Position numbers and translations under genes: made by a program
Notes under the pieces: generated by a model
The model's input: only the letters and a program-made list of their open reading frames with translations
Databases searched by the model: none
What the model was told of the DNA's origin: nothing
From: Pogonophryne albipinna
Taxonomy: Eukaryota > Chordata > Actinopteri > Perciformes > Artedidraconidae
Reading direction: 5' to 3'
Assembly: GCA_028583405.1 (NCBI GenBank)
Contig: CM053256.1
Location: 14,125,087 to 14,189,086 of the forward strand
DNA length: 64,000 nt
In this document: positions 1 to 64,000 of the stretch, piece after piece
Position numbering within the stretch: position 1 is the first letter of the stretch
Layout of the letters: the number at the start of each line of letters is the position of its first letter

Positions 1-104
1 TTAGATAGGCATCTGCATCAGACAGCATATGGTTATTGAAATAAATATATATGCAATTACGACATACAAGATGTGCCTTTAATAAATCTCACACTACTAA
101 GGCA
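1..104. other. Anonymous AT-rich sequence
   Basis: Nothing recognisable beyond general AT-richness. It precedes the GC-rich start of a transposon-like fragment at about 105. Confidence 0.3.
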
Positions 105-475
105 GCCGGCGGTTCCACCAGGGGCGCCAATCCCGGGCGGGGGGGGGTTTCGTCCCCCCCCTAGCTTCAGATTGGAACCCCTAAATCATTTAGAATAATA
201 CAAATAAATGTTAAAATAATGAATTTTTTGATAATAAATCAGTAAAATCAGGCAAAAATAAGAATTAAATAACATAACCCTAAACCTAAAACCGAAATAA
301 AGTAACCAAAAACCGAAAAGAAACTAACAAAATCCGCCATTATCCGGCAAATTTTTGCGCACAATTTCGGAGCGCATAATTTCGGCTCGACCGCCACGAC
401 GACTCAAAAGGTGCCCTTTTTTTTTTCTCGAGCACCTGCCCCTATAAATGTCTGTGCACGCCACTGCTCAAACGG
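105..475. mobile_element. Degenerate DNA-transposon fragment, possibly hAT
   Basis: The right side reads, on the minus strand, CAGTGGCGTGCACAGACA, which resembles ends of fish hAT elements. The left side (about 105-175) is GC-rich, with a G run and a C run that could pair. The interior is AT-rich. I could not find a convincing 8-bp target duplication, so the ends may belong to different insertions or be truncated. Assignment rests on terminal similarity only. Confidence 0.25.
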
Positions 476-904
476 TTTGGTCACCATTTATGTAAACACA
501 TATTTCCATTTGAGGGGGGAGTGATTAGTAAAATATGCATGAATAATAATAAAAAAACGTTAACTAGGTGAAAAAAGGTAAGATAAACTATTAAAACTTG
601 TTGAGAGCTAAAACTAGTCTTTGCTTCTGCCTCAAAGAGGAGCAGGGGGGAGAGGAGGGAGACAGGTGAGGCTGGTTCAGGAGCACAGACACACTCACAA
701 CTATAAATGAACCAAAAACAAATAAATAAACAAGTTTCAATGTTTTTTCATATTGGATATGGTATTTTATTGGTTATGGCCATGTTTTTATGATTTTATG
801 ATTATTTAAATGTATACAGTTATGTTTCATATGGGTGTAGTCTCTTTATTTCCCCCTCAAAATGCACCAGATTGATGCATTTAAGTCCAACATTTAAAAT
901 GGCC
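476..904. other. AT-rich spacer, probably transposon interior
   Basis: No gene or repeat end is visible. It leads directly into a hAT-like terminus at 941-954, so part of it may be interior of that element. Confidence 0.25.
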
Positions 905-954
905 TGGCTGGGTGTATAATTCCCGGCCTGACTTATTGTCCCAGTCCGGCCCTG
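905..954. mobile_element. Terminal fragment of a hAT-like element
   Basis: On the minus strand the sequence starts CAGGGCCGGACTGGGACAAT, typical of a family of teleost hAT termini. Only this end is evident, and no matching left end or target duplication could be placed with confidence. It abuts a gene-poor stretch and a GT microsatellite. Confidence 0.35.
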
Positions 955-992
955 CCTACTGATGTCATTGCTATAGAGCAGGGCTACGGAAG

Positions 993-1130
<138 letters not shown>

Positions 1131-1135
1131 CTCCT

Positions 1136-1139
<4 letters not shown>

Positions 1140-1175
<36 letters not shown>

Positions 1176-1198
1176 GAGAGAAGAGAGAGAGAGAGAGA
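1140..1198. repeat. (GA)n microsatellite
   Basis: GA dinucleotide repeat with a few interruptions, separated from the GT tract by about ten bases (1130-1139). Together they form a compound microsatellite. Confidence 0.95.
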
Positions 1199-1351
1199 TT
1201 GTGTGAAAGGTGATGTTAAGCAAAAGAGGTTCCTAACCCCTGCTAAGGAGAAAACTGGAATGGTAATAGCAAGTTAGTTGTGTGTAATTCTGTTTATTTC
1301 ATACTGGCTACAATCAATGTATATGACAATCTAAATAATTTACTTTCACAG

Positions 1352-2497
1352 GCATCAGCAAAGACCGTGTGTCCCGGGTGGCTCAATATTATGCTGAGAC
1401 TGCTGAGGCTCGCCCAGAGAGAAGAGGTGGTGCACGGCACAGTGAGGAGCAGGCAAGGAGAAGGCAACTCATTGTTGAGCACGTCCAGTCCTTTACCTGC
1501 AGGGCCAGCCATTATGGGCGGAGAGGAGCACCAGGCCGCAAGTATCTCCCCAGTGACCTGAATGTGCGCAAGATGCATGAGCTCTTTGAGGCTCAGAACC
1601 ATGCTCAGACCAGCTACTCCCTCTATTATTCAGTGTTCTCCAAGGATTTCAATCTTGGCTTTGGTCACCCAGCCACAGATGCATGCGCTGATTGTGCCAA
1701 GTACAAGCTCAGGATTGCAGATCCAAACCTAGCTGAGACAGAGAAGAGGATGGAATCTGCATCATTCATCTTGCATCGCCGCCGAGCGCGCGTCTTTTAT
1801 GACCTGTTAGGCAGGGTTGCCGAAGGTCATGTGACCCTCTGTTTTGACATGATGCAAAACATGGTCCTTCCAAAAAACCCAATAGGACAGGCCTATTACT
1901 CGTGGCAGATGTATCTGTACCTGTTTGGTGTGGTTGTGCATGGTGTCCATGCTGATGGAACTTCGACAGCTTTTTTCCAACCTTAGCATAGAGCACACCT
2001 TTCCAGTAAGGGGCCACAGTTATCTCCCTGCAGACCGAGTCTTTGGCAGAATTGAGCAGAAGATCCGGAAAATGGACACAATTCTACTACCACAGGAATA
2101 CCATGCCATCCTGCAGCAATTCGGCCATGTTCACGTTTATGGCAAAGACTGGGAGGCGTTTGATTATAGGTCAGCCGCAAAAGTGTGTGTTAAAGCTCAG
2201 AGGAGCTTTAAAATCAGTGAAGCACGCATGCTTGACTTGAGTACCAACAAGGTTGGTTTAAAGACGTCTTACAATGGGGAGTATTGTTTCCATAGTGTAT
2301 TAAAGCGGGGCAAGCGGTGGGCTGACCTGAAGCCTGAGTTACTTCCAAAGCAGACTTCTGTGAAGGCCGCAAAGAAGCGCGATGTGCTGGCACTATTAGG
2401 AGCAATAGGTGTGTCTGATGTGGTGAGGGCTTTTTATGATGATGCACTGTATCAGGTGACTGACAATGCAGGCCAGAGTGATGAAGATGCAGAGTGA
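1352..2497 (+). pseudogene. Transposase-like (DUF7869-type) pseudogene, last exon, core deleted
   Basis: A coding remnant of an uncharacterised DDE-type protein family common in fish and insect genomes. I associate it from memory with the DUF7869-type domain. The exon begins after a splice-acceptor-like TTTACTTTCACAG (ending 1351) and reads ISKDRVSRVAQYY onward, with the family's N-terminal features: a PERRGG segment, a C-x2-C pair in DACADCAKYK, and a first acidic position in CFDMMQNMVLPKNP. The first frame stops at 1984-1986. The second frame resumes at about 1980 and gives FPVRGHSYLPADRVFGRIE, the conserved C-terminal block, ending at 2497. The expected central block with the second catalytic acid and the GGQN-like motif is absent, so a frame change coincides with an internal deletion. 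It is therefore unlikely to make an active enzyme. GT/GA and ACTC/CA microsatellites flank it on both sides. The family call is fairly secure, the enzymatic role is inferred. Confidence 0.6.
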
Positions 2498-2509
2498 TCC
2501 ATGCGCTTT

Positions 2510-2565
2510 CACACACACTCACTCACTCACTCACTCACTCACTCACTCACTCACTCACTCACTCA

Positions 2566-2617
<52 letters not shown>

Positions 2618-2655
2618 CTCTCTCACACACTCAAAGCACATCTCACACACACACA
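2510..2655. repeat. Compound (ACTC)n(CA)n(TC)n microsatellite
   Basis: ACTC tetranucleotides (about 2517-2570) run into CA dinucleotides (about 2570-2612) and then short TC/CA tracts. It begins just downstream of the pseudogene stop codon. Overlapping open frames here are repeat artefacts. Confidence 0.97.
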
Positions 2656-3977
2656 ATATGTGATTTGTTTTATGTATAGTGGACAATGGTCCTACTTTTT
2701 ACGGATTCGACACTTTACTGAATGCCTTATTGAATGTATTACTGAATGACTTGCCTAATGAATATCATTATCATTAATATCATTACTTTTTACAGGTTCG
2801 GCACTGAATGACTATTGGCCGAAATGTGTTACTAAATGATTTGAATGTATTTTTAACATTGTTGTAATAGTGGTATTTGTATGTGTTATATATTGTTATA
2901 AATTGGACAATATTGAAATGTGAAATTGCAAATATTTATTTTATTTTACTATTTAGTTTATTTGGGTTTTATTTATTTCATGTATTTGCACTTATTTGAT
3001 TTATATTCATTTATAGTATGAGTCCCTGATATCATATGTTGCATGTTCTCGTTTAAAAAAAAAGAAGACATAAACCATCAATTAAAAAAAATGCATGGAT
3101 TTATAGCGTTTTGAAAAAAAAAAATACATTTTTTTTTATTTAATCAACAATATTGTTGTTTGATTTAATAATCCTTGTTCAATATGTTCAGACTGAGCCA
3201 ACAAACCATTTTAACAGGATACATTTAATATTAACAAAATGTGTGGGTCTAGGTAAAAAATGTCATTTTCCTGAAAACTATTAAAATGGATGTATAGCGT
3301 TTTGGAAAAGAACTCCTCATATACACACAACGGTTAATGGGGCACAGGTGAAAACAATCATGAGCAGGAGACCACAATCAAGCTGGCAGGTGACACACAA
3401 CGGCAGGAAGTGTAGACACCTGAAAAGAGAGGGTAGTCAATATCAAAATAAAATGCAAGGCCACAATAATAAACACAAAACAATAAACTAAAAGAACTCT
3501 AACGCTGAAACCTTACACCTTGTAACTTAGAGATATTTTATTACGTAGGTAGGAACTGTATGCATCGCTAAGGTTAATTTAAATTGGCTATGCTCAAGTA
3601 TGTAGACAAGCTAATGTCGAAGTAGTGTATGTGAAATCAACCTCACAATAAGATGTGTGTATATTACAATTATTAATGTCATATTTCAAGATGATTACTT
3701 AGATATTACGATATGGTTGGTTGAGCTGGAGTTCATTATTGAGCTTACACGTTAACGTCACAGTCATCTGAAGAACGAACCCAAACCTTGTTGTTTTTAT
3801 TAATTGCATTACCAAATTGGTATCAAATAAACAGTAAGTAACACAACTTCCAAAGTTACAGTAAAATAAAAAGGACCCTGACTCGGACAATACACAATCC
3901 AACATGTTCAACAGAAGAAAATCAGTTATATCGTTTGTACACATGGTACTTTACATATATATATCTGTTTGTTTAAG
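2656..3977. other. AT-rich intergenic sequence
   Basis: Contains short poly-A and poly-T tracts (about 3054-3130) and two appearances of the phrase ATGGATTTATAGCGTTTT / ATGGATGTATAGCGTTTT (about 3092 and 3287), suggesting a decayed local repeat. No gene is supported. Confidence 0.4.
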
Positions 3978-4057
3978 GTGTCCAGGTGATGCAGACAGGC
4001 TGGACCAGAGAGTGAGAGACAGAACTGGACTCCTCACAGCAGTGAACTTCAGCACAG
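3978..4057 (+). CDS. Candidate internal exon of an unrecognised gene
   Basis: An 80-bp open segment sits between an acceptor-like sequence (TTTGTTTAAG ending 3977) and a donor (CACAG|GTACAA at 4058). It encodes CPGDADRLDQRVRDRTGLL followed by TAVNFSTG. The open frame runs past the donor only as far as about 4113. The exon enters in phase 2 and leaves in phase 1, which matches the candidate exon at 4642. The product is not recognised. It could be an exon of a fish multigene-family member or a chance open segment. Confidence 0.3.
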
Positions 4058-4641
4058 GTACAAAGACTCTTTTTTTCATACTGTACAAAGAATCAAGAAA
4101 GATATTGGTTTAAATGAATGAAGTATTTACTTTAATACACTGATATACATTCCATTAAACAATACTAAATACTAGATCACCTACACATCAGTTAAGTTGA
4201 GGGGTTTTTCCATGCAAAAAGTTACATTTAGATGTTAACAAGCAATATGACTTTGTCAGCTTTCAAATTTAATGTATTGAAGGCAAAGACATTTAACACA
4301 TAGTGAGAACTGCTACAATTTATCTCTCAATATTGTCTGTAAAAAACGTGGTAAAAGTTATCCTTTCAGTGAGACAACAGAGCAAGCTTCTACAGTTGCA
4401 CTACGTTTTGATAACAGTTAAATATTATTTTGATAATAACATATATTTCAATGTTGATGAACTTCATACTGTTCATTCATAATCTGATTGTCTTTGTATC
4501 TCACTGTTGAAATAAAAAAGAAAACATTACAATTACAAAATAATTATATCTACAGCCCCTAAACACACAAACACACTGCTTTCATAAATAACACACTTGT
4601 TCTGCAATAATATGTTTTATGTTTCCTGTAATTTTTGTTAG
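4058..4641 (+). other. Putative intron between candidate exons
   Basis: AT-rich. It starts GTACAAAG and ends with a pyrimidine-rich stretch and TTTTTGTTAG, consistent with GT-AG splicing on the plus strand. No other content is recognised. Confidence 0.3.
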
Positions 4642-4739
4642 GAAAGGACATGCCTGAAAGACACAACATCTTCTCCTTCTCTGAGGGTCAAGAAGAACAT
4701 CCAAGAGGAACATTAAAAGCTAATGTTATGAGATTTTAA
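4642..4739 (+). CDS. Candidate terminal exon of an unrecognised gene
   Basis: Follows a good acceptor (TTTCCTGTAATTTTTGTTAG). Joined in phase to the exon at 3978-4057 it continues the frame GKDMPERHNIFSFSEGQ and stops at TAA 4737-4739. The junction preserves the reading frame. Protein identity is unknown. A C-terminal tail of this kind, polar and without a domain, is hard to judge by eye. Confidence 0.3.
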
Positions 4740-5080
4740 GACCAGTACACTAAGAAACTACTTTTATTGTGAAAACACAGTCAGCTGATCGAATGCAGCT
4801 ATTTCCACATCTACACTCCATCAGCTGATTATTTCTATTTGCCTCGCTTTATGAGCTTCACATCACCTGTGCCTTATACCGCAGAGTTTGCAACGTCACA
4901 AATAAATGGGGCCAATCTTCAATCAACATTTTCAGTAAGAATAATGGACAAAAGGAGTGCAAATACAATTATTGAAAAGTGAACTAAAAGTTAATCAAAA
5001 ATGTTTTAAATAAAAAGCACATATGGACAGAAGGTGTAAACCTATTAAATGTATAAGTAAACACATTTAGTCAAATAAAG
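4740..5080. other. Possible 3' untranslated region or intergenic sequence
   Basis: Lies downstream of the candidate terminal exon. It contains ATAAAAAG and CAAATAAAG-like A-rich motifs, but no clear polyadenylation site can be assigned. It ends at the assembly gap. Confidence 0.25.
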
Positions 5081-6020
5081 NNNNNNNNNNNNNNNNNNNN
5101 NNNNNNNNNNNNNNNNNNNNNNNNNNNNNNNNNNNNNNNNNNNNNNNNNNNNNNNNNNNNNNNNNNNNNNNNNNNNNNNNNNNNNNNNNNNNNNNNNNNN
5201 NNNNNNNNNNNNNNNNNNNNNNNNNNNNNNNNNNNNNNNNNNNNNNNNNNNNNNNNNNNNNNNNNNNNNNNNNNNNNNNNNNNNNNNNNNNNNNNNNNNN
5301 NNNNNNNNNNNNNNNNNNNNNNNNNNNNNNNNNNNNNNNNNNNNNNNNNNNNNNNNNNNNNNNNNNNNNNNNNNNNNNNNNNNNNNNNNNNNNNNNNNNN
5401 NNNNNNNNNNNNNNNNNNNNNNNNNNNNNNNNNNNNNNNNNNNNNNNNNNNNNNNNNNNNNNNNNNNNNNNNNNNNNNNNNNNNNNNNNNNNNNNNNNNN
5501 NNNNNNNNNNNNNNNNNNNNNNNNNNNNNNNNNNNNNNNNNNNNNNNNNNNNNNNNNNNNNNNNNNNNNNNNNNNNNNNNNNNNNNNNNNNNNNNNNNNN
5601 NNNNNNNNNNNNNNNNNNNNNNNNNNNNNNNNNNNNNNNNNNNNNNNNNNNNNNNNNNNNNNNNNNNNNNNNNNNNNNNNNNNNNNNNNNNNNNNNNNNN
5701 NNNNNNNNNNNNNNNNNNNNNNNNNNNNNNNNNNNNNNNNNNNNNNNNNNNNNNNNNNNNNNNNNNNNNNNNNNNNNNNNNNNNNNNNNNNNNNNNNNNN
5801 NNNNNNNNNNNNNNNNNNNNNNNNNNNNNNNNNNNNNNNNNNNNNNNNNNNNNNNNNNNNNNNNNNNNNNNNNNNNNNNNNNNNNNNNNNNNNNNNNNNN
5901 NNNNNNNNNNNNNNNNNNNNNNNNNNNNNNNNNNNNNNNNNNNNNNNNNNNNNNNNNNNNNNNNNNNNNNNNNNNNNNNNNNNNNNNNNNNNNNNNNNNN
6001 NNNNNNNNNNNNNNNNNNNN
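5081..6020. other. Assembly gap (940 N)
   Basis: Run of N. Any gene continuing from either side, including the one suggested by the exons at 3978-4739, cannot be followed across it. Confidence 1.
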
Positions 6021-6189
6021 CTGTTAAGCTATACCAATCTAGACTTACACTCCCGCTGGTACACACTAATGTGTATTTTCTTCCAATCGCAGGCGACAAG
6101 GCGTTCACAGCTAGAACAATATGTTTCATCTTTAAAGGATGTTCTGGTTCAGTTCGAGATGGCTTATTGACTGCCGACACACTCCACCT

Positions 6190-6300
6190 TACCCTCTGAA
6201 ACATTTCTGCTATAGTTGCTGGCAATTTTGAGAAATACATTTGCTGTCAGGCAGGGGCTAAGGTGTTCTGTCCGAGAGCGGCCATTGTATCAATTGATTT
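6190..6300 (-). promoter_or_regulatory. Candidate 5' exon with short upstream ORF, minus strand
   Basis: On the minus strand a GATACAATGGCCGCTCTCGG stretch gives a short ORF (MAALGQNTLAPA, stop). An ATG at 6240 follows, opening the frame MYFSKLPATIAEMFQRV, with a donor-like AGAGG|GTAAGG near 6190. This resembles the start of a transcribed gene, but the frame reaches only the gap and nothing is recognised in it. Confidence 0.2.
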
Positions 6301-7610
6301 CCTGTAGAAAATAAAGTGTGAACAGTGGGGGGTGATGAAACATAAAACCTCCCATTGTTCATGGATTAAATTAGGTTAAGGAATGCATTAAAATTGGAAA
6401 TTGGGGAAGTAGGGTTAAAAAAAGGGGGGAGGGTATTGTAATTTGTATTATGGCCGCATGTAAGGTAGTCTCAGTTTTGGGAGAAAGCTATATTTGTTTC
6501 ATATATATTTCATTTCTGTGCCTGCATGTGCCCAGTTATTTTGCCCAATTTTTATTTTACACACACAGCAGAGGTAACAGTATTGTTAAGATCTTATTCA
6601 GCCTGCTCTTTTTCGTCACTTGTTTCCGGTTTTGTCTCTTATCTGTTGGATGCTATTGCTGGCCTTAGTAAATACTCCTGATTGTTACACACAAAGCCTG
6701 TCATACCTGAACCAAAGTTGGTCAAATAAGAAACATAAAAAGACGATCTTCAGCTCTAAGTTAAGTTTGGCATTAATTTGCTTAGCTACTGGAACATTGT
6801 ATGTATAAACCAGATGATTTGTTGCTTTGCTTGTTAGGACATTTTCCAAACAACATTTTTCAACGGGGAAATATATATATATATATATATCAAGTATAAA
6901 CACATTTTCAAAAGCCACAGAGAGTTCTTTTGTTGTATCATGACTCCCATGCTGTGCAGGAAAACGGATATTGGGGTTGCAGTTTTTTATGCAGGATGTG
7001 GAAGGTTCAAAAGTTAATCAAAATAAAGCTTGTTGCATTTCATACAGTCCCTTTCCTTAAATTTGATGGCAAAGAGATACAAACTTGTGTCTATATCCCT
7101 CTTATTTCTTGCTTCTAATCCAAAAGCCCTCAATGTTACTTGCGATAATAACTTTGAACAAATCATGTGAGTTCATGTGCATAATGTTGACACTTTTGAC
7201 TGACGTAACGTTAAACGTCTGTTTCCGATGCAGTTCTCAGATAGACACGAGGAGACCGTCTCATACCTATGAATAGACTGACACCACAGTAAATTCTCAC
7301 ACAGGCATTAGATAGGAGTGCTGTGCTTACTAAGCTTGTTCCTATTTAGCTTGTATCTCTGGGGCAGTAACTCTATGCCCCTCTCTTATCTTATCACAGG
7401 GTTGCATTCAGCATAGCAGCACACAGCAGAAGTCACCTTGGTGCTCTAAGAGATGCAAACACTCCTGCAGAGGTCTGTCATGAGGTAGAGAAATGTGCCA
7501 CTGCAGTCTTATCAAAACAGGCTGGGAAATTAGCTGTAAAGCTGCTGTTACCTAAGATACTGTTGTAACATTGATTAATTAAACTGCCATACCTAATTGT
7601 AAGAATACAT
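6301..7610. other. Anonymous sequence, no gene seen
   Basis: Contains a short (AT)n tract near 6871-6890. No coding region, RNA gene or transposon end could be supported. Confidence 0.35.
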
Positions 7611-7690
7611 GTCGGTGTAGCTCAGGTGGATTGATTAAGCTTCAACATTTAAGCACCATGGCTCCCACTCGAATGGCGGAAGCAGATCCT
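7611..7690 (+). repeat. Degenerate tRNA-derived SINE head (tentative)
   Basis: GTCGGTGTAGCTCAGGTGG resembles the 5' part of a tRNA with an A box. CTCCCACTCGAATGG about 45 bases on is a poor B box. It cannot form a convincing cloverleaf, so it is more likely a SINE remnant than a tRNA gene. Confidence 0.2.
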
Positions 7691-7830
7691 TGAGAATGGC
7701 TCACTTACTTTTAAATATTGCAGGATTCGTTTAAATTGAAATGTCTTAATAGCAATAACGCTTTTTCATGAGGATGTAGAAATTCCTCTTATCAAATATG
7801 TTACTTTGTATGAAAGGTAACAAGTAGATG

Positions 7831-7985
7831 TTAAAGGTCACCTATTATGCACAATCCACTTTTTCATGTATTTTATACATAAACATGTTTCCCCTCTGTG
7901 TAAAGAGATTCTGAAAGTTTCAGGAAAAAAGATTCGCTCACTTTTTGTCCTGATCCATTTATATAAAAACGTGTCGGGTTATCGT
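7831..7985 (-). mobile_element. Half of a MITE with AAAGGTC(A/C)CCTATTATGC terminus
   Basis: Begins TTAAAGGTCACCTATTATGC. Its next 130 bases are the reverse complement of the right part of the MITE at 61456-61966, including the stretch that reads AGAGATTCTGAAAGTTTCAG here. The other terminus was not found, so this copy is truncated or diverged. Confidence 0.6.
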
Positions 7986-8862
7986 CTCGGGTTTTCCCCT
8001 CCCGAATGATACTCCTGCACAACGGGGTCTAATCGGCAAAAACTATTACATCCGTGTATTCTGGGCAATAAATATATGTTGTTACATCAAAATAAGTCTC
8101 TCCTGATTGAAATATAGGAATAGGAAGTGGTTCATGTTTCACTAGGGTGCAATATAATGCCTATAATAAGCTAAAATCAACAGGCATGTTACTTTTGCAA
8201 AGCTTTTTTTGTAGCTTCATAGAAACAATTGGTCAGGGTTCAGCATTTCTGGACATGGATCTGGGAATATCAGCTGAACAAACCACAGAACGACATATAA
8301 TAGTTTAATGCTCTTCAATCAAACCACTTGTACATTGCATCGGGCAGAAAGAAAAACACCTTAACAAAATATTTTAAACCCAATTGCACCGCTCTTATTC
8401 AATAATGATTGAACGCTTTTCTGCACTGAAAAACAGATTTAAGATCAAATGGGAGAATGGCTCCGATGGTATTGTAACGTGTGCACAGTAGGGGCATAGA
8501 CTAAAAGCAAGTTGGAATCATTTAATACTCCTTTTTTTAAGCCTGAAAAATATTTTAAGTATGAATAATTCATGTTGTTTCTAAGTTATATTGTTTTATA
8601 TGAACTTTAATTTAAAAAGCATTAATGAAGGAGAAAGAAAAAAAAAAACACTCATCACAACAGGTGATCACCAACATCTGAAAGGTGTTCCTCCTAACAC
8701 TTGTATACTCCGTTAAATGCTTCTTCCTTCCTCATGAAAGATGTGAAAAAAAGGGTTTAATAACACTTTTTAATCACATCCATTGTTTGCTAGCTTGCAG
8801 TCTTCGTCTTCCCTGTCTGCAAATAATGATTTGTTACTGCCACCTGGGTATCGGTTAAATAT
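7986..8862. other. Anonymous sequence, possibly MITE interior at its start
   Basis: No gene seen. The first few hundred bases may belong to the truncated MITE at 7831. Confidence 0.3.
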
Positions 8863-9317
8863 TGTCACAGTCTGCTCCCTCACTCACCTATTTTCAGCAT
8901 TAGCATTTCTCAGTCACCTTAGGCACCTGGTAGTCACACCCCGTTTCTTTCTCACACTCTGTTACACCCATTAGCTCCACCAGTATATAGGCCCCCTTCA
9001 CTCTCACCTCAGTGCCATGATCGTACTTCGCAGCATGCAGTTCTTTCCAGCATTACCTGTCAGATTGCTCTCCCGGTTTCGAGCTTGCCTGTCCCTAACC
9101 AGCCTGCCTCGCCGGCTCCCTGACCCTGTCTGTACCTGCGCCTCCCGTCTTGCCTACTCCTGGAACCCTCGTCTGTCCCCGACCAGCCCTTTGCCTACTG
9201 TCTGCCAGTTTGTCTTACTCCAGAACTTTTCTGTGGAAACTAGTTATAATAAAGCTGGTTACCGACTTTCCCTGATCTCCCGTGTGTTGCATTTTGGTTC
9301 TCAGCTCGTTCGTGACA
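8863..9317 (+). mobile_element. Solo LTR, 455 bp, with 5-bp target duplication
   Basis: Starts TGTCACAG and ends CGTGACA, the TG...CA boundaries of a long terminal repeat. It is flanked by identical AATAT at 8858-8862 and 9318-9322. Internal order fits an LTR: a TATA-like AGTATATAGGC near 8980, a pyrimidine-rich region, and an AATAAA at about 9248 shortly before the end. The CCTGATCTCCCGTGTGTTGC phrase near the 3' end is one I associate with teleost Ty3/Gypsy LTRs. No internal gag or pol sequence adjoins it, so LTR-LTR recombination has removed the body. The open frame at 9017-9490 merely overlaps it. Confidence 0.85.
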
Positions 9318-9322
9318 AATAT

Positions 9323-12300
9323 TGCGATTACATTGTAAGGAGTGTGTATCGTGTCACCTGTGGATTTGTGTGCTTTCATATGCATCCTTGTGTAAGTACA
9401 CACAAACAAATGGAGGATACCACAACGATCAATGGTGCTACCAGTGGTCAAACACTTCACAAGGTGCCTTTAAGCTATGGCAAACTATGAGTAAATCAGT
9501 TAGCAGTCACCTATATCCACAAGCCACTATCAGCACAAGGCAGTAACTACTGCTATCACTTGATTTAAATCATTATCATTTTATTAAATAAACAACCAAA
9601 ACTGCATCTTTTCACTGTAATTAAGAAGATATACTCTGGCCATGTTTGCCTATCTTTTTTCGTCATTATCGAATGTTTATTTGTATTATCCGCAGATCTC
9701 AGAGGAAATTATTAAGTCTTTGATGTAATGGAGAGAGAATGTGAAGGGGAGGAAGAGGATGAAGACGGATGACAGCATCTTTTGTTGTTCTTCTTTTTTC
9801 TTCTCCCAGCGAATTAACCAGATAAATCTTGCAGTCAGTTTTGCGCTACGGGAAACTGAAGCTTCTGTGTTCTTATTGATCGCCCTGCTCCACGTAAGGA
9901 TCATTGACCAGCCGAGGCAGAAAGAGATTTCATGCACTTCTTGTCCTCTTCAAAACCAATACTATCAGAGGTAGTATCACGTGCCCGCAGTTTGTCTATA
10001 TTAACTAATCTATTGACATGTGGAGGGAGACTTTTGAATATGTACCCTCCTGTGTTTTATTCATGACTCCTCTTTATTTCAAGAGTACTTTTAATGCTGT
10101 AGTTTAACAAGAAGAAGACATGGATTATTATAACTCCTTTTCTTTCTATCCTCTTCCAGCTAATAACACCCTCCATGTGCTTTTAGAAGTCACTGCTCAC
10201 ATCCCGGTCAACCTGCTGAGTCGATCGCAAAGACAGTGAAAGATGTTTCAGATGCTTCAGCTGCTAATGGGAATAATTAAGAGAAAGCGAGGTGTCCTGC
10301 AGGGTTGATGTATGTGTTACAGAAGGATTGTTGTGCTCACATAACTTCCCATTCCTCGGTGGCTAAAGAGGTTCGAAGTAAGCTTTCCAGATTGACTTCC
10401 ACTTAGTTGAATGAAACGATACGATCTAAAGTGACCAATAACCACAGAGGGCAGAGGGAAATTGTCCCGAAGGTGCAACCGTAAGGTGAAAGTGATAATC
10501 TGAGCTTTAATAATGTCCATTCCCTGCGAACATCAATGATGGCTGCTTCTGTGCTCCTACACAGTGTGCTTCATAAGAATCTGGCTAAGTGACCTTGTCT
10601 CACCGCCGAGTCTGAAACAGCATAGGATGGCACAAAACACAAGAGAAAAAATATATTTAATTTATCTAAGCAGCTACAATCATTCTTCAGATGAATGTTT
10701 ATAGAGAGAATATCACCAGACAACTAGAGGGTTTTTACAAAACGCAATATATAGAAAATAAGAGCTTTATATTATTGCAAACTGCATTTCAGTATTATAT
10801 TAAATGTTATACTGCAAACTTCTCTTCAGCACGTACACATTTGGGTAATTTGGAACAATTGTTTATGTCCCTGGAAAGTAAAGATGGTAGAGAACATGGT
10901 AACATCACCAGCTGCAGATAGCAAAACAGTACAGTTATATAACCATTGTTTAATTTCCGAGAAATTGGAAGACACATCTAAGGAGTCAATATCAGGAAAT
11001 GATGTAAGCTATCTAATATCTGTGACTACTTAAGACTGTGCAAAATTAATGGATTCAGTTTTTTGTTGAAATTAAAGCATGTCGATCTCAGACGCTTCAG
11101 TCTCTTTCTCAAGTTGTCCAGAAAGTATACAGTTATTAGCATTTAGGAGCCACAACACCTTCATTTATGGTGATTATGAAATTATCCAGAAGTGTGTTGG
11201 ATAAGTTTGACTTACAATGAACAATTATGTTTCAACATCTTTCATCAAAATACTCGTGTACTTTTTATCGTGTTATAAAATGGCTAAACTAACCGGACAA
11301 CTGCATAGAAAGTAATATAACAAAAGCAGAAACAAAGAGCCCTCTTATGAATCAGAACTCAATATTTCTATTTATCTAAGGAGATATTTGAAGTAAAATC
11401 AAGACCAAGTAAAAGGTTAAGAAAAATATCATGTTGTGTGTTTTGTGGACAAATCACAGACGGTTTCTTTTTTTTACTTTTCAATTAACACAACAGGCTT
11501 TTTAACAGCATACATTTTGACTTGACACAAAAGGAAAATAACAGCCATTATTAAGCACTTAAGAGATGGCTCTGCTCTATTGAAATGTCCTAGGAAGCTA
11601 CAACACGATACCAGGACCTTGAATGTGAAGCAGCCAAATGAAAGTCAGCCATCATTGATTTTATTTTCTTTGAAAAATGTTTGTGATGTTTTGATGCCAT
11701 TGCATGGTCCCTTCAAATGTAATTTCCCTTGATGTAAAATTGTTTGGATGCTGCAGTGATCAAGTGCTTTTAATGTTGCTTTGATCAAAGTCCTTCAATA
11801 TATGAACTTTGTCGGTAGAAAATACAAACTAAACAAACTGAAATGGCTCATTCTAGGTGCAGGCTCCCCCACAAAGGGATAATTGAATCACTATTAAAAA
11901 AAAGAAGAAGAAGAAGAGCAACATTTGTATCTTCACAAAAGTCTCACACCTAACATATTTTCAACACTGTTTTACACAATTTCTTCTTGTAAATTGATTT
12001 ATCAAGATATATTTGCATGCTGAGAATATCAGTCTGTAAAAACTGACTTCGCCCATGATGCATCACAGCACTTCACATGTTTATTATTGCACACATTGCT
12101 CTGTACAAAAAGTGCAAATGGCTGGGTTTTGACGATGTACTTAAAATTAAGTGGATCAGATTTGGTGGGCGGTCATTCAATAGCTAGTATTGATAGGATT
12201 ACATTAATTAAAAATGCTTTATGTAATATACACTAACTGAGTGTAGGATCACATTCAAAATCAGCACAGAAAAAAATAATTAACACCGATATATTTTATT

Positions 12301-15120
12301 TCATTTCAACTCGGGGCTGTAAAAATGCAAGCACTCAAAGATGAGATGCTGGAGATAATGGAGCGAGAAGTCAGGAGAGGAGGGTACTTATTTCGAGATT
12401 TTTGCATAAAAAGCCTACCAAACATTTCTTCCTCTTAAGCTAGAATGGAAATCATTTCATTAGGGAGATTTCCATTTTGTTTTTTCGACAGCAAAAAGAT
12501 ATGTGGATCACTGTATGTCCTCTATAAATGTGCCGTTTGTGTCGGCTTGAATAGCAGATTATTGTTTGTTTGGATCATTTTTTAGGCCTGATACCTGAGG
12601 GGGATGTGATCGTCTTTCTATTCATCTCGGCACCACGGGGAGTTGTTTGATGTTTTCATTAACCTGCGCCCTGCTTGTCTGAAGGCTGCAGGGTGGCTTT
12701 TGGACCATGGCGCTCCATGCCTCTTGCACCTCACATGCGCCCAGGAAAGTTCAATCACATGCCCTGCATGGGGCAAAGATGGCTGATGGGATACACTACA
12801 GCCTTGGAGAAGATTTAGCTGTATAACCCAGCTAGTGTGCAAGGGGAACTTAAATGCATACTCCACTGGTGTATGAGGGGGGTGAGCTTGAGTTATTTGC
12901 GTTGATAAATAAAACTGGACATGTTTGACAAGTGAGGAGATACTCCTGCACAGAACAAAATCAAGTTGTGAATGTTTTGATTTCCAGATGAAACTTCTTC
13001 TGAACATTTGTAATTGTATTTTAAAAAACTAATTGTGTTTCTGGTTTTGTGTTTTTTCAAAATGCTATCTTATAACCTTTTTAAGTTTCCAATTTGCCTT
13101 ATCTTTCATTCACTATTCCCTCGCTCGTGGCTTTTGTGCAACACATTACCTATTTTGCAACTGTAATTGCAAGTGTATTTGTTGTGAGCCAAGCTGCCTT
13201 ACACAGAAAAGATTGTTACCCTTCATTTCATTTGACTCTTTTTGATTGCTTTCCCAACTTTATATTTGTTTAGAATCCATGTTTTCCCACCTCGGATTCA
13301 CAGCTTTTATGAAACTGTATTATTACTCAGAATGATTTAGTTTAACACTTTGAGGTCAGATTCCACTGAGAGCTGTTTTTGTACACAATGTATAAGGTGA
13401 CTGCCGGGGCGAAACGTAATGAGTTCATTGCATTGTCAGAAGGTCCAATAAATGCTTTAACAGCTTCGAATAACATACATAGCAGCTTTAGTTTGTAAGT
13501 TACAGTAGGTCAAAACCAACTAAAGTAGGGGCATATTTGACATCACCTGTATACAATAAAGGCTATACAGCATATAGGTGGGTGTGATATATAGTGTACA
13601 GTAAATTAAGTCGTGAGGGCAGAGGGCTTCTCCAAGTCTTTATCCTTAAAATTCTTTAGGTAGTTATTTTTCAAACCTACTATGAGTAGCTATAACGCTG
13701 CGGGCAGTTTTATTTCTCTCGACAGATCTGCTGGTGGGCGGTGTTTTGGTTTCTGTATGACTGTTTTTGTAAAGGGCAACTTTAATGAGGATCTTTTACC
13801 ATTTTTAACGTCATTATTTAACATTATTGTTTAATATCAACACTAATCATCATTAAACATGTATATAATCTTGGGATCAAACACAATGTATCTCAACTCA
13901 GTTTATTAGCTTTCACAAGAAGAGGTTTAAAGTTTAAAGGTTTGAGTATATGGAGTATTTCCAAGCAGTGGCAATCTAACAAAAGACCCTGCTGAGATGC
14001 ATTATGGGAAAAGTAAGCTTGTTTATTTTTTCTTAATTCACATTTGAGGTATCTTGGCCTCTTCTGCATAAATTCTGACCAAATCAGTTTCTTGCAATCC
14101 TCCTGAGTGTGTGAAATCAGATATAGGAGACTCAGCTTGATTTGTTTTCATATAACATATGATACATTTAATATACGTGTCATATTGTATGTTTTATATG
14201 TTATTCATGTAGTGCTTGTGCATCTCCTTTCAGACGACGATAGTGTCTGCTACAAGCTTTGGTAATATAATATAAACCTAGAATGGCTATGGTGTTTGGC
14301 GATACAAAGACAGTTTAATTATCTCCATTCCCCAATTTTCTCAGTGCTCATCTCATTGTATTTTTGAAGTGGGCTGACCAACTACACGCCAAATCTCAAC
14401 ACTGCATTTGCATCCCATTAATAAAGTAAATCCCTGTGTCTTAGCTAACTGAAAACAGAACAGCATATGTCAAGTTGAGCGCAGAAACATAGCTCTAAAA
14501 CATCTAATGGTGGATGGAAATGAACGGTTTTGGTGGTGACTATATGTTCTAGCCTAGTTTTCCATTTTCAATAAGTGATTTAAAATCTGACTAATCTCTT
14601 ATGTTGCTTTTCCTGAAAAGCTGAAAAGAGAGTTGCTTCCCTCCCATAAATTAGAAACGAGGCTGGTGAATTAAATGTTAACATAACTACGGAATGATTG
14701 GCAAAATATTGAAAATAACGTTTGAAAAGTTTATATTTTTTCAATTTAACACAAAGAGTTGCTGTGTCATCATTGTCGTAAACTGATTAAAGCAGTATTT
14801 TCTTTTCTCATCCGAGAGAAACATTCACTTGCAATTCTTCAGATTGAGACATAAATTGCAATGTTAAAATGAAAAAGTGGTTCTATTACTGTGGGATTCA
14901 TCCTGTATTATTGCAACTATTCAATATGTTTAAGATGTCGGATGTTGAGATCTATAAATATGCCTTGTTAGCGCCTTCATGCTGACAGAACATACTGTGT
15001 TCACATTATTATTTTATTTGCTCCTTTGTTTGCATTGATTAGCATTCTGTTAGTTTGAAAGACATATTCCTTGGGAATGAAAATATGAGCGAACGCCCTT
15101 TAAGGTAAAACCTTAAAACA
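9323..15120. other. Long anonymous stretch, no gene supported
   Basis: Open frames are short (the longest is 129 codons on the minus strand at 12618-13007) and show no recognisable domain. A GAA tract lies near 11905. Several moderately GC segments (for example 10140-10320 and 12590-12860) lack repeat features and could be conserved noncoding DNA. Confidence 0.4.
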
Positions 15121-15176
15121 TATGCCATCATATACACATACAGTAGGTATAGACTGTATGTGTATATGATGGCATA
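15121..15176. repeat. Perfect 23-bp inverted repeat, 10-nt loop
   Basis: The arm at 15121-15143 is the exact reverse complement of 15154-15176, around the loop TAGGTATAGA. The arm is only moderately AT-rich (TATGCCATCATATACACATA...). A transcript would form a short perfect hairpin. It is shorter than most animal pre-miRNAs, and no longer flanking stem is obvious. Confidence 0.9.
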
Positions 15177-15394
15177 CACTAGAATAATGATTTAATAATA
15201 CATTCACATCTGCTGAAACACACATGTGAGATCACGCAACATGTGAGAGGCATGCAGGAATTGTTCCATCAAAAGAAGTGAATGGTATAAGAAGTTTATA
15301 TTCACAGGATGGAAGTGTAGTGTATAGTTTTATTATTATAATTATTTATTTTATTATTATGCTGCTGTGTTTATTGTATCTTTGTTACTCTCAC

Positions 15395-15438
15395 ACAAGA
15401 ATTTCCTTCGGGATAAATAAAGTCCTATCTTATCTTAT
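15395..15438 (+). mobile_element. LINE/SINE 3' tail
   Basis: AATTTCCTTCGGGATAAATA followed by AAGTCCTATCTTATCTTATG is the familiar 3' end of fish L2/Rex-type retroposons, with a short TATCT-type microsatellite tail. The preceding 80 bases may also belong to it. Confidence 0.65.
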
Positions 15439-17032
15439 GTTAACATGAACATACATTAAGAAAGTCAGCTACATATTTCAATAAGTCCAAGAAGCCCTTG
15501 TCTTGTTCTCCCACTCACATTACAAATCACTGTTGTCATATAAATCAGTTTTAGGACGCTATGGCTAAGGTTTTGTGAGGTTTAGGGGTCAGAGTAAATA
15601 TATGATATTATACAAACCTGATAAACTAAGAAATTGATTGGCATATGATGCTAGCTTGTCACAAAGAAGGCAAATTAACTCTCCATAGTAAGGCGCTTTA
15701 TTTTGTATTTTGAATGGACTTTTGACGTATTTTATTAATTATCAAGTGGTACAAAATGGTCATTTTGGAACCAAACCTGTAAAACAGATAGTATCATGAG
15801 ATAAGTACTGCAACAACGTATTAAACATAATGGTGGCCATCGTATACTTCCATCATTATGTTCTAAATCCTTATACACGTGAATCTTTCAAATTTGAATC
15901 GGCATCTACAAACACAATGTTTATAAGTGACTTATTACAAGAAATACTTGACAGTGCTGAGCTCCATGATTATGCAGGTTCCCAGCTCTCAGATAATATG
16001 AAACCTCTTCGATGTGGCACGCACCGATGACCTGATATCCTAATCAAAAGAATCCCCTGCTGCCCCCTATTAAAGACAACAATGTGTCTATTTGGGTCTC
16101 TAATGGTTCCCCATATATTTTAACCAAGTGAGAATTGTATCTAATGGCTGGACCATAAGTTATTAGAAAACAAAATGAGAAAATGTTGAAAAAGCAGAAC
16201 AGCATCTAATTAACACGGACTTTGAACATTAACTGCTTCATTCTGTGTTACGATCTTTTTCTTGAGAGAATAGCTCGGGGTAAAAAAACTCCTGTCAATG
16301 AACACTGAAGACATTTTACAATGGTCAACTGTGCATTGATTACACTATCCTGTTGAAATAAACTGAAACCAAAAGCTTTCCTTAAGTGTAAAAAAGAAAG
16401 AAACTTTTAGATAACCAAAAATCCTCTGAGTCTTAAACTGCTGCTGTATTTAATGTGTTAAAACAACAAACACCAGCACACAGTGCACATATTCACAGAG
16501 ATCCAAAGGGGTAATATTTCAAATAGATTAGAAAATGAAATACATGCTTCATAAAACTTTTAGTACGAGCACCCAAATCACTGTTAGTCGGCTGAGAATG
16601 GCTCCCTCTCCCCTCTGTGCTTAACTAAGCCTCGGTATATAGAAATGATGTGCGTGCAGGTCACAATCTGTCAGTGTTAACCTGACTGCAGGTTAATTCT
16701 CTTCTCGCTCCTTCTTCGCTCCTTCTACTCACCAAAGTGCTGCTTTAAATTTCAAGTTGTCACTAAGTAAGATTCATTTCCTCCTCAGACATCGGAAGAA
16801 TACTGAATCATTATCTCAACTCCTTACATTGCTTTAACATAATTTGTCTGGTATTTGTTCTACAGGAGCTATTTGGAAACCATTTGAAGACTTAATATTA
16901 ACTCAGGTTTGGTGAAAAACCTACAATGACTTAGTGTGAATAATGGAAAAAAGCTCATCAGTTCATCGATTAATGTACTTTATAGTTTGGAGTTAAAGCC
17001 ACTTTGTACTCAAAATGTGTCAGCCTTTTTAT
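15439..17032. other. Anonymous sequence
   Basis: No gene or repeat is supported. One 66-codon plus-strand frame at 15830-16030 has no recognisable features. Confidence 0.35.
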
Positions 17033-17359
17033 TTAATATTTTAGCAGGGTCATCCAAAGCTCGTATCCTTTGGATGACTGATGGGATGTGAACACATCTA
17101 TAAATTCAAAAGCTTTTGTTTTACAATTCTCAGTGAAAGCATTGCCAGCCATGTGTAATGGCAGCTCGCAGACTCTTATGTAGTTCCTCAGCGGGACACC
17201 ATGTGTGATGTGCTTTTTCTCTGTTTGAGAGATGCATACATTTTTTTTGATAAAAAAACCATCCACCCCCTCTAGTTCTTGCTGGCTGATAATGACATCA
17301 TAGATATTTCCTGTAGGACAATCACACTGAGGAGACATTGTGCTGTTAGCTGGAGCCAT
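17033..17359 (-). CDS. Unrecognised 108-codon open frame (tentative)
   Basis: A minus-strand frame starting MAPANSTMSPQCDCPTGN and ending GYELWMTLLKY. Composition is balanced rather than low-complexity, with several cysteines. No signal peptide, membrane segment or known motif is visible. An acceptor-like GTCCTACAG lies inside it, so only part might be exonic. It may well be a chance open frame. It is listed because it is long for this AT-rich surrounding. Confidence 0.15.
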   Translation of the reverse strand: MAPANSTMSPQCDCPTGNIYDVIISQQELEGVDGFFIKKNVCISQTEKKHITHGVPLRNYIRVCELPLHMAGNAFTENCKTKAFEFIDVFTSHQSSKGYELWMTLLKY

Positions 17360-18087
17360 GAGAACAATTCAAATTAGACAATTGAATTTGTCGTACATAT
17401 GAGGGAGTAGTCAAACACAAATTAACTGAGGGAAGCAGACAGTCAGAGTTTGTAAATCAGTTCAATTGATTTTTCGACTTCTAGTTAATTCATATGTTTG
17501 TCAAGATATCGAAAGTCTCAAGAAATTGAAAAGACCACGTTTCTAGTCAAGGGCCAATTAACATGGAGACAATACAGAGAAAAGGGAAAATGTCTACAGT
17601 GCTTTGGATAAGTCCTTGTCTCTAGTTTCCCTTTGAATTGCTTTCTTCTGGGTTTTAAAGACGTCTACATGCATGTTGATGTTAGTCCACCGTTTTGGTC
17701 CGGACTAAACTCCTCTAATGTGGAATAGACATCAAGTACAGCTACTCATGTTGACCTTGTGGATGAAGTGTTATAACGTATACAGTACCTTAACATTCAT
17801 CTAACACCATCAATATCTCAAATTCAAAATCATTCCCTTCAGCCTCAGCTGTACTTGGTGTTTTGTGCTAATTAGCAAGTATTAGCATGACATAAACTTG
17901 CAAACAAAATGTTTCCCATGCACAAGCATTAAACAAGGATTGGTTGTCATAAACATTCAGAGATGATATGAAGCCAAAATGTGTAAGCCTGTCAAACTTT
18001 CAAGGTGAAATTAGTAAGTACATTATCTAAGCTACCTGCTTAACACCAGTCTTTTAGCATGCATTGTTATTATAGGCATGTGGAATG
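17360..18087. other. Anonymous sequence
   Basis: No gene or repeat end identified before the LTR that starts at 18092. Confidence 0.35.
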
Positions 18088-18091
18088 CTAA

Positions 18092-19119
18092 TGTAGCCGG
18101 CGCTACTGTTTTCTGGATTAGCTGTCAGATAATTTCTTCACGTGGCTGGGCCGCCACTGCCCCTTTAAGACACACCCCCCCCTTCTTTAGTCAGCTGGCC
18201 CTTCCATATAAGGAAAATGCGCAGCTGTAGTAGTTCAGCATCTCCCGCCACACTTTAAATGCCCACTCACACCTCACCCAAATCAGCTGTGACTATTACG
18301 AGTGTTCTTGTTCCAGTCATCGTTGTCTGGCTGATAGGCGTGTATTCCCCCTATCGAGGCTTCTTGACAACCCCAGCAGAGACTGTGTAGAGAATCACCG
18401 TTTCGGAGGTGTCCAGTGAGGTGATAATTGAGTGAATGCGTTTGCATCAGAGGATTAGTTTGCTACCGTTTTGCCTACCTTCTATGTTTTGCTTATTGAC
18501 TAGTTTGTTGTATTGTGTACAAACTAGTGATTTAAATCTTTAAAGCTACAGCACCCTCCTTGTAACGACCCACCCTGTCCCACAAGGTCTAATACTGTCT
18601 CTGTGTTTATACTTCTTCAGTGACGATCCTGGCCATACTGTGGAGTGGAGCATGTGGTTTGCTGGGCACTTTTTGCATGCAGATATGGGTGATTTGCAGT
18701 GAGTGTTAATTGAAAGCAGCTACACGTGGTGATATTGTGATTTTGGGGAAACCCTCAGCAGTTGGCCAGAAGAATCACTTTTTAACTATTTAACTATCAC
18801 TATATGTGTGATATTGTAATTATTCTAGTTATTCTCTCCTTGTCAGAGCCAGCCTTCAATCGTGGGACTTAGGTGTGTCGACTGGGAAAGCTGAATAAGT
18901 TTTAATCTGCATTTTATATTACTGAACTTTTACTTGATTATTTATATAATAAATGTTTGTAAAACATTTGAACTTGAGGCCGCGTCCCTGTCCATCCTTT
19001 TATTCTTATCTGCGTGACTTGTCCTAAGGGAGTTCGTATTGGGGAACCCAGGTTAGCGTTAAGTATCCTAACCCCCTTTTATTATCGCAGCCCCCCCCTC
19101 CCCGGTGTTGCAGGTCACA
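18092..19119 (+). mobile_element. Solo LTR, 1,028 bp, with 4-bp target duplication
   Basis: Begins TGTAGCCGGCGCTACTG and ends GTTGCAGGTCACA. CTAA is present on both sides (18088-18091 and 19120-19123). Inside are a TATA-like CCATATAAGG near 18206, a downstream GC-balanced leader, a polyadenylation-type TAATAAATG near 18950, and a terminal region with a C run. The length and layout fit a long LTR of a Ty3/Gypsy-like or retrovirus-like fish element. No coding sequence of the element remains beside it. Strand is inferred from the TATA-to-AATAAA order. Confidence 0.75.
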
Positions 19120-19123
19120 CTAA

Positions 19124-20911
19124 CATTAGCATTAAGCTAAATAAAAGGCACTAATGTGCAAAAGTATAACCTCACAGAGGTTCTAGCATGGATCCTAATG
19201 TTGTTCATAACTTAAATCTGTTCAACATGTAAAATAAATGTGTCTACTATTTCATATAAAAGTAAGGAAATGCATTGAAAGCAGTTCACCTTCTCAAAAA
19301 CTGCAGCTTGGTTCACTTTGTGATTAAATAGTAATCAATTCTCTAAAGGTCATTACGATACAAGGAATATTTATTCGATATATGTGGCAGCCATTGGCTA
19401 TGAATCTAAGTTCCCTCTGCCACTATCACCTCCATAAATAACAATGTGAAGTCACAATATCCACTTTCCACTGTGTGTGGCACATAAAATGATATTCCTT
19501 TGCGCCAAGAGCTCTTTCAGGTCCACAGGGTCTGACTAACTGACAGGAAGATGTGTGAGACAAAGACTCTGTGCTGCCAATTGATTGATGCTTTCCTCAT
19601 TTAACAGCAATAATTTCCACCCATGCTGGACCTTACATATCTAAAATCATGTTTCCAGTTTTGGTGTGTGTGTCTCTCTATAGGTATGCCCATTGTTATG
19701 TGCAGTGGTCCAAACCAGACATGAATGTCTTACTCTTTCATCACAGCATTTCTGATGTTACATTGTCGTAACATCCAATGTAAAGCCAATTACCCTAAAG
19801 TGGACAAAACAGTCAAATAAATTATTAACCTCGCCTCTTACTCTTTGGGGTTGTTGGTGATGATTATACTGTGTAAATTAATGGGCCCATTAGAAGAAGA
19901 CAGAAACATGCGTTGAAGACATTTGTCTGCTGGGTCACTGAACTGTGGCAACAGAGCTTTATCTTGTGAAAAAGTCACCGTTGGAAGCAGCCTATACCTC
20001 AAAGTAGAAGATGGTTTTACCGTGACCAAAGAATTGTAAAAAATATAACTGCATGATGAAGATATTGCTTGACAAGAATCATCTTATACAATGATGCATT
20101 GAGACAACATTGATCCATGTTCCAAGAAGTGTCTACTGCCAGGACTTTTGTTTTTCAGGGCAGCTTGATTTAAGGCCTACAAACCAACTGTTGTACAAAA
20201 CCATTAGCAGTAAATTCTAATTGTTGATATTGTCGATGACTGACAGATATAGAGGAGGAGGCCTTCAAGGACCCAAAGGAAAGAAGAGGGACATTCCTCC
20301 TTCAGAGGCTCCCTGAGCTGTCAGAATTATTTATGAATGTAAATACTGCTTCCTCTGCCTCGTAATTACTTTAAGAGTGCACTTCAATTAGAGTAGCTAA
20401 TTAGTGTTTGTCGTGTTTATGTTTCTCCTACCCCATCTCTCTCTCGCTCTGTGTCTGTGCTGCTCTGTCTGTGGCGTTGCATTTGCCATCATCTTTAACA
20501 TCTGCGGCTGAAACTCATGCCCATGCAATTCCTCGATTTTGTCAATTAATGATGTAGTATAATTTTTTATTCAGAGGAATCTGCTTTGAAGTTTGGGAGT
20601 CATTAGGATTATCTGCTCTCTTTGGCTCACAGGAAGACACCAGGGGACAATCTGCCTCACACAAAACATTTTATTTTGATCAAAACAAGGGTTTGACCAT
20701 GAATACAGGACTTCACCTGTGCTGCTCGTTTTCCATCTTGCTAAGGTAATTGTTTGTGTGTTATATCTCCTAATTCTGCAGGACAACACTGTCTTGCACA
20801 GTAAATAACCTAGCTCTATTATTTACTGTGATGGAAAGGAAACTGTCCTCACAGTTTTCTAGAACAGCGACTGAGTCAACACATGTCCTTGTAATGGGTT
20901 TTGCTTGTAGG
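19124..20911. other. Anonymous sequence, no gene seen
   Basis: Around 20240-20560 the sequence is less repetitive and rich in TAATTA/AATTAG-type motifs, which could be conserved noncoding DNA. This cannot be shown without alignments. Confidence 0.35.
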
Positions 20912-20919
20912 GTTTAGAT

Positions 20920-21725
20920 CAGTGGTTCCCAACCTTTTTTCCCAAGAGCCCCCCCAAATGACTCCTGTTGGAAGTTTTGCGCGCCCCCCCCCCCCCCACA
21001 CACACACACAAGGGGGGGGGGAGCGCAACAGCGGTAATTAAAGTTTAAAAGTCTCAAAAATGCTACAACTACTGTCACCAACTGGATGAATGTGAAGTAT
21101 TTTGTTAAAGGAGGATGAAAGCGTAATTAAGGAGCACTGTTGGAGTGACTTTGATGGTTATTGGACTCAGAATTAATTAATTTGGATTCCCGCTGTATGA
21201 AGAAATTAAAGGACGGCGCAAGTGAAAACAATTCACAAAGGGATGAAACCGTTTACAACACATGCTCAAAGTAAGCCGGATTTTGCCGATGTGTTTATGT
21301 GGATTCAAAAATAATCTACAAAATGGAGGAGACCGATCTGATCGGCGCAACTGTGACAAATAATCCAACTGAAACCGGCATGGACAATGACCGTTTAAAA
21401 AATGCACTTATCCAGAAAAGCCCGGTTTGGACACTTTACGGGCAGAAGAAATATTTCTATTAAAGAAAGAATTATACATTTCCGTCTTGTTATGCCTTTA
21501 ATAGCTACTAACTTGAATTTTTATTCAAATGAATTAATCTATTATTTTTTATATTTTATTGTAATGTAGAGACAAGGCTTTTAGTGACAATCATGTATTG
21601 CGTTACAATTATATGTAAAAAAAAAAAAAAAAAAAAAGTCTAAAAATGATATTTGGCCTCAAATAATCTGAGGCCTGGCGCCACCCCTGCGATCTTTGGC
21701 GCGTCCCCCAGGTTGGGAACCCCTG
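20920..21725. mobile_element. Non-autonomous hAT element, 806 bp
   Basis: Termini CAGTGGTTCCCAACCT and AGGTTGGGAACCCCTG form the terminal inverted repeat of a well-known hAT type. The flanks GTTTAGAT (20912-20919) and GTTTCGAT (21726-21733) are an 8-bp target duplication with one mismatch. The interior holds C and G runs near the left end, a poly-A at about 21619-21637, and no transposase reading frame. Confidence 0.88.
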
Positions 21726-21869
21726 GTTTCGATAACAGAGTGCAGTATAGAACAACAAACTTTGTCAAGGTTGGTCAAATATTCAATTTGGTTGTACTTG
21801 AGGGGTAATAACTGGCACAGGCCTATTACAAAAGCCCAGCTATTACAATGCCAAACAACCTTCAAATCA

Positions 21870-22095
21870 AATCAAGTTTTATATATATAGCACATTTTTA
21901 AAACGATTTTTGGTCGAGCCAAAGTGCTGTACATGCAATAAAAACACTTTGCTACAATAGCAAACAGAAGACAATAAATTACAACAGCAAAAATAAAAAT
22001 CACATACAGAGAAATGTCAGGAGTCGTACTCCGCTCTGACTAGAAGGCCAGAGAGAAGAAGTGAGTCTTAAGTGTAGATTTAAAAACCTTCCTTT
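21870..22095 (-). mobile_element. L2-like LINE 3' fragment
   Basis: Read on the minus strand it encodes a short stretch ending STLKTHFFSLAF then stop, typical of the C-terminus of fish L2-like reverse transcriptases. The 3' untranslated region follows with the CAAAGTGCTGTACATG / TATATAGCACATTT pattern. Confidence 0.6.
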
Positions 22096-22104
22096 GAGTA
22101 TTAC

Positions 22105-22470
22105 TCAATTCAATTCAAAACCTTTATTTATCCAGGTAAAATCCCATTGAGATCAATGATCTCTTTTTCAATGGAGACCTGCAGCAGTAGGTTCCACAAG
22201 AAGACATAAAAACATAAACAACAGAACAACAAAAGGACATCGTACAGCAAAATGTACAGGGATTACAATTTACATATTTAACCACATGTACAGGTACCAA
22301 CAGCATCTGATTGTGTAGCATCCAACCGAGCTTTAAAAACATGTAGTGGTACTAGCTTGGTAATTTTCCATTCTTTTTGCAGACTGTTCCATGTTAGTGG
22401 AGCTGCACATCTAAAAGCTTTCTTCCCTAAGACAGTCCTAGCACTTGGCACATTTAATAAAACCACAGCA
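22105..22470 (-). mobile_element. LINE 3' fragment with reverse-transcriptase C-terminus
   Basis: The minus-strand frame at 22278-22466 contains ARTVLGKKAFRCAAPLTWN and LVPLHVFKARL, the conserved C-terminal WN...FK.L pattern of CR1/L2-group LINE proteins. The following 3' end reads GATTTTACCTGGATAAATAA on the minus strand. It is 5'-truncated and sits next to another LINE tail in the same orientation. Confidence 0.65.
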
Positions 22471-23014
22471 TGCGATCTCAGGCAATAAGTACTTTCAATT
22501 CGCAGAGAGACTAGAATTAACCTGAAAATAACTTGATTTACTGAGAAGAACTCTAGAATCCCTCAAATGTATCTTTATGGTCAGAAATCCAGGTAAAATA
22601 AAGATCTTGTCCTTGGATCAACCGATTTTTAATAATCACTAGAAGAGAGCACTGAGCTGCTTATTTGCGATGGTGTGTGTGTGTGTATGCGTTTTTGTGC
22701 ATTTCTTAATTCCCCTCCTAAAATGTGTGTACAGCAGATGTATTACTGTATCTGTAAACATGCATGTTCGTGTGTAGGGGGATGAGAGGAGTAACAGAGG
22801 AGAGCAGGAAACAGGTACAACTGTGTAGGATGTTGAGTCTGTGCACTGCTCTCTGTAGGCCAGATGGTATCTGTCATTGATGTGTATTTCTGTGAGTGAT
22901 CCCTCCACAGCGGTTGGCTGTGTTTATCTGTTAAGTCAGCATCCAAACAGTTGTTTTTTTGAAAATGAAAATGAAGTTAACGCTAAATAGAAATTCTCAA
23001 GAAAGCAATGCATT
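22471..23014. other. Anonymous sequence with short CA tract
   Basis: A short GT/CA tract lies near 22673-22686. Nothing else is recognisable. Confidence 0.35.
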
Positions 23015-23105
23015 AGTAGATGTTATTTATAGAGCACTTTCAACCACAGTTACAGAGTGCTTTGAACACAATAAAGATAATAATAAAAATGCTAAATAAA
23101 AGCAG
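23015..23105 (-). mobile_element. L2-like LINE 3' tail
   Basis: TTATTTATAGAGCACTTTCA and the following AGAGTGCTTTGAACACAATA are the minus-strand form of the GTGCTTTAT...CTATATAAATAA-type L2 tail. Only about 90 bp are recognisable. Confidence 0.45.
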
Positions 23106-23424
23106 GAAAGCAACATAATGTCATTTCATGTATAATGTAAAAGGCCCTGAGTAGTGCAGGTGACGGGGATAGAGTGAACGAGCAACACTTGTTGCTTGAA
23201 GAGTGTTGTTTTAGAAAGTGTCCATTAAAGGCTGTAAATTAAAAAAAAATGATTTTAAGATATACTGTAAAAAATAAAACAGTTTATTTAACAATGAACA
23301 AATAGCAGCTGTGTATGCCAGAATTTCATCATAATAGATACAAATTATTTTTTGCAATTATTATGGTTAAATAAAATGCCCTGTTGTGCTGAATTTCATA
23401 TTCATATTTGTAGTTTGTTATTAT

Positions 23425-23730
23425 TTAATTTATTTAACCTTTATTTAACCAGAGATAGAATCTCATTTGCAATGCTGACCTGGCCAAGAAGGCAGCAACG
23501 TTACACATAACACAAACATATAAAATACAGAGAACATAACTAAGAAAACAAAAGACGAAAAAGCAGTCACTACATTGTGCACATTAGGACAGTAAGAAAG
23601 GTACACTACTTATTACTGCAAGAGCAGCTAGTGGTAAGGACTTCAGACAACTTCAATTTAAAACATGCTATTGAGACAAGTGCCGTCAGTTTGAGGCGTG
23701 ATTGAAGGTCATTCCAAGACCAAGGACCAG
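23425..23730 (-). mobile_element. LINE 3' fragment
   Basis: The plus strand starts TTTAACCTTTATTTAACCAG, a common fish LINE 3' end in reverse. On the minus strand the far side translates as GPWSWNDLQSRLKLTALVS, the same WN.LQ..LKL pattern seen at 22278-22466. It is a different subfamily from the neighbouring fragments, inserted in the same direction. Confidence 0.55.
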
Positions 23731-23744
23731 GTTTGTGCTTCTGT

Positions 23745-24094
23745 TGTAACATGTTTCCATGCTTGAATGTTCAAAAAGGTCTTTATTTTTCACACTGTGC
23801 TGCTGCCCCTCTTCCCTCTGTCTGAAACCAGAGCCCAGTCTGCTCTGATTGGTTAGCTGGCCGGCTCTGTTGTTATTGGTCAACCGTTTAGAGATGTCCT
23901 GCCCCTTAGCCTATCACGTTAAATGTTTTGGAGCACAAGCCAATAGAAGTGCGAGTGTTACATAGTGATGTCACTATGTTATGAAAGTAAAGGAGTCCAA
24001 TGGAGGGAAATTAACCTTTGCAGACCATTGACGTGCACAAAAACCTATATAACACTCTACAGGAAAGGAAAAACACCACAATAGGGTCCCTTTA
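23745..24094. mobile_element. MITE-like repeat ending in CACAATAGGGTCCCTTTAA
   Basis: The right end has the AGGGTCCCTTTAA form, a terminus seen repeatedly in percomorph genomes, preceded by the CCTATATAACACTCTACAGG phrase. A TGCTCTGATTGG segment inside is shared with the repeat at 40684-42300. A matching left end was not identified. Confidence 0.5.
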
Positions 24095-26581
24095 AATAAA
24101 AATACACCCCCCTGCAGTTTTAACTATTCACACAAAGTATTGATAACTGTCCTGGTGGAACATTAATTCAGTGGGAAAAAGTTATGATACAAAAAGATTA
24201 TTTTTCAATGTTTTGCTGCAGACACATTGAGGCTCACATTATCTCAGTAAAGCCTTGAGAAAAGACATGTGACAGTTCCCAGATGAATCCCTGCTTTCTA
24301 ATGAGCACGAAAAACAACAACGAAAAACACAAGTTTCAGAACACTGCACCATTATACCAAATAATAGTAATGATCAAGAGTCTAATTAAGTCTGTTGCTT
24401 CTCTGTTGATTAACAAGTGTAATAAACTGCATTCAAAAATATATATATATACACACACAGTATATACTAATATTACTGTGTCATTTGGTGCATTCTCCTC
24501 ATGACAGAAGGAGAATGTGAAATGCTTTTTCGTTCCTTTGCAAGTATATGGATTTAAGATGTGTACCAAAATAACATAATGCAGCCATTTGCTAAATCAA
24601 AATAGGCAGACCACTGAATGAACAATGCCCGTCTGGCTTCTCTTTTATAAAGCCTTTCACAGTTTGTCTCTGATTTCAGAGCCGGAGGAGAAAAAAAACT
24701 GCTGTGTTCAGTTATTCTCTTTACTTATAGAATGTCTGACACTGAATGCCTAAACAAATGTAAAAGACGCTGGAGCACAAAGAAAAGATGGCACACAGGT
24801 GTGAAAGAGAATGAATAGAGGTGACATATTAATACATAATAAACAGCTCTCTCTGCTCCTTGTTAATCAGTTTCGTAGAATCCTGATCATATTACTTTTT
24901 GATTCGGTGAACATAAGCATGTGGGCTGGTTCCACCCGGACACCTCGGCTCTGCCCCCGTACAATAATTGTTTGTTCTGGCTGACTGAGCCCGTGTATCT
25001 CCCACCGATAACGCTAAACACAATTTCCCCCAGGAGCGGAGTTTGCTGAGAAAAACCTGTGCAGTCCATTTCCCAGTAAAGGGCAAATTAAAGGGAGGAA
25101 TGACGGGACCCTCCATATTGAACATGGTGCGTTCAGCATCTTCTTTAGTGTATATAACCGTGAAGGGCATTTCAAGGAGATATTTTCAATTACGTTCTAA
25201 TTTACATCTGTCTGCATGTAGGATATGTGGTCAGACTTGCTGTCAAACAGAACGTACTGTAAGGTACACTTATTTGTCAAAAATATTGTGGAGAAAAATA
25301 ATGAATTGGATTGGTTGGATTCACTACCTCCCTCCTTACAGTATGTATGCCTCAATGTCCCTTAAGTTGTCATTTCAAACCTATGTCGGCAGATGAGGCT
25401 ACATGGGTTTATATAGAGCTGTAAAATACAGTGTTATTGGTGGGTGTCCATCATTGATCAACGTCAGGTAGCCTCTCCTGGAGGGGATTTGATTGGAGAA
25501 GCAATCGGAAAGCTCCCATGTAATGGAAATGTCCCTGTTGTGTATAGATGTCTGAGAAGAGAGATGACAAATCAATAATGTCCTCCATTAAGTTGCCTCC
25601 CCATTTTAAGAGGTGGGGGTTGGCGTGTTAGAAAAAAAAGTGCTCCCTTTGCGCTTGCATCTTGGGGTTCAATTTATCTAAGGTCCAAAAATAAAGAAAT
25701 TGCTGCCTCCCTGTTGTCTTGAGCTTGGAGAAATAAACAGTCAATATTTGCTCCTAGGGACCTGCAAAAGGACGCGCACATAAATCACCCAGCATGCACC
25801 TGTCCAAAGAATCAGCCTCAGAGTCCTGTGTCATCGCGTTTAGGATCATGCTGCTGCTACTGAGGCCCCCCTTCATCTCTGAATCAATGTGCCAGGGGCC
25901 ACTCCTGGTAGAAGGGACAGAAGATGAAATTACTTTCCCTTTTCCATCTTTTCCCATTGTGCTCTCACAGCAGCCTGTTTACATGCACTTCCATGCTGTT
26001 GTGATGAAGATCGCAAACTATGGCCTCACATTGGTTAACCCCATAGGTCTTCATTTTCCTCTTTATATGTTAATATACAGTATGGCTGTCATCCAGTGAG
26101 ATAATTGCTTTTTACATGAAAGTGTCATGTCTGGATCAAAAAGCACATAATTATAGTTTGAGTTCTTAAAAATATGATGATAGTACATCTCTTTTGCTTT
26201 TAAAGATAACATAATTTACAGACCATGTTGGCTTTCATTCATTATTTTTTTAGAACTTTTGTTCAAAATCAGTTTAATCAAGTTCTGATATACATCTCCA
26301 CTTGACATGGAAAATGAGTCTGGACATTTGACTGGCTCAGACATTTCTGATAACTTTCTTTGAGACAAATAAGACCTGCAACACATGCAACAAGGGTCTC
26401 GCATCACATCCTGTGTCATGGGGGGGGGGGGCTGGAAGAGCAGCTGTCAGGAGGAAATGCCCGGCTCTGAAAGACTGATAGGCCTCCATTGACCTGGGCA
26501 ATCATGCTGAGACAACAGAGGTTCTTCTACAATTTCTCAGTGTAGACGTTTTGTCCTCTGTAGTAGTGGGATGTGGGTTGT
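24095..26581. other. Anonymous sequence, no gene supported
   Basis: Includes a short AT/AC tract near 24441-24460 and a G10 run at about 26420. Minus-strand and plus-strand frames of 92 to 117 codons overlap at 24892-25396 but neither shows a domain. Several stretches (25540-26060) look unique rather than repetitive. Confidence 0.35.
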
Positions 26582-26653
26582 TACAGTACAACCCTGTCTC
26601 CTAAAAATTACGTTCCCACAGAACTAAACTGCATTCTCAATTACGTTTAGCTA

Positions 26654-26810
26654 GAAACGTATTTTCTCCTACGTTACGTTTCTTATGAACGTATCTTAAA
26701 TATGTTTATTTTCTACATATCTTCTAGAAACATATTTTCTCCCACGTTACGTTTCTTATGAACGTATCTTAAATACGTTTATTTTCTACATATCTTTGCC
26801 ATTTATTGTC
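26654..26810. repeat. Tandem ~73-bp duplication in left arm
   Basis: The phrase ACGTTACGTTTCTTATGAAC followed by GTATCTTAAATA occurs twice about 73 bases apart. The same duplication is present in the right arm (about 31910-32055, inverted), so it predates the present element copy. Confidence 0.8.
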
Positions 26811-26939
26811 TTGCTTATAATAATGATAATAGTCATTTATAAATATCATTTTAGAGCACACATTTGAAATCAGTAGGCGAGGCTGTAATTTCTCCAGCTG
26901 TTACTCTCATGAGCGAGGCAGAAGATAATAGTTTTCAAC

Positions 26940-27065
26940 ATGCCAAAAAGCTGCTGTGTCGTTTATTGCACCTCAAACATTAAAACAAATCCAGAGTTAC
27001 GTGTTTCTGTACTTTCTCTAAGAAGAAAGGACAGTAACAGAAGATCTCTGTGGCTTCAGGCTTGA
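26940..27065 (+). pseudogene. Truncated THAP-domain coding sequence, left arm
   Basis: The 41-codon frame starts MPKSCCVVYCTSNIKTNPEL and ends SLWLQA before TGA. It shows the N-terminal MP-x-CC-x3-C pattern and the downstream R-x-x-W expected of a THAP zinc-binding DNA-binding domain (C2CH). The second C-x2-H pair is missing because the sequence diverges after 27048. The full-length autonomous element would be expected to use this domain to bind its own ends. No complete transposase is present here. Confidence 0.6.
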
Positions 27066-28970
27066 TCGCCGTTCAAATGACAGCGTTGGTTTCCCCAAAA
27101 GTGGGCGGGGCTGTAAAGTGACGTAGTTTTACTCTCATCTATTATTCAAAACCATTATATTTATTCTAACGTAAATTACATGCCAGTGTTTTATGTTTTT
27201 ATTTTAAATCGTATAATGTCGGACTTTTTTTCCCGTCTGTGAGGAAAAGAAATGGGGCTTAGAGCCTCAAAATACTGAAATCTGTATTTAAAAAAAAAAA
27301 AAAAAAATTCTTATTTACTCAACAATAACACACAATTATCCTTGTTTTTATTTATTCGTTTAATTCTATAATCTTGGGCTTTTTAGCATGCTTTTTAGCC
27401 GTAAATAAAGTCACCGGAAACAGACGTAGGCCTATAAGGGACATTTTGAGGATACACACAAACCCACTGAACAGATTACCCAAGATCCTCAGCTTGAAGC
27501 TCGTTGATTGGATGTTTAGCCGCAATGCATGTTGGGATATGATGTTAATGCGATATGATATCCGGAAAAAAAAAAGAATAATAATACTACTTTATTCCGA
27601 GTGTGCTTGCTTTTCTCTTTGGAAGTCATCACATAACGGCATTGTAATACACGGTTCGGCTGAATTAAATATTACACATCTGCTGTAGTTCTTTATTTAT
27701 AGAGCCCTGATGAGAAGACTTCTGGACAAACAGGAGAACTGCCGCCAAAACTGAAGATGTGACGTGGATCATAAATATATCAACAATTAAACAACACCTT
27801 GCATTTCTTTTCACAAAATACGTCTCCTTGCAGTATCAACAGTAATTTGGCTGACTTTTATATTTGATCCAATTGGTAGATAGGTTATATTTACACCATA
27901 ACGGTGCACAGCTGATAGAAAAGGACTTGTAGTTTTTAAAGATATTACTGATTTTCTTTGAATATAAGAATGTAAATACTGAGTTGAGAGAATAGTCAGG
28001 GGATTTGGGTGATGGGAGACACATCTATGGAATCACAATTTCAATAGCTTACCATTAAATGACAGATATGCCTTTCTGTCTGTGATGTTTTACAAATCAG
28101 ATATTAATGTGTAGAAGTAAAACATGTTAAATAGTATAGCAATATCCTGTGAAATTATGTAAAAACATGAATAAAACTACACATCTTCAGATGTTATACA
28201 TAAGTGTCCTACAATAATAATACAAAGTTATTATTAGTATGCTGTGTGTACCTTGTGTGCACCGCCTAGTGGTTAAAGCACGTTATTGAATTTTTGTTGT
28301 TGAATAATGTTATTTTTGTTGAATAATGTTACTTTTGTTGAATAATGTTATTTGATGAAAACAATATTAAGAGTACATACTTTCATAGGGGGAAAGTAGA
28401 AGGTCAATGATAGAAATATAGAATATAAAAAATCAAGAAGATACAGTAAGTGATCTCTACAATAAAACCGTTTAGTGCTGGATGTACAAAGATGTTAATA
28501 GGAGGATATGCAAAACAGACAAACTAATTAACCTCTATTTAAACATTAAATAAAACTTTAGGTTAAGGTCTTCTTTTAAATAAGAAAAAAGCTTTGGGGT
28601 ATCTATCTAAAGATAAATATTAAGCCTGACAAAGTACTTAACGTCTAATGTATTGCTTTCCTGCAATGTTAACTATGTTGAAGCACTTATTTTAACTGAT
28701 ATTATACACATTAATTATACTCTTATGTATGTAGATAGTATAAGAAATGTGCAGAATTTGACAGTTTAATGGTGGAGGTATACACACATATTGATAGATG
28801 TCTTGGAATTAACTATTAGTAGAGAATAACGAGTAATTAATATACTTTATAGATATCTGCAGATAAATGTTTAGTCTTCTCAAGCACCAACTATCAAATA
28901 TCTCTCCTGATTGTTGGCACTTGACAATCACCTTTCCCTGAATTTTACTCAGGTGTAACTAAAGTCTGCT
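27049..28970. other. Interior of element I, left of the Kolobok-like insertion
   Basis: 27190-27400 is shared with element III (about 60373-60600), including the phrase TTAAATCGTATAATGTCGGA. 27583-27935 is shared with element II (34165-34492). 28667-28710 recurs at 34763-34806. A 20-21-bp unit (GTTGAATAATGTTATTTTT) repeats three times at 28298-28352. The 104-codon frame at 27374-27688 has no recognised domain. Confidence 0.7.
28298..28352. repeat. Short minisatellite, 3 copies of ~20 bp
   Basis: Three tandem copies of GTTGAATAATGTTATTTTT with single-base differences, inside element I. Confidence 0.85.
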
Positions 28971-29228
28971 TTAAAGAGCCTGTGACACGAGTTTCCCCAA
29001 TCATCCAAACCCATCAATTTGAGTAAATATTGTCCCCTTGAAAACCGTTACTGAACTGATTTTGGATATTTGTACTTTGATAACCATTAATCTGCCCTTC
29101 AATGTTGACCATTTTCTGGATCTTCTCGGGGATTCTTCAAGTCCTGCCAAATTATGTGTGACGTCATTGCGGGCACAGCGCTCCAGCTGCACCGTTCAGG
29201 ATCCCAGCATCTGCATGTAAACGCACGA

Positions 29229-29318
29229 TGGCGCACACAGCAGCAAGCTCAGACAGCGATGACAGTTTAATTTTGAACGTGTCTGAGAGCTCATATGAGG
29301 CTGAAGGATCGGTTTAGG
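29229..29318 (+). pseudogene. Truncated N-terminal ORF of the Kolobok-like element
   Basis: Thirty codons (ATG to TAG), reading MAHTAASSDSDDSLILNVSE and then SSYEAEGSV. The serine/aspartate-rich acidic composition resembles the start of P2X7-receptor-like proteins that fish transposons encode. That comparison is from memory and weak. The reading frame ends early, so this is a remnant. Confidence 0.3.
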
Positions 29319-29381
29319 TTGTATCTGTTAGAAGTTGAGGAATTAGGTGCGTCAATATGGGCGATTATACGGTCATGTAGC

Positions 29382-30249
29382 CAGTGGTGGACTGGGACTA
29401 AAAATCATCCCGGGACTCTCGACCGGACCACTTCGGTACCGCTAGTAAATTGTCAACGGGGGGAGTGGGGGATGTCAGGGGCGGCGGGTGCTGTAGGCTA
29501 GGGAAGGCTAAGCCTTCCCAAATATTTGTGTCACTGCATTCTGGTAAAATACAAATATAATGTATAATGTCTGTGTCTTTGACATTAGCGCTGCTAGCCA
29601 CCTGTGCCCTGTACTACGAAGCCAGTTCAACATACCCTGGATATGTTTGAGTAACAAACAAACTAACAACAAACTAACAAACGAGATCTCGCTAAACTGT
29701 CCTACGACGCTGGTTATCAACTCGGTAAATCAAGCCAGGGTTTCTCTCACCAGCTGAGAGCGCGTTCACGTCTAAGACACGAGTGGATCTGACTTTAATT
29801 ACATTTGACTTGAGTGTTTCGTCAACATAATGTGTTGCTTAAAATAATACTTCTGCATACAGTATGTGACACTGTAAGTGTTGCACGGCCAGATACGGCT
29901 GGAGAAGCTGACTCAGATAAGGAAATATATGATATTATATGATCGATGATCTGATTGATGATGTAATATGAATGATAAGTGCGACACGTCGGCGTCTTCT
30001 CTGCATACGGCAGTTTAAACTGTATTTCCTTTATCCTGTAATATAACTTGAGAGATTTAAACTCCGCACACTGAGTTGATCTCTTTTCTATAGACGCCGG
30101 AGGCGGGCAGCGTCAGGTAAAAAAAGTGATTTAGCCTTCCCAAACCTGAGCCTCACGCGCCGCCTATGGGGATGTACTAGTGACTTATCCGACCGGCCCA
30201 CTTCGGTACCGGCCCATCGGGATTCGTCCCGATGGCCAGTCCGCCACTG
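29382..30249. mobile_element. hAT element A, inserted in the Kolobok-like element
   Basis: Ends CAGTGGTGGACTGGGACT and ATGGCCAGTCCGCCACTG form a hAT-type inverted repeat. The 8-bp flanks CATGTAGC and CACCCAGC match at only five positions, so the target duplication is degraded or the right boundary is off. It contains hAT element B. An internal phrase ACTGTCAACGGGGGGAG recurs just outside the right end at about 30266, which suggests a local duplication. Confidence 0.65.
29476..30167. mobile_element. hAT element B, inserted in hAT element A
   Basis: The left end CAGGGGCGGCGGGTG and the right end CACGCGCCGCCTAT are an imperfect inverted repeat, extended by GGGAAGGCTAA near both ends. The flanks GGGGATGT at 29468-29475 and 30168-30175 are a perfect 8-bp duplication. 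The inner segment with CCTGTACTACGAAGCCAG (about 29605-29760) looks like yet another repeat unit. No transposase frame. Confidence 0.8.
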
Positions 30250-30327
30250 CACCCAGCCCACGTAAACTGTCAACGGGGGGAGCCTCGCTGCGGGGAAACG
30301 GTGGACCTAGTGTCCCGATCGGAGTGG

Positions 30328-30350
30328 GAATAATAATAATAATAATAATC
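30328..30350. repeat. (AAT)n short tandem repeat
   Basis: Seven to eight AAT units within the Kolobok-like element. Confidence 0.9.
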
Positions 30351-31657
30351 CGTGCATTTTATCCATTAATTTCCCCAACATTGTGGTAAAAAAAACACAC
30401 GTTTAATCCATGTTGGTGTACTACAACTACAAAAAGCATCGGTTTGTTTTCTCATCAGGAAATGCAGACCGGCTCAAACAAACGATTTTTAATCATCATC
30501 CTCACGATCATTTAATGTATCATATGTTCGCCGAATTGACATGAAAGCACTAATAAATGTAGTTTAATCCACTTGAGTTTACAACTACAAAAATAATCGA
30601 TTTGTTTTTATATCACATCCTACGGGAGGAAATTCAGCAGCTCTCACTCCCGATTTTTAATCCTAATTTAATCATCATCTTCACCACGATCATTTATGTT
30701 TATGTTCGCCGAATTGACATGAAAGCACTGACAAATATGAATATACTGTAGTCAACTTCATTAAAACGTTATTAACGTGCCTAAACTCAGTAATTCACCA
30801 TTTCTACGCATGACAACACACTTTGTCCGTGTTTCGCTCTCTCACCGCACAGTGAAGCGTTCCCGCATTGACGTCACTTCCGGCTTCCCCCAAAACTTCA
30901 AAATGACTCGAAGGAATTTCCCCGCGATGTTCGAAATTATTGATATTTATCGGAACGGTATCGCATCTTCTTTTTTAAACTGACGGTTCGAGATGACTAG
31001 TAGCCCAATATTTCATTGCACAACAGTTGTTGGGATGCTGTCACAGGCTCTTTAAGGGTTGTTTATATTTCACATCATTAATCAGAATCTGCAGAGTTAC
31101 TAAAGTAAATGTAGTAGAGTAAAAATACCAGGTTAACCTCTGAATTGTAGTGGAGTAGAATATATATTAATGCTGCCCATTATGGATACAAGCGATTTTC
31201 ACCCATGTAGTAATTACATGTTTTTAATGTGTACACACCAATGTGTTTCCTATCGCCTAAACCTCCAGGGCTGTACACAGTTTAATACTGTCAACTTCTA
31301 ATTTTGGGAAAAACAAAAACGTGTTTTAAAACTACAATTCCCAGTAGAGACTTGCCATAGAGAACATGTTGCAAAACACAATAGCCAGCATGTGTAGTTC
31401 TGGGGGGGCGTTCGAGTCCAGTTTTGAATAGTCTGCCGTGGTTTCGTTCCATTTCAAAGAGCTTGACGCTCGGCGTAACCTTGGCGCACTGCCACTCCAA
31501 CATCCAATCACAGAGCTTGAAGATTAATCACGGGGTTTGTCAACGGGACTGTAGTCCAAACCATAGCTGGGGATTATGGGTAGTGTAGTGTCTTCGGCCA
31601 TCCTAAACTGAAATGTTTTTCGGATATCATATCGCATTAACAACACCACATCTGGCG

Positions 31658-31771
31658 TCACAGAGATCTTCTGTTACTGTCCTTTCTTCTTAGAGGAAGT
31701 ACAGAAACACGTAACTCTGGATTTGTTTTAATGTTTGAGGTGCAATAAACGACACAGCAGCTTTTTGGCAT
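31658..31771 (-). pseudogene. Truncated THAP-domain coding sequence, right arm
   Basis: Mirror copy of the left-arm sequence on the minus strand, MPKSCCVVYCTSNIKTNPEL onward. The open frame also extends upstream to an ATG at 31846. It ends at RRSL followed by a stop because the arm diverges there. One amino acid (Pro for Ser in VSVLPL) distinguishes it from the left copy. Confidence 0.6.
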
Positions 31772-32119
31772 GAGAAAACTATTATCTTCTGCCTCGCTCA
31801 TGAGAGTAACAGCTGGAGAAATTACAGCCTCGCCTACTGATTTCAAATGTGTGCTCTAAAATGATATTTATAAATGAATATTATTATAAGCAAGACAATA
31901 AATGGCAAAGATATTTAGAAAATAAACGTATTTAAGATACGTTCATAAGAAACGTAACGTGGGAGAAAATATGTTTCTAGAAGATATGTAGAAAATAAAC
32001 GTATTTAAGATACGTTCATAACAAACGTAACGTGGGAGAAAATACGTTTCTTGCTAAACGTAATTGAGAATGCAGTTTCGTTCTGTGGGAACGTAATTTT
32101 TAGGAAACAGGGTTGTACA

Positions 32120-33077
32120 CAGACCCGGCGGCAGACATACGTCTCTGGGCGGGCATTTGATTTACCGGGATTATTTCCCTGTCTCAATCCAAATTGAACT
32201 GTATCAAATAAAAAGGCACATTTGTCTTGTAGTAAATAAAAAGGGCGACCTGGAGCCAATCCTGCAATTTCCAGGTGAAAGAGTTGACATGCTGAAAACC
32301 CAACCCCTGCAGGGGGTCTGGGGGGATTCTCCCCCACGAGATTTTTTGAAATACTAACATAAAATACACCTTCTGGTGCTCTCTTGAGAAGAAAAATAAA
32401 TAAATCTATTACTACACGACATATTTAAAAAAATGAATGCCATTTTAGTTTTTTGTTACTTTGTTCTGAAAGCTGAACCTGCTGCTCCTCACAGAGAGAA
32501 GAGGAAGAGGCTGTGAATTACTTTACATTGTGGATAAGGGTGGATAGCCCCCATTGTTCTGTGTGTCAAAATGAAAGACAGCCCACACACCTATCAATCA
32601 TCAAACCGTGGGGTCTTATTTCATTACGTGTTGATTTCTATCAACACGTAATGTTGTATCGATAGAGATGTACTACAGCAAAATTATTCTCCGTCGGGAC
32701 TTCCTGCAACAACACCACGTCGTTATCGTGATTCTGATTGGCCAGAAGACATTATCAAAGATGTTCTATTGAGAAGATGATCACTACGTGACAACAGTTT
32801 TCAAACCGTTTCTAGTCTTCGGTATTTACTGCTGTCTGTGCAATTTACTCCGCGCGAGTTGGCGGACTTTATTTAGCTTACTTTAAAATAATTTTTCATG
32901 GTGGGGCTAAGCCATTTCTTGGTATGGCTGTAGCCTACCCCAGTATACCCTGGAACCGCCACTGAACATAATAATAAAACAATTAAAATGTTGTATTCAG
33001 CCCTGATTAAAACAGCGGGCCCAAATCCTGGATGGGCGGGCCCGGCCCCATGGGGCCCGCCCATGACGCCGGGTCTG
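32120..33077. mobile_element. hAT element C, 958 bp, across the right end of element I
   Basis: Starts CAGACCCGGCGGCAGAC and ends ATGACGCCGGGTCTG. GTTGTACA flanks it perfectly (32112-32119 and 33078-33085). That 8-mer consists of the last four bases of element I (GTTG) plus the first four of element I's target duplication (TACA), so this insertion is younger than element I. The interior carries no transposase. Short GGGCCCGCC-type motifs sit near the right end. Confidence 0.9.
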
Positions 33078-33090
33078 GTTGTACAGTATC

Positions 33091-36000
33091 CAACACACTC
33101 TCACTCCATAATCGTCCAGGAGCGACGTTTGGTCAAGGTCCCTTGGCGTGCAGTTGTGACGCTCCTAGGCTCCTTCAGCTTCATAAAGGGACGCAAATAG
33201 CTTTCAACTGATTTCAATGTATTCCCATCTGCAGCGGGATTTGACGCTCATGGAAGCACGGCATTCGTTTGTGTCGGCTGCCCTTAAAGGCAATGTGAGC
33301 GTCCATTCCTATTGGATAACGGAGAATTGTACACCCGGAAGTAAGTATTCCCCTACTGTCGATTGATTTTACAGTGATATCTGCACTACTCATCGACTAA
33401 AAAACACCAGATTATCCTTGTTAATTACACAACATTGATTGGTTTAAATTGTGTGCAATGCTTTTGTATTTTTCCCCTTCGATTCGGAGAAACAACAATT
33501 TTTTCAGAGTAAAGGATAGCAGAAGACACTACACTACCCAGAATCCCCAGCCACCGTTTAGGACTACACCATGTGCTCTGTTTGACAAGCCCCGTGATTA
33601 GTTCTCAAGCTCTGTGATTGGTTGACCTCCAACTGCATTCCATTCATTCCAATGGCTGGCGTCTATGTCACGTGATCTTCAAATTTCTCCCTGTAGAAAA
33701 AAAAAACATGGCCGAACTTCGTTATATTCTCGGTGGAAAATGCCTATTTTAAAGTTAGTTTGGCCATTAAAATGTGTTTTGATGTAATTTGATGCGAGAA
33801 ATATGAGTTGTTATTTCAGATTATGTGTGCAGTGGATGTACATGATCTTTAGTTTGCTAGTTATTACGAAGATTACTTCAGGAAATTGCGTCCATAGAAC
33901 GTTTTCATTGTTACCAAAGTGGTTGCTAGGGACGCTGCTATCGATATTATTTCTGTTATGTTGTGTAACTGTTTAATGATGTTATATTTATTGCTACCCC
34001 CTTCCCCGTCAATGTATAGTGTTGGTCCACAGCGCAAACGTATTAGTTTAACAAAATCCGCATCTTAAAATACGTTATTTTCCCCTGTGCAATTCTAGTC
34101 TCACATTTCACAGCACATCGTTATTAACAAATACCGGAAACAGACCGAAAACATTTTAAAAAAAAATACTTTATTCCGAGTGTGCTTGCTTTTCTCTTTG
34201 AAAGTCATTACATAACGCCATTGTAATACACGGTTCGGCTGCATTAAATATTACACATCTGCCGTAGTTCTGTATTTATAGAGCCCTGATGAGAAGACTT
34301 CTAGACAAACATGAGGAACTGAAAACGTGACGTGGATCATAAATATATCAGCCATTAAACAACATCTTACATTTCTTTTCACACAATACGTCTCCTTGCA
34401 GTATCAACACTAATTCGGCTGACTTTTATATTTGATCCAATTGGTAGATAGGCTGTATTTACACCATAAAGGTGCACAGCTGATATAAAGGGACACCTAG
34501 TGGTTAAAGCATGTTATTGAATTTCATTATTTTATTATTAGATATTAATAGGATCCCTATAAAGTATATTCATTACTAGTTATTCTCTACTAATTAAAGA
34601 CTGTATATAATGACTATTTTGCACATCCCTTTAAAGATTTCAAGATTTTCTAAGGTTTATTGACATATCAAACGGTGTAGTTATGCAATGAATGAAAAAC
34701 TTGGGTCGCAGGTTCCTCAATAGTGCATTACAAGACATCTATCAATATTTGTGCATACCTCCAGCAATGTTAACTATGTTGAAGCACTTATTTTAACTGA
34801 TATTATATTATTCTCTTATGATGTATGTAGATATTTCATCTCCGGCCTTTTCAGGTATTGAACAATCAATAAATAAAGAACACAGAATTGTTAAATATAA
34901 AACACAGAATTTGTGTGATTATACTAAATGATGTAAATAAACACCACTGCATATTTACAACTGTACACATGCTGATGTAACGCAAATGTTTCCAACTTGG
35001 GATCAATAAAGTATATATTATCTTAAGATGATCGATGGCTACTGCCATATTTGCAAAATGTGCCTCTGAACCTTGACAAGTGCATGTTTCAGGCTTATCA
35101 ATTAATGTAATGTAATGTTATCAATTAACAACAGGGGTCACAAACATAAGACCAGCTGTTAAATAAAGCTCTTCTGACCTTAGCTGGCATGTGGGTATAT
35201 ATATTAATGCTGCCCATTATGGACACAAGCAATTTTCACCCATTTATTAATTATATGTTTTAAATTTGAGTGTTTCCTATCCCCTAAACCTCCAGGGATG
35301 TACACAGTTTAATACTGACAACTTCTTATTATGGGAAATACGAAAACGTCTTTTAAAACTACAACTCCCAGTAGAGACGTGCCATAGATGGAGAACATGT
35401 TGCGAAACACAATAGCCAGCATGTGTAGTTCTGGGGACGGGGTGGGGGAGGGGGGGACGCGGTGGACCCGTTCAAATCCAGTTTTGGACAGTCTGCCGTG
35501 GTTCCATCCCATTTCAAGTGCTGTTCGACGCTCGGCGTAACCCTCGGAGCACACTCTCCAATCACAGAGCTTGAGGTTTGTCAAGCGAAGCAGAGAGAAT
35601 ACTTACTTCCCGGTGTAATATTCTCTAAAGCAAATGACCTGCTCCGACCCTCGGTCCTGACTGACTCCAACTTGTGTTTATTAATCAAACAAATAAATAA
35701 ACACAAGGATAATTATGTGTTATTGTTGAGTAAATGGAGAATTGCACAGGGGAAAATAACGTAGGCTATATATGCCACAATTTTAGATCCGGATTTTGTT
35801 AAACTAATACGTTTGCGCTGTGGACCAACACTATGCATTGACGGGGAAGGGGGTAGCAATAAAGATAACACCATTAAACAGTTACACAACATAACAGAAA
35901 TAATATCGATAGCAGCGTCCCTAGCAACAAGTAACAAGTAGTTAATAATAAAATACATTAAGAAAAATGCATTTTAAACAGTCATTAAAAAGCAACACAA

Positions 36001-37059
36001 TCTACCTGCATTGCATTATTCTAAACGTGTAATAACGTGCTTTAACCAGTAGGTGGTTTGGGTTAAAAAGCTGTCAAGTTTACAGTGTTAACAAAATAAA
36101 ATATACTGCTGTTTCTAGTTTACGACGGATATATTTAGTTATTGTTTTGATATTTGTAACACAAAAGCGATGGAAAAAACCCACAGCAACACAGAAAAGA
36201 TGGTCTTAACATGACCCAGCGGTCTAGTAGTTAATAAAAAGCAATAATATCAAAACAAAATATTACTACTAACTTTATTGTGAAATTCAAACTGAACGGT
36301 AAAAGAATAGTTTCCGGTCTATTCTGAGCCCGATCTCTGTAGATAAATAAAAATAAAGAACTACGACAGATGTGTATCTTTAATGCAGCCGAACCATTTA
36401 TTACAATGCATTCATGTGATGACTTTCAAAGAGTAAAGCAAGCACTGCTGAATAAAGTATGATTTTATCTTTTACGAAACGTTTTTTTTCATATGGAATG
36501 CAGTTGGAGGTCAACCAATCACAGAGCTTGAGAACTAATCACGGGGTTTGTCAAACAGAGCACATGGTGTAGTCCTAAACGATAGCTGGGGATTCTGGGT
36601 AGTGTAGTGTCTTCTGCCATCCTTTACTCCGAAAAATGCATTTCTAAAAATATTTGTTTCTCCGAATCGAAGGGGAAAAATACAAAAGCATTGCACACAA
36701 TTTAAACCAATCAATGTTGTGTAATTAACAAGGATAATCTGGTGTTTTTTAGTCGATGAGTAGTGCAGATATCGCTGTAAAATCAATCGACAGTAAGGGG
36801 AATACTTACTTCCGGGTGTCCAATTCTCCGTTATCCAATGGGAATGGACGCTCACATTGCCTTTAAGGGCAGCCTACACAAACGAATGCCGTGCTTCCAT
36901 GAGCGTCAAATCCCGCCGCAGATGGGAATACATTGCAATCAGTTGAAAGCTATTTGCGTCCCTTTATGAAGCTGAAGGAGCCTAGGAGCGTCACAACTGC
37001 ACGCCACGGGACCCTGACCAAACGTCGCTCCTGGACGATTATGGAGTGAGAGTGTGTTG
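33091..37059. mobile_element. Element II: long-armed inverted-repeat transposon with 7-bp target duplication
   Basis: The terminal inverted repeats begin CAACACACTCTCACTCC and extend, with few mismatches, for roughly 500-600 bp (left arm to about 33600, right arm from about 36530). Perfect CAGTATC lies at 33084-33090 and 37060-37066. Further inward, 33905-34100 matches 35735-35945 inverted, and 34165-34270 matches 36355-36475 inverted. Two long segments are shared in direct orientation with element I (34165-34492 and 35198-35580). Open frames within it are short and unrecognised. It is evidently non-autonomous and related to elements I and III. Confidence 0.85.
34635..34760 (-). mobile_element. 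LINE 3' tail within element II
   Basis: Plus-strand TTTCAAGATTTTCTAAGGTT continuing TATTGACATATCAAAC is the reverse of a retroposon 3' end like that of the LINE at 62322-63546. The TTGGGTCGCAGGTTCCTC phrase resembles 62383-62403. Confidence 0.45.
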
Positions 37060-37066
37060 CAGTATC

Positions 37067-37904
37067 AGCTTCAGTGTTTCAATTAAATATCATATACATG
37101 CTTCACGTGAACTGTGTGCCTAATTAAAGACTTTGTCTATATGACATATGCAGTGAAACAATGGGAAATATGTCACTGCCAAGCATGAGTAATGCATTTG
37201 AAACCCATGTTTTGTCTCTCAGCCTAATTGTTTTATCAGTGGGATATTCATTGGAGTGGAATACGGACAGAAGGCTGGCGGTAGAAAAATGGAGATTCAT
37301 GTGGGATAATGGCTTCCTCTCTTCCCGCTCTTCCGTCTGCCAGTCTGTCTGTCTGTCTGTCTGTCTGCACACACACCCCACTGGTGTCACACAAACACTT
37401 TCTGGGGTCCTGGCAATCTTTATACGGCTCTCTGAGGTCTAATTATCGGTGACAGAGGACTTTACCCAGTTGAACAAATGACAGAGCATAACGAACCGTC
37501 CCTCCTTCACCACAGTAAGCAGGAGCTTTTAATGTAAAAGCCCCCTAATAGTCAGTGCGTTAAGTCTTAATAGACGAGAGTCATCCTCGGCCTTAAGGTG
37601 ATGAAAAGGCAGCAGGATGAGGGCTTAAATGAGAAAAGGGAGTCGTAATGTTCAGTGGCACACTTTTAATTGAAAATGGCATTTAATAGAAACTCAAATG
37701 CTGCAGATGGATGTCTTACATTACTGCAATGTAATACAGATCAGTATTGAGTGACCCAGTGAGTCAGAAGGATGCAGAACGACCTTTGGATGTCTTTTCA
37801 AGATCATGAGAAATATTATTTCTGTCGGAAATGTATTCAGAAAAATCTATTTTTTGGACATCTTATTCAATATTTACTTTATTTGCCCCTCTTGTTTGTT
37901 TGTA
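37067..37904. other. Anonymous, unique-looking sequence
   Basis: Contains a (GTCT)n tract (37341-37368). 37490-37700 reads like non-repetitive, possibly conserved DNA with AATTGAAAATGGCATTTAAT-type phrases. No gene seen. Confidence 0.3.
37341..37368. repeat. (GTCT)n microsatellite
   Basis: Six to seven GTCT units. Confidence 0.95.
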
Positions 37905-37985
37905 TGACATGTCAAGCGGCGTTGGGTTCCTTGAAAGGCGCTATACAAATGTAATCTATTATTATTACAATTATTATTAATTATT
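37905..37985 (+). mobile_element. L2-like LINE 3' tail
   Basis: CTTGAAAGGCGCTATACAAA followed by TGTAATCTATTATTATTACA is a standard L2-group LINE 3' end with an ATT-type tail. Confidence 0.7.
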
Positions 37986-39419
37986 TAAGGTTTATTTGTT
38001 GTCGCTTTCATTTGTCCAAATGTATGTTATGTGATTTGTTGTTCCTGTTCTTGGTATCCTTCGGAAGAAGAGACAAGTACCGATACATGAGTCATGTACA
38101 GTAGATAAAACAGTGTACTTGTTTCATCAAGAGGTCTACCTTTACTCTACAGACCGTTAAATAACAGATTCATTGAAATCTCTGTGAAACGAAAATCTTT
38201 TTGAAACACAGAAACAGAACAGAGTGAGGAGGATCTGAGAAGAGATAAGCCCTGATTGAAGTGTATTCCACAAACCTTTGCTCTCAAGTTTCTCTTCTTT
38301 TGTGCTACTTTGCGATACTGAATGCTATGTATTCACTTGGTGTAGCTTGTGCAGCATTGCTGAATTAGAAAGACTGGAATTGCATTTATCAGCTGAAAGA
38401 GTTACGAGTTAACGACATGCCAGGTGGGATGATATGAAAGCCTTGCTTGAACAGGGAAAGAGGGAATACAAAGCTAATCTAAAAGCAGTGGGAGGTTCAC
38501 GCTTCAGAACATGATAGTGTGAGAGGGAGGCAGCTTATATTTCATGCAAAGCGTAGCTTTTCTGCAGAGATCTTAATGAAAACCTGGGACGAACATTGTC
38601 ATCCTTGATGTCCCCTGTTGTGCTCCGCTGCCAGATAACTCGTGGAAAACCACTTGTAAGTTCTTTATTGAACTTCAAGATAACGACAGCTGCTAATACT
38701 GTCATTCTGCCACAATCTGAAGCTCACAATGTCTCCACACTTATCAGCTCATTCGTGGATTTTAGGTAAGAGGAAGGAGGAGCTGCGCATAAAACAAATA
38801 GGAGATTATGGACACACAACCTTTTCAAGGATATGTCCCTGTAGTGTTCACGGTATATCTCAGAACCGCTTTAATACACATTATTATTCTGTTTATTCAT
38901 CCAGAGCAGGGTGAATTTTCCTTCTGTCTGGATGTAATAATTACCGTTATCAAGTATGTATACGTTTGGTTGCTTTGGTGATGTCAACAAACTGAAAAGA
39001 TAAATATCCTCTTGCAAATCAAATAATGTGTTATTAAAGAAAGGTGAAGAAAAAAAATTGTATGAATCCTCTGCCAATTCCACCACAGTTTGTTTATAGA
39101 ATAGAGAACATTTTGGGAAATATTTCTAAAGAAAATCAATACTACTCATGCGCAAAATACGGGGTAAGAGTAGGATTGCAGCTAATTAGCTTAGCATAAA
39201 GACTGGAGGCAGAAGGAAACAGTGAGTGTCCATACAAAGACCACAGAAAGTCACTGCTCCCGTCCAAGACAAAGTCCAAAATTAAACCTCCACTAAAACC
39301 ACAGTTAGTTTTACATAAAAAATGTGTGATGTTTTCACACTAATTGTCCTTGTTTGAGAATTTGGTGTGTTGGTCAGTGTTATTTTTGTTAACATTTTGA
39401 ACAATCCAGACTAGATGTT
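37986..39419. other. Anonymous sequence
   Basis: No gene, RNA or repeat end is supported. Confidence 0.35.
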
Positions 39420-39910
39420 TTCCTTTCCTATTCTCTGTGACTGGCGAAGCCACACAGAGTACAGTATTCAAAATACTTATCTCCTCGTATTCTCCTTCTT
39501 CCGTCACAAGTGTCGTCATGCTACTCGCCTGGCAGCGTTGACACGAAACACACAAAAAACACATCAAAACCTGTGGAATGACCGGGATCGGGTTGCTATG
39601 TCTTCTATAAGAGATTTGCCAAGCAGTTTTCACTCAAATCGCAGAAAACTGCGATCATTTGCCCCATAGGAATTAATTGGAAATCCATTTGTACAGAGCT
39701 CAAAAACACCCCACTACAACAACAGAAATTACAAGTTTAAACGGTTCTCGAGACTATGGCCTTTATTAGACTATGGGATATTTTTTGATAGCTAGTGCGG
39801 TTCTCACGTAGTCGCAGCTTACGTTTTGTGAAAATGTCACACTTTCACATTTTATAATGGGTGTGTATGGGAGAGTTAAGACTTAGAGTGACATCACGGC
39901 TAGAGGGGAG
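39420..39910. repeat. Unclassified interspersed repeat (probable)
   Basis: Phrases such as GATCGGGTTGCTATGTCTTC and ACTATGGCCTTTATTAGACT are ones I associate with a repeat found across percomorph genomes. Ends are unclear, and there is no coding potential. Confidence 0.4.
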
Positions 39911-40683
39911 AGTGTACAACTCTGTACACCTGTTGTCAGAGTGATGAGATGCTTAATGCAAGTGTACTGTTACAAGAATAAAGAGGTTATACAGTATGTG
40001 GTATCACTAGAGAATACAGCATATAGATCCATCCTGAATTTTACAAATGTATATTTGAGACATACAAATCTTTAATATGTAAAAGCAATGTTTCTTCATA
40101 TGTGAATATGAAATACAAAACAGAAAATAAGCCAAACATGTACAGAAACAACAGTAGCTATATGTGCATCTCACCTTTTCTGCACTTTTCTTGCAGAATA
40201 CATGTGTGTTCAACACAGTGGAATGTTAAAGCAGTCTTTGTTAAAATGGCACGGAGATAAGGTTTCATTATGTTGTTAGTTATTTGTTTATTTTACTGTA
40301 TAGACCAATAGAGGGTTAGGTTTAGTGCCACACTAGCATGTAAGACTGGATGGTGCCAGAGATGCACGGATGGCCCTTGGAAGTCGTAATCACTCAATGT
40401 CAATCAAACATTCCTCACAGCCATTCCTGCTCTCACAAAATCCTCTCTATCTCAAGGCGCCAAAACAGTGTGAATATTTCCTATTGGCAGGATGCAGCCT
40501 GGAAGTAAACAGACCCCACGGACATTTATGTGTCACATATCATTACAGCAATGTGCTGTCGACTAATGGTTTTATTGTGCATGTTTCAAGGTCCTCTTAT
40601 GCAGTGACAGTTCTTGTCTTACACTGGGAGGCATGGCAGACGTACCAGTAAGAATGTTTTTGTTAAGGCTGTATTTCTGAAGT
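39911..40683. other. Anonymous sequence
   Basis: No supported gene. The 93-codon frame at 40370-40651 has no recognisable domain. Confidence 0.35.
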
Positions 40684-40909
40684 TTTCCTTAAAGGTCCCA
40701 TGTCATGGCCATTTCTACTGATCATAATTCCATTGTTGAGGTCTACTAGAGTAGATTTAAATTGTGCAATTTTCCAAAATCACATTGGTTTCTCATACAG
40801 CATCTCTGTATATTATGTGTATTCACTAGGGGTGTAACGGTTCACAAACATTTCGGTTCGGTACGTACCTCGGTTTTTAGGTCACGGTTCGGTTCGGTAC
40901 AGCAGACAA

Positions 40910-41215
40910 AATTATCACAAAACATAACATTTTTTTTTTTTTATTAAACTGTGAATAATGTATTCACTCAAATAAATACAAAATATAATATAATAAACAT
41001 TAAGGTGCAGCATTTCGATGAACTAAAATAATCTGTATTTGAACTTTACTGTACTAGTTCTCACAAAACATAAATTATTAGTTTTGGGTTTTTAATTATT
41101 ATTAAACTATGAATATTCACTCAAATAAATATAAAATATAATAAAATAAACATTAAGGTGCAGCATGTCGATGAACTGAAATAATCTGTATTTGAACTGT
41201 ACTAGTACCTAAGCA
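40910..41215. repeat. ~147-bp tandem duplication inside the hAT element
   Basis: Two adjacent copies share ATTCACTCAAATAAATA, AACATTAAGGTGCAGCAT and AATAATCTGTATTTGAACT in the same order, with small differences. It lies between the right-hand coding remnant and the left terminus. Confidence 0.85.
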
Positions 41216-41387
41216 GCCAGTTTGACATTATGACTTGCCATTGTATTTTCATGTTTTTTTAAAGAAAAATGAACTTGTCCACATTGCTTGCCGAAAGGGC
41301 AGATCTGCTGACACTAACAATGTGTCCTGCTGTGGAGAACACCCTCTCTAGGGACAGAGGTAGCAGATACAGCCAGGTAGCGCTTTG

Positions 41388-41639
41388 CTAACATGGCAAC
41401 ATGAGGAGATTTGGCGTTTGTAATAGCTTTGGCTCGGTCTGAAGTTTTTGCGAGTGGTGGAGCGGAGGCTTAAATGCTAGTGGGAGTTGGGTTTGCACAT
41501 CAGTCTTTTTTCTTTTGGTACCGGTGATATTCACGTTCGGGTGATGCCTTTTCAAATGAGTGTGCAAGTTTGATGTATTGCCAGCCGCGTAACCAATTTT
41601 AGTTGAAGAATGCCGACAAACAGCTTTGGTTCGGTCCAC
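41388..41639 (-). pseudogene. BED zinc-finger (ZBED-type) transposase remnant
   Basis: The frame contains AVCRHSSTKIGYAAGNTSN followed by LHTHLKRHHPNV, which is the second half of a BED finger: aromatic spacing, then the H-x4-H-type ligands. The expected first C-x2-C is partly altered (C-R-H-S where the usual pattern is C-x2-C), so metal binding is doubtful. The frame ends without the hAT catalytic core or dimerisation domain. Known family role: DNA binding by hAT transposases. Confidence 0.7.
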
Positions 41640-42539
41640 CTGTCTTTGTCAGTCATCCTTGTACGTAACTGCGAAACCAAAATGTTCCCAAACCGGAGAC
41701 TTCAATGATGCTGGAGGATTTTCGAGCTCAACTTTATCTGCGTTCGCCATTTCGACAGTTCCTCAAATTACTGACTACATTTGAACGCATCCCTCTGACA
41801 AATTACTCTGAATGCTGCGACGCAGCACCTGAGATTACTTCCAAGAAGTTGTTCACGTTCTCAATTTTTTACGTTATATTCGTTCGGTACACTTCGGTAC
41901 ACACGTGTACCGAACCGAAGGGCCCGTACCGATACGTGTACCGTTACACCCCTAGTATTCACTGAATTTCACTCTGTCCTAAACTTGTTGGAGCTCCTGC
42001 CCCACCCCCCCCCTCCCTCCCTGTGAGCCCAGTGTGCTCTGATTGGTCGGGACGTTGAGAGTCTCGCTGCTGCAGTGTGAGCTCGCTGGCGGTGTGTTTT
42101 CCGGGTCGGCGATACAGCGAGACTCATCCTGAGCACACACAAACACTCACAGCCGAAGTAAAAACAATAAGTGTGGCTTGATATTGAGTAAGAAAAATTT
42201 TGATAAACGCTGTGAGAATGAGTCTGCGGAGAGCATTTCTCCGCGATCCCAACTCGTCTTTTACCAGCGTTCAGGGAGCTCCATGCAAGTCAATGGAGAG
42301 GGGTCTGCCTGCAGGCCTGCACTCTCAGGACAGTTCCGGTGTAGGCTGCACTCTCAGGACACCTGCACTGTCAGTACAGGAAGTGACGATTCTGACGAAC
42401 ACGTTTTTTCCCCGGCCCCGAAAGACTCGTTTGATGGAAGTTTTCAAATCACAAGTCCGCCCATGAGTCCGCCCACCGTGCACTTTGGGTCGGCCTTGGT
42501 CAAGCCCTTTTGACCCCCCCCAGCCTGGTTCTCGTAAAA

Positions 42540-43125
42540 GTTGACTTACCCATTTTTCGCTCAAATTACGCCATGGAGGAATGTAACGGGAGTTGACAGG
42601 GGACTCTGCCCGCCTCACGAGTGCCTATTTTCACTTTTCCCCCTATTTTATCATTTTTTTTGGCTATTTCACCCGGTTTCTACCGGGGACACTGCCCGGT
42701 CTCGGGTGTCCCCCCACGGCCTGTGTCCAGCCCCCCGCCCCACTCATCCATATATTAACGGATTTTGACCATTTTTGTTGCATTTTTCTCCTCTCACTGA
42801 TCGAATGGCAAACGCGACCCACTGTCGGAGGACCTCCGCGCCGGCCCGGCCTAGTGCCGGTGCTCGGTTCCTCCGAACGGCGGGTTCGACTCTGATGACC
42901 GGGAGGGTGTGCTGCGTTGGGGTGGGGGACTTCCCCCACTCTGCGTGTCTCTTCCTTCCCGGGCCGGCCGATATGAAGCGTGACCAAGACGCACCGTACA
43001 GGGGTCCCACGGGTCCCGCAGCGGGGTGAAGGTTCCCAGCTGGAACCTCCCCACCTCCGCGCGGTGCACCCGGCAAACACGGTTGTTTCTCGAACCCTCC
43101 ACTGTTGTCTAGCGGGTCTAACTAA
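42540..43125. repeat. GC-rich block resembling ribosomal DNA spacer (tentative)
   Basis: GC content rises sharply against the AT-rich surroundings. Two similar sub-blocks carry GGGGACTCTGCCCG and GGGGACACTGCCCGG, each followed by a T-rich stretch, giving a loose ~90-bp periodicity. Later come phrases like CCTCCGCGCCGGCCCGGCCT and CTTCCTTCCCGGGCCGGCCG. This pattern suggests an intergenic or external transcribed spacer fragment of the rRNA locus, but no 18S, 5.8S or 28S sequence is visible. Overlapping open frames on both strands are a by-product of GC content. Confidence 0.35.
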
Positions 43126-43138
43126 AATACAAGATGTC

Positions 43139-43173
43139 GTGTGTGTGTGTGTGTGTGTGTATGTATATATAGG

Positions 43174-43245
<72 letters not shown>

Positions 43246-43252
43246 TAAATAA
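43139..43252. repeat. Compound (GT)n(AT)n(ATAA)n microsatellite with palindromic ends
   Basis: GT (43139-43160), then GGTATTTATTTATATAT on the left and its mirror ATATATAAATAAATAAATACC on the right around a long AT tract. The whole 80-bp segment can fold back on itself. Confidence 0.95.
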
Positions 43253-46200
43253 ATACCTTTATTAATGTATTATGTTTCTTTGTGAGTCTACGTTTCAAAA
43301 CCATTATTTTACTTTTAAGTGTATGAGGGCTGCCCCCTTTTGTTTGACTTGTTCAACTGGACGTTTTTGTCTTAGTCGTCAAATATTTCTTTCATTTCAT
43401 TTTAAAAGGGCTGCTTTGGCATGATTATTTGTGAAGAAATTCACATTTACAAACTTCAGTGGATCTATAAGTGGACAAAATCTTAGTCGACTAATTACAA
43501 ACATTATCAACAACCTCTGTTTGTCTATTTAAACATAACTCACTTTGTGGTTTTCGTGTCTTGTTCTGAGTTTCGGAGCAACACATTTTATAAAACGAAG
43601 TTTGCCACGAAGAAATAAAAAGGAGTAGCTAAAAAAAATGCATACAGTGCATTTTCAATCCCTATCCAGTGGTCATCTCGCCTGTGCAGAGCAATCTTTG
43701 GCTCCTATTTCTTGAGATATTTCATCTGCTCAGTCTTTTATTGTCTTGATTACGAGGCTCTTTGTAACTTTGTTTCAATAAGAAGGCATTTTCATTTTGT
43801 ATCAAAATCATTCATTCGTTAATAGTTTCATAATTTGTTGCCAGCCCTAATTGACAAGGTTGTTTATGTTATTGAACCAATTTCTATCCTCCTACACCCA
43901 CTACTGAACAGGCACCTTTTCTTCACAGTTGGGGAGTTTTGGGGTCAAAGATGGATGAACTGGCAGCAGTCCACAGCTCTGTGGAGGGAAAGTGAAAACA
44001 AGCTGGAAAAGAGTAGAAAAATATGAGACAAGTCAACCTTGGTTATCCCTAAAACATAAAAAAATACTTAACAATTGTCAGAGGAATGACTGTGAGTACA
44101 GGACTTTTTCTGCAGATAAAGCAAGTGGTTTTGTGCTAAGAAACGTTATCATTAAAAGTTACTTTTACATTAACTTTTCCGAGATCCATACGTAATGGTG
44201 GTTATATAAGATGTTGCTGCTTCCAGTGACTCAATCCGTCTGCCATCTCCAGAATTGACGTCACCAACTCATTATTCATCATTATATTAAACGTTATCTT
44301 TACATGCTACATTAACTGAGTGGCTTTGCATATAGGAAAAAACATGCTCTACCCAGAAAATATTCTTGTGTCTTTTATAGAATAAAAGTGAATAAAAATG
44401 AATTTGTAATGAGTCTACTTTTTCTATGGCATTGTTTTCCCCCTGCATCTCTTATGCAAGATAGATGGACACTAGGGCAGAACGTCTTTAAACCCTGGTT
44501 AGGGCTTCGCTGCTTTAACCTTTAGGAAAATGTCAAGATTATTCACAAAGAGGATCCCAGCTGAATAAATGAGTAAGGTGGATATATTTCCCTGGCCTTA
44601 AACCTGAAATGTAAATAAAAACAAGTGAGCCACTGACAGCACATCCCTAAGCCAGGAGCATGGCAAAGAAACGTCCAGATCTCATCAAAGGTCTTCCACT
44701 GCTTGTCTTTAAAATGTTCTTTAATCCCATAAAAGTAATTTTTTAGGACGGTTTCTTTCAAATGTTATTATTTTGTAATCATTGATGATATTTTTGCGAT
44801 ATTTTAATTCCTCTTTTGACTTTTATTTATATTTAACGTTTTATTGTTGTACATTTTGGACTTTCTAAATGTTATGTATTATGGTAAATGTTTGTTTTGT
44901 ATTATAAGCTATTCACAAAAATGCAGTTAGTATTAAAGGTGCAATTTAAATATATAAAATTGAGTGTGTTAATTGCATTGACCTACAAAATAAATGCCAT
45001 GTTGGGTTTATTTCTTTTTTGCCTTACTATTTTCACTTTAGTGATGGCTCAACTCTGGGGTTTACAAACCCATTACATCCAATCAAAAGTGTTTTTTTCA
45101 TCCGTTGCTCTACCCTGAAAGGCTCCAGATTTCATTCAAGTCATCATGTTTGTAGACTTTGACTATGAAGTGGTATAGATGCGTTTAAATGTTTATGTTT
45201 CTTCTCAGATACAAAGCCCTGAATCTGTAGGGAAACACGACCATACAGTATGTCATGTGCTGGATGTCAACTGGCCTGGTACTGTAGATAACACAGGAAG
45301 CACATTTGAGCATTTTCACATCACTGACATGAATCCACCTGGGATTTCACTTTCATCATGAGTAGTTGTGCTGTCTCTGCCACTGGCCAAGTAAAGTGTC
45401 ATGACCGCATGGAAAATAAATATCTGCAGCCCGTATAGAAAAGCCCACCACCTTTCCTTTTTTTCCCTCTCGTAAACAGATGTGGCTGAATTTAAATTCC
45501 TTTCATACAGGATACAAAACATGAACACCCACCCTGCTATAATGTCCCTTTAATCGTGTCAAAAGCATTCATTTTAATTTCTACATGTATCGCAGTACAT
45601 TTCTGCCCACACTTGGTCAAATTGAGACTGAATATGCTGGTCTGATAGCGTTAAATAATGACTTTGCCACCCACCGACCATTACCATCCAATCCACCAAC
45701 TCCCCACACAGAACTGACAGTGGGTCTGGTGACACACCAAGTATTCAGAAAGCACCGTCCGTGGAAACTGTGGAGCGTCAAATTTCCTAACCCCTCTGTC
45801 ACTTTACTCACTCGGTTGAGCTTGATTGATACTGCTGCACACCATTCCCTCTTAATCCTATGCATTTTTAAAGAAGTAGTGGGACGCTAGCAGGGAACTC
45901 ATTTCCAATGGCCCTAACCATATTGTAATAAGGCAGAGATAGTGCTGGCGTGGCACTTTGTATTGATTCAAGCAAAGGCCTCTGAATTGTGATTCATTAC
46001 AAAACCCAGCAAAGCAAAAATAGATAACTAAAACACCGTCTTGTGTTTGGAAGTTTGTGGGGATATGTGATGTATACTCTATGACCCAATTTCCCTCCAA
46101 TATAGATGTTCTGTGAAAAAGTATATCACACTGGACAATATTAGCATTTACTGCAAAGAGAGACATCAGAGTGCTTAGAGTTAGCATTATGCAGTTGCTC

Positions 46201-47689
46201 CTTTGCCAATATCAGCTGTATATTTCAGTGCACAATATCCAGGGAGAGCCAGAGACTATTTGCGGGCTATACTGAATATTTTAACACCTCTGCATATTGT
46301 TCTTTCACTGAAATTGTTGTTCATCTTAAACTGCCTGTAGCAGCTCGATATTTCAAATTGTTCCTCCTGTTGAGAAGAGCGGGTTCCATGGAATAATTTA
46401 CATATGGCAATCACTGAATTATTTAAAACCGTGTCAGAGGAGATGCCATAAATACACACATTTTCCTTTGTATGCACAAACAAGAAGACAATTCACTTGC
46501 AGGATGTAACTCAGCACTTGCAGAGTCGCCAACTTTAAAACTCTGATCATAATCCAGAAAAACCTGCACATGCCTCCTAGGCGTTTGCTTTCCTGTTTAG
46601 AAATATAAAGCCATCAAAACCGAGAAAAGTCAAAACATTTTGCAGCCAAACTGCAGGGTCCATATTTATGATATGTTCTTCATTTTGTATGTTTACATCA
46701 GTTCATTGGCAGAAATTAGTACAGAGGCAGCATAAACAAATGCCATTTCCCTATTCTACTGACAATGCATGGCTTGTTTCATATGTCGTGGGAAAGAATA
46801 TAACTGCCTAAAAGGTCAAGCCACCAATGATTTGCATCAACATGGCTTCTCAGAGCACCTGATTATCTACGAAATATGCACCAATACACATACATACACC
46901 AGCACATACACCCACCCATAAACTTGCTAGATTTGTGCGAAATTGATTTAGGTCCATGATGGAGAGAATCAAAACAGTGTTCAAGAAAAAACAAATACTG
47001 AAGCAGAACAACAAAGCCTTTCTTAAGGTCCCTCTATCTTCATTTGTGCTGACAGGCGAGTCTGAATGTGTGACAGGCTCAGATGAAAAGTGTATCTGGG
47101 CAAGCTTTCTAATGAGATCAGGGAGTGGTCGCTAGAGCTTTAATCCTAGGCTCATACCAAAGGCAGCATAAATAATTTGATAATGGCAGATGGTTATGAA
47201 GTGACACAAATTGAAATGAATGCTCTTGTTGGTACAGTGAGGTCAGGAGGGTGTAAAAACTATGGACATGTTGGTTGGGAAAGCTGTGGAGAAATTGCTT
47301 TTTCTGCCAAAGGGCAGATTATCACACAGCTCGGGCCATGAGGAATTGCTTTTTCAGTTGAACAGGTTTTTTGTTGTCGTTTTTTTTTCTTCCAAAAGGG
47401 GAGCTGTTAGCATATTCATTGTTGCAGCATTGTTAAAGCAAAAGCATTGTGCTGTCAGTGTGGATACTATGCCCTATGTCGGGTAGTTAACCAACCCAAT
47501 GTGCTGCCTGAGGACATGCTTGATAGCAATTGGTAGAATAATGTAAAAAAGATTGCATGGAAAGACTTCTCAACTGCACAGCACACACACAAAAACAGAT
47601 CCTTCCAGTCAGTCCAATGTCCTTTCATATCTCTCTTTCGCTCACTCTTGAATTTTATTTCATTCCCATCCTTTCTCTGGCTCTGCATA
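43253..47689. other. Long anonymous stretch, no gene supported
   Basis: Open frames are below 110 codons and unrecognised. No transposon ends were identified with confidence. Confidence 0.35.
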
Positions 47690-48320
47690 TTAATCAATCA
47701 ATAGGATACGGCTGTAGTAGGCCAAGGGCCTTTTAGTCGCTCATAAATAAGTAGATCACTGTTCTTTATATACTATGGATGCTGGCAACAGTCACATAGT
47801 CCAAAGTGAAAGTGATGTTTGACCAGTAATAGTCGAGGCGGGACTTGAGACAGTTAACAGTCTTGGATGTGACAACGCTTTCTGGCAGATCATTCCACAA
47901 GTCAACCACACGCAGGCTGAAAAAGTTGTGGCGGATAGTCAGTCTTGAGTACCACTTGAGGTCCACAAGTCCTGGTGTTATAATCCCGTTGTAGTAAGAT
48001 AAGATAAGATGGACTTTTATTAATCCCTCGTGGGGAAATTGTTTCTCTGCATTTGACCCATCCTAGTGTTAGGAGCAGTGTGCTGCCATTTTAAACGGCG
48101 CCCGGGGAGCAGTGTGGGGAACGGTGCCTTGCTCAAGGACACCTCGGTAGCACTTGGTCTTTCCGGGACTTGAACTGGTGACCTTCCAGTTGCCAAGCCA
48201 AGTCCCTATCGACTTCGCCACCACCGCCCCACCCCTAGTGGGCATGATGTTTTGTAGATGTTGTGGAGATATTTGAAAACTTCGATCATATCTCCCCTCC
48301 CCTCATGTATGGTCAGAGAC
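47690..48320 (-). mobile_element. CR1-group LINE fragment, interrupted by a SINE
   Basis: On the minus strand the distal part (48231-48320) encodes a GDMIEVFKYLHNIYKTSCP-like stretch. The proximal part (47766-47995) encodes HNFFSLRVVDLWNDLPESVV followed by LKSRLDYYW. These are consecutive pieces of the C-terminal end of a CR1-like reverse-transcriptase protein. The interruption between them is the SINE at 47996-48235. The 5' part of the LINE is missing. Confidence 0.65.
47996..48235 (-). mobile_element. tRNA-derived SINE inserted in a LINE
   Basis: The minus strand starts GGGGCGGTGGTGGCGAAGTC (A-box-like), followed by CACCAGTTCAAGTCCCGG (B-box, GTTCAAGTCC). A conserved body follows with CTTGAGCAAGGCACC and GCTCCCCGGGCGCC. 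It ends with a LINE-like 3' tail ATTTCCCCACGAGGGATTAA and a short (ATCTT)n. The internal promoter implies RNA polymerase III transcription. Mobilisation would depend on a LINE with the same tail. Confidence 0.75.
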
Positions 48321-51300
48321 AGCCTAATATCTTGTGTGTACGCTTAGCCTTGGCAGGGGGGTCTGTATGTGTTAATGTGTGTACTTTATTGCGATTTCAT
48401 TATGTCAACATCATTGTGGACCACATCAGAGCAACTTAGACTGCACAGATCTGGAGACAGCTGAGCCGTGTTTCAGCAGGCTCACCACTGTGAAAGCCTA
48501 CAGTGACCCAGTCTTTAGAAAGTGTTGCCTGCTGCAGCGGGCAGTAAAGCTCATTACATCAGCGATAGCCTGGCTCAAGACCTCAGTTACTTTCTGACCT
48601 TTCAGTCACACACTATTTTTGCAGAAACGTATAACAATTGGTACGTTTGAGCCGTTTTACTTTCACGCTGCCACATATGAATACTCCTGAACATATCTAA
48701 ATGTATATTCATATAAGAATGTGTTTAGATGTGTATATTTTACATATTTCATTGTTTTTTATCATTTGTCAGAACTAACTCTGATTCTGCCACCTTCTTT
48801 AAAAGGAGACAATGTTGTCAGAAAATGAGTTGCAATCATTTTTTCTTACCTTTTGTGCTTAGTGATTCAGAAAGTTTTAATGAGATCAAGATCGGTTTCT
48901 AAGAAACAGAAAAGCTGTAGATTATTAAACATTTCTGGGGATCTTCCAAAGAATGGAAACAACGGCACACAAGAGGAAATTATCTTTAAAAAATTGGCAT
49001 TGAGATGTTCATTTGGAAATATATAACTTGTGCATGTATATGTATTGGTTAGATAGTTGTGGCCCTAATACTGGTCCTTCTGGGACACCATATTCACCAC
49101 TCATGAATATGTCATGAAACCATCACAAACCGTCTCAACTCAACCCAAATAATATGATTTGAAGGAGGTGTTAGCAGAATCATCAAAGCAATCAAAAGCG
49201 TTGGACTGATTTAAAAACGGTTGCTTTAATCTACCACTTGAGAGGGTCTTTATACATCTGTGGAGTAGCAGCCTCATTTTGCCTGTAAGAAAAAGGTTGT
49301 GGGAATTTCACAGCTGGGAAGCCATGTGAAGACTATGCTAATAAACTCCCAAGCCAAGGATGAGAAATGCATTTGATTTACATTCACCATCAGCTTTTAG
49401 AAATAAGGCATTTGTCACAATTTAAAACTTAATGAATATGCTACAACTGTTCTTTCTTGGTAAGCCAAACATTTGCGTTCGTTTTGGCCTTGCTTTTCAG
49501 TGACCTCTTCAACACCAATATTCAAGGTACAAGTTGCTAAACGATAGTTTCCTAGCATCACCCGGTGGGAGGCCAAAAGTCAATACAGGAGGAGGACACC
49601 GCAATGATTACATTACAATGATTCCTCTGTCCTTTACATTGGTCATAAACCAAACACCACTGTGAGATAGATCGGATTATTAAGCCTGCTGTCATGCTCA
49701 AGGGCATTCCTAAACATCGCTGATTTGCCTTTAAACACAATGTTAACCCTTGATTGTTGTGTTTGCAGCCTTGAGTTTCAAACGTTTTTCATAACAAAAT
49801 TATTTAATGCAAAATTGTAATTTAAGCAGAGATTTGGTCTCATTTTTCCTTAAGAGACTTCTGACTTCAGTGATTACTACAAATCCTTGGCACCTAAACC
49901 TGTCTAATGGGGGAACCTAGAAAAAATAAAACACACAAATCATTGCATTATCAAAAACAACAACAAAGTGAATGAGTAGTATTAAAAGCACCCTAAAAAC
50001 ACTAAGCCAAATTGAAACGATGGGTAACTGTGATTGAGAAAGACAATACCTCTCGATTCTTGTAAATTCTACCTCAAGGTGTATAAGAAAATAATTACAG
50101 ATAAGAAAGGTGTTTCATTACGTTTACCTTTTGTTCTAGCCAGCCTCCGGAGAATTTCCTAGAACAAATATTGCCATTTCTCCAAGAACAAGGTCACTTT
50201 ACTATGACGGAGAAGTCTTTCTGGCTCATTTCTAATTTTCAGTCCTTTGATTTTATAAGCCTGTTGGAGGTTTTATATGTGCAAAGTATACAGTAAAACA
50301 TGCTGTTCACTCAATACAACTATCTATGGGGGAAATTGCTTTTATATTTAATCATGCCTAACTAAGTGGTAGGTGTTATTTTTCAGATTATAAAATGTTT
50401 GACAAAAATGTGATTACATGGAGTGAAAGAGCAGTAGGAGAAATCATGATCTCATGATGTTCCCGGGTTAAGGTAATTCCCTTCCCTTTTGCACTCTCCG
50501 TTCCCTCCACAAAAGCCTCAATGAACTCTCTTTATTCTCCAGACATTAAAATGTCTCATTTCTTCTCACTAAGGAAGGAAAAGAGAATAAGTCCCTTTGC
50601 CTTCATTAATCTGCTAGCTTTTCTTTCCATCCGGCCCCAGCTCAAAGCAGTCAGAGCACAGTCCGCTTTAATATGAAGTTAAGTGATGCTGAGGCTGCAG
50701 TGGCAATCAGTGCAGCACACTGATGGCAGCCCAGGCTCAGTGTTAAAGAGCAGACATTAGCCCTCTTTTTAATGAAGCACATCTCATTATGATATCTATT
50801 CTTTTCACCTCGGCAAGAAGAAAGGAACAAACCTCCCGGCTCATAAAGCTGCCATTCTCAGTTGTCAATAGCTACTCTGGGATAGTTCAGCAACGGAAAC
50901 TAAAGCTACTTGGTGCTTAGGATCCAGATGGCAAATAACCGAAGTACATTCACACAATGTGAGTTTAAACGCCACAACCAAAACAAACGGGGGATATTGC
51001 TACATAACCTGCCATACACAAAAAAGTGAAAATCTTTTCACCCTTCTTTTAGCTGAAAAACGCCCTATCTTTAACACCACATTTAGAGTTTCCATGAAAC
51101 TGTGGCTCAAGAATGACATTTCCAAAGTTGAAAAATAAACATGCTTATGTCACGGTGATCTCATCAAGCTTATCTTCATTTGAGTTTAGATTTAGGCTTC
51201 AAATGTTTAACCCAAACCTGAGTCATGGGTTTTAAAAAAAACTTAAGGTTGAAGTTTGGGATGTGGCTCAATTTCTTAGGGGTCTTATGCCCTCTTGTGA

Positions 51301-51769
51301 GTCCACCAGTTCATGGACGTCAAATATTAAATCAACAGTTTTATTTTGACCGTCTCAATTGTCAGAATTGTAGCAGGGTGGTCGAATTTTACATATTTAG
51401 ATCGAGGGACCTAGTGAAATGCTATCCCCTATTGCTTCAGTACAGGTGGCTCGGTAGTACATGTTGAATCTTTAAAATATTCCCTGATGTCAAACATAAT
51501 TTGACTACTTGGAGTGTTTAATGTTCTTAGTGGTCTGCTGTGTGGCTAACATTTACAACCCGACATTTTAATGATGTTTCCATACAACCTTTTTAGCCTT
51601 CTGTGCAGCCTCCATCAATGATAATGGATTATAAAATGTACAATACATTAGATCTTAAGTATTTTTGCATTCAAGAAACCTTCAAAGGAACCACTTGTCA
51701 TCAAATGATTGTAAACAGAAAAGCTCTTTGAACTTGACACATTTGACCAACTTTCCATAACAGCGTTCA
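48321..51769. other. Long anonymous stretch, partly conserved-looking
   Basis: No gene is supported. The frame at 48379-48597 is unrecognised. 50460-50860 reads as unique sequence rich in ATTA/TTAAT-type motifs and lacks repeat features. It is a candidate for conserved noncoding DNA. Confidence 0.3.
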
Positions 51770-52048
51770 AATCCCCCCTAAAGACTCCTTTAGAATATCA
51801 GACTGAAAACTCATCTCTTTCGACTCCACTTCGAGCGATAGAACTATTAACAAAGCACTTCTACTAATAAAGGACTGGCTTATCTAAAGCCAGTTGAGTA
51901 GCACTTGAAATGTTTTTGCTCTATGAAACCTGATGTACTTATATGATTCTGTTTTCTTCAAGTTTGTATTTTGTTGGTCGAACGCACTTATTGTAAGTCG
52001 CTTTGGATAAAAGCGTCAGCTAAATGCAATGTAATGTAATGTAATGAA
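51770..52048 (+). mobile_element. L2-like LINE 3' end
   Basis: The last part reads GTAAGTCGCTTTGGATAAAA, then GCGTCAGCTAAATG, then (AATGT)n, the standard 3' end of a fish L2-group retroposon. Upstream, AGACTGAAAACTCATCTCTT corresponds to the degenerate end of the coding region. Confidence 0.75.
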
Positions 52049-55000
52049 AACGCTCAGATTGCCTTCAACATTAAAATCACATTAGACCACAAATAATTTA
52101 TACTCAGTCAAGTTTCTCAATGAAAGTCTTTGAGAAAGAGAAAAGAACGATACATTCAGACCCTTGAAAGTGAAGGGAACAAAGTGGAGACCGACGGCAC
52201 AATTTCATGAACATAGCTCTTTGCATTAGAGATCTGGAGAAAGCAGATTGAAACTGAGAGAGGGAGGAGAATCAAACCAAATGTGAGCCCCTTGCCATAG
52301 GAGGCGGGTTGTACTGAGGCTCTTTAATGAGGGCTATTGCGATAACCTTTTAAAAGATGGCATGACAATAGTCTAGGCAAAGCCACCCGTTGAGTCAGGT
52401 GTTTATCTTCGCTGGCAAAGCGAACCTTTTTTTTTCATAGTTCCAGGCGGCTTATTTTCGAGATCACTCTGAAATGGTTCGGCTTCATTGTTCAGCTGCT
52501 GAATTCCCAGTTTAGTGACAGCAAAGGCAGAGAGGCGGCCTATTATTTGGGTTATTATACAAAGCACATTTAAAAAAATAAAAATGTGGTAAGTGTACAG
52601 AGAGATGGAAACTGTTGGCAAGTAACTCCGGCTCACAATATTCTTTCAGAAGGAAAAATGTGCTGGCATAGATTTATTTTTCATTTAGTTGTTTAATTGT
52701 ACACTTGGCTGCAGAAAAGAGGAGCTGTGTTTGTGTTGTTGAAGAGCTCATACACCACAACTGAGGAGAAACCCTCAGCTGCTGCTCCAAGTTCACAAGA
52801 AAGCAACTTCCTCCAATCAGTTTCTGGCCTACTAGCTCCCCCTGCTGCTTGATGAAAGAGAGAACTCAAAATGAGAGGCTTTTCGTGTACTTCTCAACTC
52901 CACACCTCTTCACATCAATCTATTTCTCAACGAAGAATCCCTCTGGTGGGCTAGCTATCTCCACAGGTATATTTCTCTGCCACAATTCGGAGAACAGCAA
53001 GATGTACACTTTTCTTCCTCATGTGGAGCTACAGTAAAATCATTAATGGGAGAAATTATGTATCAGCTGACATGGAATATTCATCAAAACGTTCAGAAGA
53101 GGATCTCTCCGCTCGCGAGTCATTACAATCGGAATAAAATATAAATGACCCTGGTTCATTTGTCGGGTTTTAGTGTCTCACTCACAAGAATCAAAATGTT
53201 TGATAATGTACTTTAGCAGTCGGGGATAGTATATGAATACAGATTACCTACATGGCACATGGTCCTGTGAACTTCACCTTCAAATTTAAGAAATGCTATT
53301 AAAATCACTGTGATGAAAAATGGAAGATGCGGGTATGAAATATGGTGTATTTGAGATGCCTGTGACCTTGAAAGATAAGAGGCTTGATAGGCTTATTGAT
53401 TAGCAATTCTCTGCAGACTCTAAGAATATTAAATGAGAGCCATGCACTGGGGCCAGGTCTTCTTCAGGGTGCTATAAGACAAGAAATATAGCAGCTGGAA
53501 AATAGACTGCACACAAATAGAGATGGACACATGAGGATTAAAAACTGCACACAATGGATCATTACGTTTTTTCACATGCAAGAATCCTTCCACTTTGAAT
53601 TTCACACCTAGTATGAGTCCTGTTAGTGGCAGCTGAGCTGAGAGAGAGAGAGAGAGAGGCTTAATCTTAACGTCTCTCTCTTAACTGGAATTATCAGCTC
53701 CCTCTTTAATCTTCAAGGTACAAAACATTTGAATTCCATAAGGGCCGCCTACTTCTGTAGATTGTACTTAACACGCCTACTGGAATTCCAGCCCTGTGCA
53801 TAGCGTACTTGGCCAAACAGCAGTGTGCACAGTCTAAGACATTGTTGGGTGTGTGGGAGCTCATTTTGGCAGTGTTTGACAGTTAAGCTTTTGTTTCTGG
53901 GAGCTTTTTATGTTTGTTAGTGTAAGCTAAGGCAAAGCTCCTCAGTATGGGAGAGGGGAAAAGAGGAGGACATTCAGCATGATGAGGAAAAAGTCATTAT
54001 GGAGGGTTGGTAACGGTGCACACTGGTGATAATGACCTCTAAATGTGAGTGCTGCCGTTATAAATCTGATGATATTCAACTTTTGAGCAACACTGCTGTT
54101 TGCTCATACAAAGCGGGGAGAACATGCAGAGCTGAACTAAAAATAAAGAGGTGATCTTCAGCCCTAAAGGGATATCGGCGAGTGTAATTTCATAGATATG
54201 AAAATGTATGTCCCTTCTCACGAAGACTGTATAAACATGATGGTCTAATAAAGAACATTTCAGAACTTCAAACAGCCGGCCCTCTAAGAAAACGATGACA
54301 GCTGGTTTAGGCCCTCAGTGGTTCCAAGGAAAAAAAGAGCTTTAATCTGGTTTGGGCAGCCATAATGAAATGTGCTGTTCATAAGGCCATATTAGGAGGA
54401 GAGAAACTTGATATTGAGGTAGCCTCCATGGCAACAGTGGCAGGGACAGGGAGTCCAATGTTTGGGAGGATTTTGAAAAAGATTTGTCGGGCTTGAGGGG
54501 AGATGACAATGTGGAGGGGGGGGTTGAAGACGTTGCATTTGCACAGTGGAAATCCCTTTGAAACTAGACTTTGAATTCCCTCTCTGATCTGTTGGCTTTA
54601 CCACACATGATACTTGCTGTGGGAAGCCAGTATCATAACAAATAAAGATGTGTGGGTTATATTGTAGAAATAATATACTCTACAGTATGAGACTATTGGC
54701 AATTGTTCACATTTAGGGTTTTTGCTATGGCTGAATAATTGTTGCCCTGAGCCAGTTGTGCACAACACAATGTCAAAATGACAAAGCCGTGGACATTTCT
54801 TGCAGACTCTTTTTTTCCCTGCTGTTTGCCCTTGATTGAGCATGCTGTCCCTGTCGCAGGTCGGTAATGTGCCCTCTCCTTGCTCACCGCACTGTGGAAA
54901 TGAATGTTTGTCTGAATGTCCTGGACAAGTGTGGACGGTCTAAAATGAATACTCCCCGGGGCAGGAGCGGCTTTAATAAGACATTACTGAAACAGAATTG

Positions 55001-55763
55001 TTTACAGCCACAGGAGTCAAGACATTTAGAAGAAGAACATCTCTGACAGAGAACAACTTGGAAATGGAGACATAATGCAGCTCTAACCACCTGTCAAGCA
55101 AAAGAGAGGAGGACCCAACAATTACTATACTGATGTAAAGGGTCGTTTTTACTCATTTAGTTGCAGAATTAAGAATATAGGAGCTTGTACGCTGTACAGA
55201 TTATAAAATCCAATAGCACATTTGTGGAATGTGCCATTGGAATAACTTAATTTGACTAAACAGCATTCATCCCATTAAATATACTGTTACTTTCCAAAGT
55301 GTAGAAAGGGCTCTGCTCCAATTACTTGTCAGTGACATGTATTTCTTAATACCTATCACTGCATGCAGAAGTGCCTCATGTAATTGCTCTGCTAATGCTA
55401 ATATTGTTATTGGCTCAGCACTAAATAAAATACACAGAGTACAGGTTGTGTAAAGATCCACAGCAATAGTTTACTTGTGTTTGAACATGTAACACGTTTT
55501 TTTTAACCTGCTAGCAAGTAGCCTTCAGAAAACACAACACCATGTTTGATAACATCATCATTTTCACAAAAGGCGTTTCTTTTTTACGGTAACAATATTT
55601 CTGTATCCATGGACTCCGACATCAACCCTCAAGGAAAAGGGAGCCTTGAAGTTGAGATATATGGTCCACCTACCCAGTCCCTCCTGTTGGATTCTTACCA
55701 TCAGCTTGAACAAAGCAACAGCCTTGGTTGGATTCTTCACCACTTGGCACAGAAAATATCAAC
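52049..55763. other. Long anonymous stretch, no gene supported
   Basis: A short GA tract lies at 53641-53658. The remaining open frames (up to 81 codons) carry no recognisable domains. Confidence 0.35.
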
Positions 55764-55975
55764 CAGTGTTGGGTGTAACATCGAGACATTCCGAGACCGG
55801 AGAAAAATTGTGCGGGTAGAGTAAGCCTGGTGTTTACCCTTCAGGCTCATCAAGATCCCTCTCCGCTTCGCGTCAGGTTCCCTGATCAGTCTGTCGGGTG
55901 TTCTTTTCCCCATAATGACGGCTCGCTGCACATTATCCCACTTATTACACGGCCATATACTAAACAAACTACAGA
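55764..55975. repeat. Unclassified interspersed repeat fragments
   Basis: CAGTGTTGGGTGTAAC at 55764 resembles a hAT terminus. The following segment (about 55830-55960), reading on the minus strand CTGATCAGGGAACCTGACGC and then GAAGCGGAGAGGG, matches phrases I associate with a widespread fish repeat. No ends or duplication could be confirmed. Confidence 0.35.
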
Positions 55976-56249
55976 GCCCATTCCGTGTTCCTGTTATTGT
56001 TTATTTCCTCTCTGCCTTCTTCTGGTGATTTATCTGACGTCCAGCGCTCCGTCTTTTAACCTCTTTTCCTTTCTCTTTCTTGATCCTCCTTAGCAATCTT
56101 CATTATAGTCCTTGACAGTGGTCTGTACTACTGTATTAACAACGTGTAACATGTTAAGAATTTACAATCAGAATCGAGTATTCAACTAAGCCGTGTAATA
56201 AAAGTTGTTAGTAGCCTTAATATATTGCCTGCCCTACACAGTTGTTATG

Positions 56250-56277
56250 CTATACCCTTATATATACAGTCTATGGC
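56250..56277. repeat. MITE terminus fragment TATATATACAGTCTATGG
   Basis: The inverse of the terminus at 63547 (CATAGACTGTATATATAAAT). Only this short end is recognisable here. Confidence 0.45.
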
Positions 56278-56339
56278 TATACCACATCGCCCTTCACTGG
56301 ATGTATAATGAGCTGCACTAAACTACATTTTAGCATTTA

Positions 56340-56470
56340 AAATACCTAGCCATTATTTTGTGGTTAATTTGGTGAAAGTAACTCAAAAGTAATATAAAAG
56401 TAGTGTAACTCATTACATTTCAGAGACAGTAATATTTTAATGTAACTTATTACTTAAAAAAGATGAAGTG
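56340..56470. repeat. Remnant of a GTAACT-rich hAT MITE
   Basis: AGTAACTCAAAAGTAATATA and the following GTAACTCATTACATTTCAG have the AGTAAC/GTTACT-rich look of interiors of a common hAT MITE type. Boundaries are unclear. Confidence 0.35.
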
Positions 56471-56939
56471 AAGAGAGAGCGTACAGATCTGCTGGCACAA
56501 CCCTCCTTAAACTCAACATAGAAGAACCGACAGATCATGGCTAGACTCAGCGGTGTTGAGAAACAGTTTTGAGTATCAATTGTTCATATTGTAGAATGGG
56601 TCTTTTAAATTAAAAAATGGGCTAGGATAATGGCCCAGCATCCTACTTGTCTTTTCACAAAAACCTAATCTGGCTCTGAGAGTGGCAATGTTGGTCAGGC
56701 ATTTCACCTTTTTGGATTCAGATAGCGTTTACATTTTATACAGAAAGTCCTGATTCTTAGAGGATGAATACTAATGACTTTGTTTATCCCCTGATGACAA
56801 CCTAAGGCCTTGCCGCGACAACTAGAATTAAAGGGATTGGCAATTCAATTCAGCTTTTTTTCTATCCTCTCAGGATAAATTGTCAAATAGTTGTCTTGGA
56901 GTACTATAAAATAAACTCAAACACTCTTGGATCCTAGTG

Positions 56940-57964
56940 AAGCACAATGTTTTATTTTGCTATTTTTGTTGTAGACGAATCAAGACTCCAAGGTGCGCAA
57001 AGATAAATTAATCTGGGTATAAAGTTTAATAAGATTCTCAATATGAATTCAAATATATATTTGAACCATTACAATCCAAGAAGAGTAAATCCCTCCAGAG
57101 ATTCTTTCGGCAAACATTTGTATTAACATGAGATAAAATAATTCTCATTTCAAGCCAGGGTGTTTCAATGAAAGGCCTCGGTGCAGATCATAAGATAATA
57201 ATATTCACAAATGCTGTTAATACGTATATCAAACCAAAAAACAAACCGATAAAGAAAAGAAACACAATTGCACTCAAATGTAGGCAAGTTTAAAGTTATG
57301 TTTAGAACTAATAATTTCAAAATACAAAAATGTAGGAAAATTATAAATATACCTTTTCAAACCAAATCAAAAAACTGTTCCACAAAACACAAATGTATAA
57401 CTTGAACAACTATGGTGACTCAAACCACAAAATAAAGCACACATTCAAGATGGCTACCAGTCAGTCCCCCTCTTTAGACACAACAGAAAGCCCCACGAGA
57501 AACAGAAAACAGAAAACAGCCCATTCAAATTGGTTTGAAAGAGGAAACTTTACAAGAAACATTTTATAAATCATAAACAATGTAAAAATAAACATACCTG
57601 GCTGGACTGCTTGATGGACTGGAACACAATTTCCTCGCTGTAGATATGTAGGTGATTGGAATCTAGATTTAGAAAGAAAAATGTTAATATTGTGTTAAAT
57701 AGGTCAATCTAAAAAACATTTTAAAAAAATATGTTTATTTATGGTGGCCCAAACAATCACTCCAACTGCTAGTCTCTCACCAAACATGAAGTATATAACA
57801 CATACCACAAATTAACTTAAAATCAGGCATTTAAACACAAAAAGCGATCCTACCAAATGAAACACCAAACAAATGCTGTCCTCAGCAGCTCCCTCAGGTG
57901 TCTCAGTGCAGGAAGAAGCCTCAGGTGAGTTTGCCGCCCCTTTTTATTGAGCCCGCCCCTCCCC
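56940..57964 (-). mobile_element. 1,025-bp insertion bounded by a 12-bp direct repeat (unclassified)
   Basis: TGGATCCTAGTG occurs at 56928-56939 and 57965-57976. On the minus strand the segment starts GGGGAGGGGCGGGCTCAATA followed by AAAAGGGGCGG, a GC-box plus TATA-like arrangement. It then holds acceptor-like TTTCTTTCTAAATCTAG and donor-like CAGCCAG|GTATGTTT sites around a small candidate exon (57599-57661). It ends with GCAAAATAAAACATTGTGCTT, where AATAAA precedes the boundary. It has no TG...CA ends or poly-A tail. It could be a retroposed transcription unit or an unfamiliar element. The 12-bp match might also be chance. Confidence 0.4.
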
Positions 57965-57976
57965 TGGATCCTAGTG

Positions 57977-58471
57977 CTAGATAGTTCCCTTCGCTTCAAT
58001 ATATTTAATAATAAACATGTTTGTTTTTTTTAATTTTTATTAAGACATGTTCTGCTCTTTTCAGAAACAAAGAGTTATAATTTGCACATACAAAGCAATC
58101 TGCCAAACTGGGCTAAAATGTGCAGCATGTAGGAAGTCTAGCCTCAAGTATTTTGATCTTCTTCTGTGAAAATTCATAATGTATTTAAAAATATATCTTA
58201 TTAATATGAAGTTCATATTATTACAGGGAAAAGATAGCATGCTGTGTGGCTGACTTGTTGCCAAAGTTTTGCTTCTTGGGGTAAATAATGTGGTATTGAC
58301 AGAGCTCAGATACAGATTTGCGGTTATGTAAGCTTGCCTCACACTTTAACTCCAGTCATATTGTCTTGGCAACTTAAACAACAGTACATCACATCGTAGC
58401 TGGGGAAAGACAATTCTACCCCAGCATCAAACTTATCGCTCAACGCTTCTGATAGCCAATACAGCTACTGA
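57977..58471. other. Anonymous sequence
   Basis: No gene or repeat supported. Confidence 0.35.
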
Positions 58472-58479
58472 TTTATAAC

Positions 58480-59043
58480 CAGAGATGGTAAAAGTACACA
58501 TCGTTTACCCAAGTAGAAGTACAGATACTAGTGTTTAAAAATACTAAAAGTAAAAGTAGAAGTAGGCCTACAGACTAAACTTCTTTATAAGAAGTATGGG
58601 CTTCGACATGTACTCAAGTAAAAAGTAGGCCTACCTATAACTACCATCGGTTTTATAGAGTAACTGACCTCCCTCTATATTAATAGAACAATAATGTCAT
58701 TGTTAGCTAATTAATGTTTTGATGCTGAACAACAGCAAAATGATAACGTTTTCATTGGTCCCTCTTCTTTAGAGAAGACCAGGAAATGATTGATACACGG
58801 ATCGTGTTCAAATCAATAGGCACGCAATGACTCTAAATAATAATGATCACGCCACCAAATGCAGGTTAAAGCTAAAGTAACGAACTGTTTTGAAAATGTA
58901 AGAAGTAGAAAGTACAGGTATTTGTGTTAAAAATGTAAAAGTAAAAAGTCGTCAGAAAAATAAGTAGGCTAGTGGAGCAAAGTACTGATACCAGAAAAAT
59001 GTACGTACATGTAGTATTTGTACTCTACTACTTCCCACCTCTG
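58480..59043. mobile_element. Non-autonomous hAT MITE, 564 bp
   Basis: The left end CAGAGATGGTAAAAGTACA and the right end TACTTCCCACCTCTG are inverted relatives of the common fish CAGAGGTGGGAAGTA family. The flanks TTTATAAC (58472-58479) and TTTTTAAC (59044-59051) are an 8-bp duplication with one mismatch. Many AAGTA/AGTAC repeats occur in the subterminal regions. No coding sequence. Confidence 0.85.
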
Positions 59044-59051
59044 TTTTTAAC

Positions 59052-60127
59052 ATTAGGTTACAATGAATGAGTGACAGGTGCTTCACACATGATGAGGAAG
59101 AGGATGAACTCGATCCTTGTCTTTGTGTACGCGCAGATGTACAAACACACACACACGCACGATCTGATAAATATGCATGCAGTGAAGATGAAATCCCTCA
59201 GTGACTTTCATGTTGACTGTTTGCCTGTGAATACAACAAGTTCACAAGTGGCTGTTCAGACAATCCGTGCGGGAAGTTAATAATTGCAATGTCGTGCTGA
59301 TCTGATGTAGCACATGTTAATACTGTCCCCTCCTCCCTCAATCTCCCACCTCCCCCTCCACACACTCTTCATAACCACCTGAGTCTCTTTCATGAAAGAA
59401 ATCAAGTGTCATCATCCGCATCTTGCTCTGGCTCTGCTCCTCCGGGTGCTCTGCTTCAGACGTCACAGCCTGAGTACATGTTACCTGTTTGTGTTATATT
59501 GGCCCACAGAGGACTAGATATGAGGATTTAGCCACATTTGCATTTTAATTTTATATTCCGCACCATAGCGTCCACATTTTTAACTACTTTGTGCTTGTTT
59601 AATGGTCCTTGGTGAAATGAATGTGCACGTTAATAATAAGCAAAGGAATTCATTATGCAAATAAAGACCAGAGTCACACCCCAGACTTGTAAAAATGTTT
59701 GTGTGGATGCTTGCTGATATACAGTCTGTCAACTTGTGCTTTTCCACATGAAACAAGACGCACTGAGGAGGAATGTGTGCACGCGTTATTGAATTACCTG
59801 CACTGCTGGATAGGATACAGATGCTGCAGCGCATGCACTTAATTCCAATTCACATTTAGCTTTCGACATGCAATAATACTCTGTGCTTATGCAGCACTTT
59901 TATCACCTCAGTCAAATGTTAGTGTATGTTAAAAAAGCAGAAAATGCTGTATTTTCTTTAGGTAAAAGTTAAGTGACATATAATAACTTTAAGAGTTTTA
60001 CATCTTTATTGTGGCCTGTGCGAGAACACTTTTTTGTCGTTTAGAAACCTTTCAAATGCTACAATGAGGAACTAAACATAAGTGAACTACTTTTGTGATT
60101 AGAGTAGAAGATAGTGTTTTAAAACAA
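59052..60127. other. Anonymous sequence with short CA tract
   Basis: A short ACACACAC tract lies at about 59143-59156. No gene is supported. Confidence 0.35.
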
Positions 60128-60134
60128 TATATTG

Positions 60135-60647
60135 CAACCCAGTCTCACTGCATTTCGTGTTATAGTCACGACATTTAATCTATTGATTCGTGTTCACCAA
60201 CACGATTTTCCCCTTTTTTTCGTGTTGCACAGCACGATTTTAAAAGCAATGTATTTCTATTGGTAATGTGTTTCGTGCCTGCAACACATCTTTTTGTCCG
60301 GTCGGGTCTTGGAAGACTGGAAGCTGTGTGGTTCATAAAAACATGTTCTTACTCAATATCAAGCCACGATTATTGTTTTTATTTTAAATCGTATAATGTC
60401 GGACTTTTTTTGCCATCCGTGAGGAAAATAAATGGGGCTCAGAGCCTCAGAATACTGAAATCTGTATTTATTTTCTTTTATCTTTTTTTCCTTCTAATTT
60501 GTTATTCTTTTCTAAATAACACACTGTTATTTAATCAACAATAACACACAATTATCCTTGTTTTTATGTATTTGTTTAATTCTATAATATCAGGCTTTTT
60601 TGATAAAATGTCGTGACTAAAACACGAAATGCCGTGAGACTGGGTTG
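60135..60647. mobile_element. Element III: 513-bp relative of element I with 7-bp duplication
   Basis: About 40-bp terminal inverted repeats, starting CAACCCAGTCTCACTGCATT and ending in the mirror ...GCCGTGAGACTGGGTTG. TATATTG is perfect on both sides (60128-60134 and 60648-60654). Its interior at about 60373-60600 is shared with 27190-27400 in element I (phrases TTAAATCGTATAATGTCGGA and AACACACAATTATCCTTG). The ends share CAACCC.GTCTC with element I. It is a small, non-coding, presumably non-autonomous derivative. Confidence 0.85.
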
Positions 60648-60654
60648 TATATTG

Positions 60655-61453
60655 AAGGATTTGTAAAACCATCTGGAGGGTAAAAATGATCTTTGTAAGC
60701 CCCTACATCTGCTGCCTGGGAAAAACTGTCAACACATTCAAGAATAGTGATTCCTTTTGCATCTTTTCACACCGTTGTAGTTTTTTGTCTGTACCATAGT
60801 AATCTTTTTTTTTTTGCATCCTGAATACAAACACTCAAAATATCACATTTCCTGCATGACTATGGTAACAATATTTAATTTAGCACTACATATTTAAGGT
60901 TTTCTTGTTTGAATGCTAAAGGTTAACTGCACAGTAGATGCAGAGCGTTGCGCAGAATGTTATATACTGAGCTCACCTTGGCAACAGTGACCTGTGGAAT
61001 GGGCAGCTATTTATTTGAGGTACTCTAATTAAACTTTATAAGAGGAAAGTGACATCCAGCTTTAAATGAAGCATTTCACACCACTCTATCTCCTTTAAAG
61101 CACCACTATGCTGAAGCCAGAGCTAACAAGATATTACAAGAGAGTACAGTGCACTAAATTGAACTCGCCTTAAGTGTCATGAGTGCTTTCTGAAAGGACT
61201 GGAGCTGATGTTGGTGGAAGAAGAAGTATCCCTCTGACTGGTAGCTATAGAGACTGTGCTCAACCTTTGACCATAACATATAAAGTGACTATAAATCATC
61301 CCATCAATTGCTTTACAAAATGTCACGATAATTAATGGAGTGTTTCTTTTTAAATAGGCATTTAAAAAGAAAAGGAGGACCACGAACATCATTAGGATTC
61401 ATTCTCTCATTCCCATAAATGTACATGCAAAAATTGCATATCAATCCATTGTT
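60655..61453. other. Anonymous sequence
   Basis: No gene or repeat end identified. Confidence 0.35.
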
Positions 61454-61455
61454 TT

Positions 61456-61966
61456 AAAGGTCCCCTATTATACTGTTTTTCATCAATATATTATAGGTCT
61501 TAGATATATACAAAACATGTCTCTGAAATGTTTGGCTCGAAATATCAAACAGATCCTGCATTGTAGCATCCCATAATCCCCTCTGTTTCAGAGCTGTTTC
61601 AAAAGTGCTGATTCTCTGTCTGTTACTTTAGATGAAAATAAGGAGCCCCTCCCCACGCCCCTCTGAGAGATGTTTGGTTAAAAAGAACTCAATGGTGCTC
61701 TAGGAGGAGATTCAGGTGATAAGGTGGGTGGGTGTTACCTTGGTTGGTTATTGGCTAATGGTTACACAAGCCAAAAAAATCGTTATGACATCACTAAGTG
61801 GCCAAAATCTGATCAGCTCATTTTCAGACAGGTTTTTATGTAAATGATCAGGACAAAAAGTGAGAGAATCTTTTTTCCTGAAACTTTCAGAATCTCTTTA
61901 CACAGAGGGGAGACATGTTCATATATAAAATACATGATAAAGTGGATTTTGCATAATAGGTGACCG
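61456..61966. mobile_element. MITE with AAAGGTCCCCTATTAT ends
   Basis: The left end AAAGGTCCCCTATTATAC and the right end GCATAATAGGTGACC are inverted repeats. TTAA overlaps the left junction (61454-61457), but no TTAA is seen at the right, so the duplication is unproven. The right 150 bp is shared, inverted, with 7831-7985. It is non-coding. Confidence 0.7.
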
Positions 61967-62002
61967 TCAAATAGTAGTATAACAGTTAGATCCAAAGTGG
62001 TG

Positions 62003-62056
62003 GACTGACTGACTGACTGACTGACTGACTGACTGACTGACTGACTGACTGACTGA
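62003..62056. repeat. (GACT)n microsatellite
   Basis: About thirteen GACT units. The minus-strand frame with repeated SVSQ residues is produced by this repeat. Confidence 0.97.
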
Positions 62057-62321
62057 CGTTGCCATCCACCCTGCATGGGTACATGTGACAAACAATGTGC
62101 AATAGCAACAGGAGACCAACAACCCAGATTGTTGATTATCGAAAGTGTTTTTTTATATGCAAACCCAATTACCTGACTGAACGCATTTTCTCAGAGCTTT
62201 GAAAAACATTGTTGACAAATTACCTGGCAGTAAAATAAATAATGGCACAAGTAGGATCTATCAAGAGCAGTAAACAAGATGAGCCCTCAGTAACAGTGTG
62301 AAGAAAGGCTTGGCATAACTT
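62057..62321. other. Anonymous sequence
   Basis: No feature seen between the microsatellite and the LINE 3' end. Confidence 0.35.
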
Positions 62322-63546
62322 CAAGGTTCAAGGTTCTTTATTGTCAAACTAACATAGCTACAGAGTAATTATGTCGTTGAAAATCTTAGGTCACAGGTTT
62401 CTCCAACAATGCAACACAATAATACAGATAAGCAGAGAATATTAAAGCAATATTAAAGTATATTATATTAAAAGTAATACAAAAGAAAAATAGTTCTAAA
62501 AAAAGTGAGAAAAAGTGGAATAGTGCAATACGAGTCTACAAGTTATTGGGACGATGTATTAGATAATATATAAATAATTACTAAGTAGCAGATGAATGTT
62601 ATGAAATTGTTTCAGCAGTTCAGTTGTTTAACAGTCTTATTGCCTGCAGGATGAAGCTGTCTCTGAATCTGGTTGTTCTTGTCAGGATGCTGCGGTAACG
62701 CCTGCCAGACGGCAGCAGACTGAACAGTTTGTGGCTGGGGTGATGGGGTCTTTTATAATCCTGAGGGATTTCTTCCTGAGCCACTGGGAGTAAAGGTCCT
62801 CCATGGATGGCAGCTCCGTCCTGGTGATGTTCTGTGCAGTTTTCACCACCCTCTGTAAAGCCTTACGATTGAGGGCGGTGCAGCAGCCGTACCAGGCCGT
62901 GATGCAGCCAGTCAGGTTACTCTCTATGGTGCACCTGTAGAAGCTGCAGAGTATCCTGGAGTCCATTTTGAACCTCCTCAGCCTGCGGAGGAAGAAGAGC
63001 CGCTGTCGAGCTTTCTTGGTGATGGTGGTGGTGTGAAGAGTCCATGTCAGGTCCTCAGTGATGTGGACCCCAAGGAACCTGAAGCTGCTGACTCTCTCCA
63101 CCGCAGTCCCATTGATGGCGATGGAGGCGTGACCCTCTCTCTGCTGCTTCCTGTAATCCACAATCAGCTCCTTTGTTTTGCTGACATTGAGATGGAGGTT
63201 GTTATCCTGGCACCAAGATGTCAGTTTTTCGACCTTCTCTCTGTACGCCGTCTCGTCGCCGTCTGTGATCTGGCCGATGACGGTCGTGTCGTCAGCAAAC
63301 TTCACGATGGTGTTGGAGCTGTGTATGGCCACGCAGTCGTGAGTGAACAGGGAGTAGAGGAGAGGGCTGAGCACGCAGCCTTGAGGGGCTCCGGTGTTCA
63401 GGATCAGGGTGGAGGATGTGATGTTTCCCACCCGCACTACCTGGGGTCTGCCCGTCAGGAAGTTCAGGATCCAGTCACAGAGGGCGCTGTTGAGTCCGAG
63501 GTCTCTGAGCTTGATGGCCAGCTTGGAGGGCACAATGGTATTGAAT
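62322..63546 (-). mobile_element. 5'-truncated non-LTR retrotransposon
   Basis: The minus-strand element comprises the coding remnant at 62638-63546 and a ~315-bp 3' untranslated region ending TTGACAATAAAGAACCTTGA then ACCTTGA. It is a CR1/L2/Rex-group LINE judged from the protein. The 5' side stops within the reverse-transcriptase domain, exactly where the MITE at 63547 begins, so the MITE either cut it or inserted beside the truncation. Confidence 0.8.
62682..63546 (-). pseudogene. LINE reverse transcriptase, C-terminal two-thirds, frameshifted
   Basis: This domain would copy LINE RNA into DNA at a nicked target. About 287 codons remain: [20 protein letters not shown] at the N-terminal side, the [16 protein letters not shown] core (about residues 48-63 of the open frame), the catalytic FADD box (residues 79-82), then the thumb region with [12 protein letters not shown]. 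The first catalytic aspartate, expected just upstream, is lost with the 5' truncation. Near 62740-62750 one base is missing relative to the family: the open frame ends [11 protein letters not shown], while the +1 frame continues with [19 protein letters not shown] to a stop near 62638. It is not functional. Confidence 0.85.
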
Positions 63547-64000
63547 CATAGACTGTATATATAAATGGACGTAGGGTCCGTGACGTCACCCATAGGATTC
63601 TGCAGAGTTGCAGAGAAGCCCTTAGTAGGCGGCGGCCACTAACGGCTCGACAGTAACGTCAGAGTTCAACTCCCGCCTGCTCCAAATAGAGTGGCGAAGT
63701 CCCTCCCCTTCCGGTGGACCTCCATGGGACCTTATTTCGAAAAAATTATGTATTGAAGTCAATGGAGAGAGAAAGATTATCTTTCGATCCAGTTTGAATT
63801 GTGCCACGAATTACACATATGATGTTTGTCAATTTAAAAGATAGTTTTGCAAGTCAAAAAAAAAAATGTGTCGTAAAACTGTGAAGTAACACATTTGTTT
63901 GTGTGAAACGCTCAATGAACTACATCTCTGGTCTCGCAGAACAACACACGTCACCAAGATGGCCATCACTACTGTCTTGTCAACAAAATGATTGACTACC
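63547..64000. mobile_element. MITE with CATAGACTGTATATATAAAT terminus, running off the window
   Basis: Begins at the LINE junction with ATAGACTGTATATATAAATG, then GACGTAGGGTCCGTGACGTC, a start I recognise from a common fish MITE often linked with Tc1/mariner-like ends. The right end lies beyond the window. An unrecognised 61-codon minus-strand frame lies inside it. Confidence 0.55.

What the first reader, a model, noticed from the sequence alone, without database searches (positions are those of the whole stretch)
26582..37066. A transposon family with long inverted arms, CAAC ends and 7-bp target duplications
Elements I (26589-32115), II (33091-37059) and III (60135-60647) all start CAAC(C/A)C and end with the mirror. 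All have perfect 7-bp duplications: TACAGTA, CAGTATC and TATATTG. They share internal blocks with each other. Common fish DNA transposons duplicate 2 (Tc1), 4 (TTAA), 8 (hAT) or 8-9 bp (MULE), so a consistent 7 bp is unusual. A THAP remnant in element I suggests a P-like source, but the superfamily is not settled. This may be an under-described group.
Basis: partly seen in the sequence, partly recalled or inferred. Interest (0 to 1): 0.78.

Follow-up and report, generated by a model that had tools for sequence, protein, structure and literature searches.

The report
Galileo-like foldback transposons in fish
Three dead jumping-gene copies with long mirror-image ends and 7-base insertion scars sit in this stretch of probable fish DNA; they look most like the P-element group, where 7-base scars are already known from flies, so this is a probable new member of a known kind and not a new class.

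Summary
Elements I (26589-32115), II (33091-37059) and III (60135-60647) have inverted arms (457, 553 and 46 aligned bases), CAAC...GTTG ends, and target duplications of exactly 7 bp: TACAGTA, CAGTATC, TATATTG. The 3' duplication of I lies at 33082-33088, pushed away by a nested hAT-like element (32120-33077) with its own 8-bp duplication. The duplications of I and II overlap by 5 of 7 bases. I and II share collinear interior blocks (the two longest 88% and 78%) but have different outer arms. The left arm of I carries a decayed half THAP domain; the right arm holds a shorter copy. No catalytic transposase remnant was found.

The vertebrate P elements I read about (Pdre2, Izanagi) make 8 bp. 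Best reading: non-autonomous, foldback-type, P-superfamily-like elements once moved in trans by a THAP transposase. Membership is unproven: the genome search did not complete (12 attempts) and no autonomous copy was seen. Dada and Kolobok fail on defining features.

The parts
26582..26588 (+). 5' target duplication of element I, TACAGTA
26589..27052 (+). left arm of element I, holding a 73-bp direct tandem repeat twice (element positions 63-208)
   Evidence: arms 10 mismatches in 457 aligned, 7 gap columns; TRF period 73, 2.0 copies
26940..27111 (+). THAP-like relic at the inner end of the left arm: MPKSCCVVYCTSN...WLQA (26940-27062), a stop, then LDRRSND... in another frame (27061-27111)
   Evidence: THAP E 0.0061 up to the stop, 1.9e-4 with the frame break read through
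28971..31055 (.). nested Kolobok-like TTAA element (28975-31051, ends AGAGCCTGTGACA, TTAA on both sides) inside element I, itself holding a hAT-like element 29382-30249 whose flanking 8-mers agree at only 5 of 8 bases
   Evidence: naming by Kolobok features in PMC6004289 (passages)
31659..32115 (-). right arm of element I with the same two 73-bp repeats and a shorter copy of the THAP-like stretch (31661-31771, minus strand, stops before WLQA)
   Evidence: no THAP match on its own
32112..33085 (.). nested hAT-like element 32120-33077 (ends CAGACCCGGCG) with 8-bp duplication GTTGTACA, cut into the 3' junction of element I
33082..33088 (+). 3' target duplication of element I, TACAGTA, displaced by the nested hAT-like element
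33084..33090 (+). 5' target duplication of element II, CAGTATC (overlaps the duplication of I by 5 bases)
33091..37059 (.). element II, 3969 bp; outer arms 33091-33643 / 36493-37059 (15 mismatches in 553 aligned, 14 gap columns); further inner inverted pairs
37060..37066 (+). 3' target duplication of element II, CAGTATC
60128..60134 (+). 5' target duplication of element III, TATATTG
60135..60647 (.). element III, 513 bp, arms of 46 bp (3 mismatches); interior related to element I
60648..60654 (+). 3' target duplication of element III, TATATTG

Best explanation
Elements I, II and III are non-autonomous, foldback-type cut-and-paste transposons, most likely of the P superfamily and of the 7-bp (Galileo/1360-like) kind. 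A THAP-bearing, RNase-H-type transposase made elsewhere in the genome would have bound the arms, cut at CAAC...GTTG and joined the element to a target cut with a 7-bp stagger. Shown: the inverted arms, the three 7-bp duplications, shared interiors, different outer arms, and the half THAP relic in the left arm of I with a shorter copy in its right arm. Inferred: the P-superfamily transposase, its binding to the arms, movement in trans, and exchange of outer arms between copies by recombination.
For: 7-bp duplications in 3 of 3 elements, exactly 7; chance 248 of 2,000,000 per pair. THAP relic in the left arm of I, with 6 further single-contig proteins carrying the same arm stretch, 79-85% identical by BLASTP. 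Published P-superfamily features: modal 7 bp for 1360 and 8 bp for P (PMC3276498, passages); 7 bp, THAP and D-D-E transposase in Galileo (PMC4168063, passages); Galileo arms of 300 bp-1.2 kb, direct tandem repeats in the arms of some subfamilies (PMC3573991, passages), compare the 73-bp repeats in I; the terminal ~40 bp are conserved between Galileo subfamilies while the THAP footprint next to them is not found in others (PMC3688188 section 2.6), compare the shared last bases and different outer arms here. Medaka Izanagi is a fish precedent for a non-autonomous P-like element with a degenerate THAP domain (PMC2820524, passages).
Against: No P transposase catalytic part was found: Pfam over six frames of II gave 0 families at E<=1; over six frames of I without its nested insert, only THAP plus one chance-level hit, Adeno_E1B_55K E 0.35; over six frames of III only one chance-level hit, E 0.07. 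The THAP match is below Pfam's cut-off and the right arm alone has none. THAP also occurs in Kolobok transposases, so it does not prove P. None of 3 duplications fits the GTANTAC (Galileo) or GTTNAAC (1360) target motif. The fifth base is C or A where the P consensus YARNG wants G. The vertebrate P elements I read about have 8 bp. In PMC2775673 Galileo subfamilies are described as highly similar as a whole, unlike the outer arms here. The end of I matches the Pdre2 terminus at 9 of 13; this is reached by 72 of 9426 CA-starting and 1 of 454 CAAC-starting words, the hAT-like control has 8, II only 5 and III 7, and the look was post hoc, so I do not count it, although its 6-base core CCTGTC in that place occurs in 0 of 9426 others.
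Confidence: 0.6

Rival explanations
1. The elements belong to another, perhaps undescribed, superfamily with a 7-bp staggered cut; the THAP fragment is a captured passenger or comes from a THAP-bearing transposase that is not P.
For: THAP is found only in element I and not in II or III; no catalytic domain seen; ends and target sites do not match P, Galileo or 1360 motifs.
Against: THAP + 7 bp + long internally repetitive arms together are published for Galileo.
Confidence: 0.25
2. Dada-type transposons, which make 6-7 bp duplications in fish.
For: Duplication length (PMC3706591, PMC8869645; passages).
Against: Dada-U6 elements have no terminal inverted repeats, and Dada with clearly definable ends sit in small RNA genes (one non-RNA-gene insertion is told); these elements have long inverted arms and no Rfam family reached its gathering score anywhere in the window.
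Confidence: 0.03
3. MULE/Foldback or hAT elements whose 8-10 bp duplications happen to read as 7.
For: Foldback structure has been linked to Mutator-like elements; Tetris is filed there with 8-10 bp (PMC4079207, passages).
Against: The 8th base differs in 3 of 3 elements; ends are CAAC; no MULE or hAT domain found in the frames scanned of I, II and III.
Confidence: 0.08
4. Kolobok elements, which carry THAP.
For: THAP relic.
Against: Kolobok targets TTAA and has AG/RR ends (PMC6004289, passages); 0 of 3 elements here do.
Confidence: 0.01

Closest known systems
Galileo (Drosophila, P superfamily; subfamilies Kepler, Newton)
   Same: 7-bp duplications; long inverted arms with direct tandem repeats in some subfamilies; non-autonomous copies made mostly of arms; THAP in the transposase; conserved extreme ends between subfamilies
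   Different: Target consensus GTANTAC not met by 3 of 3; no transposase seen here; vertebrate host (inferred); arms of III only 46 bp; outer arms of I and II show no BLAST match
1360 (Drosophila, P superfamily)
   Same: Modal 7-bp duplication
   Different: Target motif GTTNAAC not met; no sequence comparison made here
Pdre2 (zebrafish P element)
   Same: P element of a vertebrate, CA...TG ends
   Different: 8-bp duplication, 13-bp arms; terminus match 9 of 13 at best, post hoc
Izanagi (medaka non-autonomous P-like element)
   Same: Fish, non-autonomous, degenerate THAP exons, begins CAA
   Different: 8-bp duplication, 27-bp arms; no terminus similarity above background
Dada (fish)
   Same: 6-7 bp duplication
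   Different: No terminal inverted repeats (Dada-U6), inserted mostly in small RNA genes

Membership tests
P superfamily | Transposase with THAP and RNase-H-like D-D-E domain | tested here: inconclusive
   Half a THAP domain in the left arm of I, below Pfam's cut-off; no catalytic domain in six frames of I (without nested insert), II and III; expected for a non-autonomous copy
P superfamily | 7- or 8-bp target duplication | tested here: met
   7 bp in 3 of 3; P 8, 1360 7, Galileo 7
P superfamily | Terminal consensus YARNG as quoted in PMC2820524 | tested here: not met
   CAACC / CAACA: fifth base C or A instead of G; the Pdre2 terminus CATAC does not fit it either, so the feature is loose
Galileo | Long, internally repetitive inverted arms | tested here: met
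   I: 457 aligned bases with two 73-bp repeats per arm; II: 553, tandem repeats not looked for by TRF; III not: 46
Galileo | Target consensus GTANTAC | tested here: not met
   TACAGTA, CAGTATC, TATATTG
Galileo | Sequence homology of the transposase to Galileo | not testable with these tools
Dada | Insertion in small RNA genes | tested here: not met
   0 Rfam matches at gathering score in the window
Dada | No terminal inverted repeats (Dada-U6) | tested here: not met
Kolobok | TTAA target | tested here: not met
   0 of 3

The most novel reading that the evidence does not exclude
A vertebrate branch of the P superfamily with a 7-bp stagger and Galileo-type foldback arms that keeps its interior but swaps its outer arms, keeping only the last 12 or so bases, so that 7-bp cutting and foldback structure exist outside flies.
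Probability: 0.35. Interest if true: 0.55.

Novelty: new member of a known kind. Interest (0 to 1): 0.38.

Why it matters
If the P assignment holds, the 7-bp stagger known from 1360 and Galileo would reach vertebrates, next to the 8-bp vertebrate P elements Pdre2 and Izanagi. That would make the 7/8-bp split testable as an old division within the superfamily. Long-armed copies are also candidate sites of inversion: Galileo causes natural inversions in Drosophila (PMC2775673, passages).

Tried and rejected
Autonomous copy: Pfam over six frames of I without its nested insert, of II and of III found no transposase besides THAP; of the nested elements only the open frames among the 10 were scanned. 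Protein searches (3 of 3 used) gave 7 short proteins from unnamed ENA contigs of 518-1616 bp, 6 with the same arm stretch and one (P0008) with only a piece at its inner end. Of the 6 scanned (P0008 was not), 0 reached Pfam's THAP cut-off: P0001-P0004 gave no THAP match at E<=1, P0006 E 0.014 and P0007 E 0.15. None is a full transposase. Solved structures: no match for the frame, one irrelevant match for the mixed reading. Viral and bacterial contigs: no relative or exact terminus, as expected for animal DNA. Literature search for the termini as text: 9 papers, none opened, judged by the listing to be unrelated. Searches aimed at 7-bp, foldback or P elements in fish listed no fish element of this kind except Dada, but several lists were cut (20 of 21, 20 of 43, 25 of 233, 12 of 101) and were judged by title and abstract; most subscription papers and Repbase/Dfam are not held, so absence from print is not claimed. 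The Pdre2 terminus resemblance was set aside as post hoc. A first chance estimate was inflated by the run of N and by counting the elements' own ends; one search replaces it.

Full report
What is there. The three elements, their inverted arms and their 7-bp duplications are confirmed. Element I spans 5527 bp but holds a nested TTAA-flanked, Kolobok-like element (28975-31051), which itself holds a hAT-like element (29382-30249) whose flanking 8-mers agree at only 5 of 8 bases. Without this insert I is 3446 bp, against 3969 bp for II. A second hAT-like element (32120-33077), with a perfect 8-bp duplication GTTGTACA, sits exactly across the 3' junction of I, so the 3' TACAGTA of I is found at 33082-33088. 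The duplications of I and II overlap in the string TACAGTATC; one was inserted right beside the other, and the order cannot be told.

Strength. A 7-bp direct repeat at random boundaries occurs in 248 of 2,000,000 pairs. In each of 3 elements lengths 4-6 and 8-10 fail and 7 matches. Element I has one extra degree of freedom, because a nested element must be skipped.

Relatedness. I and II share collinear blocks, the two longest 381 columns at 88% and 398 columns at 78%, with several shorter ones, some inverted. I and III share 227 aligned columns at 74%; II and III share 53 columns at 91%. Outer arms of I and II show no BLAST match at E 1e-3, apart from the inner part of the arms of II (element positions 423-534), which matches a stretch just inside the right arm of I. 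Termini support I-III and II-III, not I-II on its own. So this is one group with related interiors, very short conserved ends and different outer arms.

Arms. I: 10 mismatches in 457 aligned bases; II: 15 in 553; III: 3 in 46. Each arm of I holds a 73-bp unit twice, about 96% alike.

THAP. The left arm reads MPKSCCVVYCTSNIKTNPELRVSVLSLRRKDSNRRSLWLQA from 26940 and then meets a stop; LDRRSND... follows in another frame. The right arm holds a shorter copy that stops before WLQA. Pfam THAP: left arm E 0.0061 up to the stop, 1.9e-4 with the frame break read through, positions 1-43 of 87, 22.6 bits, just below the cut-off of 23.9; right arm none at E<=10, and none for its longer open frame at E<=1. 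Proteins P0001-P0004 and P0006-P0007 from unnamed ENA contigs carry the same stretch at 79-85% identity. P0001 and P0004 end right after WLQA, P0006 and P0007 run on in the non-THAP frame, P0002 has the LDR-SND piece in its other frame, and P0003 departs earlier; so the relic seems to have been multiplied as part of arms and not kept as a gene. P0008 matches only the later part.

What it is. The mechanism most likely is cut-and-paste in trans by a THAP transposase with a 7-bp stagger. Within published groups that I could read, 7 bp is the modal length for 1360 (274 of 279 sites in the paper's table, PMC3276498, passages) and typical for Galileo (PMC4168063, passages; three copies with 8 bp are told there), both P superfamily. 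Galileo also has long arms, in some subfamilies with tandem repeats (PMC3573991, passages), in which extra THAP binding sites were shown for one of them (PMC3688188, abstract and section 2.6). The vertebrate P elements that I read about, Pdre2 and Izanagi, have 8 bp (PMC10983969, a preprint, and PMC2820524; passages), and so do the Anopheles P elements and P-MITEs (PMC1562414, passages). The closest match in kind is therefore Galileo-like. Membership in the P superfamily is probable (0.6) and not shown: no catalytic domain was found, THAP is also in Kolobok (PMC6004289, passages), and the Galileo and 1360 target motifs are not met.

Rejected. Dada (6-7 bp) has no terminal inverted repeats in Dada-U6 and sits mostly in RNA genes (PMC3706591, passages; PMC8869645, passages); no Rfam family reached its gathering score in the window. 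Kolobok targets TTAA. The foldback element Tetris, filed as Mutator, has 8-10 bp (PMC4079207, passages).

Limits. The own-genome search was asked 12 times and never answered. Repbase and Dfam are not held. Duplication length rests on 3 copies. Novelty is therefore set at new member of a known kind.

Noticed in passing
26582-33090: Nesting in one place: hAT-like inside Kolobok-like inside element I, a second hAT-like element across the 3' end of I, and elements I and II within the same 9-base target.
   Followed up: yes
1339-2497 (+): Two overlapping open frames (215 and 203 aa) of a transposase-like protein (impression from reading, not from a call); the second has a weak Pfam match to DUF7869 (E 0.014); flanked by inverted CA/TG-rich repeats at about 992-1141 / 2498-2655.
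   Followed up: partly
62682-63545 (-): Reverse transcriptase fragment (RVT_1 E 1.4e-16) with a match to the ALKBH8_N model (E 6.4e-15); that this model often accompanies fish LINE proteins is recalled.
   Followed up: partly
5081-6020: Run of 940 N, an assembly gap.
   Followed up: no
42156-42208: A 54-column stretch 85% similar to part of element III (positions 197-250), outside the three elements.
   Followed up: no
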